From Campylobacter lari subsp. concheus (lineage in GTDB: Bacteria > Campylobacterota > Campylobacteria > Campylobacterales > Campylobacteraceae): a stretch of 64,000 bases of DNA. Made by a program: the position numbers and the translations under genes. Location: NCBI RefSeq assembly GCF_008245025.1, contig NZ_CP043426.1, positions 496,001-560,000 of the forward strand, in the 5' to 3' direction. Positions 1-64,000 of the stretch are shown here, piece after piece; within the stretch, counting starts at the first letter, position 1; every line of letters begins with the position of its first letter. The notes under the pieces were generated by a model, which was not told the DNA's origin, did not search any database, and saw only the letters and a program-made list of their open reading frames with translations.

Positions 1-192
1 TTTTATGAAAATAAAAATAAATATAATTTTTTAGGCGAGGATGTGGTTAAATATCATCGTACCTTAACAAGTTATATTTCTCCATTATTGCAAAATAATT
101 TTAAAATAACTAATATTATTGAGCTAAAGCTTTCTAATAAAATTATCAATCTTTTTCCTGAATTCAAAAATGAATTTAAAAAAAAAGAATGA
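1..192 (+). CDS. C-terminal fragment, probable SAM-dependent methyltransferase
   Basis: An open frame runs in from the left edge and stops at TGA 190-192, giving about 63 residues. The text GEDVVKYHRTLTSYI followed by LLQNNFKITNI resembles the end of class I SAM-dependent methyltransferases, where a loop and helix precede the last beta strands. The SAM-binding motifs lie outside the window, so the assignment rests on this tail only. A 43-base gap separates it from the helicase gene. Confidence 0.45.
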   Translation, partial: FYENKNKYNFLGEDVVKYHRTLTSYISPLLQNNFKITNIIELKLSNKIINLFPEFKNEFKKKE

Positions 193-235
193 CATAGACC
201 AATGATGTTGATAATAGCTTGTATGAAAGAGTAGT

Positions 236-1591
236 TTGAACTTGGTTGTAGATAAATTAATATTTTTTTTAAAAAATAACAATGTATTTTTAAGCGGTGG
301 TGCAGGTGTTGGTAAGTCTTTTTTAACTATGGAGCTTATAAAATCTTATAGAGTTCAAGGAAAAATTGTTATTGTATTGGGTTCTACTGCGCTTAGCGCT
401 TTTAATATAGGTGGGGTTACTTTACATAGTTTTTTTGCTTTTAAAAGATGTCAAAATTATGATGAATTATATTATGAAGATAGAAAGCAAAAAGATAAAC
501 TAGAAAAATTAAAGAGAATTTTAAAACAATGCGATTTATTGGTTATTGATGAAATCTCTATGGTAAGTGCTTCGTTGATGGAAATGATTTATTATAGATT
601 ATCAAGAAGTGGTTTTAATGGTAAAATTTTATTAGTTGGAGATTTTTTTCAACTTCCACCCGTGGTTAACCATAAAGAAAATCAAATTCAAAGTACTTTA
701 TTTCAAAATACTTTATATGCTTTTTCTTCGCAAGCCTGGAATGATCTGAAATTTATTAATTTAAAACTTAGTATTGCAAAAAGAACTTTAGATAAACAAT
801 TTTATGAATATTTGTTTTTTCTTAGAATGGGCGAAGCAAATAAAGAAATATTGAATTTCTTTAAAAAAATGTTAATTAGTTCAAAAAATTTACTTGAGTA
901 TATGGATAAGTATACTTTATTGTGCGCTACCAATAAAAAGACTAATCATATTAATACTGAAAAATTAAATCTTTTACAAGGTAAAGAAAGTATATTTAAG
1001 GCAAAAGCTGAAAAACTAGATTGTACTTTAGATGATAAAACTTACGAGCAGTGGATTAATGGACTTAATTCTTTGAGTGAGTTAAAATTGAAAATAGGCG
1101 CTAAGATTATTTTTTGTGTGAATAATAAAGAAGAAAATTATTATAATGGGGAACAAGGTGTTGTTTTAGATTTTATAAAAGATAAAGGGCAAGAATATAT
1201 TCTGATAGAAAAAAATAATGGTGAAAGATTGAAATTAAAACCATATGAATATATTTTAGAAGAGTATGAGTTAGATAAAGATGAAAAACTAGAAGTTAAG
1301 ATAAAAGCTAAATTTATTCAATTTCCTATAAAACTAGCCTATGCTATAACAATCCATAAATCTCAAGGTATGAGTATAGATAAATTAGTATGTGATATTG
1401 ATGGAATTTTTGAAAAAGGCCAATTATATGTATGTTTATCAAGAGCCATTAATCCAAGTAATTTAAAAATAATATATAATTATAAAATGCCTTTTGAGGA
1501 TTATTTTTTAAAAATTTTAAAATTTGATAAAGAGGTAAAACGATTTTATCTGCAAGAAAAGTTTATAAATTTAGAAGAAGATAGGGAGTGA
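236..1591 (+). CDS. PIF1/RecD-like AAA helicase
   Basis: Superfamily 1 helicase-like ATPase of 451 residues. Walker A is GGAGVGKS at residues 21-28, Walker B LLVIDEIS is near residue 104, a GDFFQLPPV stretch (motif III) is near 137, and the C-terminal AYAITIHKSQG and YVCLSRA motifs are typical of the PIF1/RecD2 branch. The family unwinds DNA with 5'-3' polarity; the exact role here is unknown. No ATG exists at the N-terminus. TTG 236 is used because AAAGAG sits four bases upstream; TTG 242 is also in frame. A T8 run at 263-270 lies just inside. The stop overlaps the next gene's start by four bases. C. jejuni has a homologous helicase beside lolA and secA (Cj0945c, from memory). Confidence 0.8.
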   Translation: MNLVVDKLIFFLKNNNVFLSGGAGVGKSFLTMELIKSYRVQGKIVIVLGSTALSAFNIGGVTLHSFFAFKRCQNYDELYYEDRKQKDKLEKLKRILKQCDLLVIDEISMVSASLMEMIYYRLSRSGFNGKILLVGDFFQLPPVVNHKENQIQSTLFQNTLYAFSSQAWNDLKFINLKLSIAKRTLDKQFYEYLFFLRMGEANKEILNFFKKMLISSKNLLEYMDKYTLLCATNKKTNHINTEKLNLLQGKESIFKAKAEKLDCTLDDKTYEQWINGLNSLSELKLKIGAKIIFCVNNKEENYYNGEQGVVLDFIKDKGQEYILIEKNNGERLKLKPYEYILEEYELDKDEKLEVKIKAKFIQFPIKLAYAITIHKSQGMSIDKLVCDIDGIFEKGQLYVCLSRAINPSNLKIIYNYKMPFEDYFLKILKFDKEVKRFYLQEKFINLEEDRE

Positions 1592-2238
1592 TTATGAGAT
1601 GGGTAGTAATTTTATTTTTTTCTTTTTGTAGTATTTATGCTAATTCTTTAAGTATAGAAGATTTTAGAACGGATTTGTATTCAAAAGCCGGAAATAATAC
1701 TTTAAAAAAGATTGAAATGACTTTAGATTTTGAGGGAGAAAATTTAGAACAAAAGAAAATTATAGATGCATTAAATACTATTGTATCTAGTTATTTTTAT
1801 GAAGATTTGTTCACAGAGGTGGGTAAAAACAACTTCAAAGAAACTTTGCTTAAATTTAGCAATAAAAAATACAAAACTCAAATAAAAAACATTTATATTT
1901 TAAAAATTAACTCAGTGGCTCAATTTGATATAGAAGAACTGAAGCGTTTTGTAAAAGATTTAGAAAAAAAAGAAGAAGATTTAAAAGAAACTGCTAAGCA
2001 AGAAGAAATTCAAAATATTATTCAAGTTGCTAAAACTTCAGATCAAAATAATACCCAGCCAAAAGACATAAATGCTACTCAAACAAACAGTATTAAAGAT
2101 AGTAATATAAGTTTTAATCAAGATGTTAATACAAGCAAAGAAGCTATGGATATGATTTTAAAAACTATGGAAAACGCTCAAATGCAAATGTTGGCACCAA
2201 GCAAAGAACAAGATTTGTTTAAAGAGATACCATTTTGA
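1588..2238 (+). CDS. Putative periplasmic protein, function unknown
   Basis: A 216-residue protein with a plausible signal peptide (residues 1-18, hydrophobic, ending SIYA-NS). The mature part starts with alpha/beta-like sequence and continues into a highly charged segment (about residues 118-145, rich in Glu and Lys, probably helical or coiled coil) and a polar Asn/Thr/Gln-rich tail. I recognise no catalytic motif. It overlaps the helicase by four bases, so the two are probably co-transcribed. It is convergent with lolA and the two stop codons abut, with a hairpin covering both ends. The same arrangement next to lolA is remembered from C. jejuni (Cj0944c). Confidence 0.7.
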   Translation: MIMRWVVILFFSFCSIYANSLSIEDFRTDLYSKAGNNTLKKIEMTLDFEGENLEQKKIIDALNTIVSSYFYEDLFTEVGKNNFKETLLKFSNKKYKTQIKNIYILKINSVAQFDIEELKRFVKDLEKKEEDLKETAKQEEIQNIIQVAKTSDQNNTQPKDINATQTNSIKDSNISFNQDVNTSKEAMDMILKTMENAQMQMLAPSKEQDLFKEIPF

Positions 2239-2260
2239 TTAATGGATTATATCAAAATGG
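2230..2260. terminator. Hairpin at convergent gene ends, possible bidirectional terminator
   Basis: A perfect 10-bp inverted repeat (CCATTTTGAT at 2230-2239, ATCAAAATGG at 2251-2260) with an 11-base loop covers the stop codons of the forward periplasmic-protein gene and the reverse lolA gene. There is no strong T run after either arm, so intrinsic termination is only plausible. Part of the stem encodes the last residues of LolA. Confidence 0.5.
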
Positions 2261-2745
2261 CTTGGGATTTTTGGTATAAAAATATTATCGTTGATATTTT
2301 GATCAAATTTTTGGTTGTAAAAATAAATACTAACTAAATTTCCTAATTCATCTTTATAAGAAATACTGTTAAGGCTACCGTTTTCTAGTTTGATATTATA
2401 TATGATATTTTCGTATTTTGCTTCATAGTTTTCGTGAGATATTAATTTTGCATTTTTAAAAATTACTTGAAGATTTGGTAAATTTTGCAATTGAGTGTAA
2501 ATGGCTTGTTCTAATTCAGGTTCTATGATAACAACTTCTTTGTTGTTGATATAAATTTGCTTTTTATTTGGTTTAGTATAATTCCAAAAGGCTTTATTTT
2601 GAGTAATGATAAAATTTCCTTTATAATTTAGCGAAGAATTATTACTTTGCACTTTTTGTTCAAAATCACTGCTGAAATTTTTAAAATTTATATCGAAAGC
2701 AAAAATATTACAAGTAAATATCATTAAAAATATAAAATATTTCAT
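2239..2745 (-). CDS. lolA: Outer-membrane lipoprotein carrier LolA
   Basis: Periplasmic chaperone that carries lipoproteins from the LolCDE exporter to the outer membrane. The 168-residue protein starts with a signal peptide (residues 1-16, ending IFA). It has the short beta-rich LolA/LolB pattern, including NFSSDFEQKV at the start of the mature protein, GNFIITQNKAFWNYTKPNKKQ, and the IYINNKEVVIIEPELEQA segment that forms the hydrophobic barrel. Length is near the usual 180-200. It is divergent from secA, with its own -10 candidate at 2770-2775 and an AAGGA ribosome site. The assignment is supported by the secA-lolA neighbourhood known from Campylobacter. Confidence 0.85.
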   Translation of the reverse strand: MKYFIFLMIFTCNIFAFDINFKNFSSDFEQKVQSNNSSLNYKGNFIITQNKAFWNYTKPNKKQIYINNKEVVIIEPELEQAIYTQLQNLPNLQVIFKNAKLISHENYEAKYENIIYNIKLENGSLNSISYKDELGNLVSIYFYNQKFDQNINDNIFIPKIPSHFDIIH

Positions 2746-2769
2746 AATTATCCTTTAAAAATTTTGTAA

Positions 2770-2775
2770 ATTATA
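2770..2775 (-). promoter_or_regulatory. -10 element, lolA promoter candidate
   Basis: On the reverse strand the sequence reads TATAAT at this position, about 25 bases before the lolA start and followed by an AAGGA ribosome site. No clear -35 is visible, which is usual for Campylobacter sigma-70 promoters. Confidence 0.45.
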
Positions 2776-2823
2776 TAAAATTTATGCAAATAAAATTTTA
2801 TATAGTTCTAATTAAAATCAAGG

Positions 2824-2829
2824 TATAAT
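2824..2829 (+). promoter_or_regulatory. -10 element, secA operon promoter candidate
   Basis: A perfect TATAAT (2824-2829) lies 34 bases before the secA ATG in the divergent lolA-secA intergenic region. An AAAGG ribosome site follows. No good -35 hexamer is seen at the proper distance; the upstream region is T/A rich, as is normal for this genus. Confidence 0.55.
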
Positions 2830-2863
2830 CTAGCATATATTTTTTGTAATTAAAGGTAAAAAA

Positions 2864-5455
2864 ATGTTTTCTAGTGTATTTAAAGCAATATTTGGCACAA
2901 AAAACGATCGAGAAGTAAAAAAATATTTAAAGAGAGTTGCACAAATTAATGCTTTAGAGTCAAAATACCAAAATTTAAGTGATGATGAATTAAAACAAAA
3001 ATTTATAGATTTTAAAACACAAATTCAAAAAGAAGAAAAAACTTTAGATCAAATATTAAATGATGTTTTTGCAATAGTTAGAGAAGTAGGAAAAAGAACG
3101 CTTAATATGCGCCATTTTGATGTGCAATTAATCGGTGGTATGGTTTTACATGAGGGAAAAATCGCTGAAATGAAAACCGGGGAAGGTAAAACCTTGGTTG
3201 CAACTTTACCTGTTGTATTAAATGCTATGAGCGGTAAGGGTGTGCATGTAGTTACTGTAAATGATTATTTAGCCAAAAGAGATGCAGAGCAAATGAGTGC
3301 TATTTATAATTTTTTAGGTTTTAGTGTCGGAGTAATACTTTCAGAGCAAAATAGCGATGAGGCACATAAAAAAGCTTATGAGTGTGATATAACTTATGGT
3401 ACAAATAATGAATTTGGCTTTGATTATTTGCGTGATAATATGAAATTTTCAAAGCTTGAAAAAGTACAAAGAGAGCATAATTTTGTTATAGTTGATGAAG
3501 TAGATAGTATTTTAATAGATGAAGCAAGAACTCCACTTATAATAAGCGGGCCTACAAATAGGACTTTAGATGGTTATATTAAAGCAAATGAAGTAGCAAA
3601 ACAAATGCAAAAAGGTCAAGCAGCGGCCACTCCTCAAGAATTACCAAGTGGAGATTTTGTTGTTGATGAGAAAAATAGAACTATTATGATTACAGAGGCT
3701 GGAATTTCTAAAGCAGAAAAATTATTTGGAGTGGAAAATTTATATAGCTTAGATAATGCAATATTAGCCCATCAGCTTGATCAGGCCTTAAAAGCACATA
3801 ATTTATTTGAAAAAGATGTGCATTATGTATTAAGAGATAAAGAAGTTATAATTGTTGATGAATTTACGGGAAGGTTAAGTGAAGGAAGACGCTTTAGTGA
3901 TGGTTTGCATCAAGCATTAGAGGCTAAAGAAGGGGTTAAAATTCAAGAAGAGAGCCAAACTTTAGCAGATATTACTTTCCAAAATTATTTTAGAATGTAT
4001 AAAAAATTAGCAGGTATGACAGGTACTGCACAAACTGAGGCAACAGAATTTTCTCAAATATATAATTTAGATGTGGTTTCCATACCTACAAATATACAGG
4101 TTGCAAGAATAGATAAAGATGATTTGATTTATAAAACACAGGAAGAAAAATTTAAAGCAGTTATTGAAGAAATAAAAAAAGCAAACGCAAAAGGTCAACC
4201 GGTTTTAGTAGGGACTGCAAGTATTGAAAGAAGTGAAGTATTTCATAACATGCTTGTAAAAGAACGCATTCCTCATCATGTGCTTAATGCTAAAAATCAC
4301 GAGCAAGAAGCTTTGATTATTCAAGATGCGGGTAAAAAAGGTGCAGTAACTATAGCTACTAATATGGCAGGTCGTGGCGTTGATATAAAAATAGATGATG
4401 AAATAAGAGCTTTAGGAGGGCTTTATATCATAGGAACTGAACGCCATGAAAGCAGAAGAATAGATAATCAACTTCGTGGTCGTGCAGGGCGTCAAGGCGA
4501 TCCTGGTGTAAGTAGGTTTTATTTAAGTTTAGAGGATAATCTTTTGAGAATTTTTGGTGGCGATCGCATTAAAAATATCATGGAAAGATTAGGTATAGAA
4601 GAGGGTGAACATATAGAAAGTCGCATTGTTACAAGAGCTGTAGAAAATGCTCAAAAAAAAGTTGAAAGTTTACATTTTGAAAGTAGAAAACATTTGCTTG
4701 AATATGATGATGTGGCTAATGAACAAAGAAAGACCATCTATAATTATAGAAATGAATTACTAGATGAAGAATTTGATTTGCAAGATAAAATTTTAAAAAA
4801 TATTGCTGAATATAGCAATCATTTAGTAAGTCAAATTTATCTAAATGCGGAGCTTGAGGATGATGTTAAACATTTTGAAAGCTTAAAGCAAAAAGTAAGT
4901 TATGAGTGTAACCTTGAACTAAACGAAGTTGATTTTAAAGATTTGGGTGTAATTGAAATAGAAAATAAATTAAGTGAAATTTTAGAAAAAGCTTATAAAG
5001 ATAAAATGAGTATTATTGAAGATAAGGAAGCTAGAAGAATTGAAAGAATTTTATATCTTCAAATTTTAGATAATCTATGGAGAGAGCATTTATACCAAAT
5101 GGATATTTTAAAAACTGGTATAGGTTTAAGAAGTTATAATCAAAAAGATCCTTTAGTGGAATATAAAAAAGAAAGTTATAATCTTTTCATGGAACTTGTT
5201 GAGCGTATTAAATTTGACAGTTTAAAATTGTTATTTAATGTAGTTTTTACTCAAAAAGAAGCACAAAATTTTGAAGAAAAAAGCCATGAGCAAAATGAGC
5301 AGTTTTTATCAAATACTACAGAAAGTGGTGTTAATGAAAACGGTGAAGCACAAATTACTAAAGTACCTAGAAATTCACTTTGTCCTTGTGGTAGTGGAAA
5401 AAAATATAAAGAATGTCATGGTAAAAGTGGTCCTAAAAAAGGTATTTTAGCTTAA
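2864..5455 (+). CDS. secA: Protein translocase ATPase SecA
   Basis: Motor ATPase that pushes unfolded preproteins through SecYEG. The 863-residue protein has every landmark: Walker A MKTGEGKT near residue 105, the DEAD-like [17 protein letters not shown] segment near 210, [11 protein letters not shown] and [13 protein letters not shown] motifs of the second helicase domain, the [20 protein letters not shown] scaffold helix, and a C-terminal zinc/SecB-binding tail [14 protein letters not shown]. Length agrees with the family (about 850-900). It appears to lead the run secA-flgR-asd-UPF0114-hemE-radical SAM, with only eight bases before flgR. Confidence 0.98.
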
Positions 5456-5463
5456 GGTTTGAG

Positions 5464-6753
5464 ATGAATTTAGTTATAGTTGAAGATGATATAAATATGA
5501 GAAAATCACTCGAAATAGCTTTGGGTGAGTATGAAGAATTTGCTATAAAATCTTATAAATCAGCAACTGAAGCGCTAAAAAAACTTAATGATGATGTTGA
5601 TTTAATTATTACAGATATTAATATGCCGGGTATGGATGGTATTGAATTTGTACAAGCTTGTGAGAATAAATATGATTTTATCATTATCACAGGCAATGCA
5701 ACGCTAAATCGCGCTATAGAAGCGGTAAGGCTTGGAGTAAAAGATTTTCTAGTAAAACCATTTGATATCAATACTTTAGTAACTGCAATAAAACGCGCAA
5801 AAATAATTCAAGAAAAGATTTCTAAAAAAACAAATAAAAAGACTACTAAAAAAGAAGAAAATCAAGATTTTTATGGTACTTCTAAGGCTTTGGAAAATTG
5901 TTTAAATTTGGCTTTAAAAGCTGCCAAAACAGATGCTAGTGTACTTTTTTTTGGAGAAAGTGGGGTAGGTAAAGAAGTTTTTGCAAATTTTGTACATAAA
6001 AATTCAAAAAGAGCGCAAAAGCCTTTTGTAGCAATTAATATGGCGGCAATTCCATCAAATTTGATTGAAAGTGAGCTTTTTGGTTTTGAAAAAGGTGCGT
6101 TTACTGATGCTAATACTACTAAAATAGGATTGTTTGAGCTTGCTAATGAAGGTACTTTATTTTTAGATGAAATAGGTGAAATGCCTTATGAAATTCAAGC
6201 AAAATTATTAAGAGCTTTACAAGAAAAAGAAATTACAAGATTAGGGAGTACTAAAAGTATAAAGATTGATGTAAGAATTATCAGTGCAACAAATGCTCAT
6301 ATAGAAAAAAAGATTGCAGATAATGAATTTAGACAAGATTTATATTATAGACTTAATACTATTCCTATTAATATACCACCGCTAAGAGAGCGTCAAGAAG
6401 AAATTTTGCAAATCGCGCAAAAGGTATTACTTGATACGTGTAAAGAATATGATTTTAATGAGAAAACTTTAAGCCAAGAAGCGCAAGATGCTTTACTAGC
6501 TTATGATTTTCCAGGTAATATTAGAGAATTGATTTCTATTATACAAAGAGCTTGCATTTTAAGTGAAAATGATGAGATTAGTGCTCAAGATTTATTTTTG
6601 GAAAGTAGAAAGAGTAAAGATATTAAAAATCTTGAAAAAGAATTGATTTTAGAAGCTTTAAAAAATTCGCAAGATATTACAGAAGCAGCTAAACTTATAG
6701 GGATGAGTGAGAAAATTTTTAGCGAAAAAATGAAAAAATACAATATTACTTAA
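5464..6753 (+). CDS. flgR: Sigma-54-dependent flagellar response regulator FlgR
   Basis: NtrC-family activator that, with the FlgS kinase, turns on RpoN-dependent flagellar genes. Residues 1-115 form a receiver domain with the acidic pair Asp8/Asp9 and phospho-acceptor Asp51 (LIITDINMPG). A linker rich in Lys/Thr follows, then an AAA+ domain with Walker A FGESGVGKE, the sigma-54 contact loop reading GAFTDA instead of the usual GAFTGA, Walker B LFLDEIGEM and the YYRLN arginine region. The C-terminus (EAAKLIGMSEKIFSEKMKKY) is a weak Fis-like helix-turn-helix. Length and Asp51 match C. jejuni FlgR. Homopolymers inside the gene include T8 at 5945-5952 and two A7 runs; A/T-tract phase variation of flgR is reported for C. 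jejuni. Confidence 0.93.
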   Translation: MNLVIVEDDINMRKSLEIALGEYEEFAIKSYKSATEALKKLNDDVDLIITDINMPGMDGIEFVQACENKYDFIIITGNATLNRAIEAVRLGVKDFLVKPFDINTLVTAIKRAKIIQEKISKKTNKKTTKKEENQDFYGTSKALENCLNLALKAAKTDASVLFFGESGVGKEVFANFVHKNSKRAQKPFVAINMAAIPSNLIESELFGFEKGAFTDANTTKIGLFELANEGTLFLDEIGEMPYEIQAKLLRALQEKEITRLGSTKSIKIDVRIISATNAHIEKKIADNEFRQDLYYRLNTIPINIPPLRERQEEILQIAQKVLLDTCKEYDFNEKTLSQEAQDALLAYDFPGNIRELISIIQRACILSENDEISAQDLFLESRKSKDIKNLEKELILEALKNSQDITEAAKLIGMSEKIFSEKMKKYNIT

Positions 6754-6765
6754 AAAGGACGGACA

Positions 6766-7782
6766 ATGAAAAAAATAGCTATTGTAGGTGCAACAGGAGC
6801 AGTTGGTGAAGAACTTTTAAATGTCTTAGATGAGCTTGATTTTCCAGTTGAAAGTATTTTGCCATTAGCAAGTGCAAAAAGCGCAGGTAGTGAAATAGAA
6901 TTTAGAGGTAAAGGCTATAAAGTAAAAGAATTAACTCCAAGTGTTTTTAAAGAAAATCCTGTGGATATTGTTTTTTTTAGCGCTGGAGGAAATATAAGTG
7001 CTGAGTATGCAAAATATGCAGTGGAATGTGGTGCTGTAGTGATTGATAATACGAGCCATTTTAGAATGGACGAGAATGTTCCTTTGGTGGTACCTGAATG
7101 CAATAGTGAAGATATTAAAGATTGGGAAAAAACAGGGATTATTGCTAATCCAAATTGCTCTACCATACAAATGGTACATGTTTTAAAACCACTTGATGAT
7201 GTATTTAATTTAAAAAGAGTAGATGTAAGTACTTATCAAGCAGCAAGTGGCGCAGGTAAAGAAGGTATGGAAGAACTAGTTCAAGGAATGCAAAGTTTTT
7301 TTGCTTTTAAATTAGATGAATTTGAAGCAAAAACCTTTCCATATACTTTGGCTTTAAATTTGATTCCTCAAATTGATGTTTTTAGCGACAATGGCTACAC
7401 TAAAGAAGAATTAAAAATGGTGAATGAAACGCAAAAAATATTGCATAAAAAACTTGAAATTTCAGCAACTTGCGTAAGAGTTCCTGTGCTTAGAAGTCAT
7501 AGTGAAGCCATTACTATGCATTTTGAAAAAGATGTTGATGTTGCTAAAGTTAGAGAGATACTTTCTAAAGCACCAAGTGTTGTTGTGATTGATGATGTAG
7601 AAAATAAAAAATATCCTATGCCGCTTTTTACAAGTGATACTAACGAAACTTATGTAGGAAGAATTAGACGTGATATTAATCATAAAAACATTTTACACTT
7701 ATGGTGTGTGGCTGATCAAATTCGTGTAGGAGCTGCTACAAATGCAGTGCGTATTGCACAAAAATGGCTAGAATTGGTTTAA
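6766..7782 (+). CDS. asd: Aspartate-semialdehyde dehydrogenase
   Basis: Reduces aspartyl-phosphate to aspartate semialdehyde with NADPH, feeding lysine/diaminopimelate, threonine and methionine synthesis. The 338-residue protein starts with the Rossmann motif GATGAVGEE (residues 8-16). The catalytic cysteine is in NPNCSTIQM near residue 131; substrate-binding motifs YQAASGAGKEG and RVPVLRSHSEAI follow, and the C-terminal WCVADQIRVGAATNAV is characteristic. It follows flgR by 12 bases with an AAAAGGACGG ribosome site. Confidence 0.97.
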   Translation: MKKIAIVGATGAVGEELLNVLDELDFPVESILPLASAKSAGSEIEFRGKGYKVKELTPSVFKENPVDIVFFSAGGNISAEYAKYAVECGAVVIDNTSHFRMDENVPLVVPECNSEDIKDWEKTGIIANPNCSTIQMVHVLKPLDDVFNLKRVDVSTYQAASGAGKEGMEELVQGMQSFFAFKLDEFEAKTFPYTLALNLIPQIDVFSDNGYTKEELKMVNETQKILHKKLEISATCVRVPVLRSHSEAITMHFEKDVDVAKVREILSKAPSVVVIDDVENKKYPMPLFTSDTNETYVGRIRRDINHKNILHLWCVADQIRVGAATNAVRIAQKWLELV

Positions 7783-7793
7783 AAAGGGGAAAA

Positions 7794-8300
7794 ATGTTAG
7801 AAAGATTTTTTGAAAATTTATTAGTTAAGAGTCGTTTGGTTACTATTTTACCTGTAATTTTTGGTTTAATAGGAGCTTTTGTTTTATTTTTTATCGCAAG
7901 TTATGATGTGATTAAAGTTTTAAAATATGTATTTGAATATTTTACACTTGCAAAGTCAAATATTGATTTACATGAAGATATTGTAGGATTAATTATTGGA
8001 GCTGTAGATTTATATTTAATGGCTTTGGTTTTGTTTATTTTTTCTTTTGGAATTTATGAATTATTTATTAGCGAAATAGAAGAATTTAAACAAACCAAAC
8101 AATCTAAAGTTTTAGAAGTGCATAGCTTAGATCAACTAAAAGATAAACTTGCTAAAGTTATTATTATGGTTTTGATTGTAAATTTCTTCCAAAGAATTTT
8201 ACAAATGCAACTTAATACAGTTTTAGATATGACTTATTTGGCAGGTTCTATTTTGGCTCTTTGTGTAGGGCTTTATTTCTTGCATAAAAGCGATCATTAA
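7794..8300 (+). CDS. UPF0114 (YqhA-like) membrane protein
   Basis: Small inner-membrane protein of unknown function. The frame opens at 7764, but ATG 7794 is preferred: a strong AAAGGGG site sits six bases upstream and the protein then begins MLERFFENLLVKSRLVTILPV, the typical UPF0114 N-terminus. It is about 168 residues long with three or four transmembrane segments (roughly residues 14-36, 57-80, 122-140, 145-163 by hydrophobicity). It lies between asd and hemE, as in C. jejuni beside asd (Cj1022c, from memory). Confidence 0.8.
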   Translation: MLERFFENLLVKSRLVTILPVIFGLIGAFVLFFIASYDVIKVLKYVFEYFTLAKSNIDLHEDIVGLIIGAVDLYLMALVLFIFSFGIYELFISEIEEFKQTKQSKVLEVHSLDQLKDKLAKVIIMVLIVNFFQRILQMQLNTVLDMTYLAGSILALCVGLYFLHKSDH

Positions 8301-8312
8301 TAAGGAATAAAA

Positions 8313-9335
8313 ATGATTTTTATTGATGCGTGTTTTAAAAAATCAACCCCTTATATTCCAGTTTGGATGATGCGTCAAGCAGGAAGGTATTTACCTGAGT
8401 ACATGGAAGTTAGAGCAAGTGCCGGGGATTTTTTATCGCTTTGCAGGGACTATAAAAAAGCAAGTGAAGTTACTTTACAACCTGTGGATATTTTGGGTGT
8501 TGATGCGGCTATTATTTTTTCAGATATTTTAGTTGTACCTTTAGAAATGGGCATGGATTTAAAATTTGAAAAAGGCGAAGGGCCAGTATTTTCAAATCCC
8601 ATTAAAACTAAGGAAGATTTGGAAAGATTAGATGTTGAAAAAAGTGTTAAAAATCTTTCTTATGTTTATGATGCACTAGCGCTTACTAGAGAAAAACTTG
8701 CGCATGATAAAGCTTTGATTGGTTTTTGTGGAAGTCCTTGGACTATTGCTACTTATATGATAGAGGGTGGTGGTAGTAAAAATTATGTAAAATGTAAAAA
8801 ATTAGTTTATCAAAATCCTGAATTTTTACATCAAATTTTATCCAAACTTACTTTAGCTTTAAAGTATTATATTCAAGAACAAATTAAAGCAGGGGCTAAT
8901 GCTATACAGATATTTGATAGTTGGGCAAGTGCTTTAGAAAAAGAGATGTTTTTTGAATTTTCTTTTAAATACATGCTTGAAATTGCTGATTTTATCAAAG
9001 AAAAATATCCACATATTCCCGTGATTTTATTTCCTAAAGGTGTTAGTGGATTTTTGGATGGTATAAATGGAAATTTTGATGTTTTTGGTGTAGATTGGAG
9101 TACGCCTTTAGAATTAGCAAAAGAAAAACTAGGCGCTAGATATACTTTACAGGGTAATATGGAGCCTTGTAGATTGTATGATAAAAAGGCGATCGAAGTA
9201 GGAGTGGATAAAATTTTAAATATCATGCAAGATAGTGCACATATTTTTAACCTTGGACATGGTATTTTGCCTGATATTCCTGTTGAAAATGCTAAATATT
9301 TTATCAAGCTAGTTCAAGAGAAATCTAAAAAGTGA
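8313..9335 (+). CDS. hemE: Uroporphyrinogen decarboxylase
   Basis: Converts uroporphyrinogen III to coproporphyrinogen III by removing four acetate carboxyls, in haem synthesis in the cytoplasm. The first signature [15 protein letters not shown] is at residues 15-29, with the substrate-binding arginines; [14 protein letters not shown] carries the catalytic Asp region; [20 protein letters not shown] is the second signature; the C-terminal [16 protein letters not shown] is also diagnostic. The 340-residue length is normal. The stop overlaps the next gene by four bases, suggesting translational coupling with the radical SAM gene. Confidence 0.98.
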
Positions 9336-10240
9336 ATAAAATTACTTTTGGCCCCATAAGTTCAAGAAGATTTGGGCTTTCCTTAGGGATTGATTTAAGT
9401 CCAAATCAAAAGCAATGTAATTTCGATTGTGTATATTGTGAGTTGCAAGCTGCAAAACCTGTGGAAAAGTCTTTAGCATATCCAAAAATTCAAGATATCT
9501 TGGAACAAGTAGAGCAAGCTTTAGCTAGCGATGTGAAATTCGATTTTCTCACATTAACTGCAAATGGTGAACCTAGTCTGTATCCTTATTTAAAAGAATT
9601 AGTTTGTGAGTTAAATAAAATAAAACAAGATAAAAAACTTTTGATTTTAAGTAATGGCAGCGGTGTGTTAAATCCAAATGTATTTAATGCTTTATTGGAT
9701 ATTGATGTGGTTAAATTTAGTCTTGATAGTGCTAAAGAAAAAACATTTTATAGAATAGATAAAGCTCTAAAACAAATTAAACTTAAAACAATGATTGATA
9801 AAATGATTGCTTTTAGGGAAAAATTTCTAGGTGAGCTTGTTATGGAAGTTTTAGTTGTACAAGGCTTAAATGACAATAAAGAAGAAATGTTAGCTTTAAA
9901 TGAAGTATTTGGTAAAATAAAGCCATTAAGAGTGGATTTTAGCACTATTGATAGACCTCCGGCTTATCCTGTTAAAGGTGTATCTATGGAAAAATTAGAA
10001 GAATTAAGTATGTATATTAATACCACCCCTGTTGTTCTTGCTAAGCATTATTATAAAGGTGAAAAAATTGATTTTAATACTCAAGAGCTTTTAAAAATGT
10101 TGCAACTTAGAGCTCAAAGTGAATTTGATGTTGAAAATAAATTCAGTCAATACAGTAAAGAATTATTAGAAAAATTAATTAAAGAGCAAAAAGTCGTTGT
10201 AAAAAATTTAGCAGGAGTGAATTTTTACAAAAAAATATAA
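9332..10240 (+). CDS. Radical SAM protein, function unresolved
   Basis: A 302-residue radical SAM enzyme. The [4Fe-4S] ligands are Cys29, Cys33 and Cys36 in [11 protein letters not shown] (CxxxCxxC). The SAM-binding GE-like strand is [12 protein letters not shown] and a later LILSNGSG strand follows the TIM-barrel pattern. The N-terminal [17 protein letters not shown] resembles the uncharacterised MoaA/NifB-like group found in many anaerobes and in Campylobacter directly after hemE (Cj1244, from memory). The C-terminal 70 residues look like a small winged-helix-like domain. The link with hemE (four-base overlap) could hint at tetrapyrrole chemistry but this is inference. Confidence 0.75.
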
Positions 10241-10257
10241 TTTTTTACGAAAAACTC

Positions 10258-10286
10258 TTGACAAGAGCATTTTTTTCTTATATAAT
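10258..10286 (+). promoter_or_regulatory. Consensus sigma-70 promoter of tRNA-Asn
   Basis: TTGACA at 10258-10263 and TATAAT at 10281-10286 are separated by 17 bases, an ideal -35/-10 pair. Transcription should start near 10293, about 15 bases before the mature tRNA. A full -35 is rare in this genus, where most promoters rely on the -10, and marks a strong stable-RNA promoter. Confidence 0.9.
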
Positions 10287-10308
10287 ATCATTTCTTATTT
10301 ATTGATGT

Positions 10309-10383
10309 TCCGGATTAGCTCAGCGGTAGAGTAGTCGGCTGTTAACCGATTGGTCGTAGGTTCGAATCCTACATCCGGAGCCA
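10309..10383 (+). tRNA. tRNA-Asn (GTT)
   Basis: A complete cloverleaf can be drawn: acceptor TCCGGAT paired with ATCCGGA, D arm with AGCTCAGCGGTAGAGT, anticodon stem GTCGG/CCGAT around loop CTGTTAA (anticodon GTT, asparagine), and T arm with GTTCGAATC. The 3' CCA is encoded (10381-10383). A consensus promoter precedes it and a strong hairpin follows at 10446-10476. Confidence 0.97.
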
Positions 10384-10445
10384 CTTCTTTTTAGATTATA
10401 ATCTTGATTTTTATAAGTGTTAAGTAAATTATATGATTTTTATAT

Positions 10446-10476
10446 AACTAGTATTTTCGTTATGAAAATACTAGTT
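10446..10476. terminator. Bidirectional terminator hairpin, tRNA-Asn / pflB
   Basis: A perfect 13-bp stem (AACTAGTATTTTC at 10446-10458, GAAAATACTAGTT at 10464-10476) with a GTTAT loop. On the forward strand the second arm runs into a TTTTT stretch and can terminate the tRNA transcript. On the reverse strand it starts inside the last pflB codons and includes its TAG stop. Confidence 0.8.
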
Positions 10477-12873
10477 TTTGATATCAAAAGTAAAGAATTT
10501 GCTTTCGAAATTATTGCCTACTTTTTCATACTGAAACATAGCAGGTTCTAGGTTTTGCACTTCATGGTATAAAAGTCCTAAAGCAAGCCTTGCTTCTAAG
10601 GTTTCTTCATTTTCTAATCTTGCAAGTTCAAGCAAAGCAATAGCTGAGTTTGGATTATTTGAACCTATTGCTGCAACTGCAGCTAAAAATAAAGTTTGAG
10701 CATCTTTAATTTTGTAATCATCTATTAAAATATTATAAAGTGTATATGCTTCTTGGTATTCTTTTGCAAATATATCTACATAAGCTAGAGCAAAGATTAA
10801 TCCAATGGAATTTTTATTACTCATAGCTAGTCTTTTTTTAATATCATTTCTAACATGATTAAGCAAGCCTGTTATTTGCATAAGTGTTACATAGCTATCT
10901 TTAACTATCCCAGCCCCGCCAAATAAAGAATTATAATCAAGTTTGGTATTTAAAAAATACATTTGAGCTTGTTTGGCGTATTCTTTGATATTTAAGTTCA
11001 TACTTTTGGAGTTAAAATATAAAATATTGCTAATAATATCCTCGCTTAATAAATCTTTTAATTCTTTTATTTTTTGGTTTCTTAGGGTTTCAAGATTATT
11101 GCCATTTGCAGCTATAATAGCAAATATTAACTCCAAAGGTGTGTTATTAGTATTTGAAAGATTATCTAGGTAAGGAATAGTAGCAGTAAAGTCATTTTTG
11201 GCCAAATATAGTAAATATTTGTATATATTATTGTTTTGATCAATGGTATTATCTGCTTGGAGATTTTCTAAAAGTTCATTAGCAAGTTTTGTATAATCTT
11301 TCTTTGCTAGATCCATACAATATATGCCAAAAATTCCTGCAATATAATTTTTAGGATTTAAATGATATGCGGTTGAAAAGTGCTTATAAGCATTGTTATA
11401 ATCTTGTAATTGTGCATAAGTTAGGGCAAGATTATAATGAATTACATCATGAGCATGATAAATTTCACTTAAATTTTTAAATTCTTGATTAGCCTCTCTT
11501 AGATGAAAATTAAAAGCCAAGTTAATAGCATGAGATAATTCTATATTAACCCCTGATAAAGCCTTACTTTTAACAAGTAATTCATTTTCATACTCATATC
11601 CTTGTATAAAATTTCCCAAATCAGCCTTTGTAATAAGCTCCATGCTTTGTTTAACGTCAAAAACACGATATGGTGAAAAGTAAAACAGTAAATCATATAT
11701 TTGTTGTTTTCCGGTAATTAATCTCTTAGCAAAATTTTGTTGGGCGATATCAATATTTGAAAAATTTCTTTTTAATCTCGTTTTGATATTATAGTATTTT
11801 GAACCTATATCTTTATCTTTAATGTAAAGAGCTTTTAAAATTTGTGCACCACTTTCAAATTGACCAGTTTTTAATTCAACTAAGGCTAAAGCAACCTTGC
11901 TTCTAGCTTCATGCTCTCCTATCTTTGAGGCTTTTTCAAGATATTCTTTAGCTTTTTGATAGTCTCCTGATTTTGCATATAATAAGCCTAAGGGTAAGCT
12001 TGCTTCATAATCTTCTTGTTTTTGTAGAAAATCAATGGCATTTTTTTCTGATTTTAATAAAGCATAAACTTTTGCTCCAAGATAGTAAGATTCACCTTGA
12101 TAACCATTGATGTTGTTTGAGCGCATAAACATTTGTAAGGCTTCAGGGTAAAATCCTTGATAATAATTAATTAAACCTAGATAATAATCATACAAAGATG
12201 ATTTGGAATCTTGTGGCAAATGCACTCTTGCTAAGTCAAGATAATAATTAAATTTTTCTTTATTACCAAGATTAAAATAGCACACAGCAGTGTTTATAGC
12301 AGCAGCTACCTTGTGCTCTTCTAATTCTAAAGATTGCTTGAAATTTTCAATTGCACTAGTATAATCTTTTTGTTTCATTTGGGCTACGCCAAGATTATAA
12401 CTAGATAAGGATTGGTTAAAAATGTTAATGTTATTGTAAAGTTCTAAAGCGCTTTCTACATCACCTTTTTCATATAATAAATTTGCTTTTTGTACTACAA
12501 GATCTAATGCTGATTGTTTTACTTTAGTGATGCTTGAGCTAGTATTATCATCTAAAATTTGAGTATTTAAAATAGCTTGTTTATCTTCTTTGAAAACTAT
12601 GAGTAAAATTAAAACTACAAGCAATATTAGAGCAAGACCTCCAAGCGCAAAAATTAAAATAATAAATTTTTTATCAAAAAGCTTTTTTTTCTCTTCAGGT
12701 TGCGGTGTTTGAGGTTCTTCTTCCACTCTTTGAAAGGTGCTTTCTTCTTCCTCTAATTCAGGAGGTATCATGCCAGGAGGGATAGCTTGTTCTTCTACTC
12801 CTGGATTTTCATCTAACTCAGAGAAAGCTTTTTCTTGATTGTCTTGTTCTTTAAGTGTTACTTCTTCAGCCAT
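10471..12873 (-). CDS. pflB: Flagellar disk TPR protein PflB
   Basis: An 800-residue protein with an acidic, Pro/Glu-rich cytoplasmic N-terminus (1-68), one transmembrane helix (about 69-95) and a large periplasmic part full of tetratricopeptide repeats (for example YNLGVAQMKQKDYTSAIENFKQSLELE and the stretch near residues 475-500). This architecture and the position after serS match C. jejuni Cj0390, identified as PflB, which with PflA builds the periplasmic disk that scaffolds stator complexes in the wide Campylobacter motor. It follows serS by eight bases and so shares a transcript with housekeeping genes der-aroK-trpS-serS. The pflB name rests on architecture and synteny. Confidence 0.85.
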   Translation of the reverse strand: MAEEVTLKEQDNQEKAFSELDENPGVEEQAIPPGMIPPELEEEESTFQRVEEEPQTPQPEEKKKLFDKKFIILIFALGGLALILLVVLILLIVFKEDKQAILNTQILDDNTSSSITKVKQSALDLVVQKANLLYEKGDVESALELYNNINIFNQSLSSYNLGVAQMKQKDYTSAIENFKQSLELEEHKVAAAINTAVCYFNLGNKEKFNYYLDLARVHLPQDSKSSLYDYYLGLINYYQGFYPEALQMFMRSNNINGYQGESYYLGAKVYALLKSEKNAIDFLQKQEDYEASLPLGLLYAKSGDYQKAKEYLEKASKIGEHEARSKVALALVELKTGQFESGAQILKALYIKDKDIGSKYYNIKTRLKRNFSNIDIAQQNFAKRLITGKQQIYDLLFYFSPYRVFDVKQSMELITKADLGNFIQGYEYENELLVKSKALSGVNIELSHAINLAFNFHLREANQEFKNLSEIYHAHDVIHYNLALTYAQLQDYNNAYKHFSTAYHLNPKNYIAGIFGIYCMDLAKKDYTKLANELLENLQADNTIDQNNNIYKYLLYLAKNDFTATIPYLDNLSNTNNTPLELIFAIIAANGNNLETLRNQKIKELKDLLSEDIISNILYFNSKSMNLNIKEYAKQAQMYFLNTKLDYNSLFGGAGIVKDSYVTLMQITGLLNHVRNDIKKRLAMSNKNSIGLIFALAYVDIFAKEYQEAYTLYNILIDDYKIKDAQTLFLAAVAAIGSNNPNSAIALLELARLENEETLEARLALGLLYHEVQNLEPAMFQYEKVGNNFESKFFTFDIKN

Positions 12874-12881
12874 GTTTTCTC

Positions 12882-14117
12882 TTAAAAGTATTTTCTTAAT
12901 ACATCAGGAATTCTTATATTTCCATTTTTTTCTTGATAGTTTTCCATGATAGCTACCAAGGTTCTTCCAACAGCTAGCGAAGAGCCATTAAGCGTATGCA
13001 CTAATTCGTTTTTGCCTTTATCGTTTTTAAAGCGAATTTTTGCACGTCTTGCTTGAAAATCTTTACAATTAGATACAGAGCTAATTTCACGGTATTTATT
13101 TTGTGATGGAAGCCAAACTTCTAAATCCACTGTTTTTGCAGCTGAAAAACCTAAATCTCCAGTACAAAGCATCAAATGTCTGTGTGCTAGACCTAAAGAA
13201 CTTAGTAAATCACTAGCACAATTTAGCATTTCTTCAAACATTAACTCGCTTTGATCAGGCTTGCATATACTAACAAGCTCTACTTTTTCAAATTGATGTT
13301 GTCTTATAATACCTCTTGTGTCTCTACCCGCACTTCCTGCTTCTTGTCTAAAACAAGCGCTATAGCAAGTCATTTTTAAAGGCAATTCTTCTTGAGCTAA
13401 AATTTCATTAGAATAAAGATTGGTTACAGGAATTTCAGAAGTTGAGATGAGGTATAAATCATCATTTTCTACCTTATACATATCATCTTTAAATTTGGGA
13501 AGCTGTCCGGTACCATACATGGTTGCACTATTTACTAAAAATGGTACATTAACCAACTCAAAACCTCTACTTCTATTAAAATCTATCATATAATTTACTA
13601 AGGCTCTGTTTAACAAAGCTCCTTCATTTTTTAGCACACAAAAGCGACTTTGCGAGATTTTAACTCCTCTTGTAAAATCAAGCCAATTTAATTTTTCTCC
13701 TAAATCATGATGTTCTTTAATTTCAAAATCAAAACTAGGTGGAGTTAGAACTTTTTTTAATTCTACATTCTCATTCTCATCTTCTCCAAAAGGCACACAA
13801 TCATCAGGGGTATTTGGTATTGCTAGAGCAATTTGCTCCAGTTTTTCTTCTAATTCATTAACGATTTTTGATTGAGTATTAATCTTTTCTTTATTTTGAC
13901 TTAGTTGTGCTTTTAAGCTTTCTTTATCTTGTGCTGTTGCAAGTTCTTTGCTAAATTTGTTTTGAAAAGCTTGAAATTCTTCTAAAAGTGCTTTTTCTTT
14001 TTTTAAATTTATAAATAAATCACTCAGTTCTTTGAGCAAATTTTCATCCACTTTTTTAGCTTTTAATTTTTGTGCAATTTCATCGAAATTATTTTGTAAA
14101 AGTTTTAAATCTAACAT
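12882..14117 (-). CDS. serS: Seryl-tRNA synthetase
   Basis: Charges tRNA-Ser with serine. The 411-residue class II synthetase begins with the long antiparallel coiled-coil arm (about residues 25-100, Lys/Glu/Leu-rich) that grips the tRNA extra arm. The catalytic core contains motif 2 ([26 protein letters not shown]) and motif 3 ([19 protein letters not shown]). It lies 11 bases after trpS and eight before pflB in a reverse-strand operon. Confidence 0.98.
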
Positions 14118-14128
14118 TTTAACTCCTT

Positions 14129-15088
14129 TTATAGTCCTATTTTAGCATAAATTTTTTCCATTGTTTCTCGAGCTTGTTTTTTTGCTTTACTTGCTCCAAA
14201 TTCTAAAATTTCCTCAATTTTAGAAGGATTGGCTAATAATTTTTCATATTCGCCCTTGGCCGAGGCAAAATACTCACTAATGATTTCATTTAAATACATT
14301 TTAAAATGTCCATAACCTTCGCCACCTTTTTCATAACGGCTTTTTAAAGTTTCTTGCTCTGTTTTGTCTAAAAACAATTTTGCGATTTTAAATATATTGC
14401 AATTTTGCCAATCTTTTGGATCTTCTAAAGCTGTACTATCTGTAACAATGGAAGAAATTTGTTTTTTAATAGCTTTTGGTGTATTAAAAATATCGATTGT
14501 ATTTTGATAAGATTTGCTCATTTTGGCTCCATCAGTGCCAGGTACTACCGCAACTTCATTATTAACTTTAGCTTGAGGTAGAGTGAAAATTTCACCCCAT
14601 TCGTTATTTACCTTTAAGGCTATATCTCTTGCTATTTCAACGTGTTGAATTTGATCTTTACCTACAGGAACTACTTGAGCATTAAAAAGCAAAATATCTG
14701 CAGCCATTAAAATAGGGTAAGAAAAAAGTCCATGGTTGGCATTTAAACCTTTGGTAATTTTATCTTTATAGCTATGTGCTCTTTCTAAAAGTCCCATTGG
14801 AGTAAATTGAGAAAGAATCCAATAAAGCTCCATTACTTCTTTTACATCACTTTGCAACCAAAACACACTTTTTTGCGGATCAATCCCTAAACTCAAAAAA
14901 GCTGCTGCAGCTTTGAGTGAATTTTGTCTGAGCTTTTCACCATCAAAACTTGAAGTCATAGCATGGTAATTTGCTATAAACATATACATTTGATTTTCTT
15001 CTTGCATATTTAGCATTTGTTTGATTGAGCCAAAATAATTGCCTATATGTAAGTTTCCACTTGGTTGCAATCCTGTAATAACTCTCAT
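14129..15088 (-). CDS. trpS: Tryptophanyl-tRNA synthetase
   Basis: Charges tRNA-Trp with tryptophan. The 319-residue class I enzyme has the HIGH-type motif [13 protein letters not shown] at residues 9-21, and the KMSKS loop [12 protein letters not shown] near residue 195. The [13 protein letters not shown] segment shapes the tryptophan pocket. Its start overlaps the aroK stop by four bases. Confidence 0.98.
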
Positions 15089-15582
15089 TTTACCTCTTTT
15101 TTAATCTCTTTGATAAGTTCTTTAATATTTTTGTTTTCAATATTAATTATAATATCTGCTTTTTTTTCATATTTTTTTGCCCTTTGATTAAAAAGAATTT
15201 TGGCATTATTTATATTTGCAAGTAAAGGCCTAGTGGCTAATTCTTCCGTGCTTAATCTTTGCAAAAGATAATCAAAGCTTGCTTTTAAATATATAATTAT
15301 CCCAATATCTTTTAATTTTTTTTGTTCTATAAAACCACCACCACTTGCAATAGAGCAATCTTGCACACAAGTTAAAAAAGAAACAAGTTTTTTTTCTTCT
15401 TTACGGAATTTTTTTTCTCCATATGTTTTAAAAATTTCATCAATTTCAAGATTAAATTTTTCTTTGATTAAACTATCTGTATCTAAAAATATTTTATCGT
15501 ATTTTTTAGCATAAGCTCTTGCTATGGTTGTTTTACCGCAGCCCATAAAGCCTACAAAAAGGAGATTATCCTTCTTGCTCAT
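15085..15582 (-). CDS. aroK: Shikimate kinase
   Basis: Phosphorylates shikimate at the 3-hydroxyl in the aromatic amino-acid pathway. The 165-residue P-loop protein has Walker [10 protein letters not shown] at residues 11-19, the shikimate-binding [11 protein letters not shown] near 33, FRKEEKKL with the key arginine, SGGGFI (residues 79-84) and the lid arginines in ELATRPLL. It overlaps der by 17 bases and trpS by four, showing tight operon packing. Confidence 0.95.
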
Positions 15583-16951
15583 CTTTGCTACCTTTTTTTC
15601 TTGAAGCTAAAATCAAAGGAACACCTTCAAAATTAAATTGTTTTCTGATTTGATTTTGTAAATAGCGTTTATAACTAAAATGCAAGGCTTTTGGTCTATT
15701 CATGATTAGAGCTATTTTTGGAGGTGCTAAGTCATACTGCACAGCATAGTATATCTTAACTAGTTTTCCATAATCATGAGGTAATGGGTGTGCTCTTGTG
15801 GCCTCTTCTACTAAAGCATTTAATTTTGCTGTTGGAATTTTTTGCGTGAAATTTGCAAAAACTTCTAAAATTTTATCTAAAAGCACATGTACTCTTTTTC
15901 CACTTAAAGCCGATACACTTACAACAGGTGCATAAGCTAGAAATTTAAAACGATCTAGTTTTAATTCTTTTAAAGTTTTATCAAAATCAAGCTCGCTTTT
16001 ATCCCATTTATTAAGCACGATAATCACACCTAAGCAATGTTTAGCAGCAAGTCCTGCGATACGCTCATCTAATTCGTTAAACCCCTCAGCTGCATCTAGA
16101 ACTAAAAGTGCAATTTGAGCATTAGCTAGGGCGTATTCAGTTCTATTTAGCGCATAACGCTCCAAACCTTGTATTTTCCCGCGTTTTCTAATTCCTGCTG
16201 TATCTACAAACTCAATGATTCTATCTTTATGAATAATGCTTTCATTAACAGGATCAATTGTAGTGCCTGCTATATCACTTACCACGCTACGTTCTTCTTT
16301 AACTAAAGCATTTAAAAGACTGGATTTTCCTACATTTACCCTGCCGATAATTCCTACTTTAATATGGTTTTCATTGATGGTTTTTAGCTTAAAATCTCCG
16401 CTATTTTCATCAAAATTTTCTAAATAACTTTCAAAGTCTTCTTCTTCATCTGCATTTAAAAAGCTTTCATTTAAAAACTTACCAGCCCACATGCAAAGCT
16501 CATCAATACCTATATTATGTGTAACAGAGATATTAAAAACTTCTTTCACGCCAAAATTAGAAAATTCCCAAGATCTTTCTTCATCTTTTTTATTATCTAT
16601 TTTATTAATCACTAAGGCTATAGGCTTGTTGAGTTTTTTCATTTCATAAAAAAAAGCTTTATCTTCATCATCAGGTAAAAATTTTCCATCTACCATATAA
16701 AAGATAATATCACTATTTTTAGCAGTTTTTAATGAATTTGCTTTAACATTTTTAAAAAGCTCATTGCTCTCATCAAGTCCACCACTATCTATCAATAAGG
16801 CTCTTTTACCATCAATTTCCACTTCTATTTTATTAGTATCTCTTGTAGTTCCACTGATATCACTGGTGATAGCTATGCGTTTTCTTGCAAGTCTATTAAA
16901 AAGACTTGATTTGCCGACATTTGGTTTTCCTATTAAAATAATACTTTGCAT
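15566..16951 (-). CDS. der: Ribosome-associated GTPase Der (EngA)
   Basis: Essential GTPase for assembly of the 50S subunit. The 461-residue protein carries two consecutive G domains: [14 protein letters not shown] with DSGGL and NKID in the first (residues 8-165), and [14 protein letters not shown] with [10 protein letters not shown] and NKWDKSEL in the second (about 202-365). A KH-like C-terminal domain follows ([22 protein letters not shown]). It leads the reverse-strand der-aroK-trpS-serS-pflB operon; its promoter lies in the 100 bases shared with the divergent EamA gene. Confidence 0.97.
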
Positions 16952-17050
16952 TAATACTCATTTTTAAATTTTTATTTGTGATTATATAAAAATTGCCTTA
17001 AAATTAAGCAAAAAAGACTAAAATAACGGGAATTTTTATATGGAATTTAT

Positions 17051-17983
17051 ATGTTAAGAATAGTTAAAAAAAATTTAGGTATATATTTTATGATTATTGC
17101 TTCCATAGAATTTGCACTTGTAGGCGCTTGTGCAAAAATTCTTAGTGAAGAATTATCATCGATTGAAATTATGTTTTTTAGAAATATCATAGGCACAGCT
17201 TTTATGCTTTATGCGCTTTCAAAATTAAATTTTCATAAAAGCGGCGGTCGTTTGGGTTTGCTTATTTTTAGAGGTGTTATAGGAACGATTGCCTTATATC
17301 TTTTCTTTTATAATGTTTCTAATATTTCTTTGGGTGGGGCTTTTGCTTTTCAAAAAACAGCACCGATTTTTATAGCTTTAATTGCTTTTTTATTTTTTAA
17401 AGAAAGTTTAGGGCTAAAAGCTTGTTTTGGGATTTTGATTGCTTTTATAGGGGTATTGTTAATTTGTCAGCCTTTTGCAGATAGTACTACGCATTCAGGT
17501 TTTGATTTGAAAAATAGCATTTTGGGAATTTTAAGTGGTTTTTGTGCAGCCTTGGCGCTAACTAGCGTAAGAGAGCTAAGAAAATCATATCCAGCGCCTT
17601 TTATAGCCTTATCTTTTGTTTTAATTGGTACTTTAATGCCTTTAATGTCTATGATTATAGGTTCTTTTTATGAAATAAAAGAACTTGATTTTTTAATTGC
17701 TCCTTTTGTGATGCCTAGTTTTAAAGCTTGGATTTTTATTATTTTAATGGGTGTTTTTGGAGCAATGTATCAAATTCATGTTACCAAAGCTTATGGGGTG
17801 GCGAAAAAGGCAGGAGTTGTTGCTGGGGTTAGTTATATAGATGTAGTTTTTACTTTATTTTTGGGCATATTATTAGGAGATGAATTTCCTAGTTTGATGG
17901 TTTTTGTAGGGATTTTTAGCATTGTTATAGGAGGAATTATTTTGGTTAGTAAGCAAATAAAAGGAAATAAAAATGGAAAATAA
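17051..17983 (+). CDS. DMT-superfamily (EamA) transporter
   Basis: Inner-membrane protein of 310 residues with ten hydrophobic segments arranged as two EamA repeats (first about residues 12-140, second 160-300). [16 protein letters not shown] and [27 protein letters not shown] are typical of the first repeat; [36 protein letters not shown] of the second. Members export amino acids, metabolites or nucleobases; the substrate cannot be read from sequence. It overlaps the NCS2 permease by 11 bases, so the two transporters are probably translated together. Confidence 0.85.
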
Positions 17984-19334
17984 AACAGATTTAATTTATG
18001 GTTTAGAAGACAAACCGCCTTTTGCTAAAGCTTTTTTTGCTGCTTTGGTGCATTTGATGGCTATGTTTGTGGCTGTGATTACACCTGCTTTATTAATTTG
18101 CAAGGGTCTTGGAATAGACGATACTAATACAGCTAGAATTATATGCATGTCACTTTTTGCTTCAGGTGTTGCTTCGCTTTTACAGATTAAAACTTGGGGT
18201 CCTATAGGGAGTGGACTTTTATCTATTCAAGGGACTAGTTTTAACTTTGTTGCGCCTATTATACTAGGTGGGCTTGTTTTGAAAAATAATGGTTTATCAC
18301 AAGAAGCAATGCTTGGGGCTATTTTTGGTACTTTAATGCTTTGTTCTACCACTGAAATGATTATTTCTCAAATTTTACCTTTTATTAGAAGAGTGATTTC
18401 GCCTTTGGTTTCAGGTATAGTAGTGATGATTATAGGTCTTAGTTTGATTAATGTTGGTCTTGTGAGTGCAGGAGGCGGATTTGCGGCTAAGGCAAGCGGT
18501 GAGTTTGGTTCTTTACAAAATTTATTATTAGCTGGAGTTGTGATTTTTAGCATTATTGTTTTAAATCGCTTTAATAATGCATATATAAGAATTTCTTCTT
18601 TGTTTATAGCTATGATAGTAGGGCTTTTAGTGGCTATGACTTTTGAAAATTTTAGCTTTAATTTTAATGAAAATTTACCTTTAATGTTTTTACCTGATCC
18701 TTTGCATTATGGTTTGAGTATTGATTATAATCTCATTTTACCTTTGATTTTGGTTTTTATGGTAACTTCTTTAGAAACAATTGGTGATATTAGTGCTACT
18801 AGTGAAGTTTCCAATCAGCCAGTCAAAGGTGAACTTTATGCAAAAAGATTAAAAGGTGGAGTTTTGGCAAATGGTTTTAATTCTTTTGTTTCGGCCTTTT
18901 TTAATACTTTTCCAAACTCATGTTTTGGGCAAAATAATGGCGTCATAGCTTTAACAGGTGTTGCAAGTCGCTATGTAGGGTTTATTGTAGCTTTTATGTT
19001 GATGATTTTGGGTTTATTTCCTATCGTGGCTGATATTACTTTGCAAATTCCAGAGCCTATTTTAGGTGGGGCAACTTTGGTGATGTTTGGTACTATAGCT
19101 GCAACGGGGGTTAGGATTATCTCTAAAGAAAATTTAAACCGTCGTTCTATTATCATCATAGCTATGAGTTTGGGTATAGGGCTTGGAGTTTCTAATAATC
19201 CTGATATTTTAGAATTTATGCCAATGTGGTTTAAAACTTTATTTTCTTCAGGGATTGCAGCAGGTGGGATTACAGCTATTATTTTAAATTTTGTTTTTCC
19301 TCTTGAAGAAAATAATAAAAATAAAGTAAAATAA
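17973..19334 (+). CDS. NCS2-family nucleobase permease (xanthine/uracil type)
   Basis: A 453-residue membrane protein of the NCS2/NAT family, importing a purine or pyrimidine base with protons. The family signature is seen as [11 protein letters not shown] (about residues 315-325), and other conserved parts are [26 protein letters not shown] and [19 protein letters not shown] with the substrate-binding glutamate. The [14 protein letters not shown] form and overall length suggest a xanthine or urate transporter more than UraA, but this is inference. It overlaps the EamA gene and sits 18 bases before kdsA. Confidence 0.85.
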
Positions 19335-19352
19335 TAAAAAAACAAGGAAAAA

Positions 19353-20159
19353 ATGATGAAAAAAATGATACTAATAGCAGGGCCTTGTGTGATAGAAAAT
19401 GAAGAGCTTGTTTTTAAGGTTGCACAAGAGCTTGAATACTTTTTAAAAGATAATAGAATTGATTTTTATTTTAAATCAAGTTTTGATAAAGCAAATAGAA
19501 CTAGTATTAATAGTTTTAGAGGGCCAGGCATCGAAAAAGGCTTGGAAATTTTGCAAAAAGTTAAAGATAAATTTGGTATGCAAATTTTAACTGATATTCA
19601 TGAGAGTTCTCAAGCAAGTATTGCGGCTGAAGTTGTAGATGTTTTACAAATTCCAGCTTTTTTATGCAGACAAACTGATTTATTGGTGGCTGCTGCTAAA
19701 ACAAAAGCCAAGGTAAATGTAAAAAAAGGGCAATTTTTAAATCCTGAAGATATTAAATACAGCGTGGCTAAAATTTTACAAACTAGAGGCATTAACGAAG
19801 AAGGGTTTGAAATAGCCAAAGAAAATGGTGTTTTTGTAGCTGAGAGGGGTTCGAGTTTTGGCTATGGAAATTTGGTTGTAGATATGAGAAGTTTGGTTAT
19901 TATGAGAAAATATGCTCCAGTTGTTTTTGATGCTACTCATAGTGTACAAATGCCAGGAGCAAATGGTGGAAGTAGTGGAGGCAAAAGTGAATTTGTAGAG
20001 CCTTTAGCAAGAGCTGCAGCTAGTGTAGGTGTGGATGGATTTTTCTTTGAAACGCACATTGATCCTTGTAAGGCTTTATGTGATGGACCAAATATGCTTG
20101 ATCTTTCAAGACTTAAAAATTGCGTAAATATGCTTTTAAAAATTCAAGAAATCATTTAA
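19353..20159 (+). CDS. kdsA: KDO-8-phosphate synthase
   Basis: Condenses arabinose-5-phosphate with phosphoenolpyruvate to give 3-deoxy-D-manno-octulosonate 8-phosphate for lipooligosaccharide inner core. The 268-residue protein has [11 protein letters not shown] at the start, [11 protein letters not shown] with substrate-binding lysines, [22 protein letters not shown], and [12 protein letters not shown] plus [19 protein letters not shown] near the end. It is followed 11 bases later by ribH. Confidence 0.97.
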
Positions 20160-20170
20160 AAAGGAAAAAT

Positions 20171-20641
20171 ATGAAGATAATAGAGGGAAATTTAAGTTTA
20201 AAAGGTGATGAGAAAATTGCAATTATTAATGCAAGATTTAATCATATTATCACAGATCGTTTGGTTGAAGGTGCTAAAGATGCTTTTTTAAGACATGGAG
20301 GTAAGGAAGAGAACTTAAGTCTTATTTTAGTACCGGGTGCTTTTGAAATTCCTTTTGCATTAAAACAAGCTTGTGAGAGTAAAAAATTTGATGGAATTTG
20401 TTGTGTTGGAGCGGTAATTCGTGGAAGTACGCCACATTTTGATTATGTAGCAGCTGAAACTACTAAAGGTATAGCAAGCGTAGGGCTTGGAGCTAATGTG
20501 CCTGTAAGCTTTGGAGTTTTAACAACTGATACTTTAGAGCAAGCTATAGAAAGAGCAGGTAGTAAAGCAGGCAATAAAGGGTTTGAAGCTATGCTTACTG
20601 TGGTTGAAATGCTTAATTTGATCCAAAAAATTAAGGCTTAA
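20171..20641 (+). CDS. ribH: 6,7-dimethyl-8-ribityllumazine synthase
   Basis: Penultimate riboflavin-pathway enzyme, joining 5-amino-6-ribitylaminouracil and dihydroxybutanone phosphate; forms an icosahedral or pentameric shell. ATG 20171 is chosen over an upstream in-frame ATG at 20120 because AAAAAGGA precedes it and [12 protein letters not shown] is the family N-terminus, giving 156 residues. [40 protein letters not shown] and the C-terminal [13 protein letters not shown] are diagnostic. It is followed immediately by nusB, the common ribH-nusB pair. Confidence 0.97.
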
Positions 20642-20642
20642 A

Positions 20643-21041
20643 ATGGCTACTAGACACCAAGTAAGACAAAGTATTGTTTCTTTGCTTTATGCCGCGCAGT
20701 TAAATCAAGAAAATAAAGATTTTATCAATGAATTTTTAGATGAGAAAAAAATTCGCAATGAGCAAAGAAAATTCACTCTAGATTTATATAATGGTATTAA
20801 TGAGCAACTTACTTTGCTTGATGAGAAAATTAACGAATGCTTAAAAGAGCACAAGTTAGATGGAGTAGCTAGTATAGAAAAGGCTATTTTGCGTTTGGGT
20901 GCTTATGAGATTTTATTTACTTCTACGCAAAAAGCGATTATTATTAATGAAGCCATAGAGCTTGCAAAAGAAATGGCAGGGGATAATGCTCCTAAATTTA
21001 TCAATGGTGTGCTAGATAAAATCAACAAGGAAGTGCAATGA
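20643..21041 (+). CDS. nusB: Transcription antitermination factor NusB
   Basis: A 132-residue all-helical RNA-binding protein that with NusE/S10 forms the rRNA antitermination complex. It opens [21 protein letters not shown], the classic N-terminal motif, and ends with [14 protein letters not shown] and [29 protein letters not shown]. It starts one base after the ribH stop, and its stop overlaps the pyrF ATG by four bases. Confidence 0.96.
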
Positions 21042-21721
21042 AACTTTGTGTGGCTTTTGATGTGGCAAGTTATGATGAGTGTATAAATTTAGCCAAAGAA
21101 TTAAAAGGTTTAGATCTTTGGGTTAAAATAGGGCTTAGATCGTATTTAAGAGATGGAGCGAAGCTTTTAGAAGCGATTAAAAAAGTGGATAATTTTAAAA
21201 TCTTTTTAGATTTAAAGCTTTATGATATACCAAATACTATGGCAGATGCTTGTGAAGAACTTGCTAAGCTTGATGTGGATATGTTTAATATCCATGCAAG
21301 TGCAGGTAAAAGTGCTATGTGTATGATTATGGAGCGCTTAAATGCTTTAAGCAAAAGACCTTTGGTGCTTGCCGTATCTGCTTTAACTAGCTTTGATGAA
21401 CAAGAATTTTTTAGTGTATATAGACAAAATATTAAACAAGCTGTTAAAGATTTTTCTAAAATTAGTTATGAAAGCGGTCTTGATGGTATGGTTTGCTCGG
21501 TATATGAAAGCTTGCTAATAAAAGAAAATACAAGTACAAATTTTATTACATTAACGCCTGGAATTCGTCCGTTTAAAGAAAATTCAGATGATCAAAAAAG
21601 AGTAGCTGATATACAGTGTGCTAAGGATAATTTGTCAGATTTTATTGTGGTTGGAAGACCTATTTATAAAGCAAAAGAACCCAGAAGGATTTGCGAGGAT
21701 ATATTAGAGTATTTAAAATAA
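21038..21721 (+). CDS. pyrF: Orotidine 5'-phosphate decarboxylase
   Basis: Last step of UMP synthesis: decarboxylates orotidine monophosphate. The 227-residue TIM barrel has [11 protein letters not shown] at the first strand and the catalytic Asp-Lys-x-x-Asp set in [13 protein letters not shown] (near residues 60-72). [10 protein letters not shown] and the phosphate-binding LTPGIRP and [12 protein letters not shown] follow. It ends the forward operon; its stop lies inside the 34-bp palindrome. Confidence 0.97.
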
Positions 21722-21743
21722 GCCTTAAGGCTTATTTTAAATA
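21710..21743. terminator. Bidirectional terminator, 34-bp perfect palindrome
   Basis: A 34-base perfect palindrome centred between 21726 and 21727 (core AATAAGCCTTAAGGCTTATT). It contains the last codons and stops of both pyrF (forward) and the META lipoprotein (reverse). A/T-rich outer arms give each strand a T-rich 3' side. As RNA it would fold into a long hairpin with a GCC/GGC core. Confidence 0.8.
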
Positions 21744-22145
21744 AACTTTCATTTTTTTATTTTCTAAAATAATTCCTTCATCATCGTTAATGATTTTAAA
21801 TTCTCCATTAAAGTATCTTAGGAAATTGTCTTCAAATTTCATAGATTCTTGATCGCAAAGCATTTTTGTTGAAGCAAGATTATCTTCTATTTTTATGCTA
21901 CTTCCTTGATCTTTATAATTTCCAAAAAATCTATTACACCCTGCTGTTCCAAAAAGCCTTTTGTCTTTATTGTCAAAACTAATACTTGTTTTTATATTTT
22001 GAGGAAGCTTATAACTTTTTCCATTTGCTTCATAAGAACTTATGGTAAATTCTTTATTTTGTAAATCATCAACACTTAAATTTGCCACAGAACATCCACT
22101 AAAAACAGCTAAACTTGCTATACTTAATGTTATTATTTTTTTCAT
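21732..22145 (-). CDS. META-domain (HslJ-like) lipoprotein
   Basis: Probable lipoprotein of about 137 residues. The frame extends upstream, but ATG 22145 is preferred: GGAG precedes it and the product begins MKKIITLSIASLAVFSGC, a good signal peptide with lipobox VFSGC. The mature part has the META-domain pattern: NKEFTISSYEANGK, ISFDNKDKRLFGTAGCNRFFGNYKDQG, and STKMLCDQESMKFEDNFLRYF with the usual cysteine. META/HslJ proteins are associated with heat-stress or antibiotic tolerance, but the molecular role is unclear. It lies 11 bases after the chemoreceptor gene and ends at the palindrome shared with pyrF. Confidence 0.82.
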   Translation of the reverse strand: MKKIITLSIASLAVFSGCSVANLSVDDLQNKEFTISSYEANGKSYKLPQNIKTSISFDNKDKRLFGTAGCNRFFGNYKDQGSSIKIEDNLASTKMLCDQESMKFEDNFLRYFNGEFKIINDDEGIILENKKMKVYLK

Positions 22146-22156
22146 TTTTATTCTCC

Positions 22157-23749
22157 TTATACATGAAAATGTTTTAATTCGTTTTCTAAATTTTGACAAA
22201 CTACATTTAACTCATGAGCAACATCAAGCAAAATTTTTGAAATTTCTTCATTTTTATCGCTTAATTTTACCGTTTCTTGCATTTTATCAAGTAAAGATTG
22301 TAAAGTTTCTTGTGTACTTGAGATTTTTCGCATACAAGCATTTGCTAAGTCTCTTGCATTTTCGTTGCAAACTTTTACTTCATTGGTTCCTTCTACTAGA
22401 TCTTTTGCGTCTTGATTTAAAGAATTAATTTCTTTAGCATTATGTTTTAGTTCTTTGGAAACTTCATTAATACTATCTACTAATTGCTTGGTGACAATAG
22501 CAATATTTTTTAAAAAATCTTCCGAGCTTTGAGCAAGATTTCTTACATCTTCAGCAATAACTGAAAAACCACGACCAAATTCTCCAGCACGTGCAGCTTC
22601 AATACCTGCATTTAATGATAAAAGATTAGTTTTATCAGCAATTTCTCCCATCATATCAGAAGCTTTTTTAATCTCTTCTGCTTGTTTTTCCATAACTTCA
22701 ACTTTTTGAGATAAAACATCTTCATTTTCTGCAACAACTCTTACTTTATCTACTACTTGATTTAATGAATCAAGCATGGTGTTTAAAACTTCAAAAGATT
22801 TTGTGTTTGCTTTATTTGCATTGTTTGAAAGTTCAGCAAGATCTTGTAATTCTGTATGAATTTGCTCGCTTAGATGATAAGATTCGTCAGTTTTTGTATG
22901 TCCTTCTTTTGTTCTATTTGCTAGATCAAGTGCGTTGGCATTTAAAAGTTTAGATTGCTTATCTACCATTTGAGAATTTTCATTAGTAGAAATCACTGTA
23001 TTTTGAATTTTTTCAATAAATTGGTTGATGTAGGTGCAAGCTTTGCCTATTTCATCGGTGCTTTTTATGTTGATTCTTGCGCGTAAATCTCCATCACCAC
23101 TGGCTAATTCTTTAGCGTGTTTTAAAAGATCTAAAACTGGATTACCTACAACTATTTTTAAAATATAAAGTACAGCAAAAACAGTAAAAAGTAAAGCAAC
23201 ACTAAAGATTATAATATAAGTTCTAGCTGAATTTGCTAAATCATCATCAATATGTTTTAAATCATTATACATATCCATGACACCTAAAACATCACCCTCT
23301 TTAGCATTGGCATGGCAAGCTAAACAACTTTCATTGGCAATTAATGGACGTACAAGTCTTAGATAATGTCCTTGATTATTATTGATTTCAATGGCTTGTA
23401 TTTGTGGCTTGTTAAATTGTTCGTTGATGATACTTTCATTGCTTTTTGTAAAATGTTTCATTTCAAAAAGCTCAATGGTGCTTTTTGATGGATAAATTTT
23501 AATATCTTTTATGCCTTCAATCTCTCCAGCATCTTTTATAGCTTGTTCTATAATAACAGGATCACCTAAATTCATTGCCATTCTTAATGTTTGAAAAACA
23601 GAAGTGCTTAAGGTATCTAAATGTGCACGGCTGATTCTATCGGTCGTTTGCTGAGAATCTTTTTGTAAGATAATTTGCATGATAATAAAACTAATTAGCA
23701 ATGTAGAAATCATTGCTAAAGATATCTTTGCGCCTATGCTTTTAAACAT
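22157..23749 (-). CDS. Methyl-accepting chemoreceptor with periplasmic c-type haem motif
   Basis: A 530-residue transmembrane chemoreceptor. The order is: transmembrane helix 1 (about residues 8-28), periplasmic sensor (29-176), transmembrane helix 2 (177-200), HAMP domain (about 201-255) and a cytoplasmic signalling hairpin with tip near [29 protein letters not shown]. The sensor has [13 protein letters not shown] at 140-152: Cys142-x-x-Cys145-His146 is a c-type haem attachment motif, followed by GDVLGVMDM, as in haem-containing DUF3365/Tll0287-type sensors. It therefore may sense redox state or a haem ligand. It lies 15 bases after purH; in C. jejuni the receptor Tlp7 (Cj0952c/0951c) occupies the corresponding place, from memory. 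No C-terminal CheR-tethering pentapeptide is seen. Confidence 0.88.
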
Positions 23750-23764
23750 TTAAAGCTCCTTGTG

Positions 23765-25297
23765 TTAATGTAAAAAGTGTCTTATGCCACTAAAGTATAG
23801 TGCAATCCCATATTCATTAGCAGCTTGAATGATATCCTCATCTCTTATACTTCCTCCTGGTTCGATAATGGCCTTTACACCTATTTTGCTGGCCTCATCT
23901 ATACTATCTCTAAATGGAAAGAAAGCTTCACTTGCCAAAACACAACCTTGTAAATCAAGCCCCATTTCCTTGGCTTTATTAATAGCTGCTTTAGCTGCAT
24001 CAATACGACTTGTCATACCCATACCAATAGCTACCATAGCCCCATTTTTTACATATACTACATTGTTTGATTTGGTAAATGCGGCAATTTTCATAGCTAT
24101 TTCAAGATCTTTTAATTCTTGTTCATTAGCTTTTCTTTCGCTTTTTAATACTGCATTTTTTAATTCATCTTCTTTAACTTCATCGCTATCTTGATATACA
24201 AAACCACCATCTATATGTTTAAAATCATATTTGTCATAAGCTCTAGTTAAAAATGGCGCTTTTTGTGTAAAGATTTTAATACGTTTTTTATCTTTAAAAA
24301 TTTCCAAAGCATCATCGTCTACATTTGCTGCAATGATTACTTCTATATAAATTTCATTGATTTTTTGTGCTAACTCTTTGTCTAAGGTTCCATTGATAGC
24401 AACAACTCCTCCGTAAGCACTCAAGGTATCGCATTTAAGCGCATGAATATAGCTTTGGAGTAAGTTTTCTTTTATAGCAAAACCACAAGCATTTGCATGT
24501 TTTACAATGGCTACTGCTGGAGCTTTATCAAAAGCGCTTGCTAAATTTAAAGCCGCGTTAATATCGGTTAGATTATTAAAACTTACCTCACCTTTTAAGG
24601 TTGTAAAATTGTGCGTGAAAAAGTCATCAAATTCATATAAAGCACCTTTTTGATGAGGGTTTTCTCCATATCTTGTGTCAAATACTTTTTGACCTACAAT
24701 AAATTTACTTGCACCAAAACCACCATTAAAACGCTCGTTCATATAATTTGCTATATAAGCATCATAGTTTGCTGTATGCTCATAGGCTTTGATCATCAAT
24801 GCTCTTCTAAAATCAAGATTTAAAGTATTATCTTTTAAAGCCTGTATGATTTTGTCATAATCTAAAATATCACAAACTACAATGACATTTTTAAAGTTTT
24901 TCGCACCGCTACGTATCATAGCAGGGCCACCGATATCGATATTTTCTACAATCTCATCAAAATCTTGGGTTAAAATTGTAGTTTTTTTGAAAGGATATAA
25001 ATTCACACAAAGTAAGTCTATGCTTTCTATATTATGCTCTTTAGCTTGCTTTTGGTGGCTTTCGTCTTCTCTTTTGTATAAAATTCCGCCATGAATTTTT
25101 GGGTGCAAGGTTTTTACACGTCCTTCAAACATTTCAGGACTTTGAGTAAAATCACTAACTTCTTGTACTTGCAGGTTGTTTTCTTTTAAAAGCTTATAAG
25201 TGCCTCCAGTAGATAAAAGCTCAAAACCTAATTTTGCAAGCTCACTAGCAAATTCCACTACTCCTTCTTTATCACTGACACTAATTAGTGCTTTCAT
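23765..25297 (-). CDS. purH: Bifunctional AICAR transformylase / IMP cyclohydrolase
   Basis: Catalyses the last two steps of IMP synthesis. The 510-residue protein has an N-terminal MGS-fold cyclohydrolase domain ([63 protein letters not shown]) and a C-terminal transformylase domain with [30 protein letters not shown] (catalytic Lys-His) and [15 protein letters not shown]. Its start overlaps the DjlA-like gene by four bases, in a run that also has purL two genes upstream. Confidence 0.97.
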
Positions 25298-26064
25298 TGA
25301 TTTTTCCTTTCTATGTATTGTTTTAAAAATTCATAAGATTCATTAACTTCTTGAAATTTTTTTACACCTTCTTTTATTTTTGCTTCATCGCTGTTGTTTG
25401 CGTTTAAAATATCAGGATGATATTTTTTAGCAAGTTCTCTATAGCGTTTTTTAAGCTCTTGTAAATTTACATTTTCGCTTACACCTAAGATCTCGCATGC
25501 TTTTTGCAAATTCATACCCACCTTTTGAGTTTGCATAGAATTTAGAAGTCTTTCAAGTATATTTACATCAAGATTAAATGCTTTGACAATGGCTTTTAAT
25601 ACATCTTTTTTAGTGTTGTTAAGTTCTCCATCAATCAAGGCCATTGCTACCAAAACATTTAATATATTAATTCTTTCTTGTTGAGGTAAAGGTACTTCTT
25701 TGATGAGTTCTTTGGCTACCTCATAGGTGTCGTTTAAGGTGTTTTTGTGTTCATTAAAACTTTGTTTTAAAAATTCTCTTTCTCTTGAATCTTTGGCATT
25801 GTAATCAAGAATTTGTGAGATCATATTAGCTTCATTTTCACTAACCCTGCCATCACTTTTTGCTATTTTTGCTAAAAGTGCTATAACATAGTAGTTTAAT
25901 CTTCTTTTAAATCCATCGATTCTTTCTTCGTGATAGCCTTGTTTAAAACCTTGAGAGAAACTTTTAGCTCCTTTTTTAAAAGAGCCTAAAAGATCATCTT
26001 TACCCCATGTTTTATAATACCAATAAAATGCCAAAATTGCCAATACGAGTAAAACAAAAAGCAT
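25294..26064 (-). CDS. DjlA-like TerB/DnaJ membrane co-chaperone
   Basis: A 256-residue protein with an N-terminal transmembrane anchor (residues 1-17), a central helical TerB-like domain (about 55-165; [18 protein letters not shown] and [18 protein letters not shown] are its two acidic metal-binding-type helices), and a C-terminal J domain (about 190-256) with [32 protein letters not shown]. The HPD tripeptide is intact, so it should stimulate a DnaK ATPase. This is the DjlA architecture. It is squeezed between purL (two bases) and purH (four-base overlap), an arrangement conserved in Campylobacter (from memory). Confidence 0.88.
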
Positions 26065-26066
26065 TT

Positions 26067-28244
26067 TTATCCTAAATACTCATTAAATTTATCAAAATAA
26101 ATTGTTTGTAGTTTTGCTAAAGATATCTTAATATCATCTAAAATGAAATCTTTTTCAGTTAAATTTCCAAGTTTTGTAAATTTAACTCCAATTTCATTTG
26201 CAAATTTGATAAATTTTTCTTCATTTTTAACGCCAACTATAACTCTTGTTGGGCTTTCTTCGAAAATAAAACTCTTATCTTCAAAATCAGTTTTTATTTC
26301 AATGCCTAAATTTGCTTTTGCACTCATTTTAGCTAAGGTAATAGCAAGACCGCCTATACCTATGCTATTAGCACAATCAAGTATTTTTGCTTCGTTTGCC
26401 TTTAATAGGAAATCCCATAGTTTTAATTCTGCACTAAAATCTATATCTTCAAGCTCTCCTGCTACTTTTTGATCTAGCACTTTAGCAATCAAAGATCCTC
26501 CAAAATTACCTTTGCTTTCTCCAAGTAGATAAATAGCGCTAGTATCTTTGCTAAAATATGATTTTAAAACATTTTCTGCTTTTTCATTTACCCCAACACA
26601 AGCTATGGTTGGACTTGGAAAAATACTTACTCCATCGGTTTCATTATATAAAGAAACATTTCCGCTTACTACAGGTGTATTGAGTTCTTTACAAGCTAAT
26701 TTAATACCTTCGCAACCTTGGGCAAATTGCCACATTACTTCAGGGTTTTGTGGATTACCATAATTTAAACAATCACTAATTGCCAAAGGTCTAGCTCCTG
26801 AGCATGCTATTTTTCTTCCTGCGCTTGCAACAGCTGCTGCTGCACCGATTTTTGGATTTACATAGTTTAATCTTGAGTTACACTCAATGGCCATAGAAAG
26901 TAAGCAGTTGTTTTCTTTAATTCTAATACTATTAGCTCCTAAAGCTCCATTGCTTTTTAAAGTATTAGTTTGTACGCTTGAGTCAAATTGCTCGTAAATA
27001 TAAGCTTTATTGCTAACATTTTCATCTGCAAGGAGTTTTTCAAATGCTTCTTGGGTAGGAATGTTGAGCTTAAATTGATAGTTTTTTATCTCATCTAGGT
27101 ATTTTGGTTTATCTACAGGTCTATCAAGTATAGGTGCTTTTTCGCTTAATGGTTCAATAGGGATTAAGCCAACTAATTCATCATGCCAAAATAGTTCCAT
27201 TCTGCCAGTATCGGTAACTTCGCCTATAATAGCTGCATCAAGCCCCCATTTGTTAAAAATTTCAATAACTTTTTCTTCATAGCCTTTTTTGGCGCAAATT
27301 AACATTCTTTCTTGAGATTCACTTAGCATTAACTCATAAGGAGTCATACCTTCTTCTCTCATAGGAGTTTTGTCAAGATAAAGTTTCATACCACTACCAC
27401 TGCGTCCTGCCATTTCAAAAGAGCTTGAAGTAAGTCCTGCTGCACCCATATCTTGAATTCCAACTATATAATCAGTTTTGAAAAGTTCTAAGCAAGCTTC
27501 CATTAACAATTTTTCAGCAAATGGATCGCCAATTTGCACGGTCGGCCTTAAGCTTTTGCTAGATTCATTAAAACTATCACTTGCCATTACAGCTCCACCA
27601 AGCCCGTCACGACCAGTTTTTGAACCCACATAAATTACAGGATTGCCTATACCTTCAGCTTTTGCATAAAAAATATCTTCGATTTTGCAAGTTCCAAGCG
27701 CAAAAGCATTAACTAAGATATTTCCATTAAAACATTCATCAAAAGCACATTCTCCACCAATAGTAGGCACACCCATGCAATTACCATAGTGTGAAATTCC
27801 ACTTACTACACCTTTAATTAAATATTTTTGATGTTTGCCTATTTTTTCATCGTGGATGTTGCCAAATTTTAATGAATTCATACCTGCGACAACTCTTGCG
27901 CCCATGGTAAAAACATCACGTAAAATTCCACCCACACCTGTTGCTGCACCTGCAAATGGCTCTATAAAGCTTGGATGATTATGACTTTCTACTTTAAATA
28001 CAGCTGCCATTCCTTTGCCTATATCTATCACCCCAGCGTTTTCACCAGGGCCTTGGATTACCCAAGGAGCCTTGGTTGGAAAGCCATTAAGGTATTTTTT
28101 GCTTGATTTATATGAGCAATGTTCGCTCCACATAGCAGAAATTACTCCAAGCTCTAGTAAATTAGGTTCTCTACCTAGTATATTTAAAATTTCTTGATAT
28201 TCCTCATCGCTAATTTTGTGTTGTTTTATAATTTCTTTATCCAT
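26067..28244 (-). CDS. purL: Phosphoribosylformylglycinamidine synthase, PurL subunit
   Basis: ATP-dependent amidotransferase step of purine synthesis. At 725 residues this is the small PurL type, which works with separate PurQ (glutaminase) and PurS. Visible motifs are [56 protein letters not shown]-like [29 protein letters not shown] and the second-half [10 protein letters not shown]. purQ and purS are not in this window. It begins 12 bases after mnmE. Confidence 0.97.
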
Positions 28245-28256
28245 TGTCTCTCCTTT

Positions 28257-29585
28257 TTATTTACCTAAACAAAAATTACTAAACATAGCATCTAAAATTT
28301 CATCTCTTTCAAAATCTTTTGTAAATTGGGCTATCTCTCCTATGGCTAAATTTAGTTCAAAAGCAAAAAGTTCTAAAGAACTTTCCTTTAATAAATCCCT
28401 TGCACGCAAAATAGCTTCGCTAGCATTCTTGCAAGCATTGAGTATTAAGGTATTACTAATTAGCATTCCATCGCCATCTAAAGTATTTAAGTATTCATTT
28501 AAATTTTCTTTAATGGCTTGGGTGTTTTCTTGAGCACAAATGCGTATACATGAAGCACTAATTTCATGTTTAAATTTGGTAACTAGGTCACTTTTGTTTA
28601 AAACATAAATGATTTTTTTATCACAATCTTTTAAAGCTTGTAAAATTTGCTCATCTTCTTCTTCAAATTCTTTAGATCCATCAAAAACAGCTATGATAAT
28701 ATCTGCTTCTTTAATACTTTCATAGCTTAGATTAACTCCGATTTTTTCTATCTCATCATCTGCATTTCTTATACCTGCTGTGTCGATGATTTTGATTAAA
28801 TGTGAGCCTATTTTTAAACTTTCCTCGATACGATCTCTTGTAGTGCCTGCAATATTAGAAACAATAGCTCTATTAAAAGCTAAAAGTGAATTTAACAAGG
28901 AGCTTTTTCCTGCATTTGGCTTACCGATAATAGCAACTTTAAAGCCTTCTATAAGTCCTTTTTTGCTTAAAGAAATATCTACTATATCGCGCAAAAGTTT
29001 TGAATTTTTTTCACACATAGTAATGATTTGATCAAGTAAATCTTGTGGTAAGTCATCATCTGCATAATCAATGCTTGTTTCTACAAAAGCAAGGGTTTGA
29101 ACAAGATCCATTCTAATGGTATTTAAAAATTTACTTAAATCACCTTTAATGTTTTTTGCTATGATATTTGCAGCACTTGTTGATTTTGACATGATGGCAT
29201 CTTGTATACTCAAAGCTTTTAAAAGATCCATTTTGCCATTTAAGCAAGCTCTTTTGCTAAATTCTCCAGGGTTAGCAAGACGCGCTCCTACTAAAATAAG
29301 CTCATCAAGTAAAATTTCACTCAAAGAAAAACCCCCATGAAGTTGAAATTCTACTATATCTTCTCCTGTAAAAGAGTAGGGTGCTTTAAAATAAATTACT
29401 AAAGCTTCATCTAAGAAGTCATTGTTGTTTTTATAAAGTTTGCACAAGTGTGCATAGCGGGGCGTTAGTTCTTTCTTGTGGGTAATTTTCAATGCAAGCT
29501 CTAAAGCTTTTTCTCCACTTACTCTAATGATACTTATAGAGCCCACTCCATGGGCTGTGGCTATAGCAGCTATAGTGTCATTCAT
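28257..29585 (-). CDS. mnmE: tRNA uridine-5-carboxymethylaminomethyl GTPase MnmE
   Basis: With MnmG it modifies the wobble uridine (U34) of several tRNAs. The 442-residue protein has the N-terminal tetrahydrofolate-binding domain ([24 protein letters not shown]), a helical domain interrupted by the G domain with [15 protein letters not shown] (near residue 222), [13 protein letters not shown] and NKSDL, and the C-terminal catalytic cysteine in NFCLGK (CxGK, last four residues). It overlaps khpB by four bases; the rpmH-rnpA-yidD-yidC-khpB-mnmE order is the classical oriC-proximal block of bacteria. Confidence 0.98.
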
Positions 29586-30427
29586 TCATTTTTCTTCAAA
29601 AAATCATTTACAACGATATATCTTTGATCATCATTTTGTTTAATAGCTACATATTTATTAGGAAAACGTTCTCTTAATTTTTCCAATGCAAGTTTTAGCC
29701 AAATTCCATCTAAAGGCTTTGTTTGAACTCTTCCTGCGCTCTCTACTTTTTCTATAAGAATTTTTAAATAATTTTCTATAGCTTGGGTTTGATTTTCTAA
29801 AAATTGAGCAATTTCTAGTCTTGGCTGAATTTTATATTTAGCACTAAGCCAATTATAAAGCAAATAAGAAAAAGCCTTATATCTGTGAGCCTCTTTTCCT
29901 ATAAGCAAAGCTGCATCTTCTCCATCAAGTTTTATCAATACGCAGTTTTCATCCCAAACGCTAACTTGTATAACCTTGATATCAAAATCAAAAGTTGCCA
30001 GTAAATTTTCTAGTGAAATTTTTATTTCATCAATATAAGAAGCGATATTTTTTTCTTCTGGTGATTCTTTGTGAAATGAATCAAAAATAACATCATTTTT
30101 TACTTTATAATGCTCTTTAGTTGGAGCATTAGTTTCAAGTGGTTTTTGAAAACTTTCTCTGTGTTCTTTGTTGTGTTCATTTTTTTCAAGATTTTTTTGT
30201 GAATGTTTGATAAAGTTTTCATTTTGAAATTTTTTAGCTTTTTCTTGATAAGGTTTTTTGGTTTTTTTGTGTCCTTTGATACAAATAATAGCATTTTTTC
30301 TAAACAAACCAAAAAACCCTGCTTTAGCATGTTGAATAACTTCGTATTCTAAGTCAATCACAGAGCACTCAAGTTGTTTTGAGGCTTCTATGAGTGCAGT
30401 TTGTAAGTCTTTAGCTTCTATGTTCAT
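29582..30427 (-). CDS. khpB: RNA-binding protein KhpB (Jag)
   Basis: A 281-residue protein with an N-terminal Jag-N domain ([36 protein letters not shown], residues 11-46), a Lys/Glu/His-rich low-complexity linker (about 50-120), a KH domain (near 150-205; [30 protein letters not shown]) and a C-terminal R3H-type domain (about 215-278). KhpB with KhpA binds many RNAs in Gram-positives. The gene overlaps yidC by 17 bases, its usual partner. In the R3H part the classical Arg-x3-His is not obvious, so RNA binding by that domain may be weakened. Confidence 0.88.
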
Positions 30428-31991
30428 GTTTAGCTATTTCCTCTTTTTTGTGGTTTTTGAAAAGTTTATTTACAATCACTTGTTGAATAAGTGAGCATAT
30501 ATTATTTACACACCAATACAAAGTTAAACCTGCTGGGAAGGTTAAGAAGAAGAAAGTGAAAATTAATGGTAAAAATTTCATAATCTTTTCTTGCATAGGA
30601 TCTTGTATAGCCATTGGTGTGATAAGTTGTTGGATAAACATAGTTAGACCCATAAATATAGGTAAGATAAACCATGGATCCATCACAGATAAATCTGTAA
30701 TCCAAAAAGCCCAAGGTGCAGCTTTTAATTCTATAGCATTTAGTAAAACTCTATAAATTGCAAAGAAAATTGGAATTTGAATAAGTATAGGCAAGCACCC
30801 ACTCATAGGATTTGCACCATGTTTTTTATAAAGTTCCATCATATGCAAATTCATTTTTTGTGGATTGCCTTTATAACGCTCTCTGATTTCTTTCATTTTA
30901 GGTGCTAAATCTTTGAGTTTATTCATAGAAATCATTGATTTATAAGTAAGTGGGAAAAGAATAATACGCACAATTAAAGTCATCACTACAATAGCCCAAC
31001 CCCAATTACCCATATAGCCATGTAAGAAATTTAAAAATTCAAACATAGGTTTAGCTATAAAAGTAAACCAACCATATTCTACAACATCATCTAAAGCTGC
31101 ATGAATACTTCTTAAAATTTCATGCTCTTTTGAGCCAACATAACCACTTGCTTTAAAAGTATTTGTTGCGCTTGCAAAAACGATAGAGTTTTCGTGATTG
31201 TCTTTAGTAACTACAGCATTGAGTGGTTTTTCAAAATTATAAAAGAAAGCACTATAATAGCGATCTGAAGCTGCCATAAGAGTTACGTTAGAAAAACTTT
31301 CATCATTTTCTACATCACCATCTTCTAACATTGTGATTTTATCATCTTTGTCTAAGATTAAAACTCCATGTACTGTGTAGCTATCAACCGCTATATTTGG
31401 ACGATAACCTGGAGTGATAAAATAAGCTGCATCTTTGCTTAAATTAACTTCTAAATCATAGTTTCCATATTTATGGAAAGTGATTTTTTTAGTTACTACT
31501 AAATCATTTAAATTTTGAGTAAGGATCAAGGTTGTGTTTTCATCACTTACGTTGATAGTTTTTTGGCTTGTGGTATATGGTATATTAAATGCTTCTTGAT
31601 TGATTTTTGCATCACTAAATCTTATTTCTAATGGTAAAGGTGATAAAGAAGTATCTACTAGATTAATACTTTTGCCATTTTCATCTTTGTATTTTTCATC
31701 ACTTAGATAAAATTTAGCTATTCTACCTAAAGAGTCAATATGTGCTTCAAAATGTTCACTTTTAACAACTGCTATTTCTTCTTTTTGATTAACACTAAGT
31801 TCTGTTTTTGGAGCTTGAGTGTTGGTATTTGTAGTGCTTTGTGGAGCTGAGTTATTTTGTTCTATTTGAGTGATATTTTGCTCAGTTTGTGGAGCTTTGG
31901 GGATAAAAAAATAATCATAAACTACAAAAAATAAAAATGATAATACAACAGCAATTAATATGCGTTTTTGTTGAGATAAATTTTCTGACAC
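30411..31991 (-). CDS. yidC: Membrane protein insertase YidC
   Basis: Inserts and folds inner-membrane proteins alone or with SecYEG. The 526-residue protein has the Gram-negative layout: N-terminal transmembrane helix (about 9-29), a large periplasmic beta domain (about 70-320) and five C-terminal helices starting near [40 protein letters not shown], with the conserved hydrophilic-groove arginine in this first helix. [21 protein letters not shown] and [10 protein letters not shown] are also diagnostic. It overlaps the yidD stop by 37 bases. Confidence 0.97.
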
Positions 31992-32338
31992 GGATTGTCC
32001 TTTGGAAATATAATCTTAATTAAAAAAAATTGATTATCGTTGCAAGGGATATAAAGATAATTGAGTTGTTTTAAAGCATTAAAACTAGGTTTAAAACATA
32101 TACCTGAGTTTAGATTATTCTTGCGTATTTTAGGATAATCAATACCACCTTTAAAAAACGGATTGCATTTTAAAATTCTTAAAAAAACTGCACCAAATGC
32201 TTTAAAAATATTATTTTTTTTAAATTGCCATAAGGCATATTCAGAACAACTTGGGTAATACCTACAGCATTGTGGTTTAAAAGGGCTGATAAAGAGTTGA
32301 TAAAATCTGATAAGTTTTAGACAAACTATTTTATGCAT
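31955..32338 (-). CDS. yidD: Membrane-insertion factor YidD
   Basis: Small protein that assists YidC. Start ATG 32338 ([23 protein letters not shown]) is preferred over the upstream in-frame ATG 32359, because the shorter form gives the usual N-terminal amphipathic helix. The signature [16 protein letters not shown] and [15 protein letters not shown] follow. At 127 residues it is longer than most YidD (70-90), with a C-terminal extension of about 45 residues that ends inside the yidC coding region. Confidence 0.9.
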
Positions 32339-32652
32339 CCTATTTTTTTCAAACCCCATTTCAAGTTTTTTTCTAATTTTAAAAAAGGAATTTCGCTAAT
32401 ACTCGTTTTAGCTACAAGTATGTATTTTCCGTTTTCAACTTGATTTTTAACCTGAAAAAAAGCTGATCTTAAGAGCCTTTTGGCTCTATTTCTTACAACA
32501 GCTTTTCCAACTTTTTTACTAGCAACAACGGCGAATTTTTTTTCTTCGCTTAAAGAGTAAAAGATGATCATGCCTTCGCAATGCCATTTTTTACCTTCTT
32601 TATAAATTGCTGCAAACTCTCCTAAGTCGTTAATACTTAGAAAATCTTTTAT
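32326..32652 (-). CDS. rnpA: RNase P protein component, with a non-AUG start
   Basis: Protein subunit of RNase P, which matures tRNA 5' ends. The core [25 protein letters not shown] (the RNR motif) is unmistakable. The first ATG (32571) would give only 81 residues and remove the N-terminal substrate-binding part. The same frame stays open upstream and encodes [26 protein letters not shown], which matches the expected N-terminus, yet the frame from TAG in the rpmH tail to that ATG contains no ATG, GTG or TTG. ATA at 32652-32650, overlapping the rpmH TAA, gives 108 residues, the C. jejuni length (from memory). ATT at 32661 is the other candidate. Confidence 0.85.
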
Positions 32653-32783
32653 ACCGCTAATCTTTTTCTACCTTTAGCACGTCTAGCATTGATCACTTTG
32701 CGACCATTTTTGCTTTTCATACGTACACGAAAGCCGTGAGTTCTTTTTTTAGGAGTTTTATGTGGTTGATATGTTCTTTTCAT
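32649..32783 (-). CDS. rpmH: 50S ribosomal protein L34
   Basis: A 44-residue, very basic ribosomal protein. Starting at ATG 32783 the product begins [18 protein letters not shown] and ends GRKRLAV, with [20 protein letters not shown] between, the near-invariant L34 sequence. An AAGG ribosome site is upstream. It heads the reverse-strand run rpmH-rnpA-yidD-yidC-khpB-mnmE and beyond; its stop overlaps the proposed rnpA initiation codon. Confidence 0.98.
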
Positions 32784-32924
32784 ATTTTTTCCTTAACTTA
32801 AAATAAAAAACAAAATAATAAGCGAGTATGTTAGCAAAATCTTACTTAAATCTGCTTTTAATTAAGAGTTATTTTAAAACTTTTTGCTAAATTTTGATTT
32901 TATTTTATAGATTAAGGAAAAATA

Positions 32925-33395
32925 ATGGCTTTTGAAATTTGTGAGAGCAAAAAGGAAGATTTGGAAAAAATTTTAGAATTACTCAAAGAGCTTGCTATTC
33001 ATGAAAATATGCTTGAAGATGTAAAATGCACAAGCAAAGAACTTGAAGAATCATTTTTTAAACATGAATATGCTAAGGCTTTGAGCCTAAAGGTTGATGG
33101 TGAGATAATAGGCTATGTGATGTATTATTTTACTTTTTCATCTTTTTGGGGTTTGGGTGGATTATACCTAGAAGATATTTACATACAGCCAAAATATAGA
33201 AAAAAAGGTTATGCTAGAGCTGTTTTTAAATATCTAGCGCAAATCTGTAAAGAAAAAAATCTTAAACGCTTAGAGTGGGTTTGTTTAAATGATAATGATT
33301 TAGGAATTGAATTTTATACCAAGTTAAATGCAAGACATATGAGTGAGTGGAGAACTTATCGTTTAGAGGGTGAAAATTTAGAAGCATTGATGTGA
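32925..33395 (+). CDS. GNAT-family N-acetyltransferase
   Basis: A 156-residue acetyltransferase that uses acetyl-CoA; the substrate is unknown. The CoA-binding motif A is YLEDIYIQPKYRKKGYARAVFKYLAQI (the Q/RxxGxG/A region near residues 82-108), preceded by the beta-bulge stretch GEIIGYVMYYFTFSSFWG. The sequence resembles the spermidine/diamine or thialysine acetyltransferase subgroup (ARHMSEWRTYRLEG near the end), but that is inference. It is divergent from rpmH and has AAGGA just upstream. The next gene starts at its stop codon. Confidence 0.88.
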   Translation: MAFEICESKKEDLEKILELLKELAIHENMLEDVKCTSKELEESFFKHEYAKALSLKVDGEIIGYVMYYFTFSSFWGLGGLYLEDIYIQPKYRKKGYARAVFKYLAQICKEKNLKRLEWVCLNDNDLGIEFYTKLNARHMSEWRTYRLEGENLEALM

Positions 33396-34006
33396 TGAAT
33401 AAACGCAGTTTGTATTATCTAAAAGCTTTTGGTTATGAATACTTTGATGAACAAAAGCAAATTAGACATTTTAACTTAAGTTTTAAAGAGTTAAATGAAA
33501 GAGTGAAAACTTGTAATCTTTGTCATTTTTCTAAATTAAGAAAGCATGGTTTAATGGAAAAAGAAGTCAAAAATGCTAAAATTCTGATTTATCAAGCTTT
33601 TATTGATAAAGAAGAAAATGAAAGTGGAAAGTTTTTTGCTTCTAAAAATAAACAAGAGTTTTTAAGATTATGTAAAGAGCTTTTAAATTTAAAAGAAGAT
33701 GAGATATATTTTTCTTATATGTTTAAATGTTTTAGTAATTTTAAAATAGATGATCAAGCGCTAAAATTATGCTTGCCGTATTTTTATAACGAGCTTGATT
33801 TTGTAAAAGCAAAGATTATTTTATGTCTTGGTCAAGAAGCTTTTGCAAGTTTGGGTTTTGGGAACTTTCAAAAATACAAAGGGCAATGTATGCGTTTTAG
33901 TAATGCTTTGCTTTTGCCAAGTTATGATTTGAATTTTTTGAGTAAAAATCCTAGCTTTTATGCTGAATTTATAGAAGATATTAAAAAAATAAAAGGTTAT
34001 TTATGA
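33395..34006 (+). CDS. Divergent uracil-DNA-glycosylase-fold protein
   Basis: A 203-residue protein with the layout of family 4/5 uracil-DNA glycosylases: an N-terminal cysteine pair CNLCHFSKLRKHG (near residues 35-47), a segment ILIYQAFIDKEENESGKFF where the catalytic GExPGxxED motif normally lies, a second cysteine region (YMFKCF), and ILCLGQEAFASLG. The family's conserved final HPS motif is replaced by LPSYD. With both catalytic motifs degenerate, activity on uracil is doubtful. ATG 33395 is used; GTG 33392 just before it is also possible. It overlaps the neighbours by one and four bases. Confidence 0.6.
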   Translation: MNKRSLYYLKAFGYEYFDEQKQIRHFNLSFKELNERVKTCNLCHFSKLRKHGLMEKEVKNAKILIYQAFIDKEENESGKFFASKNKQEFLRLCKELLNLKEDEIYFSYMFKCFSNFKIDDQALKLCLPYFYNELDFVKAKIILCLGQEAFASLGFGNFQKYKGQCMRFSNALLLPSYDLNFLSKNPSFYAEFIEDIKKIKGYL

Positions 34007-35220
34007 GAAAAAGTTTAGTTTGTTTGATGATGGGTTTTGTTTTAACTTTAAGTGCTTTTGCAAAAGAGCAAAAACCATCACCCATAGAACCTAGTGAGTC
34101 TTTTTATCCTAATTTAGAATTTCAAAATTGTGATAATGATTGTTTATTTACTTTGCTAGAAACAGGACTTTATTTTAATTTCTTATCAAGATTTAACAAT
34201 GATAATGCAAATGAACTTTTGGTTAATATTTATACTAAACTTTTAAATTCCATCATAGATTTTGAAAAAAGAATTCAAAAAAATGCTAGTGTAAAATTAG
34301 CTATTATTTTGCCTGAACAAACGATTAAAAGCTATTCTAATACTATTATAAATTCAAGCATAGCGTATTTGCTAAGACAAAGAGCGCAGATAAAAGTAAA
34401 GGTGTTTTTAATAGGCACAGAAGATGAGAGTAAGATAGCTAAAGCTTTTAAGCAAGCTCAAGAAGAAAAATTTAATTATATCATTGCAGGTTTTACAGAT
34501 AAGGGTGTGAAAAATTTATTAAAAGAAAATCTTGATTTAAATGTAAAAGTTTTCATACCTACTGCACATAAAAGAAATTTTGATATGCAAAATGAAAATG
34601 TGTATTTTGGAAGTATAGATTATCAAAAACAAATTCAAAAACTTTTAGAATATTCAAATGGTAAAAATATTATTTTTTCAGATGGAACACCTTTGGCAAA
34701 TCGCTTAGATGAGAATGTTTTAAACGCAGGTAATGGTAGTGAGAAAATTTACACTATCAATAGTTCTAAATTTGATTTTAGAAGTATTTTAAATCAAAAT
34801 AGAAGTTTTCAAGATTCTAGTATTATTTTAAATACTTCTTTGATTAAAACAGCGCTTATAAGCTCGCAAATAAGAACTTATGATATAGAGCCTTTTGTGT
34901 TATTATCAACTCAGATTAATTATAATCCTATTTTGCTAAGCTTAACGCAAATTAATGATAGAAAAAAACTTTTACTAGCAAATTCCATTTCTAATGAGGA
35001 TCAAACTCTAAGCTATCTTAATGAGCTTTTTTCGCAAAATATCAACTACAACTGGATAGCGTATGCAACTAGCGTGGGGCTTGATTATTTTTATACGCAG
35101 TTTTTAGATAAAGACTCTCAAGGAATTTTTGATGAGAGCTTAAATGATAATCAATTTGACTATAAGGTTAAAATCATTCGCTCGCAAGGCTTAGGTTTTA
35201 CTCCTTTGCAAAATCAGTAA
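34003..35220 (+). CDS. Putative periplasmic protein, periplasmic-binding-protein-like
   Basis: A 405-residue exported protein with signal peptide MRKSLVCLMMGFVLTLSAFA (cleavage near 20). The middle part alternates beta strands and helices (VKLAIILPEQTIKSYS, AQIKVKVFLIGTEDESKIAKAF, FNYIIAGFTDKGVKNLL, VKVFIPTAHKRNF, NIIFSDGTPLANRL), which resembles a type 1 periplasmic-binding or LpoA-like fold, but I recognise no diagnostic motif. It is the last of three overlapping forward genes and its 3' end overlaps ybgC on the other strand by 23 bases. The C. jejuni positional counterpart (Cj0964) is also uncharacterised, from memory. Confidence 0.65.
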   Translation: MRKSLVCLMMGFVLTLSAFAKEQKPSPIEPSESFYPNLEFQNCDNDCLFTLLETGLYFNFLSRFNNDNANELLVNIYTKLLNSIIDFEKRIQKNASVKLAIILPEQTIKSYSNTIINSSIAYLLRQRAQIKVKVFLIGTEDESKIAKAFKQAQEEKFNYIIAGFTDKGVKNLLKENLDLNVKVFIPTAHKRNFDMQNENVYFGSIDYQKQIQKLLEYSNGKNIIFSDGTPLANRLDENVLNAGNGSEKIYTINSSKFDFRSILNQNRSFQDSSIILNTSLIKTALISSQIRTYDIEPFVLLSTQINYNPILLSLTQINDRKKLLLANSISNEDQTLSYLNELFSQNINYNWIAYATSVGLDYFYTQFLDKDSQGIFDESLNDNQFDYKVKIIRSQGLGFTPLQNQ

Positions 35221-35578
35221 AAACCTTAGCGATAGTCTCATCTATAGGGGCTACTTTTTCATTTTTTAAAAAAGCTAGGGTAAATTCAGCCTCAAAAAGT
35301 TTAGTATTTTCTTTATAAATTTCTTGCTTTATGCAAACTGAAGCTTTTTTAAGCTTTGTGATAAATGTTTTTACTTCTATGAGATCTCCAAGTTTAGCTG
35401 GTTTTAAAAAGCTACAATTTGCTTTAGTAAGTAGGAAATGTCCTGTATTTTTATCAAAAATTTCTGCGTTTTTTTGAAAAAATATCTCACTTCTTGCTCT
35501 TTCGCAAAATTTTAAGTAGTTGCTATGATACACAACTCCACCTGCGTCGGTATCTTCATAATAAATTCGTATTTGCAT
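35198..35578 (-). CDS. ybgC: YbgC-type acyl-CoA thioesterase
   Basis: A 126-residue hot-dog-fold thioesterase that hydrolyses short-chain or hydroxybenzoyl acyl-CoA. The signature YYEDTDAGGVVYHSNYLKFCERARSE (residues 5-30) contains the catalytic aspartate in DTDAGGVVYH. It is a single gene, convergent with and overlapping the periplasmic-protein gene. The restriction-modification block starts 46 bases upstream, so that insertion sits directly beside its promoter. Confidence 0.9.
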   Translation of the reverse strand: MQIRIYYEDTDAGGVVYHSNYLKFCERARSEIFFQKNAEIFDKNTGHFLLTKANCSFLKPAKLGDLIEVKTFITKLKKASVCIKQEIYKENTKLFEAEFTLAFLKNEKVAPIDETIAKVFTDFAKE

Positions 35579-35624
35579 TTAAAATCCTTTAGTTTGGTAT
35601 GATAGTGTCTCTTTTGAGCGGAGA

Positions 35625-36647
35625 TTAGATACAATCCCCATAAGGTAAGGATTTTATATAATCTTCCATAAATTTCCAATCAGGAGTGTTGTCTGAAGCT
35701 ACCGGAAGTTTGATTTTCATATCTTTTATTGTATTGCTATAAACAGCTCTTCCATATGAAAATTTAAATTTTTCATTATTTAAGAGTGTTGTAATAAATA
35801 ACAGATGAAATTTGTTTAGTTGAATTTTTGGTATAAGTATATTAACTCTACCGTGACTTACAGCATAAAAATCTTTATCTCTATAAAAAGCATTACAAAA
35901 CATATCCAAAGTAATGCTGTTTTTTTTGAATATTAAAGAATCTTTTTTGTTAGAAATTGTTGATTGTCCATTTGTATAGCAAAGTATTCCAAAGTTGTTT
36001 ATTCCAGATGATATTAATGGATAAAAACCATTTTCACATTCATCATTTTTTAAATCACCTTTGGCAAGTTTTACATCAAAAAAATCTTGTACCAAAAAAT
36101 ATTTCCAATTATTAGTATCTAAAGAACTGTTTTTTGTTTGATTTTTAGTTTCTAAACTGTTTTTATATAGACTTTGTATTTGATTTTTTAAAGATTTTAT
36201 GTAATCTTCCATAAATTTCCAATCAGGAATTCCATGTTTAGTTGAAGGTAATTTTATTTGATGAGTATTGAAATTTTTAATACGATATTGTCTTCCATAT
36301 TCAAATCTATATTTATCTTGAGATATAATAGAAACAATAAATAGTTTAACAAAAGGTGAAATATTTTTTGTAATATCAATTTCATCTAGTACAATGATAT
36401 TGTCATCACACGCAAAGTTATATGGTTGATAAAAACAATTACAAAACATATCTATGGTAATTTTATCTTTGTATATAATTACATCATTATCAATATAATC
36501 AGAAACTCCATTATTGTTTTCACCAGCTGTTATAAATGGGATGTTACCTTTTTTTCTATCGTTTATAGTTAATCTTTTACCACGAATGGGTAAAAATAAA
36601 TCTTTTAAATAAAATACCTTCCATTCGGTTGTTTTTATACTACTCAT
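35625..36647 (-). CDS. Specificity subunit of BcgI-like restriction-modification system
   Basis: A 340-residue S-type protein made of two target-recognition domains. Half one begins TEWKVFYLKDLFLPIRGKRLT and ends PDWKFMEDYIKSL (about 140-152) followed by a helical spacer; half two begins NNWKYFLVQDFFDVKLAKGDL and ends with the same PDWKFMEDYIKSL (about 321-333). Each half recognises one part of a bipartite DNA site. The two identical segments are encoded by 36-nt direct repeats. The length is close to BcgIB (341, from memory). Its start overlaps the stop of the nuclease-methyltransferase gene by eight bases. The recognition sequence cannot be read from sequence. Confidence 0.85.
   Translation of the reverse strand: MSSIKTTEWKVFYLKDLFLPIRGKRLTINDRKKGNIPFITAGENNNGVSDYIDNDVIIYKDKITIDMFCNCFYQPYNFACDDNIIVLDEIDITKNISPFVKLFIVSIISQDKYRFEYGRQYRIKNFNTHQIKLPSTKHGIPDWKFMEDYIKSLKNQIQSLYKNSLETKNQTKNSSLDTNNWKYFLVQDFFDVKLAKGDLKNDECENGFYPLISSGINNFGILCYTNGQSTISNKKDSLIFKKNSITLDMFCNAFYRDKDFYAVSHGRVNILIPKIQLNKFHLLFITTLLNNEKFKFSYGRAVYSNTIKDMKIKLPVASDNTPDWKFMEDYIKSLPYGDCI
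35650..35685. repeat. 36-nt direct repeat, copy 1 (specificity gene)
   Basis: One of two 36-base copies in the specificity gene, encoding the second PDWKFMEDYIKSL segment. It differs from copy 2 at one base (A at 35658 against G at 36201). Copies start 543 bases (181 codons) apart in the same orientation and frame. Confidence 0.9.
36193..36228. repeat. 36-nt direct repeat, copy 2 (specificity gene)
   Basis: Second copy, encoding the first PDWKFMEDYIKSL segment at the junction between the two target-recognition domains. Identity with copy 1 is 35 of 36 bases, far above what protein conservation requires. Confidence 0.9.
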
Positions 36648-38448
36648 TATTATCTCTTATTGTTATTTTATAAGCTAAGAAATTTCTAATTGTCTTTTCA
36701 AAATCATCTTGTGTTAAAGTTGAATAATCTGTTTCCATATAAGCTTCTGCTAGCCATTCATCATCAGCAGTTACTTTTCTAAGAACACTTAGCCCGCTTA
36801 CCTCTTGTTTTTTGGCAAACAATTCAAGCCATAATTTTTCTTTTTCTTTCCATATGCCATTATTTTTCTCAACTCTACCTAGATATTTCTTTTTAATAAA
36901 ACCATCATCTTTGAAATAACCAAAGAAAGTTTCTTTTATTAAAGCTTTGTCATGTTTAATACCTAGATTGAATATCATGCAACATGCGCAAGCGCTTGCC
37001 CCTGGGTGAAATATATCAGAAGGTAAAGTGAAAACAGCTTCTAAATGATGTTCTTGTAGCATAAGTTCTTTGTATTTTTTTATACTACTAGATGATCCGA
37101 TGGCGCATTGTAAAGGTAATAATACAGCCAGTTTGCCTTTTTTAACATTTTTTGCTATTTCATAGACAAAATAAAAACCTTTTGAAGGATCTTCTTTTGA
37201 TGTCCCCCAGTTATCGGTGTAGCTATTAGGACAAACTGATTTTTGAGCATTATAAGGCGGATTCATTAATACTTTATCAATACCCCATTCTTCAAATTTA
37301 TCTAGCATGTTAAAACAGCTTTCTTGGTAAATATTGGAATTGCCATCACCGTGTATTAGCATATTTGTAGTTGCTAATCCAAAGGCTACTTCTTCTCGTT
37401 CAATACCATAAATATTCTTTTCTTTAACACCTTCTTTTTCTTCTAAAGTTTTGCAATCATCTATAGCATCTGTTAACGCTCGAACTAAAAAAGATCCGCT
37501 TCCACAGCAAGGATCTAGAACTTTACTTTTGTTATTTATTCCTATTGCTTTACACATAAATGAAACGATGTGGTCTGGTGTAAAAGCTTGGTTTTTGTCA
37601 TCTTTTCCTACATATTTATTGAAAGTTGTAAAGAAAAGATTGAGTAAATCTTGTCCTTGTGTGGATTTTTCATTAATAAATGGGTATATATTTTTATGAA
37701 TAAAAGATATGATTTCTCTAAAAACATTATCTTGTAATTGTCTAATGTCTTGTTGTTCTAATATTTTTTTATCAAGTATAGTTAGTTTTTCTGATTTATT
37801 AGGATTATTATTAAGCAATTGCTCTAATATTTCTTTAATACTGGCAATAATTTGTTTTGTACTTAAATTATCATATCTTAAATTATTTTTTATGGCTAAA
37901 AGACATGTTCCTACAAATTGACCACGTAACTTCTCTTTTATTCCATATTGATGTAATATTTCATTTAACTTATAAGTGTTTTTCATTACTTCTTCACGGT
38001 TATTGGTTGTTTGTGGTTTTAATAAATCTATATACTCTTTAAAGGTTTTGAGTGTTAATTCGTTGTTTAATAGATTGTTGCTATTAATTTCGTTTTTGTA
38101 AACTTTAATTCTATCATCGGTTGTGTTTGCTAATATACCGATAATTAAATGATTTGTTAGTTTTTTTTCATAGCTAACATAAGCTTGTAGTTGCTCTTTT
38201 GCACTATCAATATCTTTTGTGAAATCTTGTTTAGTTTCAACTAAAATTGTTATTTTTGACTCAATATCAACAAACCTTAAATCAACATTTGTGTAATAAG
38301 TTTTATTTTTTTGTCTTTTTATTTTTAATTCATCAAATTTTTTATTAATAATATTGAATGCTTTTTGGTAGCTAAATTCTCCATTTTCAACATTACTGCT
38401 AAGATATTTTTCGCCTATTGTATTGATAATTGCATTACGAGAAGCCAT
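36640..38448 (-). CDS. Fused nuclease-methyltransferase subunit of BcgI-like restriction-modification system
   Basis: A 602-residue protein combining cleavage and methylation. The N-terminus carries a PD-(D/E)xK-type site: Asp56 in NVDLRFV and Glu71-Thr-Lys73 in ILVETKQDF. The middle is helical. The gamma-class N6-adenine methyltransferase core has the SAM motif VLDPCCGSGSFLVRA (near residue 311) and catalytic NPPY (near 395). Target recognition is supplied by the downstream S gene, overlapping by eight bases. This domain order with a separate S is that of type IIB BcgI, which cuts both sides of its site. A plain type I HsdM would lack the nuclease. No hsdR is nearby. Confidence 0.85.
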   Translation of the reverse strand: MASRNAIINTIGEKYLSSNVENGEFSYQKAFNIINKKFDELKIKRQKNKTYYTNVDLRFVDIESKITILVETKQDFTKDIDSAKEQLQAYVSYEKKLTNHLIIGILANTTDDRIKVYKNEINSNNLLNNELTLKTFKEYIDLLKPQTTNNREEVMKNTYKLNEILHQYGIKEKLRGQFVGTCLLAIKNNLRYDNLSTKQIIASIKEILEQLLNNNPNKSEKLTILDKKILEQQDIRQLQDNVFREIISFIHKNIYPFINEKSTQGQDLLNLFFTTFNKYVGKDDKNQAFTPDHIVSFMCKAIGINNKSKVLDPCCGSGSFLVRALTDAIDDCKTLEEKEGVKEKNIYGIEREEVAFGLATTNMLIHGDGNSNIYQESCFNMLDKFEEWGIDKVLMNPPYNAQKSVCPNSYTDNWGTSKEDPSKGFYFVYEIAKNVKKGKLAVLLPLQCAIGSSSSIKKYKELMLQEHHLEAVFTLPSDIFHPGASACACCMIFNLGIKHDKALIKETFFGYFKDDGFIKKKYLGRVEKNNGIWKEKEKLWLELFAKKQEVSGLSVLRKVTADDEWLAEAYMETDYSTLTQDDFEKTIRNFLAYKITIRDNNE

Positions 38449-38508
38449 TTTATTCCTTGCTTTATGTTTTTACAGGTTATTTTATAAAAAATAATTATAT
38501 AAAATCAA

Positions 38509-38514
38509 ATTATA
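38509..38514 (-). promoter_or_regulatory. -10 element, restriction-modification operon candidate
   Basis: The reverse strand reads TATAAT here, 61 bases before the nuclease-methyltransferase start. A second TATAAT candidate lies nearer, at 38494-38499. No -35 is evident. I cannot decide between the two. Confidence 0.35.
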
Positions 38515-38569
38515 TCTATTTAAAATAAAAGTATAACTTTATGATGTTGGTTGATTTTACATCTTGTGT

Positions 38570-38575
38570 TAAAAT
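38570..38575 (+). promoter_or_regulatory. -10 element, dsbA promoter candidate
   Basis: TAAAAT preceded by TTGTGT lies 29 bases before the dsbA ATG at 38605, in the 156-base divergent region shared with the restriction-modification genes. A consensus -35 at the right spacing is missing. Confidence 0.35.
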
Positions 38576-38604
38576 TGCATTTTAAAAATATAAAAGGAAA
38601 AAAC

Positions 38605-39255
38605 ATGCAAATAAATCAAAAAATTCATAAACTTATAATCTTTTTAGCCTTTATGTTTGCTATAAATGCACAAGCTCTTAGCGAAGGAAAAGAATACATT
38701 ACTTTAAAAACACCTATCCCAAATGCACAAAATTCTCTAATAGAGGTGTTTTCTTATCGTTGCATTCATTGTTACACCCATCATCAATTTCACACTTTAG
38801 CAAAGGTTAAAGAGGCTTTGCCAAATTTAAAATATGATCTTTTTTCAGTAAGTTCTATGAGTGAGTATGGTGGGGCTTTAAATGAGATGTTTGCTTTAGC
38901 TTCTTTTAAAGAAAAAACCTTAGGTTTAGATGTTGCTAGTGAAAAAAGTCTTACCCATAAGCTTGCTGATGTGTATTTTGTAAGTCATTTTGAGCAAAAG
39001 TTAAATTTAAATAATCTTGATTTGTTTTATAAAATAGGTTTAAATGCTATTGGTGCTAGCAAAGAAGAATTGCAAAAATTTTTACAAACTAAAGAAGCTA
39101 AAGAACTTTTAGCTACTTATGATGTGGCTAATGAAATTTCAAGAAATTATGGCACACCTGCTTTTGTAGTAAATGGTAAATATCAAATCAACCCCGAATA
39201 CATTACTTCTTTAGAAGAACTAATCCGTATAGTTAAAGAACTTTCAGTCAAATAA
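38605..39255 (+). CDS. dsbA: Thiol:disulfide oxidoreductase DsbA/DsbL-like
   Basis: Periplasmic enzyme that introduces disulfide bonds. The frame opens earlier, but ATG 38605 follows AAAAGGA and starts a signal peptide ending near NAQA (residue 24). The thioredoxin active site is Cys53-Ile-His-Cys56 in YRCIHCYTHH, and the cis-proline loop is YGTPAFVVNG. The 216-residue length is normal. It sits 43 bases before astA, a pairing like DsbL-AssT of uropathogenic E. coli and the dsbB-astA-dsbA region of C. jejuni, where the oxidant helps mature the sulfotransferase. No dsbB/dsbI is seen in this window. Confidence 0.9.
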   Translation: MQINQKIHKLIIFLAFMFAINAQALSEGKEYITLKTPIPNAQNSLIEVFSYRCIHCYTHHQFHTLAKVKEALPNLKYDLFSVSSMSEYGGALNEMFALASFKEKTLGLDVASEKSLTHKLADVYFVSHFEQKLNLNNLDLFYKIGLNAIGASKEELQKFLQTKEAKELLATYDVANEISRNYGTPAFVVNGKYQINPEYITSLEELIRIVKELSVK

Positions 39256-39278
39256 TGCCTTTATTTTAAAGGTGTTAT
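39252..39278 (+). repeat. Hairpin between dsbA and astA
   Basis: A 12-bp stem with two G-T wobbles (ATAATGCCTTTA with TAAAGGTGTTAT, TTT loop) begins at the dsbA stop and ends 21 bases before the astA ATG. It lacks a following T run, so it may partly attenuate read-through or protect the dsbA mRNA end. It overlaps no coding sequence beyond the dsbA stop. Confidence 0.5.
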
Positions 39279-39298
39279 TGATCTTATAAAGGATAAGC

Positions 39299-41149
39299 AT
39301 GAAAATTAAAAAAATTATCAGCTTAAGCTTACTAGCTAGTGTGGTTTTGGCGCCAAATTTAGCTTTAGCTGTAGGTGGAGCAAGTGGGGCTAAGATAGAC
39401 TATCAAGTACAAGGACAAATTGGAGCTATAAAGCTTAATCCTTATGGTTTATCCCCGCTTAGTGCTGTGATTGTAGATGGAGGATATAGATTAAGCGATG
39501 TGAGTGTGACTATAGTTCCAAAGCCAAATGGACAAACCATATCTTATAAGGTAAGTTCTAATAAAATTAAAACTTATGGAGGAATTCCTATTTTTGGACT
39601 TTATCCATCGTATTTAAACACAGTAAAAGTAAGCTATACTAAAAGTGCTTTTGGAAAAAGTGAAAAAGTAATAGATGAGGTATATAAAATAGCAACAGGT
39701 GGGGTAAATATAGAGCCAAGTGGAAGTCTTATGCAAAGAGGTGTGCCTTTTGAAAAAGTGGAAGTATTTAAAGTAGATAAAGAATTTGAAGATAGATTGT
39801 ATCTAGTAAATAATACTCCAGGAAAATATAGTGCAAAAAGCTCTCAAGCTATATGGAATAATCCAAGTGGTGGTGCTTTAGAATGGGATGAGGCTTCTAA
39901 TGCCTTCATTGTCGATACAAAGGGTGAAATTCGTTGGTATTTAGATAATGATAAACTAATGGATAAAAACAATATTTATAATCGTGGTATCATGATGGGC
40001 TTTAGACAAAACTCAGATGGGGCGTTAAGCTTTGGATTTGGTCAAAGATATGTAAAATATGATTTAATGGGTAGAGAAATTTTTAACCGTCTTTTACCTT
40101 TTTCTTATATAGATTTTTCTCATTCTATGAGTCAAATGCCAAATGGAAATTATCTTTTAAGAGCGGCTTTGGCTAATGTTAAGCGTCCTGATGGTAAAAA
40201 TGTACGTTCAGTGCGGGATGTGATAATAGAAGTTGATAAAAATGGTAATGTAGTAGATGAGTGGAGGCTTTTTGAAATTTTAGATCCATATAGAGCTAAT
40301 ATTATCAAAGTTTTAGATCAAGGTGCAGTTTGTTTAAATGTGGATGTTTCAAAAGCGGGTAAAACTCTAAGCAATGAAGAATTAGCTAAAATGGATACAA
40401 GTGAAATTTTTGGAGATATAGCAGGAACTGGAGTAGGGCGTAACTGGGCTCATGTAAATAGCGTAGATTATGATCCAAGCGATGATAGCATTATTATTTC
40501 AAGTCGCCATCAAAGTGCTATTATAAAAATTGGCCGTGATAAAAAAGTAAAATGGATATTAGGAGCACATAAGGGCTGGGGAGAAAAATATAAAAAAGCA
40601 CTTTTACAACCTATTGATAAAAATGGAAAAAATATAATTTGTGAAGATGATTATAGTAAATGTCCTGGTTATAAAAATAAGGAAGGTGGTTTTGATTTTA
40701 CATGGACACAGCACACTGCTTTTAGAATAGATGAAAAATCTAATAAAAGATATATTTACATTACAGCTTTTGACAATGGCGACGCAAGAGCTATAACACA
40801 ACCTGCTTTTGCTTCGATGAAATATTCAAGAGCGGTTGTATATAAAATAGATCAAAAAAATAAAACCGTAGAACAAATTTGGGAATATGGTAAACAAAGA
40901 GGCAATAAATGGTTTTCGCCTATTACTTCTTTAGTTGAGTATTATAAAGATAAGAATTCGATTATGGTTTATAGCGCTAGCGCTGGCATGGCTTTTGATT
41001 TAAGTAAGGGTATTGCTATAGGAGAGCCAAAACCTGAAATAGATGAGTTTAAATGGGGAGCTAAAGAGCCTTCAGTGCAAATTCGCTTTAGTGGAGCAAG
41101 TGTTGGTTATCAGGCTATGCCTATTGATTTAGAAAAAGCATTTAAATAA
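39299..41149 (+). CDS. astA: Arylsulfate sulfotransferase
   Basis: Periplasmic enzyme that moves sulfate from one phenol to another without PAPS. The 616-residue protein has a signal peptide (residues 1-24, ending LALA) and the AssT six-bladed propeller. Conserved histidine segments of the family are seen: YIDFSHSMSQMPNGN, GVGRNWAHVNSVDYDPSDDSIIISSRHQSAI and FTWTQHTAFRID, one of which carries the histidine that is transiently sulfated. It is intact, whereas astA is disrupted in C. jejuni NCTC 11168 (from memory). The partner dsbA lies upstream. Confidence 0.95.
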   Translation: MKIKKIISLSLLASVVLAPNLALAVGGASGAKIDYQVQGQIGAIKLNPYGLSPLSAVIVDGGYRLSDVSVTIVPKPNGQTISYKVSSNKIKTYGGIPIFGLYPSYLNTVKVSYTKSAFGKSEKVIDEVYKIATGGVNIEPSGSLMQRGVPFEKVEVFKVDKEFEDRLYLVNNTPGKYSAKSSQAIWNNPSGGALEWDEASNAFIVDTKGEIRWYLDNDKLMDKNNIYNRGIMMGFRQNSDGALSFGFGQRYVKYDLMGREIFNRLLPFSYIDFSHSMSQMPNGNYLLRAALANVKRPDGKNVRSVRDVIIEVDKNGNVVDEWRLFEILDPYRANIIKVLDQGAVCLNVDVSKAGKTLSNEELAKMDTSEIFGDIAGTGVGRNWAHVNSVDYDPSDDSIIISSRHQSAIIKIGRDKKVKWILGAHKGWGEKYKKALLQPIDKNGKNIICEDDYSKCPGYKNKEGGFDFTWTQHTAFRIDEKSNKRYIYITAFDNGDARAITQPAFASMKYSRAVVYKIDQKNKTVEQIWEYGKQRGNKWFSPITSLVEYYKDKNSIMVYSASAGMAFDLSKGIAIGEPKPEIDEFKWGAKEPSVQIRFSGASVGYQAMPIDLEKAFK

Positions 41150-41150
41150 A

Positions 41151-41176
41151 AAAGGGCTTTATAAAATAAGCCCTTT
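41151..41176. terminator. Terminator between astA and dcuB
   Basis: A 9-bp stem AAAGGGCTT/AAGCCCTTT with an 8-base loop sits between the two convergent genes. On the reverse strand it is followed by T7, giving a good terminator for dcuB; on the forward strand the following AATTTTATA gives a weaker one for astA. Confidence 0.85.
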
Positions 41177-41180
41177 AATT

Positions 41181-42575
41181 TTATAAATATCCTGCGCCTA
41201 AAGCTAAGAAATAACCTACTATACAAGAAACAATTACACCAATTAAACCTGGTAAGATAAAGCTGTGGTTGATAACAAATTTACCTATTTTTGTAGTGCC
41301 TGATCTATCAAATTGTATAGTTGCAAGATCGCTTGGGTAGGTTGGTAAAATATAATATCCATAACAAGCTGCTGCAAAAGCAATGATAATGCCTGGCTCA
41401 ACGCCAATTCCTAATGCAAGTGGCACAAAAGCTGCAATTGCTGCTGCTTGAGAATTAACAAATTTAGAAATTAATAAAAGCATAACTGCATAAGTCCAAG
41501 GGTGTTCTATAACAATATTTCCTAAAGATTCTTTCATCATAGGAGTGTGAACTGCAAACATAGTATCTGCCATCCAAGAAATTCCAAAAACAGCTACTAA
41601 AGCTATCATACCTGATTTAAAAATTTCATTTTTTGCAATTTTGCTTGCATCAAGCTTGGTAAAGATGATGAGTGCTGCACCTGCTAAAAGCATAAACATT
41701 TGAATGGTTGCAACCATATTCATAGGTTTAGTAACACCTTTTGAGGTAAATTGTGGTCTAAGTTCTGGGAAGGCTCCAAGTATAGCTACTATTGCAATAG
41801 CACCTAAGAAAATCCACATAGCTACCCATTGAATAGTTGGAAGTTGTTGGCCAAGAAGTGTTTTGCTATCGCCATAGATGTATTCTCTTTGCTCTGGATC
41901 TTTAATTCTAGCTTGAAATTCTTCATCTTTGTCAAGATCTTTTCCTCTAAACCAAGAAAAAATTCCTATAGCTAAAACACCCACTAAAGTAGAAGGTATA
42001 GTAATAGCAAGTAAATCTACATAGCCATCAAATCCCGCTAAAGGATGTTTGTTGATTTCTGGATTTAAAAGCAATGCAGTTAAACTTACAACAGCAACTG
42101 AAACAGGGCTTGCTATAATACCAAGTTGAGAAGAAATGCTAGAAGCAGCCATTGGTCTTTCTGGGCGTATGCCGTTTTTAATAGCAATGTCATAAATAAT
42201 AGGCATCATAGTATAAACAACATGTCCGGTTCCACAAAGTATAGTTAAAAAGCAAGTTACAAAAGGAGCTAAGATAGTTAAAAATTTAGGATTTTTTCTT
42301 AAAACTCTTTCTGCAATTTGCAACATTACATCCAAACCACCACTAGCTTGTAAAGTTGCACTAGCAACAACAACAGCTAAGATAGTAAGCATAACATCAA
42401 TAGAAGGTTTTCCAGGCGCTACAGCAAAACCAAAACTTAAAACTAATAAACCTATACCGCCTAATAAACCTAGAGCGATACCGCCTTTTTTTGCCCCATA
42501 AAAAAGACAAATGAGAACTACGGCTAGTTGGATACTAAATTGAGTGCCTTCGCTAAGGCTAGTTAGTATTTCCAT
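41181..42575 (-). CDS. dcuB: Anaerobic C4-dicarboxylate transporter DcuB
   Basis: Inner-membrane fumarate/succinate antiporter used in fumarate respiration and aspartate uptake. The 464-residue protein has about 12 hydrophobic segments. [90 protein letters not shown] and [14 protein letters not shown] agree with E. coli DcuB far better than DcuA. The gene has its own terminator (41151-41176) and stands alone between convergent astA and the pepD gene. Confidence 0.95.
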
Positions 42576-42664
42576 ACTCTCTCCTTGTTTTTAAAATATG
42601 CGAGAGTATAGTGTAAGTTTTATTAATAGTAAATAAAATTTTTTATTATTTAAATAAATATTTA

Positions 42665-42697
42665 CCAATATTTTGAATTTGTTTGTCAAAATATTGG
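42665..42697 (-). terminator. Terminator downstream of pepD
   Basis: An 11-bp perfect inverted repeat (CCAATATTTTG at 42665-42675, CAAAATATTGG at 42687-42697) with an 11-base loop, 10 bases after the pepD stop. On the forward strand it is followed by TTTTTT; on the reverse strand by a looser A/T stretch. Transcription from pepD runs in the latter direction, so it probably acts as its terminator. Confidence 0.65.
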
Positions 42698-42707
42698 TTT
42701 TTTCTGT

Positions 42708-43976
42708 TTATTGGTAATTTTTTAAGATAGCAAAAAGAATTTTACTGATTTTTTCAATAGAAGCTATTTCGCATTTTTCATCTGTTGAGTGAGGGCTATG
42801 GATATTTGGGCCTATGGAACAACATTCTAGCGGTTGCTTTTCACTTATAATACCACATTCTAAACCAGCGTGTATAGTATAAAGCTTGGCGTTTGGATTT
42901 TCCTTTTTTAAATAACTTAGAATTTCTTCCCCAAAATTAGTATCTTTATTGGCCCAAGGCGGATAAAAATTTGCACTTGAAACTTCACAATTTTGCATTT
43001 TAAAATAAGTTAAGGTTTCAAATTCTATATTTTTAAGTTCTTGCAAATCATTTGATCTTGCAAAAAGTTCAAAATGAAATTTACCTTCTTTTTCATAAGC
43101 TAACGAAAGATTGATGCTTGTTTGGACTAAATTCAATTGATGATTAAAGGTTCTAACACCTTGTGCAAAAGCATTGATAAGATTTAAAATGATTTGAGAA
43201 TTTTTATAATATGTTCTTTTGATTTTACCTATATAATTTACCTTAAAATGACTATTTTCTTTTGGAGGATTTTTAAAAAATGCTATGACTTTAGCATGTT
43301 TTGGTATAGAGTTGATTCTCTCGCCCGCGTTAAACTCGCAAAGTTCACCTTGGTTTTGAGTGATAAAACAACTTACTTCTTTAATAGAAGATTTAATATT
43401 TTTAACAATATCAATCCCTGAATGCCCACCTTTAAAATTAATTGCTTCTATTTCATAGCATTTACCTTCTTTTTCGCCTATTTCTAAATTTAAACTAGCA
43501 AAAATATCCACACCACCAGCACAACCTATAACAACTTCATCATCACTCTCATGGTCTAAATTTAACAGTTTGTTTGAAATTAAAATATGTGTAAGATTGT
43601 TTGCTCCACAAAGGCCAACTTCCTCATCATTGGTAAAAAGACATTCTATATTTTCAAAGTCTTTTAAAGCTTGCATCATTAATGACACCCCTATGCCATT
43701 ATCTGCACCCAAACTTGAGTTTTTAGCTTTTAAATATCCATTTTCTTTATACATTTGTATATTTGGAGCCTCTCCCATGCAGACCATATCATAATGACTT
43801 TGTAAACAAATTTTAGGTTTTCCTTTATATGCATGGATATTACCTGCTTTATCAACGTTTACTTGGCAGTTTTGACTTTTAGCAAAATCAATAAGAAAAT
43901 TTTTTAATTCTTCGGTTTTAAAACTACAATGAGGTATTTGAGTAATTTGTTTAAAATTTTGTATAATTTCTTGCAT
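42708..43976 (-). CDS. pepD: M20-family aminoacyl-histidine dipeptidase
   Basis: Cytosolic zinc dipeptidase of 422 residues. The metal-ligand series of the PepD group is present: CLQSHYDMVC, KAKNSSLGADNGIG (bridging Asp), LFTNDEEVGLCGA (catalytic Glu pair), LLNLDHESDDEVVIGCAGG, and the late IHAGLECGI and GPNIHSPHSTDEKCEI. The insertion/lid domain is in between (about 180-330). It is divergent from the nuclease gene; the same neighbours occur around Cj0980 (from memory). Confidence 0.9.
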   Translation of the reverse strand: MQEIIQNFKQITQIPHCSFKTEELKNFLIDFAKSQNCQVNVDKAGNIHAYKGKPKICLQSHYDMVCMGEAPNIQMYKENGYLKAKNSSLGADNGIGVSLMMQALKDFENIECLFTNDEEVGLCGANNLTHILISNKLLNLDHESDDEVVIGCAGGVDIFASLNLEIGEKEGKCYEIEAINFKGGHSGIDIVKNIKSSIKEVSCFITQNQGELCEFNAGERINSIPKHAKVIAFFKNPPKENSHFKVNYIGKIKRTYYKNSQIILNLINAFAQGVRTFNHQLNLVQTSINLSLAYEKEGKFHFELFARSNDLQELKNIEFETLTYFKMQNCEVSSANFYPPWANKDTNFGEEILSYLKKENPNAKLYTIHAGLECGIISEKQPLECCSIGPNIHSPHSTDEKCEIASIEKISKILFAILKNYQ

Positions 43977-44029
43977 AAAATCTCCTTTTTGTTGTAATTA
44001 TGGCATATTTTTATATAGATGAGGTTTAA

Positions 44030-44554
44030 ATGAAATTTTCTAAAAAGCAAATTAAATTATTAATAACTTTACTAAAAGATCCAAAGAAATTTTTAATTGT
44101 ACTTTTTTTATTTGCTTTTGCTTGTATTTTAAACTATGATGGTGGCTCACATATCAATGCTAAAGTAAGTCGTGTGATAGATGGAGACACTATTGAGGCT
44201 AAATTTGAAGATGAAGAACTTAAAATTAGACTTTTTGGTATAGATGCGCCTGAAAGTGATCAAGCTTATGGAAAAATGGCTACACAATTTTTAAATGCAA
44301 TTGTGTTAAACAAAGAAGTGGTTTTGAATGTAAAAGACGAGGATAAATATGGTAGAATTTTAGCTATTATGTATTTAAATGATAAAGATATCAATCAAGT
44401 TATGGTTAAAAATGGTTTTGCTTGGGCTTATGAGCATTATAGTGATTTATATGTAAATGAGCAAAATTATGCCAAAGAAAATAAAAAAGGCTTATGGGTA
44501 GATGAAAATCCTATAGAACCTTACAAATGGCGTAAACAAATAAGATTAAAATAG
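44030..44554 (+). CDS. Membrane-anchored staphylococcal-nuclease-like protein
   Basis: A 174-residue thermonuclease homologue. An N-terminal hydrophobic segment (about residues 22-38) serves as membrane anchor or uncleaved signal. The SNase domain follows: AKVSRVIDGDTIEAKF, KIRLFGIDAPESDQAYG (calcium-binding Asp and catalytic Arg), VKDEDKYGRILAIMYL (Arg of the second catalytic position) and NGFAWAYEHY. It should degrade extracellular or periplasmic DNA/RNA with calcium. The lipoprotein gene follows eight bases later. Confidence 0.9.
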   Translation: MKFSKKQIKLLITLLKDPKKFLIVLFLFAFACILNYDGGSHINAKVSRVIDGDTIEAKFEDEELKIRLFGIDAPESDQAYGKMATQFLNAIVLNKEVVLNVKDEDKYGRILAIMYLNDKDINQVMVKNGFAWAYEHYSDLYVNEQNYAKENKKGLWVDENPIEPYKWRKQIRLK

Positions 44555-44562
44555 GAAAAGAG

Positions 44563-44748
44563 ATGTTTAAAAAAATATTTTTTATTGGGTTTTTAGCATT
44601 ATTTTTTAGTGGTTGCTTTGTAAATGAAAGAGGAATTTCAAACCGCTTTTATGATGATTGCAAAGAATATTACGATGCAAGCGGGACTTACCATAAAGAA
44701 TGCCCAAAGAATTGGGTGGATTTGCCTTTAACTCCCGATTCCTTTTAA
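44563..44748 (+). CDS. Small lipoprotein, function unknown
   Basis: A 61-residue peptide with a signal sequence and a good lipobox, LALFFSGC (cysteine at 19). The mature part is 43 residues, contains two further cysteines (DDCKEYY and KECPKNW) and no recognisable domain. It follows the nuclease gene by eight bases with a GAAAAGAG ribosome site. Its 3' end overlaps the Cj0977-like gene on the other strand by 21 bases. A similar lipoprotein lies in the same place in C. jejuni (Cj0978c, from memory). Confidence 0.75.
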   Translation: MFKKIFFIGFLALFFSGCFVNERGISNRFYDDCKEYYDASGTYHKECPKNWVDLPLTPDSF

Positions 44749-45291
44749 AACAGCATTTAATTCTTCTGGAGTGGCATCTTGCTTAGAGGTTTCTTGTTGG
44801 TTTTGACTGCTGGAGCTTGTGCTTTGACTTTGCTTTAATTTAAATATATGATCATCTGTGGTAATTACTTGAAAAGATGCATCAAAAATTTTTATCTCAT
44901 TTACAAAGCCAACTACTTTAACCTCTCTTTTTCTTGAGTCATCGCTAAATAGGGCGCTTGCTTCAAGATTTAGAATATCTCCAACTTTTAAAGGCGCATA
45001 AAAAAAACTTCTTGAGCCTATTAAGACGCTAAATTCTTTATTAATTGCAGCTTGAGCTATATAATTTGCTGCGTTAAATACAAAACCACTATGCACTAAT
45101 CCTAATTCATCTACTGCCATATCATGGGTTGTGATTAGGATACCTTTAGCAAAATTTTTTTCTATATGCGAAATGCTTCCTGCTAAAGCATTATTTATCC
45201 CTGGACAAGTGATAAGTTCTGATTTAATACGATTTAATTCTTCAGGGTCTATTAGCTCTTCTATAGTAACAGCACTTACTGTTCTTGCCAT
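44728..45291 (-). CDS. Cj0977-like hot-dog-fold virulence protein
   Basis: A 187-residue cytosolic protein. The core (about residues 35-145) has hot-dog features: GILITTHDMAVDELGLVHSGFVFNAANYIAQAAINKE, with GSRSFFYAPLKVGDILNLEASALF forming the next strands. The C-terminal 35 residues are low complexity (Ser/Gln-rich). In C. jejuni Cj0977 is sigma-28 dependent, needed for invasion and binds an acyl-CoA-type ligand (established for that species, from memory). It follows cmoB by two bases here, as one transcription unit or from a promoter inside cmoB. It overlaps the lipoprotein gene tail to tail. Confidence 0.8.
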   Translation of the reverse strand: MARTVSAVTIEELIDPEELNRIKSELITCPGINNALAGSISHIEKNFAKGILITTHDMAVDELGLVHSGFVFNAANYIAQAAINKEFSVLIGSRSFFYAPLKVGDILNLEASALFSDDSRKREVKVVGFVNEIKIFDASFQVITTDDHIFKLKQSQSTSSSSQNQQETSKQDATPEELNAVLKGIGS

Positions 45292-45293
45292 TT

Positions 45294-46169
45294 TTACACC
45301 TTTAATTTAACATAAACTCTTTTTGGTGCTTCATAGCCTTCACAAGTTAAATTTGAGTCATTTTTATCTAAAAATTGATCTAAAGAATAAGAATCAATCC
45401 ATTGTGTTTTTCTTTGTTCTTCAAAATCAGTTTGCTTAGTTGCTATAACTTCAAATTCACTAAATCCAGCTCTATAACACCAATTTCTTAAACCCAATAT
45501 CGACGGAATGAAAAAAATATTTGGTATTTTTGAATAAGTTTTTTGAGGAATAAGTGCAATTTCTCTTTCATCTTCTATATACATAGTATCTAAAAAGACT
45601 ATGCCGTCTTTATTTAAAGATTGCTTGAGTTGTTTTAGCATGGCTATAGGATCACTACGATGATAAATTACACCAAGACAAAAAATCACATCAAATTTTA
45701 CGCCATAATTTGGTACATCAGCCACACCCAAAAGCTCATATTGTATAGGAGTTTTTGCAATAGAGTTTAAAAGTAAAAATTGCAAATAATACTTAATAGA
45801 AGGATCAAAACCTATGAGTTTTGAAGGATTAAATTCAAGCATTTTAAACATATAGTAACCATTATTACAGCCAATATCCGCAACCACTTTACCTTTGATT
45901 TCTTGCATATAAGGCTTTAATATATTAAATTTAATAAAACTTTGCCACTCTGTATCTATGAACAAATTATTGATTTTAAAAGGTCCTTTACGCCAAGGTT
46001 TTAATTCTAAGGCAATGTCTTTAATCTTATTATCTAAGCTTTTATCGCAAAAAATATCAAAACTTTCGTTTATAAGATAATTTGAGTTTTGAATTTTTGT
46101 GCTAAGTTTTTGAATTTTTTCATATAAAGGATGTTTTAAAACTTGCTTTAATAAAGCATTATTGTGCAT
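45294..46169 (-). CDS. cmoB: tRNA U34 carboxymethyltransferase CmoB
   Basis: Uses carboxy-SAM to turn 5-hydroxyuridine at the tRNA wobble position into 5-carboxymethoxyuridine. The 291-residue protein has LKPWRKGPFKINNLFIDTEWQSFIKF, VVADIGCNNGYYMFKMLEF (SAM motif I near residue 99), FCLGVIYHRSDPIAMLKQL and the late GFSEFEVIATKQTDFEEQRKTQWIDS, all typical of CmoB. The cognate CmoA is not in this window. A terminator for flaC lies just upstream, so cmoB must have its own promoter in that narrow space. Confidence 0.93.
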   Translation of the reverse strand: MHNNALLKQVLKHPLYEKIQKLSTKIQNSNYLINESFDIFCDKSLDNKIKDIALELKPWRKGPFKINNLFIDTEWQSFIKFNILKPYMQEIKGKVVADIGCNNGYYMFKMLEFNPSKLIGFDPSIKYYLQFLLLNSIAKTPIQYELLGVADVPNYGVKFDVIFCLGVIYHRSDPIAMLKQLKQSLNKDGIVFLDTMYIEDEREIALIPQKTYSKIPNIFFIPSILGLRNWCYRAGFSEFEVIATKQTDFEEQRKTQWIDSYSLDQFLDKNDSNLTCEGYEAPKRVYVKLKV

Positions 46170-46180
46170 ATTTTTCCTTA

Positions 46181-46206
46181 AAAAACTCCCTTATTTGGGA
46201 GTTTTT
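46181..46206 (-). terminator. Intrinsic terminator of flaC
   Basis: A perfect 10-bp stem, AAAAACTCCC at 46181-46190 paired with GGGAGTTTTT at 46197-46206, loop TTATTT. Read on the reverse strand it sits one base after the flaC stop and ends in TTTTTT, the textbook form. This isolates flaC from cmoB. Confidence 0.92.
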
Positions 46207-46207
46207 A

Positions 46208-46957
46208 TTATTGAAGTAGGCTTGCTAATTTAGTTTGTAGCATTACATTTGAGTGAGCATTTGCAAACAAAAACGCATTTTCTTTTAGGTAATTTGTATT
46301 AAAATCATTGATATTTTGTGCTAAGTCATTATTTTGTAATTTACTTTCAGCTTCTTTAGTGTTAATGCTAGTTTGTAAAGATGAGTTGATGTTAGAATGG
46401 ATAGCATTGATCCCAGCACCAATATCTGCGCGTAAAGAACCTACTTGATCTTGGAAATCGCGAATTCCATTTTGGTTTTCAAGGCTTAAGTTTGCTGTGC
46501 TTGGTTGATTTAAATTAATGCTTTCAACCCCAGATCCAACAACAAAATCCATACTTTGGAATACATTTTTTCCATTAAAAGTCGCATTTGAAAATGCATC
46601 ATTGATTGAACTTATAAGTTTATTTGCTTCAGTATTTAACATGCTTTTTTGTCTATCATTTAATGCAGCATTATTTGAGCGTACTGAAAGTTCGTTAAGT
46701 CTATCTGCAGTAGCTGAGATGTTATTTAATGTTGAATCAGCAATTTGTAAAACACCTACTGAATCATAAGCATTTAAAATACCTTGATCTATGGTGCTAT
46801 ACTGACTTCTTAAAGAGTCAGCTATGGCTAAATTTGCTCCATCGCTCCCATCTATAGCACGCATTGCGGCTATATTTTCTAAAGCTTTTTCTTGGCTTTT
46901 TTGCGCTTGATTTAAGTAATGGTTTTGTTGAGTTGTTCCTATATCGCCTATTTTCAT
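46208..46957 (-). CDS. flaC: Flagellin-like secreted protein FlaC
   Basis: A 249-residue flagellin that has only the conserved ends: N-terminal D0/D1 (NHYLNQAQKSQEKALENIAAMRAIDG, LQIADSTLNNISATADRLNELSVRSNN) and C-terminal D1/D0 (LRADIGAGINAIHSNINSSLQ, NTNYLKENAFLFANAHSNVMLQ), without the surface-exposed D2/D3 region. In C. jejuni FlaC is secreted through the flagellar export apparatus and is not needed for filament formation. An AAGGAG ribosome site precedes the ATG. It has its own promoter-like sequence and a strong terminator. Confidence 0.95.
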   Translation of the reverse strand: MKIGDIGTTQQNHYLNQAQKSQEKALENIAAMRAIDGSDGANLAIADSLRSQYSTIDQGILNAYDSVGVLQIADSTLNNISATADRLNELSVRSNNAALNDRQKSMLNTEANKLISSINDAFSNATFNGKNVFQSMDFVVGSGVESINLNQPSTANLSLENQNGIRDFQDQVGSLRADIGAGINAIHSNINSSLQTSINTKEAESKLQNNDLAQNINDFNTNYLKENAFLFANAHSNVMLQTKLASLLQ

Positions 46958-46984
46958 CTTTGACTCCTTTTAAAGACTTGTTTT

Positions 46985-47013
46985 ATTATATCATTTTTTT
47001 GTTTTAAAATTTA
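46985..47013 (-). promoter_or_regulatory. flaC promoter candidate (sigma-28- or sigma-70-like)
   Basis: On the reverse strand TAAATTTT (47013-47006), 12 bases, then TGATATAAT (46993-46985). The last part contains a sigma-70 TATAAT. TGATAT also resembles the CGATAT -10 of Campylobacter sigma-28 promoters with a TAAA-type -35. It overlaps the stop codon of the upstream gene and would start transcription about 20 bases before the flaC ATG. C. jejuni flaC belongs to the sigma-28 regulon by memory. Confidence 0.4.
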
Positions 47014-47458
47014 AAAAAAATAAAATTACTTGTGATAACATGATAATTTTCATCACAACTTCACTCGCACCATGAATTTTTATAAATTCTTGAGTCTTAG
47101 TTGCTTCTTCTCCTAAACTTTGTACTTCTAAAACATAAGCAGTGAAGTAAAATACAAAAAGCAAACTTAGTGCCAAAATGATTAAAGAAAGCATGAATTT
47201 TGAAAAATTTATTTTAAAAGTTAAATTTTTATCCTTAAATGAGAAAATTTCCATTAAAATAGATAAAACACCCACACCTAGCAAAACATAACCAAATTGT
47301 ACAAAAATGTGTGTCATTAAAAGTCCGCTTTGAAAATGAGTTAAAACTCCTTCGCCTATGAATTTAGCAGGATAAAATATAGTCGGAGCTAAAAATACAC
47401 CTATGCTAATTTCAATCCCAATTAAACTTGCTAGTAAAAATAAATATATTGATTTCAT
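46991..47458 (-). CDS. DUF4149-like membrane protein
   Basis: A 155-residue membrane protein with four hydrophobic segments (about 3-25, 49-67, 87-110, 132-150). The start MKSIYLFLLASLIGIEISIGVFLAPTIFYP, with the membrane motif GVFLAPTIF, resembles the DUF4149/TMEM205-like group. No function is known. It lies between prmC and flaC, 30 bases after prmC, and its stop overlaps the flaC promoter region. Confidence 0.7.
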   Translation of the reverse strand: MKSIYLFLLASLIGIEISIGVFLAPTIFYPAKFIGEGVLTHFQSGLLMTHIFVQFGYVLLGVGVLSILMEIFSFKDKNLTFKINFSKFMLSLIILALSLLFVFYFTAYVLEVQSLGEEATKTQEFIKIHGASEVVMKIIMLSQVILFFLNFKTKK

Positions 47459-47488
47459 TATTTTCTCCTATAAAAAGATAATTATAGT

Positions 47489-48292
47489 CTAATTTTTTAA
47501 ATTCCATGCAACAAAGGCTCTATCAAATCCATTATAATCTTGATAAAAAGTAGCTTTAAAATCGTTTTCTTCTAAAATTTTATTTAAAATTACTTTTTGA
47601 TCATAACCAAACTCACATGCTAAGACTTTTGTGTTATGATTTTTGGCAAAAAGGATAATTTCATATAAAATTTCCCAACCTTTATCCCCGCCAAATAAAG
47701 CATTATGCGGTTCATTTTGCACCCATTTATCTAAAGGATAGTCATTTTTAATATAAGGTGGATTGGAAAAAATAAAGTCAAAATTTCCTTGCATATTTTT
47801 AAAATCACAAAGTTGAAAATCAATCAAATTTGAAACATTATGAAAATCTGCATTTTTTTTAGCAAGTTCCAATGCTTTTGGATTAATATCGCAAGCTTGT
47901 ATAAAAATTTGCTTTAACTTTGCTAGGCAAATGCTTAAAATTCCACTTCCAAAGCCGATCTCAAGTATATTTTTAAAAGAGTTATAATCTAAAATTTCTA
48001 AGCATCTTTCAAGTAATATTTCACTATCAAAACGTGGTATTAAAACACCTTTTTCAATAAAAAAATCCAAACCATAAAACTGCGTTTTTTGAAATAAATA
48101 TTCAAAAGGCTCGCCATTTAAAAACCTATCTACATATTCTAAAAAAACTTTTTCATCGATTTGAAATTCAGGATTTAAAAAAATCCAAGCCCTATCTTTT
48201 TGCAAAAGCTCACAAAGAATAAAAAGTATATATTCTTTGTGAGTAGGATCTTTTGTGTAAGCTTGCTTTAAAGCCTGTTTGATTGAAATCAT
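47489..48292 (-). CDS. prmC: Release-factor glutamine methyltransferase PrmC
   Basis: Methylates the glutamine of the GGQ motif in release factors RF1 and RF2. The 267-residue protein has an N-terminal helical domain (FLNGEPFEYLFQKTQFYGLDFFIEKGVLIPRFDSE with the RF-binding part), then a Rossmann methyltransferase with ILEIGFGSGILSICLA (near 115) and catalytic IFSNPPYIKND (NPPY, near 180). It overlaps the protease gene by four bases. Confidence 0.95.
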   Translation of the reverse strand: MISIKQALKQAYTKDPTHKEYILFILCELLQKDRAWIFLNPEFQIDEKVFLEYVDRFLNGEPFEYLFQKTQFYGLDFFIEKGVLIPRFDSEILLERCLEILDYNSFKNILEIGFGSGILSICLAKLKQIFIQACDINPKALELAKKNADFHNVSNLIDFQLCDFKNMQGNFDFIFSNPPYIKNDYPLDKWVQNEPHNALFGGDKGWEILYEIILFAKNHNTKVLACEFGYDQKVILNKILEENDFKATFYQDYNGFDRAFVAWNLKN

Positions 48293-49476
48293 TGCAAAGC
48301 TTTGATTCTATCATAAATACAAGGATGGCTTAGATGAAAGAAAGTGTAAATTTTACTTGTTTTAACAAAGGCTTTATTCTCTTTTGCTAAAGCTATGAGA
48401 GCATTTTTCATATCTTCTTTAGAGCTTAGTTTTGCTCCATGTAAGTCAGCGTTAAATTCATTTTTTTGACTCATTTTATTAAGTAGTGGAGAGATAATAA
48501 AAGTAAAAATATTTCCAAAAATCAATAAAAGCGCAAAAACTCCAGCATTTACTCCATCTAAGTGACTTTCAATATAAAAAAAGCTTGGCAAATGAGCAAA
48601 GATAAAAAATAAAGCAAAAAGCATCAAAGCACTAGAAAATAGCATTTTTAGTAAATCTTTATGCACAAAATGTCCTAACTCATGACCTAAAACAGCGATG
48701 AGCTCTTTTTCTTTTAAAGCATTTAAAAGCGTGTCAAAAAGCACTACTCTTTTACTTTTAAATAAACCACCAAAATAAGCATTTAATCTTTTATCCCTTT
48801 TGCTTGCATCAATAACATAAACACCATTTGCACTAAAGCCACATTTTTGCATTAAATTGGTGATTTTTTCTAATAAATTTTCATCTTCGAGTTTTTTCAT
48901 TTTATTAAACATGGGTGCAATAAGTGTAGGATATATAAGATTTATAATAAGTATGATTATAAAGCTTAAAGCAAAAGCTACGATCCACCAGTATGTGCTA
49001 AAAAATTCAAAGCAAAATACTAAAACATAGATGATTAAAAAGCCAAAAATAAGCATTAGGACTAAAGATTTGATACTATCTTTAACAAAAAGTGCTAAAG
49101 TCATATTTGAAAAGCCGTGTTTTTTATCTTTTACAAAGCTTTCATAATAACTAAGTGGTAAATTTAAAATACTAATAATCAATAAAAATGCAAGTAAAAA
49201 TAAAGTATTTTCCAAAGTAGAATTTTCTTTTATAAAATTTTCTTTTAAATATAAAAAGCCAAAGCTAATCCAAGAAATATTAATTATTAGATTATAAAGA
49301 TTTGAAAAGATTTTGTATTTTTCATTTTCTATAGCGATATTTGCAGTATTTTTATAATCATGCTCATTTAAAATAATTGCTTGTTTTTCTCTTTCTTTTT
49401 TTAAAAAAGAAATTTGCATATAAGATATAAAAACCAAAAAAGCTGTATAAATACATAAAATAGATATTAAAGTCAT
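48289..49476 (-). CDS. M48-family membrane zinc metalloprotease
   Basis: A 395-residue Ste24/HtpX-type protease in the inner membrane. The zinc site is AVLGHELGHFVHKD (HExxH near residue 264), the third ligand lies in the glutamate of SQKNEFNADLHGAKL. Hydrophobic segments are at the N-terminus (about 1-20), 60-110, 135-190 and 275-330. GVYVIDASKRDKRLNAYFGGLFKSKRVVLFDTLL is the typical stretch before the active site. The long form with the N-terminal membrane part is nearer Ste24 than HtpX. Presumed role: membrane-protein quality control. Confidence 0.88.
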   Translation of the reverse strand: MTLISILCIYTAFLVFISYMQISFLKKEREKQAIILNEHDYKNTANIAIENEKYKIFSNLYNLIINISWISFGFLYLKENFIKENSTLENTLFLLAFLLIISILNLPLSYYESFVKDKKHGFSNMTLALFVKDSIKSLVLMLIFGFLIIYVLVFCFEFFSTYWWIVAFALSFIIILIINLIYPTLIAPMFNKMKKLEDENLLEKITNLMQKCGFSANGVYVIDASKRDKRLNAYFGGLFKSKRVVLFDTLLNALKEKELIAVLGHELGHFVHKDLLKMLFSSALMLFALFFIFAHLPSFFYIESHLDGVNAGVFALLLIFGNIFTFIISPLLNKMSQKNEFNADLHGAKLSSKEDMKNALIALAKENKAFVKTSKIYTFFHLSHPCIYDRIKALQ

Positions 49477-49529
49477 AATTTTTCCTTAAATAAATTTGAG
49501 TAATTTTATCTTATTTAAAATATATAAAG

Positions 49530-51467
49530 TTAATCAGTACTTTCACTTTTTTCTAAAACCTCAAAATAAGCTTCTTCTAAAATACTAAGTTCATTTTCTA
49601 AGGAATTTAGTTTTTCATAAAGGGTATTTATACCTAGTTCTTGATAGATTGCAGGATTGCTTAGAGCATTTTTAATTTCTTTGATTTCTTCTTCTAATTT
49701 ATGAATTTTATCAGGATATGAGTTTAAAATTTCATTTTCTTTATAGCTTAGTTTTTTACTTGATTTTTCTTTTGTTTTTACACTTGTTGTGGTGTTTGTT
49801 TCTAAACTTTTGGAAAATTCTTCAAAGTCTTTGTATTCTTTTTCATTTTCTAAATATTCGCTGTAAGAAAGAACTTCTATATTAATATTTGCATTATCTT
49901 CAAAAGCATAAAGTTTAGTTGCTATTTTATCAACAAAATATCTATCATGTGATACAAGCAAAATCGCACCTTCAAAAGAAAGTAAATATTCTTCTAAGAT
50001 ATTTATTGTAGCTATATCTAAATCATTTGTTGGTTCATCTAAGACTAATACATCATATTCTTTAGTAAAAAGCAAAGCTAATGCAACTCTATTTTTCTCA
50101 CCCCCGCTTAACACACTCACACTTTGTTCTAAAAATTCTTTTGGAAATAAAAATTGTTTTAAATATCCATAAACATGCATATTTTTACCACGCACTTGAA
50201 TGTGATCACCGCCATTTGGGCAAAAAATTTCTAAAAGTTTTTTATCAGTATTGAGTAAGCTTCTACTTTGATCAAAATAGCCTATTTTAACTTCACCTCT
50301 TTTAATTTCCCCGCTATCAAGCGGAATTTGATCAAGTAAAATTTTTAAAAAAGTAGATTTACCACAGCCATTTTTACCTACTATGGCTATGCGTTCACCT
50401 TGTAAAATTCGCGCATTAAAGTCTTTAAAAAGTGTCTTGTTGGCGATAGATTTTGAGATATTTTTGAGTTCAAAAAGCATTTTTTTACGATTTTGACTTT
50501 GAGTTTGATTGAAATTTTTGCTCGCTCTTTTGATTTCAAGTTGTAAGCGTTTGATAGCTCCTGGATTTTTCTTAGCCTCTTCGCGCATTTTTAAAATGCG
50601 CTCTTTGCGTCCTTCGTTGCGTTTAAGTCTAGCTTTAACTCCTCTTCTTAGCCATTCTTCTTCACTTTTTAGTTGCTTGAGTAAGGTTTCATGGCTTTTA
50701 GCTAAGGAAGCTAAAATAGCTGCTTTTTTTTCTAGATATTGCGTATATCCACCCTCAAAAATGCTTAATTTTCCTGCTTCTATTTCTACGCATTTTTGTG
50801 CTATTGCATCGATAAAATACCTATCATGAGAGATGAAAATAACACACATTTTAGAAACTTTTAATCTTTCTTCTAAAAAGCTACTCATATATACATCTAG
50901 ATGATTAGTTGGCTCATCAAGCAATAATATATCAGGATTTTTCAGCAAAAGCGTGCAAAGTCCTACGCGTCTTATTTCTCCTCCGCTTAAAGAGCAAAGT
51001 GCTCTGTCTTTATACTCTAATAGTTTAAACTCTTCTAGTATTCTTTGTATTTTTTGGTCTAAATTCCATGCGTCTTTTGAATCTATAAATAAACTTAATT
51101 CGTCTACTTTTTTTAAATATTCTTTATTTTCTGGATCAAAAGCTAGTTTTTCATTATAGTTTTCAAATTCTTTTAAGGCTTGGTAAATTTCTTCAAGTTC
51201 TTTTTTGATGGCTTCGCTCACACTTAAGCTGCTTTCAAAGCTTACTTGTTGGCTTAGCATGCCTATGCTAGCATTATTTTGTTTGATTACTCTACCACTA
51301 TCTAGTTTTAAACTTCCTATAAGAGCTTTTAAAAAGCTTGATTTTCCTTCGCCATTTTTGCCTATAATGGCGATTTTTTCTCCTAAATTTGCACTAAAAT
51401 TTGCATTTTCTAAAACTATTTTTGTATTAAATTTCTTATTTGCATCGATTAAATCTATTAAAGCCAA
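49530..51467 (-). CDS. ABC-F ATPase, Uup-like
   Basis: A 645-residue soluble protein with two ABC ATPase cassettes and no membrane domain. Cassette one: GKNGEGKSSFLKAL and LSGGEIRRVGLC with LLLDEPTNHLD; cassette two: GKNGCGKSTFLKIL and LSGGEKNRVALA with LVLDEPTNDLD. The linker KARLKRNEGRKERILKMREEAKK is basic and helical, and a coiled C-terminal tail (about 560-645) is present, as in Uup. ABC-F proteins act on the ribosome; Uup also affects DNA repair/transposon excision in E. coli. It is the most upstream gene of a reverse-strand run ending at flaC. Confidence 0.92.
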   Translation of the reverse strand: MALIDLIDANKKFNTKIVLENANFSANLGEKIAIIGKNGEGKSSFLKALIGSLKLDSGRVIKQNNASIGMLSQQVSFESSLSVSEAIKKELEEIYQALKEFENYNEKLAFDPENKEYLKKVDELSLFIDSKDAWNLDQKIQRILEEFKLLEYKDRALCSLSGGEIRRVGLCTLLLKNPDILLLDEPTNHLDVYMSSFLEERLKVSKMCVIFISHDRYFIDAIAQKCVEIEAGKLSIFEGGYTQYLEKKAAILASLAKSHETLLKQLKSEEEWLRRGVKARLKRNEGRKERILKMREEAKKNPGAIKRLQLEIKRASKNFNQTQSQNRKKMLFELKNISKSIANKTLFKDFNARILQGERIAIVGKNGCGKSTFLKILLDQIPLDSGEIKRGEVKIGYFDQSRSLLNTDKKLLEIFCPNGGDHIQVRGKNMHVYGYLKQFLFPKEFLEQSVSVLSGGEKNRVALALLFTKEYDVLVLDEPTNDLDIATINILEEYLLSFEGAILLVSHDRYFVDKIATKLYAFEDNANINIEVLSYSEYLENEKEYKDFEEFSKSLETNTTTSVKTKEKSSKKLSYKENEILNSYPDKIHKLEEEIKEIKNALSNPAIYQELGINTLYEKLNSLENELSILEEAYFEVLEKSESTD

Positions 51468-51537
51468 ATTTCTTTCCCAAATGTTTTTTGCGATTTTACT
51501 TTAAAAAGTATTAATTTTGCTTAAATAAAATTACACT

Positions 51538-52668
51538 ATGAGAGTGTTTGTTTTTTTTACTTTATTAGTTTTATTTTTTGCTTTGGCGAATTGGTATATT
51601 TATAAAAGATTTTTAAGTAGGGTTGATTTTTTAAAACCTTATGAGAAGTTTGTATTAGCTCTTGTTTTAATAGTTTTTGCATGTGAATTAATCTTTTTTG
51701 TAAATATGCGCGGGGATTTTTTGCATGAAAAGCTTTATTATATTTTAGCGATTTTTCCTACTATTACCTGCTTTTTCTTGTTTTTTGGAGTGGTTTTTGA
51801 AATTGGCTCATGGATTTTCTTTAACGAAAATAAAAAAGAGCAAATTTTTAGCCTTCAAAGAAGAAAGTTTTTAAAATTAATTTTTGATTCTTGGCTTATT
51901 ATACTTAGCGTTAGTATGGTGTTTAAAGGCTTTGTAAATGCTATCAGCGCGCCTAAGGTTAATGAGGTAGATATTAAAATTAAAAATTTAAAAGAAGATT
52001 TAAACATAGCTTTGCTTTCTGATGTGCATTTAGGGAAAAATTTAGGTGAAGATTTTTTAAAAACCTTAATTGATGAGGTTAATGCTTTAAATGCTGATAT
52101 AATCATCATAGCTGGGGATTTAATCGATGCAGATATAGCTAGTATGACTTATATTAATTTATTAGAAAATTTTAAATCAAAATATGGTACTTATTTTGTA
52201 TATGGAAATCATGAGTATTATAATGATATAAATGCAATAAGTAAAAAGCTTAAAACGCTTAAAAATTTCAAAGTTTTAGAAGATGAAAGTATTGATTTTG
52301 GTGATTTTACTTTAAGTGGGACTTTGGATTTGGCTGCTAAGCGTTTGGGATTTAAAGAAAGCAATATAGAAAAAATCAAAACTCAAATCAATCAAGAAAA
52401 GGTTAATATTTTAATCACACATCAGCCAAAATATGTAAAAACTTATGATGTGAGCGGGTTTGATTTAATTCTATCAGGACATACACATGCAGGACAAATT
52501 TTCCCTTTTTCTTTGCTAGTATATTTAGAGCAAGGCTTTGTGTATGGACTTTATAAATTAAGCAAAGATAGCTTGCTTTATGTAAGTAGTGGAGCTGGAT
52601 TTTGGGGGCCTGCTGTGAGATTTTTAGCTCCTAGTGAGATAGCTTTGATTAGATTAAAAGGAGAATGA
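51538..52668 (+). CDS. Membrane-bound metallophosphoesterase (YkuE-like)
   Basis: A 376-residue protein with four or so N-terminal transmembrane segments (about 2-20, 36-57, 66-90, 112-130) followed by a calcineurin-like phosphoesterase domain. The metal motifs are in order: LLSDVHLGKN (near 160), IIIAGDLIDAD, YFVYGNHEYYND, LITHQPKYV and ILSGHTHAGQIFPF. Related proteins act on phospholipid or lipid A precursors such as UDP-2,3-diacylglucosamine; here it stands right before psd with abutting stop and start, suggesting a role in membrane lipid metabolism (inference). Confidence 0.85.
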   Translation: MRVFVFFTLLVLFFALANWYIYKRFLSRVDFLKPYEKFVLALVLIVFACELIFFVNMRGDFLHEKLYYILAIFPTITCFFLFFGVVFEIGSWIFFNENKKEQIFSLQRRKFLKLIFDSWLIILSVSMVFKGFVNAISAPKVNEVDIKIKNLKEDLNIALLSDVHLGKNLGEDFLKTLIDEVNALNADIIIIAGDLIDADIASMTYINLLENFKSKYGTYFVYGNHEYYNDINAISKKLKTLKNFKVLEDESIDFGDFTLSGTLDLAAKRLGFKESNIEKIKTQINQEKVNILITHQPKYVKTYDVSGFDLILSGHTHAGQIFPFSLLVYLEQGFVYGLYKLSKDSLLYVSSGAGFWGPAVRFLAPSEIALIRLKGE

Positions 52669-53478
52669 GTGGGATTTAGCAATAGCGCTTCAAAAATGTT
52701 TGGAATCGTAGCAAAATATAAATTTCCAAAAATCATACAAAAAAATATTAATAAAGCTTATGTAAATGCTTTTAATATCAATATGAGTGAATTTAAGCCT
52801 TTAGAAGAATATGAGAGCTTAAATGCTTTATTTACAAGAACTTTGTTAAATGAGCGAGAATTAGAAGATGGCTTTGTAAGTCCAAGTGATGGTAAAATTT
52901 TAGAACTTGGAAGTAGTTTTCAAAATGATTTAAAAGAAAATTTAGCCTTTAGCATTAAAGGTTCAAGTTATAGCATAGAAGAGCTTTTGAAAAATTCAGC
53001 TAGTAAAGAAGAATTAGAAAATGGCATAGATTATGTAAATATTTATTTATCTCCAAAAGATTATCATCATTATCATGCACCTTGTAATATGCAAATTTTA
53101 AGTGCTACATATATGAGTGGGGCTTTATTTAGTGTGAGTGAGGCAAAATTAGCTAAGATTATAAACCTTTATACTAAAAATGAAAGAGTAGTTTTAAAGT
53201 GCTTAGTGGAAGGAAAATTTATACTTTGGATGGTATTTGTGGGTGCGCTAAATGTAGGTAAAATGCACTTTAATTTTGATACTAGCATACAAACTAATGC
53301 TGCAAATTTTGATTTTACTCATACTTATGAAGATCTTTTTGTAAAAAAAGGCCAAAGGCTTGGAAATTTTGAGCTAGGTTCGACTATAGTTTTAATCGCC
53401 CAAAAAGGATTTTTAAAATTTAGTAAAAATGCCTATGAACAAGTTGAATTTTCTAAGAAGATTGCGGATTTTGTTTAA
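52669..53478 (+). CDS. psd: Phosphatidylserine decarboxylase proenzyme
   Basis: Makes phosphatidylethanolamine. The start is GTG 52669, directly after the TGA of the previous gene, with AAAGGAGA upstream. The proenzyme cleaves itself at LGST (Gly237-Ser238) to give the small alpha chain with a pyruvoyl cofactor. FVSPSDGKILELG and YHHYHAPCNMQILSATYMSGALFSV are further signatures. The 269-residue form is the shorter type I. Its last 26 bases overlap the FlhB-like gene on the opposite strand. Confidence 0.95.
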   Translation: MGFSNSASKMFGIVAKYKFPKIIQKNINKAYVNAFNINMSEFKPLEEYESLNALFTRTLLNERELEDGFVSPSDGKILELGSSFQNDLKENLAFSIKGSSYSIEELLKNSASKEELENGIDYVNIYLSPKDYHHYHAPCNMQILSATYMSGALFSVSEAKLAKIINLYTKNERVVLKCLVEGKFILWMVFVGALNVGKMHFNFDTSIQTNAANFDFTHTYEDLFVKKGQRLGNFELGSTIVLIAQKGFLKFSKNAYEQVEFSKKIADFV

Positions 53479-53743
53479 TCTCATCTTCATTGGCAACTTT
53501 ATATAAAAAGGCAAAAATTTCAGCCACTGCTTTATACATATTAGGTGGGATTTCATCGCCTAAGTCGAGTTTACTAAGTACTTCTACTAAGTCTTTGTCT
53601 TCTTTTATGGGTATGCCATTTTCTTTAGCTAAAGAGATGATTTTAGCAGCGTTTTCACCTTTAGCATTAGCTAGAATTTTTGGTGCATTTTGATCTTCTT
53701 TGTTATAGCCTAGTGCAACGGCTTTTTTTATTTTTTTAGCCAT
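53453..53743 (-). CDS. Stand-alone FlhB C-terminal-domain protein (FhlX/YlqH-like)
   Basis: A 96-residue protein homologous to the cytoplasmic export-gate domain of FlhB: KKAVALGYNKEDQNAPKILANAKGENAAKIISLAKENGIPIKEDKDLVEVLSKLDLGDEIPPNMYKAVAEIFAFLYK. It corresponds to the part after the self-cleavage site of FlhB; the NPTH sequence itself is absent, so it is born already as the C-terminal fragment. In Helicobacter and Campylobacter such FlhX proteins can replace the FlhB fragment (from memory). It follows the FliK-like gene by two bases. The pairing suggests a hook-length/substrate-switch function. Confidence 0.85.
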   Translation of the reverse strand: MAKKIKKAVALGYNKEDQNAPKILANAKGENAAKIISLAKENGIPIKEDKDLVEVLSKLDLGDEIPPNMYKAVAEIFAFLYKVANEDEIKQNPQSS

Positions 53744-53745
53744 TT

Positions 53746-55755
53746 TTAAGCCCTTGTATCAAAACCCATATTAAAGTCATTGTATTCTTCTTGATTGTGA
53801 AATTTGCTTTTAACTATATCGCTGATGAAAAAATTAGAGCTTAGAAGTCCTACTTTAACTAAGGCTTTTTTTAGCTCATGTGCTCTTTCGTAAAGTTTTT
53901 TTCTAAAATTAGCATTTTCTATCATCATATTTATATCAATGTATTTATCATTGCTTAGAGATAAAAATACATTGATTTTTCCTAATTTTTCAAATTCAAG
54001 ATTAATTTGTGCATAAAATTTATCTTTTTTACCGCGTTTAAAAACTACATTAGATTTTTCTAAATCATCCCAAAAGAAAGGTAAAAAAGTATGAATGCTA
54101 TTATTAGCTAAAGATAAAAGTTGATTAAACTCAAGCTGAGCTATAAGACGATTTGCTTGATTTAGTATGCTTTCATTGTCTAAATTTTTAGCCAGATTAG
54201 AAACTTGTAAAAGAGTGGATTTGATATCTTTTTGCAATTCTGAAGAAATTTCTGCGGTATCTTTTGGAGTAATTTTTCCAAGATCTTTTATAGAAAGTTC
54301 TAATTTTTTTTCTATATTTTTTATATCATCTAAAGAATTTTTTGCTTCATAATTTTTAGGATCTAAAGCTTTTAAAACCTCATTGAGTTTTCTTCCTATT
54401 AGGCCTAGTTCTTTGTTTAGATTATTTAAAAGCTCTTCTTGTAAATTTTGACTAAAATTAAGGTTTTTACTTACATTTTGTTTGAAAATATCTTCTAGTA
54501 AAATTTTGCCTGAAGTGCTTTTAAATATATCTTCTAATTTAGTATTATTTGCTTGTAAATTTTGACTTTTACTATCATTTTTGCTTGGTTCTTCAGCATT
54601 TTTTTGTAGTGTTTTAGGATCTTCTTTGGGGTTTTCTTTGATATCTTTACTTTGTGGTGTTTTTTCTTCTTTTGTGTTTTGAATATCTTTATCCTTTGTC
54701 ATGCTTTCTTGTTTTTGTTGAGTTTCTTTTTTATCCTCTGTGTTTTTTTGCGGAGTTTTTATTTCCTCTTTTAACTCTTCTTTGATGTCTTTAGTATGTG
54801 GAGTTTTATTTAAATTTTCTTGTGTTGTTTCAGTTTTGTTTTTGTGATTTTTTATATCTTTTAAAAGTGTTATAAGATCTTTAATACTTTGACTAATTTC
54901 TTTTAGTATATGCGTATTTTGAATTTTTATATTTTCAGGTTTGGCTAGTTCTTTATTGATAAGTGCTAAATTTTTATTAAGATTTTTAATGAAATTATTA
55001 GCAATATTTTGTAGCTTTTCTTGGCTAATGGAGTTTGGATTTTTATTGATATAGTTTTTAAAATTTTCTATTTTATCAAATAGTTTAAAAAGTGTCTTGT
55101 AGTTTGTATTTTCTAAAGAAATTTTATTATCTTTTTTGTGATTTTGTAAGATATGAATAAGTTCTTTTAAGGTGCTTGTGGTATCAAGATTTTTAAGATC
55201 TAAATTACTTATATCACGTTTTAGATTTTCACTAGTAGCCCCTTTTATGGTATTTAAAAGACTAAAAAAGCTTTGTGGTAAATTTTGCTCTTTTAAAGAA
55301 TGATTGAGTTTTGCTTCTAAAAATACACCTGAATTTTTTACCAAGGATGAAAGATTTTTATTGTTGATATCTTTAGCAGGTTTGACTAGATCTTCTAAAA
55401 CTTTAAGTAGTTTTTCAAATTCAGGATTTTTAGAAAGCTCAGCTTGAAGTTTTTTAACTTCATTGGCAAAATTAGGTGCAAAATTTAAATCTTTGTGATT
55501 TTTTAATACTGCTAAATCAGGATCTTTGTTGGTTTTGATTTGATCTAAGAGTTTATTTAATAATTCTTGTAATTTTTGATCGATTTTGCTTACATAATCT
55601 TTAGGTAATTTGACTTCAGGATCATTTTTAGAAAACAAAGGATTTTTTAAAGCATCATTGAGTGAGGTTTTTTTGTCTGATTTCTCACTTTTGTTGTCTT
55701 TGCTTGTTTCGTTTTTTGCAAATTGATTTTGATTATTAGAAATATTAGTTATCAT
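53746..55755 (-). CDS. FliK-like hook-length control domain protein
   Basis: A 669-residue, Lys/Asn/Glu-rich protein. Most of it (residues 1-550) is low-complexity and helical, with repeated Asn-Lys and Lys-Glu stretches, a central Thr/Gln-rich segment near 310-400, and no cysteine. The C-terminal part (about 555-655; LPFFWDDLEKSNVVFKRGKKDKFYAQINLEFEKLGKINVFLSLS, then a helix) resembles the FliK C-terminal domain that binds FlhB. The adjacent FlhB-domain gene strengthens this. Campylobacter is known to have a separate FliK (Cj0041), so this is a second FliK-type protein of uncertain role (Cj0849c-like). It overlaps the MFS gene by 11 bases. Confidence 0.65.
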   Translation of the reverse strand: MITNISNNQNQFAKNETSKDNKSEKSDKKTSLNDALKNPLFSKNDPEVKLPKDYVSKIDQKLQELLNKLLDQIKTNKDPDLAVLKNHKDLNFAPNFANEVKKLQAELSKNPEFEKLLKVLEDLVKPAKDINNKNLSSLVKNSGVFLEAKLNHSLKEQNLPQSFFSLLNTIKGATSENLKRDISNLDLKNLDTTSTLKELIHILQNHKKDNKISLENTNYKTLFKLFDKIENFKNYINKNPNSISQEKLQNIANNFIKNLNKNLALINKELAKPENIKIQNTHILKEISQSIKDLITLLKDIKNHKNKTETTQENLNKTPHTKDIKEELKEEIKTPQKNTEDKKETQQKQESMTKDKDIQNTKEEKTPQSKDIKENPKEDPKTLQKNAEEPSKNDSKSQNLQANNTKLEDIFKSTSGKILLEDIFKQNVSKNLNFSQNLQEELLNNLNKELGLIGRKLNEVLKALDPKNYEAKNSLDDIKNIEKKLELSIKDLGKITPKDTAEISSELQKDIKSTLLQVSNLAKNLDNESILNQANRLIAQLEFNQLLSLANNSIHTFLPFFWDDLEKSNVVFKRGKKDKFYAQINLEFEKLGKINVFLSLSNDKYIDINMMIENANFRKKLYERAHELKKALVKVGLLSSNFFISDIVKSKFHNQEEYNDFNMGFDTRA

Positions 55756-56941
55756 CTAGCATTACCATATTACCTGGTTTTCTTTTAAATTTGGTTAGAT
55801 TTTTAAATTTTGGTTTATCTATAGCAAAGGCAATTAAAACAGTTAATAAAACAATGTAAAAATACATAAAACCATTGCCTTCAAAATAATACATCAAAGT
55901 TCCAAGCACAGCAGGTGCAAACAAAGCACCAAAAGAATAAGTAAAAAGAACGGCTCTACCAAGTTCAACTCTTTTGCTAGAATCTTCAAGCATGTCATTT
56001 GCTCTAGCTAAAGAAAGAGCATATAAACAACACATTCCCATACCTAGTAAAAAGCCAAAAAAGTATTTTAAATAAATATTATAGCTTAATAATAAAATAC
56101 AAAGCATAGCACTTAAAGCCGTAAAAGCACATAAAATAATAGCAAATTTACGACTAATTTTATCAGAAAGGGTTCCGATGAAAAGTTGAGATATAAACCC
56201 TCCTAACATGGTGCAAAATATAAAAATCGAAGCTTCTTTTGCGCCAAATCCTTGTATGAGTATAAATAAAGAAGCCATGGAGAAAAATCCATTTAAAAGC
56301 ATACCTGCTATAAAGCTTGTCACTAAAGCTAAAGGCACTATATCAAAAACTTTAGGGATGGAAATTTTAGTTTTTTGTGGTAAAACCGGCTCTTTAATAC
56401 GGATTAAAAATAAAGGAATAGAAGCAAACATAATAAAACTAGCGCTTAAAATAAATACTGTACTACTTGGGAAATCAAATGACATAAGTAAAATTCCAAA
56501 GCCTGATGATGAATAAAATACTACTTCATAAAAGGCTATTACTCTTGAGCGAATAGCATTTTTTGCTTTTTCATTAAGCCATGATTCTATGACCATTAAA
56601 AGTGCATAATAGCAAAAACCAAGCAAAAATCTCAAAACCATCCAAAAATATAGATTAGAGTTTAAACTATGAAGCATAGTAGCTATACCAAAAATGATGG
56701 CAAAAATTCCAAAAGATCTTATATGTCCTACTTTAGAGACTATCCTATGAGCACTAATAGTGCTTACCATAGCACCAAGAAAATAACAACTTCCTATTAT
56801 CCCTATATAAAAATTACTAACATCGTTATGTTTTAAAATAATTGCTATAGAATTTACCGTTAAAGCACTTCCTATAAAAACAAAAATCATACCAAAAAAC
56901 AATGCAGTTAATGATCTAATCGTTCTCTTTGAGCTTAACAT
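55745..56941 (-). CDS. Major facilitator superfamily transporter
   Basis: A 398-residue membrane protein with 12 predicted helices. The first half has FIGSALTVNSIAIILK, FYIGIIGSCYFLGAMVSTISAHRIVSKVGHIRSFG (the motif-A-like loop) and FCYYALLMVIESWLNEKAKNAIRSRVIAFYEV; the second half has GGFISQLFIGTLSDKISRKFAI. The WLNEKAKNAIRSRVI pattern is that of the YcaD/CynX-like subgroup. Substrate unknown. It overlaps neighbours on both sides (seven and 11 bases). Confidence 0.88.
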   Translation of the reverse strand: MLSSKRTIRSLTALFFGMIFVFIGSALTVNSIAIILKHNDVSNFYIGIIGSCYFLGAMVSTISAHRIVSKVGHIRSFGIFAIIFGIATMLHSLNSNLYFWMVLRFLLGFCYYALLMVIESWLNEKAKNAIRSRVIAFYEVVFYSSSGFGILLMSFDFPSSTVFILSASFIMFASIPLFLIRIKEPVLPQKTKISIPKVFDIVPLALVTSFIAGMLLNGFFSMASLFILIQGFGAKEASIFIFCTMLGGFISQLFIGTLSDKISRKFAIILCAFTALSAMLCILLLSYNIYLKYFFGFLLGMGMCCLYALSLARANDMLEDSSKRVELGRAVLFTYSFGALFAPAVLGTLMYYFEGNGFMYFYIVLLTVLIAFAIDKPKFKNLTKFKRKPGNMVMLDDN

Positions 56942-57420
56942 TTTCTTATTAAAAAATTATATATTAATACCGCTATGGGTGTGACAAACATTGCACAAAA
57001 CAAGGCAAAAATACTCATTAAGCCTTGAAACTCTAAAAATAAAAATCCTGCTATTAAAAACACATAAGCAAAAATTTTAAACAAAGAAAAAAAAGCTAAT
57101 GCGTTTTTAAAAATACTTTTAAATTTTGGTTTTAAATCGTCATCTATATGGATAAATTTTATAATTTTTGGCAAAGAATATTGTTGTTTAGCAAAAATTT
57201 GCAAAGGCCTTTGTGTAAAATCATAATTTTTAGCTGCTTTAAAAATAAAATTTTTATAATTTAAAAAAGAGATTAGAATGATTAAATTTTGAGCTAAAAA
57301 GCCAAATTCAAAGCTTATAAAGGTTTTAAAGCTTAATTCTTTATAGAAAAAAACTCCTGCTAAGAAAAGTAAATTTAATCCTAGCAAGAGTTTTAGTAAA
57401 ATTTTAGGCTTTAGGATCAT
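56935..57420 (-). CDS. Hypothetical membrane protein
   Basis: A 161-residue protein with about four hydrophobic segments (8-26, 36-55, 107-127, 133-154) and a basic loop between the second and third (NYKNFIFKAAKNYDFTQRPLQIFAKQQYSLPKIIKFIHID). No family is recognised. It overlaps the AtpZ-like gene by 17 bases and the MFS gene by seven. This position suggests relation to the AtpI-type subunit upstream, but that is only context. A similar small membrane gene is in the same place in C. jejuni (Cj0851c, from memory). Confidence 0.65.
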   Translation of the reverse strand: MILKPKILLKLLLGLNLLFLAGVFFYKELSFKTFISFEFGFLAQNLIILISFLNYKNFIFKAAKNYDFTQRPLQIFAKQQYSLPKIIKFIHIDDDLKPKFKSIFKNALAFFSLFKIFAYVFLIAGFLFLEFQGLMSIFALFCAMFVTPIAVLIYNFLIRKC

Positions 57421-57682
57421 TTTTTAAGTCTTTATAGCGATTTTCTTCTTTAAATTCCTCATAGCTTTTTACTTGTGCTTTGTAAGCTTTATAAACATTT
57501 AAAATCGCCGCAGCTACTCCTATAAACACTCCTACCCAAAAAAGCCAAGCTATACCAGTTAAATTTTTTAAAAAATAGCCTATGCCAACCCCGATTAAAA
57601 CAGCTACAACCATGGATATGCCAAGGCTTAATCCATCTGCAGCTTCTATACCTTTACGAATGATTGTTTGTCTTTTATTCAT
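57404..57682 (-). CDS. AtpZ/AtpI-like membrane protein
   Basis: A 92-residue protein with two transmembrane helices (about 17-36, 42-64) joined by a short loop: [54 protein letters not shown]. This is the AtpZ (F0F1-ATPase-associated) pattern of small assembly/magnesium-transport-type factors. It lies four bases inside hemL and is far from any ATP synthase operon in this window. A charged C-terminal tail ends the protein. Confidence 0.75.
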
Positions 57683-58956
57683 AGGGTTTTAAAACTTTCT
57701 TGTGCTGCTTGTATGGTTTTATCAATGATTTTTTTATCCATACATTCACATATAAAACCTGTTTCAAATTGAGATGGTGCCAAATACACGCCTTTGCTTA
57801 GCATTTGTGCATGAAATTTAGCAAATAATTTAGTATCTGATTTTAAAGCATCTTGATAGTTATTAACAGGGTTTTCGCAAAAGAAAAATCCAAACATAGA
57901 TCCAACACAATTAACTTGCAAAGGAATTTTACAATCATTTGCAGCTTCTTTAAGGCCTTGAGTAAGTCTTTTGCCTAGTTTTTCTAATTTTTCATATAAA
58001 CCTTCATAATTCCTTGCTTTTTTTAAGCTCGCATAGCCTGAAGCCATAGCAAGAGGATTGCCACTTAGTGTTCCTGCTTGATATACCCCGCCCAAAGGAC
58101 TTAATAAATCCATAATCTCAGCTCTTGCAGCAAAAGCAGCTGCAGGCATACCTCCGCCTATAACCTTACCAAAAGTTACTATATCAGCTTTTATATTATT
58201 AATTCCAAAAGAGCCTAGATATGAAGCTCTAAAGCCACTCATAACTTCATCAAAAATTAAAAGAATTTGATGCTCATCACATAGTTTTCTTAGCTCTTGT
58301 AAAAATTCTATTTTAGCAGGTACTAAACCCATATTTCCTGCAATTGGCTCTATAATAATACAAGCTATATTATCATCATTATTGATTAAGTTTTTAACAC
58401 TATCAATGTCATTATAAATAGCCACTAAAGTGTTTTTAGCTACATCAGTTAAAACTCCTAGTGAACTTGGGGTATTAAAAGTAGCTGCACCACTTCCAGC
58501 GCTTACTAATAAAGAATCAGAATGCCCATGATAACATCCTTCAAATTTGATGATTTTATCTTTTTTGCTAAATCCTCTTGCAAGACGAATTGCACTCATA
58601 GTAGCTTCTGTACCACTGCTTACAAAGCGTATTTTGTCCAAATGCGGCCAATCTTTTAGGATAAATTTAGCTAATTTAGTTTCAGCTAGGGTTGGTGCGC
58701 CAAAGCTTGAACCATGTTCTAATGCTTTTTTACAAGCTTTTTCAATATCCTCATCACAATGTCCAAAAAGTAAAGGCCCCCAACTTTGTACATAATCTAT
58801 ATAAGTATTATCTTCTATATCACTAATATAAGCACCTTTTCCTTGCTTGATAAATAAAGGATTGCTACCTACATTTGCAAAAGCACGTACAGGAGAATCA
58901 ACCCCGCCTGCTATATATTCACAAGCTTCTTCAAAGGCTTTTTTATTATTTTTCAT
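57679..58956 (-). CDS. hemL: Glutamate-1-semialdehyde 2,1-aminomutase
   Basis: Converts glutamate-1-semialdehyde into 5-aminolevulinate, the first committed haem precursor in the C5 pathway. The 425-residue PLP enzyme has [62 protein letters not shown] and the PLP lysine in [15 protein letters not shown] (near residue 264). It overlaps the cytochrome c gene and the AtpZ-like gene by four bases each. Confidence 0.97.
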
Positions 58957-59297
58957 TTTTTACTCCTTTTGTTGTTAGTAATATAATCATAAAGCGATTT
59001 CATCTCATCTTCTGTTAATGAGTAGGTTGGCATAATGCTTTTTGCTTCTTGTGGTTGACTTAGAATTTCTCTAAAACGTGTATAAGGAGTGTTTTTAATA
59101 CTTGGCACTATAAAAGGAATTTTTTCTCCATTTTTAGTATAATATCCTAGTATTTGTTGTCCTCCATCACCATGGCATTTAGCACAACTTATACCTCTTG
59201 GATTTTTGTAAAGGGATTCTTGGTATTCTTTAGGTGAGATAAAATCTTCAGCCCAAACACCATAAACTATAAAAAACAAAAATAAAATAATTTTCAT
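58953..59297 (-). CDS. Periplasmic c-type cytochrome
   Basis: A 114-residue exported protein: signal peptide to about residue 16 (VYGVWA), a haem motif Cys38-AK-Cys41-His42 in [12 protein letters not shown], and a likely distal haem ligand methionine in [22 protein letters not shown]. This is the class I small cytochrome c pattern with one haem. It leads the seven-gene reverse-strand run with hemL, consistent with haem supply. The partner redox protein is unknown. Confidence 0.88.
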
Positions 59298-59376
59298 TTA
59301 TCACCTTTAACAAAAAAGAAGTTTTATTATGATACAATTTTTTAAGTTAAAGAAAGCTATAAATTTAAGGAAAGAA

Positions 59377-60225
59377 ATGACACTTTTAGATGGTAAAAAG
59401 CTAAGCGATGAGATAAAAAATAATCTAAAACAAGAAGTATTAGAACTTAAAACCCAAAGCATAGAGCCTTGTTTGGCTGTGATTTTAGTAGGTGAAGATC
59501 CTGCTAGTGCTACTTATGTGGGCTCTAAAGCAAAGGCTTGTGAGCAATGCGGGATTAAATCTTTGGTTTATAGACTTGATATAAATACAACTCAAAATGA
59601 ACTTTTGGCTTTGATTAATACCTTAAATCATGATGATAGTGTTGATGGAATTTTGGTTCAGCTTCCATTACCAGCACATATTAATAAAGATATCATTCTA
59701 GAAAGTATTAATTTTAATAAAGATGTAGATGGTTTTCATCCTTTTAATGTTGGGAATTTAAATTTAAATTTAAAAGGTGGTTTTTTGCCATGTACGCCTT
59801 TGGGTGTTATGAAAATTTTAGAGCATTATGATATAAAATTACAAGGTGCTGATGTGGTTGTAATAGGAGCTTCTAATATAGTAGGTCGTCCTATGGCTAC
59901 GCTTTTATTAAATGCTAATGCTAGTGTGAGTATTTGTCATATTTATACAAAAGATTTAAAAGCTTATACAAAAAATGCTGATATTATCATCGTAGCAGCA
60001 GGTTGTCCAAATCTTTTAAAAGAAGATATGGTTAAAGAGGGTGTGATAGTAGTTGATGTAGGGATCAATAGAGTTGATGGTAAAATAGTAGGTGATGTTG
60101 ATTTTGAAAATGTAAGTAAAAAAGCTAGTTATATTACTCCTGTGCCAGGTGGGGTAGGACCTATGACTATAGCAATGCTTTTAGAAAATACTATAAAATC
60201 AGCTAAAAATAGGATTAAAAAATGA
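59377..60225 (+). CDS. folD: Bifunctional methylenetetrahydrofolate dehydrogenase/cyclohydrolase
   Basis: Interconverts 5,10-methylene-THF, methenyl-THF and 10-formyl-THF, using NADP. ATG 59377 is chosen over an upstream in-frame ATG at 59329, because TTAAGGAAAG precedes it and MTLLDGKKLSDEIKNNL is the usual N-terminus, giving 282 residues. The motifs VGEDPASATYVGSKAKACEQCGI (with the catalytic Lys), DGILVQLPLPAHI, VDGFHP, and PCTPLGVMKIL, VIGASNIVGRPMA and YITPVPGGVGPMTIAMLLENT are all present. Confidence 0.97.
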   Translation: MTLLDGKKLSDEIKNNLKQEVLELKTQSIEPCLAVILVGEDPASATYVGSKAKACEQCGIKSLVYRLDINTTQNELLALINTLNHDDSVDGILVQLPLPAHINKDIILESINFNKDVDGFHPFNVGNLNLNLKGGFLPCTPLGVMKILEHYDIKLQGADVVVIGASNIVGRPMATLLLNANASVSICHIYTKDLKAYTKNADIIIVAAGCPNLLKEDMVKEGVIVVDVGINRVDGKIVGDVDFENVSKKASYITPVPGGVGPMTIAMLLENTIKSAKNRIKK

Positions 60226-61070
60226 ATTTTTTGAAAAAAATCTATAAATTCACGCAATCTTGGACAGGAACTTTAATAGTTGTTTTATTGATTATATTTT
60301 TCTTTATACAAGCTTTTACCATACCAAGTGGTTCTATGAAAAATACTTTATTAGTAGGGGATTTTTTATTTGTAAAAAAATTCTCCTATGGTATTCCAAC
60401 TCCACATATTCCTTGGATAGAAGTACCTGTTTTACCTGATTTTAATAAAAATGGACATTTAGTAAGTGCTGAGGGTCCTAAAAGAGGAGATATTGTAGTA
60501 TTTAGATATCCACATGAGCCAAAAATCCACTATGTAAAAAGATGTGTGGCTAAAGGTGGAGATGAGGTAATTTTTGCAAATAAAACCTTATATGTGCGTA
60601 TGGTTGAGGGTGATGAGTATATGAAAGATTATTATCCTAATAAAACAAAAATCATAGGTGGAAAGCTTTTTGTAAAAGAACCTTTTGTAGAAAAAGGAAT
60701 ACATTATGATTCTAGAGTGGATATAGAAAGTGTGTTTTTTCGCTATTTAAATTTAGGTCAATTTGCTATGAAGCCTGCTTCTTTTGATGAATTAGGTGTT
60801 AATAATATTTATGGTTTTAATGCTTATTATTATAAGGTGCCTGAAAATGAGTATTTTATGATGGGTGATAACCGTGATCACTCTAGTGATAGTAGATTTT
60901 GGGGAAGTGTAGATTATAAATATATAGTTGGTCAACCTTGGTTTATTTATTTTTCATGGGATGAAAATAAAAAAGTTAGATGGGAAAGAGTAGGGCGTTT
61001 AGTTGAAACTATAGAAAAAGATGAGCGTTTTATCCATCATAATGAAAGCGATATAGAAGCTTTGGAATAA
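60222..61070 (+). CDS. lepB: Signal peptidase I
   Basis: Cleaves signal peptides on the periplasmic face of the inner membrane. The 282-residue protein has one N-terminal transmembrane helix (about 15-31), the catalytic serine in TIPSGSMKNTL (Ser38), and the catalytic lysine in VFRYPHEPKIHYVKRCVAKGGDE (near residue 106). MMGDNRDHSSDSRFWGSVDYKYIVGQPW near 212 is the third signature. It overlaps folD by four bases. The periplasmic insertion between the serine and lysine regions is the usual Gram-negative one. Confidence 0.97.
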   Translation: MNFLKKIYKFTQSWTGTLIVVLLIIFFFIQAFTIPSGSMKNTLLVGDFLFVKKFSYGIPTPHIPWIEVPVLPDFNKNGHLVSAEGPKRGDIVVFRYPHEPKIHYVKRCVAKGGDEVIFANKTLYVRMVEGDEYMKDYYPNKTKIIGGKLFVKEPFVEKGIHYDSRVDIESVFFRYLNLGQFAMKPASFDELGVNNIYGFNAYYYKVPENEYFMMGDNRDHSSDSRFWGSVDYKYIVGQPWFIYFSWDENKKVRWERVGRLVETIEKDERFIHHNESDIEALE

Positions 61071-61099
61071 TTACTCAAAGAAACAATGTAAAATTTTTA

Positions 61100-61127
61100 T
61101 GTGTAGAAAATGTATAGTTTCTACACA
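61100..61127. repeat. 10-bp inverted repeat between lepB and aspartate aminotransferase
   Basis: TGTGTAGAAA (61100-61109) and TTTCTACACA (61118-61127) form a perfect stem with an eight-base loop, in the 163-base gap after lepB. An A/T-rich stretch follows, so it may end the folD-lepB transcript; there is no clean T run. It could also be an operator for the next gene. The rest of the gap shows no other feature. Confidence 0.5.
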
Positions 61128-61233
61128 AATTTATAAAAATATACACTCTTAATTTTATTCGTAGATTTTTTTAAGCTCCAAGTTGTAACAATTAACACAA
61201 ATAAAAATCAAAGCAAAAAATAAAGGATAAGAA

Positions 61234-62400
61234 ATGCTAAGTCAAAGATCTCAAAATTTAGGAGAATCCTTAACTTTAGTAATGACTGATATAGCCAAAA
61301 CTTTAAAAGCAAATGGTGAAAAAGTTATTAGTTTTTCAGCAGGTGAGCCTGATTTTGATACTCCAGAAATCATTAAAAAAGCAGCAATTGAAGCTATTGA
61401 AAAAGGTTGTGGGGCTTATACACCTGTTGTTGGTATAAAAGAAGTTATAGAAGCTATACAATATAAATTTAAAAATGATAATAATTTAGAGTATAAAGCA
61501 AGTGAAATCATTACTAATGTTGGTGCTAAGCATTCTTTGTTTATGGCGATTGAGTGTTTAGTTGAAGAAGGTGATGAGGTTATTATACCAAGTCCTTATT
61601 GGGTGAGTTATCCTGAAATGGTAAAATTTGCAGGCGCAACTCCTGTATTTATAGAAGGTGAGGCAAAAAATGGCTTTAAAATTACTCCTGAGCAATTAAA
61701 ACAAGCTATTACTCCAAAAACAAAGGTTTTGATGTTTAATTCCCCATCAAATCCTACAGGAGCAATATATTCTAAAGAAGAAATTACTGCTTTAGCTAAG
61801 GTTTTAGAAGGAACTAAAATCGTAGTTTTAAGTGATGAGATTTATGAAAAATTAGTTTATGATGGAGAATTTTGTGCTTTTGCACAAGTGGGCGAAGATG
61901 CTTTAAATAGAACTGTAAGTATTAATGGTCTTAGTAAATGCGGTGCTATGCCAGGATGGCGTTTTGGTTATATGGCAAGCAAAATGAGTGGGTTTAACAA
62001 TGCTGTTAAAAAGTTGCAAGGGCAAAGCACTTCAAATATCTGCTCAATCATTCAGTATGCAGCTTTACCAGCTTTACTTGGAAAAGCAGATAGCGATATT
62101 GAAATGATGAGACAAGCCTTTTTAAAGCGTAGAGAATTAGCGTGTGAAATTTTATCTAAAAGCGATAAGTTAAAATTAGAACAAATTCCACAAGGAGCTT
62201 TTTATTTATTTATCTCTTGTAAAGAAGTTGATAGTGATTCTATGAGATTTTGTAAAAGATTATTAGAAGAACAAAAAGTAGCTTTGGTACCAGGTATTGG
62301 TTTTGGCATGGAAGGGTATTTTAGACTCTCTTATGCAACTAATGAAAAAGATATTATTGAAGGTTGTGAAAAAATCGTTGAATTTGTAAAAAACTACTAA
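61234..62400 (+). CDS. aspB: Aspartate aminotransferase (class Ib)
   Basis: PLP enzyme that exchanges amino groups between aspartate and 2-oxoglutarate, in amino-acid use central to Campylobacter metabolism. The 388-residue protein has SFSAGEPDFDTP, GCGAYTPVVGIKE, NVGAKHSL, SPYWVSYPEMVK, FNSPSNPTGAIY, VLSDEIYEKLVYDG and the PLP lysine in SINGLSKCGAMPGWRFGYMA (near residue 236). An AAGGATAAG ribosome site precedes the ATG. A terminator-like hairpin follows. Confidence 0.95.
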   Translation: MLSQRSQNLGESLTLVMTDIAKTLKANGEKVISFSAGEPDFDTPEIIKKAAIEAIEKGCGAYTPVVGIKEVIEAIQYKFKNDNNLEYKASEIITNVGAKHSLFMAIECLVEEGDEVIIPSPYWVSYPEMVKFAGATPVFIEGEAKNGFKITPEQLKQAITPKTKVLMFNSPSNPTGAIYSKEEITALAKVLEGTKIVVLSDEIYEKLVYDGEFCAFAQVGEDALNRTVSINGLSKCGAMPGWRFGYMASKMSGFNNAVKKLQGQSTSNICSIIQYAALPALLGKADSDIEMMRQAFLKRRELACEILSKSDKLKLEQIPQGAFYLFISCKEVDSDSMRFCKRLLEEQKVALVPGIGFGMEGYFRLSYATNEKDIIEGCEKIVEFVKNY

Positions 62401-62406
62401 TTTCTT

Positions 62407-62427
62407 AAGCCTGTTAAAAACAGGCTT
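62407..62427 (+). terminator. Terminator-like hairpin after the aminotransferase gene
   Basis: A 9-bp perfect stem (AAGCCTGTT at 62407-62415, AACAGGCTT at 62419-62427) with an AAA loop, six bases after the stop. It is followed by GCTTTC, a poor T run. Its right arm also begins an alternative stem with AAGCAAG further down (CTTGCTT from 62425). Confidence 0.65.
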
Positions 62428-62488
62428 GCTTTCAAAAAACTTATAAGCAAGTCTTTGGTATGATTGTGCAAAAAATATAGGAAAATCA

Positions 62489-63610
62489 ATGGAATTTGAA
62501 GTTCAATATAAAAGTGCAAATGCTAGAGCTTGTCGTATAAAAACTACACATAGTGAAATTTTAACTCCCATTTTTATGCCAGTTGGGACTTTAGCTGCGA
62601 TTAAAAGTTTAGATGCTGTTGATATGAGTGAAATTTTAAATGCAAAAATTATTTTAGCAAATACTTATCATTTGTATTTAAGACCAGGTTCTAAGGTAAT
62701 TAAACAAATGGGCGGCTTGCATGGTTTTAGTAAATTTGAAGGCTCATTTTTAACAGATAGTGGGGGTTTTCAAGCTTTTTCTTTAAGTAAAAATTCTAAA
62801 CCTGATGAAAAAGGAATTCAATTTAAAAGTCATATTGACGGAAGTTTGCATTATTTTACCCCGCAAAGTGTTTTAGATGCACAGTATGATTTTAACTCAG
62901 ACATTATGATGATTTTAGATGATTTAGTGGCTTTGCCTGCAAGCAAAGAAAGAATAGAGCTTTCTCTAAAACGCACTATAAAATGGGCAAAAGAGGCTAT
63001 TGATTATCATAAGTTAAAACAAAGTCAAGGTGTGGGAATAGGGCAAAATATCTTTGGTATTATCCAAGGTGGGACTGATTTTGAAGCTAGAAAAATTTGT
63101 TCTCAAGCACTTTGTGAGATGGATTTTGATGGACTTGCTATAGGTGGATTGAGCGTAGGAGAAGAAAATGAGGCTATGTATGATACGGTTGAAGCTATGA
63201 TGCCTTATGTTGATAGTAATCGTCCTAGGTATTTAATGGGAGTTGGCACACCTGAAGATTTGGTAGAAAATGTAGCAAGAGGTGTTGATATGTTTGATTG
63301 TGTAATGCCAACAAGAAATGCAAGAAATGGAACTTTGTTTACTAGCTTTGGAAAATTTAATATCAAAAAAGCAGAATTTATCACCGATCATGCCCCTATA
63401 GATAATAAATGTTCTTGCTATACATGTAAAAACTTTTCAAGGGCTTATTTAAATCATTTATTTAAAGCTAAAGAATTAACCTTTTTTAGACTTGCAAGTA
63501 TTCATAATTTACATTACTATCTAAATTTGGTAAAGCAAATGCGTGAAGCTATTATCAAAGATGAATTTGAAAATTTTAGAAAAGAATTTTATAGGCAAAG
63601 AATATGTTAA
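62489..63610 (+). CDS. tgt: tRNA-guanine transglycosylase
   Basis: Exchanges guanine for preQ1 at the wobble position of tRNA-Asp, -Asn, -His and -Tyr, starting queuosine formation. The 373-residue TIM-barrel enzyme has [36 protein letters not shown] (nucleophile/substrate aspartate region), [45 protein letters not shown] and the zinc site [17 protein letters not shown]. It is substrate-wise linked to the tRNA-Asn of this window. It overlaps the next gene by seven bases. Confidence 0.97.
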
Positions 63611-64000
63611 ATGACACTTTAAAACAAATTATTAATAATATTAATATATCAAATGCTTATTATGAGTTTGATGAATTTGATGTTTTTATGTTAGATATTG
63701 CTAAAAATTCTAGAAATATTTTTATTTTTAAAGATAATCAAATTTTTGAATACAAAGATGAAAATTTGATTTTATTTTCTAATGCAGAATTTATAGCCAT
63801 ATTAAAAGAAATTTTACAAAACGAAAAAGAAAAAAACAATACTATTAATCTCTCTATAGAAAAAAGAGAAGAGTTGATTTTGGAAAATAAAAAAGTTAAG
63901 AATTTTTTAACCAAATATTTTATATTAAAAGTTAAGCTTGGTAAAAGTTCTAAGATTGTTTCATCTGTGCTTGAAGCTTGTAAAATATGTCACAGCAAAC
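63604..64000 (+). CDS. N-terminal part of a probable CorA-like membrane transporter
   Basis: An open frame from ATG 63604 runs to the right edge (132 residues seen). The ATG overlaps the tgt stop by seven bases. The visible part is charged and soluble ([32 protein letters not shown], then [11 protein letters not shown] and [35 protein letters not shown]). It has the general look of a CorA cytoplasmic domain but no motif is yet visible. The CorA-like call comes from the remembered gene after tgt in C. jejuni (Cj1011) and should be treated as provisional. Confidence 0.4.

Follow-up and report, generated by a model that had tools for sequence, protein, structure and literature searches.

Gene content and predicted protein architecture

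The module consists of two genes on the minus strand of the window, the whole stretch of 64,000 nucleotides that was analyzed. The RM gene (36640..38448) encodes a protein of 602 amino acids and the S gene (35625..36647) a protein of 340 amino acids. Both open reading frames (ORFs) are uninterrupted, in agreement with the original prediction that both genes are intact. The stop of the RM gene and the start of the S gene share the 8 nt ATGAGTAG (36640..36647, minus strand), an overlap that is consistent with coupled translation. The module is bordered on the left by a YbgC-type thioesterase gene, ybgC (35198-35578), and on the right by dsbA (38605-39255) and the arylsulfotransferase gene astA (39299-41149), names that are presumed from recognition of their sequences. 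No RNA elements were found at the module locus.

The RM protein is predicted to combine several domains in a single chain. Specifically, the predicted fold contains a nuclease domain at residues about 1-120, a helical connector at residues about 136-260 and a gamma-class N6-adenine methyltransferase at residues about 265-560, the last of which is also supported by a family match. The AlphaFold model, with a mean pLDDT of 85.8, ends in a lone C-terminal helix (residues 580-598). The sole Pfam match in the protein is N6_Mtase PF02384 (residues 278-554, E=8e-31), and the methyltransferase motifs DPCCGSG and NPPY are present. PADLOC identifies residues 120-595 as a Type IIG REase-MTase (E=8e-57).

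The original prediction had placed a nuclease with Asp56, Glu71 and Lys73 in front of the methyltransferase. These residues stand at the positions named, with the codons for Asp56 to Glu71-Thr-Lys73 at 38230..38283 (minus strand), and PD-(D/E)xK topology is predicted over the first 120 residues. The predicted order of this domain, with helices at residues 4-11, 27-33, 38-41 and 76-98 and strands at 24-26, 57-61, 66-73, 101-108 and 114-118, fits a PD-(D/E)xK core in which E71 and K73 share one strand. D56, E71, T72, K73 and Q86 are kept in seven close RM relatives, mostly from other phyla, and E71 and K73 are invariant in all 45 of the diverse RM homologues compared, as are TP (290-291), D312, G316 and NPP (396-398). 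D56 is invariant in the close relatives; its column is shifted in the distant rows of the A4 alignment, so that its conservation is readable only among the close relatives.

Foldseek searches with the RM model returned HsdM (2okc) and the Type IIB enzyme BsaXI (8w2p, 8w2q, 8w0p), together with the Type IIG enzymes BpuSI and DrdV. The alignment with BsaXI 8w2p comprises 579 columns. The full-length TM-score against BsaXI is a modest 0.47, of which domain orientation may be part of the cause. A profile search of the PDB with the RM family retrieved RM.BsaXI with E=5e-28.

The S protein possesses two Methylase_S repeats (Pfam PF01420, E=3e-35), and its two halves are 35% identical. Together with the 8-nt overlap, these repeats bear out the expectation of a separate two-domain S protein overlapping the RM protein. 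PADLOC classifies it as Specificity_II (E=1e-35). In the model, which has a pLDDT of 87.8, a first target-recognition domain (TRD1) is followed by a short helix of 20 residues (143-162), TRD2 and a truncated last helix (324-333). The structural matches of this model are HsdS proteins (including 1ydx and 1yf2), among them that of Mycoplasma genitalium, and the S subunit of BsaXI. When the S protein was compared pairwise with solved structures directly, no useful match was obtained.

Known relatives and distribution of the family

The anatomy of the module is that of BcgI and Sau42I, and thus of an already known kind. Among the experimentally named BcgI-like pairs compared, the closest is Sau42I of Staphylococcus phage phi-42 (X94423), which was published as BcgI-like; BcgI itself is likened to the module by description. 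Sau42I has overlapping genes in the same order, RM then S, and the sizes of its proteins are similar, with 639 amino acids for RM against 602 here and 337 for S against 340. The identities are 29% for RM and 30% for S, and the methyltransferase motifs are the same. Because the TRDs of Sau42I have diverged, its specificity is probably different from that of the module. BLASTP of the RM protein against Sau42I covered it from residue 145 onward only, so that for the nuclease half the link to the family comes from the family alignment and the predicted fold and not from pairwise similarity. Unlike the chromosomal module, Sau42I is borne by a phage.

The described architecture of BcgI, the Type IIB prototype, also consists of an RM fusion and a separate S protein with two TRDs, and hsdR and an additional methyltransferase are likewise absent (PMC3874165, PMC4081073). 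BsaXI (8w0p, 8w2p, 8w2q) shares the order of PD-(D/E)xK nuclease, helical connector and gamma methyltransferase, and its S fold is alike. The spacing of D56-E71-x-K73 in the module is that of D90-E105-x-K107 in BsaXI (D-x14-E-x-K), and mutation has shown that E73, D90, E105 and K107 are required for cutting by BsaXI (PMC11997821). In contrast, the BsaXI RM protein is larger, with 916 amino acids and added knob and paddle regions. The module has instead the lone C-terminal helix that the BsaXI paper describes for the remaining RM+S group. The BcgI-like plan is shared as well by HP1471/HP1472 and Hpy99XXII of H. pylori, the latter of which, when expressed, marks TCm6AN6TRG (PMC3936762). The closest named relative found for the RM protein is encoded on a Macrococcus plasmid (NZ_CP065730; WP_103214369/WP_103214370), where the gene order is shared and the RM proteins are 57% identical, but the S proteins only about 29%.

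The RM protein has relatives in the Bacillota, Bacteroidota, Synergistota and Planctomycetota and also on plasmids and viral contigs. A viral scan with the single RM protein gave no match, while scans with alignments gave 9 and 79 loci. A separate S ORF was detected near 52 of 74 distinct RM homologues from viral and genome contigs, a conserved operon that speaks for the pairing of the two subunits. S is fused in another 8, and the number of TRDs in fused RM-S chains can be one or two. In a maximum-likelihood tree, the module RM protein groups loosely with those of the Macrococcus plasmid, a Clostridia MAG and viral contigs, with support values of 81/93 and 94/95 that are below the starred level, and apart from proteins of 47-54% identity in other genomes of its own genus. 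This position suggests horizontal acquisition.

Two genomes of the same genus have a related module in which two ORFs, of 236-249 and 105 amino acids, make up a split S gene (L006:454-1484 and L007:3389-4458). Remnants of the C-terminus of the RM family occur in several related genomes (L014, L016, L018 and G040:C1:484332-484720), some with in-frame stops.

Classification and alternative explanations

Several observations point to the Type IIB class. A predicted PD-(D/E)xK nuclease lies in one chain with a gamma-class N6-adenine methyltransferase (PF02384, DPCCGSG, NPPY), a separate S subunit carries two target-recognition domains, and a translocase and an extra methyltransferase are absent, the neighbors being ybgC, dsbA and astA. 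The family E-values and the invariance of E71 and K73 exclude chance as an explanation for the identities of RM and S. The module is thus very probably a complete BcgI-like system (Type IIB, RM + S) that sits as exchangeable cargo in the ybgC-dsbA interval. The BcgI plan had been proposed in the original prediction, and the nuclease fold, the matches to BsaXI and HsdS and the gene order and sizes of Sau42I all agree with it. The two-gene module is intact and would encode a complete cutting and marking enzyme of the ordinary BcgI kind. On the grounds of intact frames and conserved catalytic residues only, it is probably active.

By analogy with characterized enzymes, the module would recognize a bipartite m6A site, cut on both sides of it and serve in defense against foreign DNA. 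One S subunit is expected to have an RM subunit bound at each of its two ends, with each TRD reading one half of the site. At a site with neither half methylated, the RM nuclease domains would cut both strands on each side at a fixed distance; at a site methylated in one half, the methyltransferase would place N6-methyladenine on the other. ATP and a translocase would be dispensable.

It is extremely unlikely that the genes form a methyltransferase pair of Type I-like character that relies on an hsdR about 211 kb away. The RM core and the S protein do fold like HsdM and HsdS, and the genome has one hsdR. However, this hsdR belongs to a complete Type I locus (L041; G000:C1:312000-330000, 1029-9618) that has its own hsdM and hsdS, and the idea of a distant hsdR serving the module was therefore rejected. 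The same locus encodes a 770-aa EcoEI-like HsdR, a SoFic-like Fic protein and an 802-aa AAA_13 protein (PF13166, a family that includes PrrC/RloC-type anticodon nucleases). No hsdR helicase/translocase was found to partner the M and S functions of the module, whose RM protein carries its own nuclease domain with the invariant E and K. Additionally, the methyltransferase regions of the RM protein and of the other-locus protein are only about 24-27% identical, the latter being a second methyltransferase of the genome located at C1:320481. The module S protein does not match the other HsdS, and no second match to it was found in the genome. A search of the genome for the HSDR_N family was negative, which means little alone because the genome does carry the EcoEI-like hsdR.

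It is very improbable that the module is a Type IIG enzyme with cutting on a single side. The PADLOC match bears that name, and a cut pattern is not readable from sequence, but all the enzymes in a review's table in which an RM protein is joined by a separate S protein with two TRDs (BcgI, BaeI, CspCI, BsaXI and NgoAVIII) cut on both sides (PMC3874165). The BcgI-like pairs of H. pylori are often switched off (PMC3936762), and the module could by the same token be a methylation-only relic, nuclease-dead or silent, whose present role is that of an epigenetic mark. This seems improbable, since both reading frames are uninterrupted, D, E and K of the catalytic motif are in place, homopolymeric G/C tracts are absent and a second species has kept the RM gene with 1808 of 1809 nt identical. 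The BcgI-like Type IIB reading is preferred. Membership in MADS (mad2) was also considered and rejected, as the MAD2 model scored 39 bits against a curated cut-off of 720 and the neighbors are housekeeping genes.

Insertion site, recent spread and possible exchange of recognition domains

Empty sites in five related genomes (G099, G120, G104, G079 and G102) indicate that the inserted segment between ybgC and dsbA spans approximately 35579..38545. The distance between the two genes is 3026 bp here and about 170-315 bp where the site is empty. This confirms the earlier view of the module as an accessory insertion, and the bounds then given for the segment (35579-38604) were right within tens of bases. 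A search of 49 genomes of the genus found the module only in G097, at the same location. The RM genes are identical at 1808 of 1809 nt (99.9%) and the S genes at 1015 of 1023 nt, with the S differences mostly within the last 200 nt or so, beside the left flank. The flanking genes are less similar, at 92% for ybgC, 96% for dsbA and 94% for astA, and the module therefore moved recently between the lineages of these two closely related species, probably by recombination in the flanks. Clear empty sites accompany this transfer.

Other species of the genus carry different cargo in the same interval (L084, L085, L086, L087, L088, L089, L090 and L092). In G103, G091 and G125 an Eco57I-type Type IIG enzyme of a single chain is encoded there beside other proteins, which in G103 and G091 are pentapeptide-repeat proteins. 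A pentapeptide-repeat protein is also found in G098 and, with one unnamed protein, in G124, while G105 and G100 have ORFs whose beginning resembles that of the G098 protein. The cargo of G115 is a metabolic operon that includes an aldehyde dehydrogenase. Because its contents are so varied, the ybgC-dsbA interval is regarded as a site of repeated cargo exchange, at which restriction systems have been acquired more than once. As an intact Type IIB system, the module itself would be a further barrier to phage and foreign DNA for this species group, and it leaves knowledge of how such enzymes work unchanged.

The S gene contains two copies of a 36-nt direct repeat, one at the end of TRD1 (36193..36228) and the other at the end of TRD2 (35650..35685), which differ by one mismatch and sit inside a 71-nt pair that is 76% identical. 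These repeats could allow the recognition domains to be exchanged by recombination. In the S gene of a Type IIG system of H. pylori, such repeats accompany the movement of TRDs between positions (PMC3077401). No alternative TRD arrangement of the S gene was seen. It is possible, though doubtful, that the interval is a cargo-exchange spot and that the S gene also switches its recognition sequence through the repeats at the TRD ends. While the BcgI-like S genes of H. pylori contain a phase-variable poly-G tract (PMC3936762), the module S gene has none. Tracts of G or C of at least 7 nt are absent from the module and from the whole window, and phase variation of the module through such tracts was ruled out.

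Downstream of dsbA, several relatives (L047, L049, L050, L052, L053 and L054) carry a second dsbA-like gene, 56-59% identical, in place of astA.
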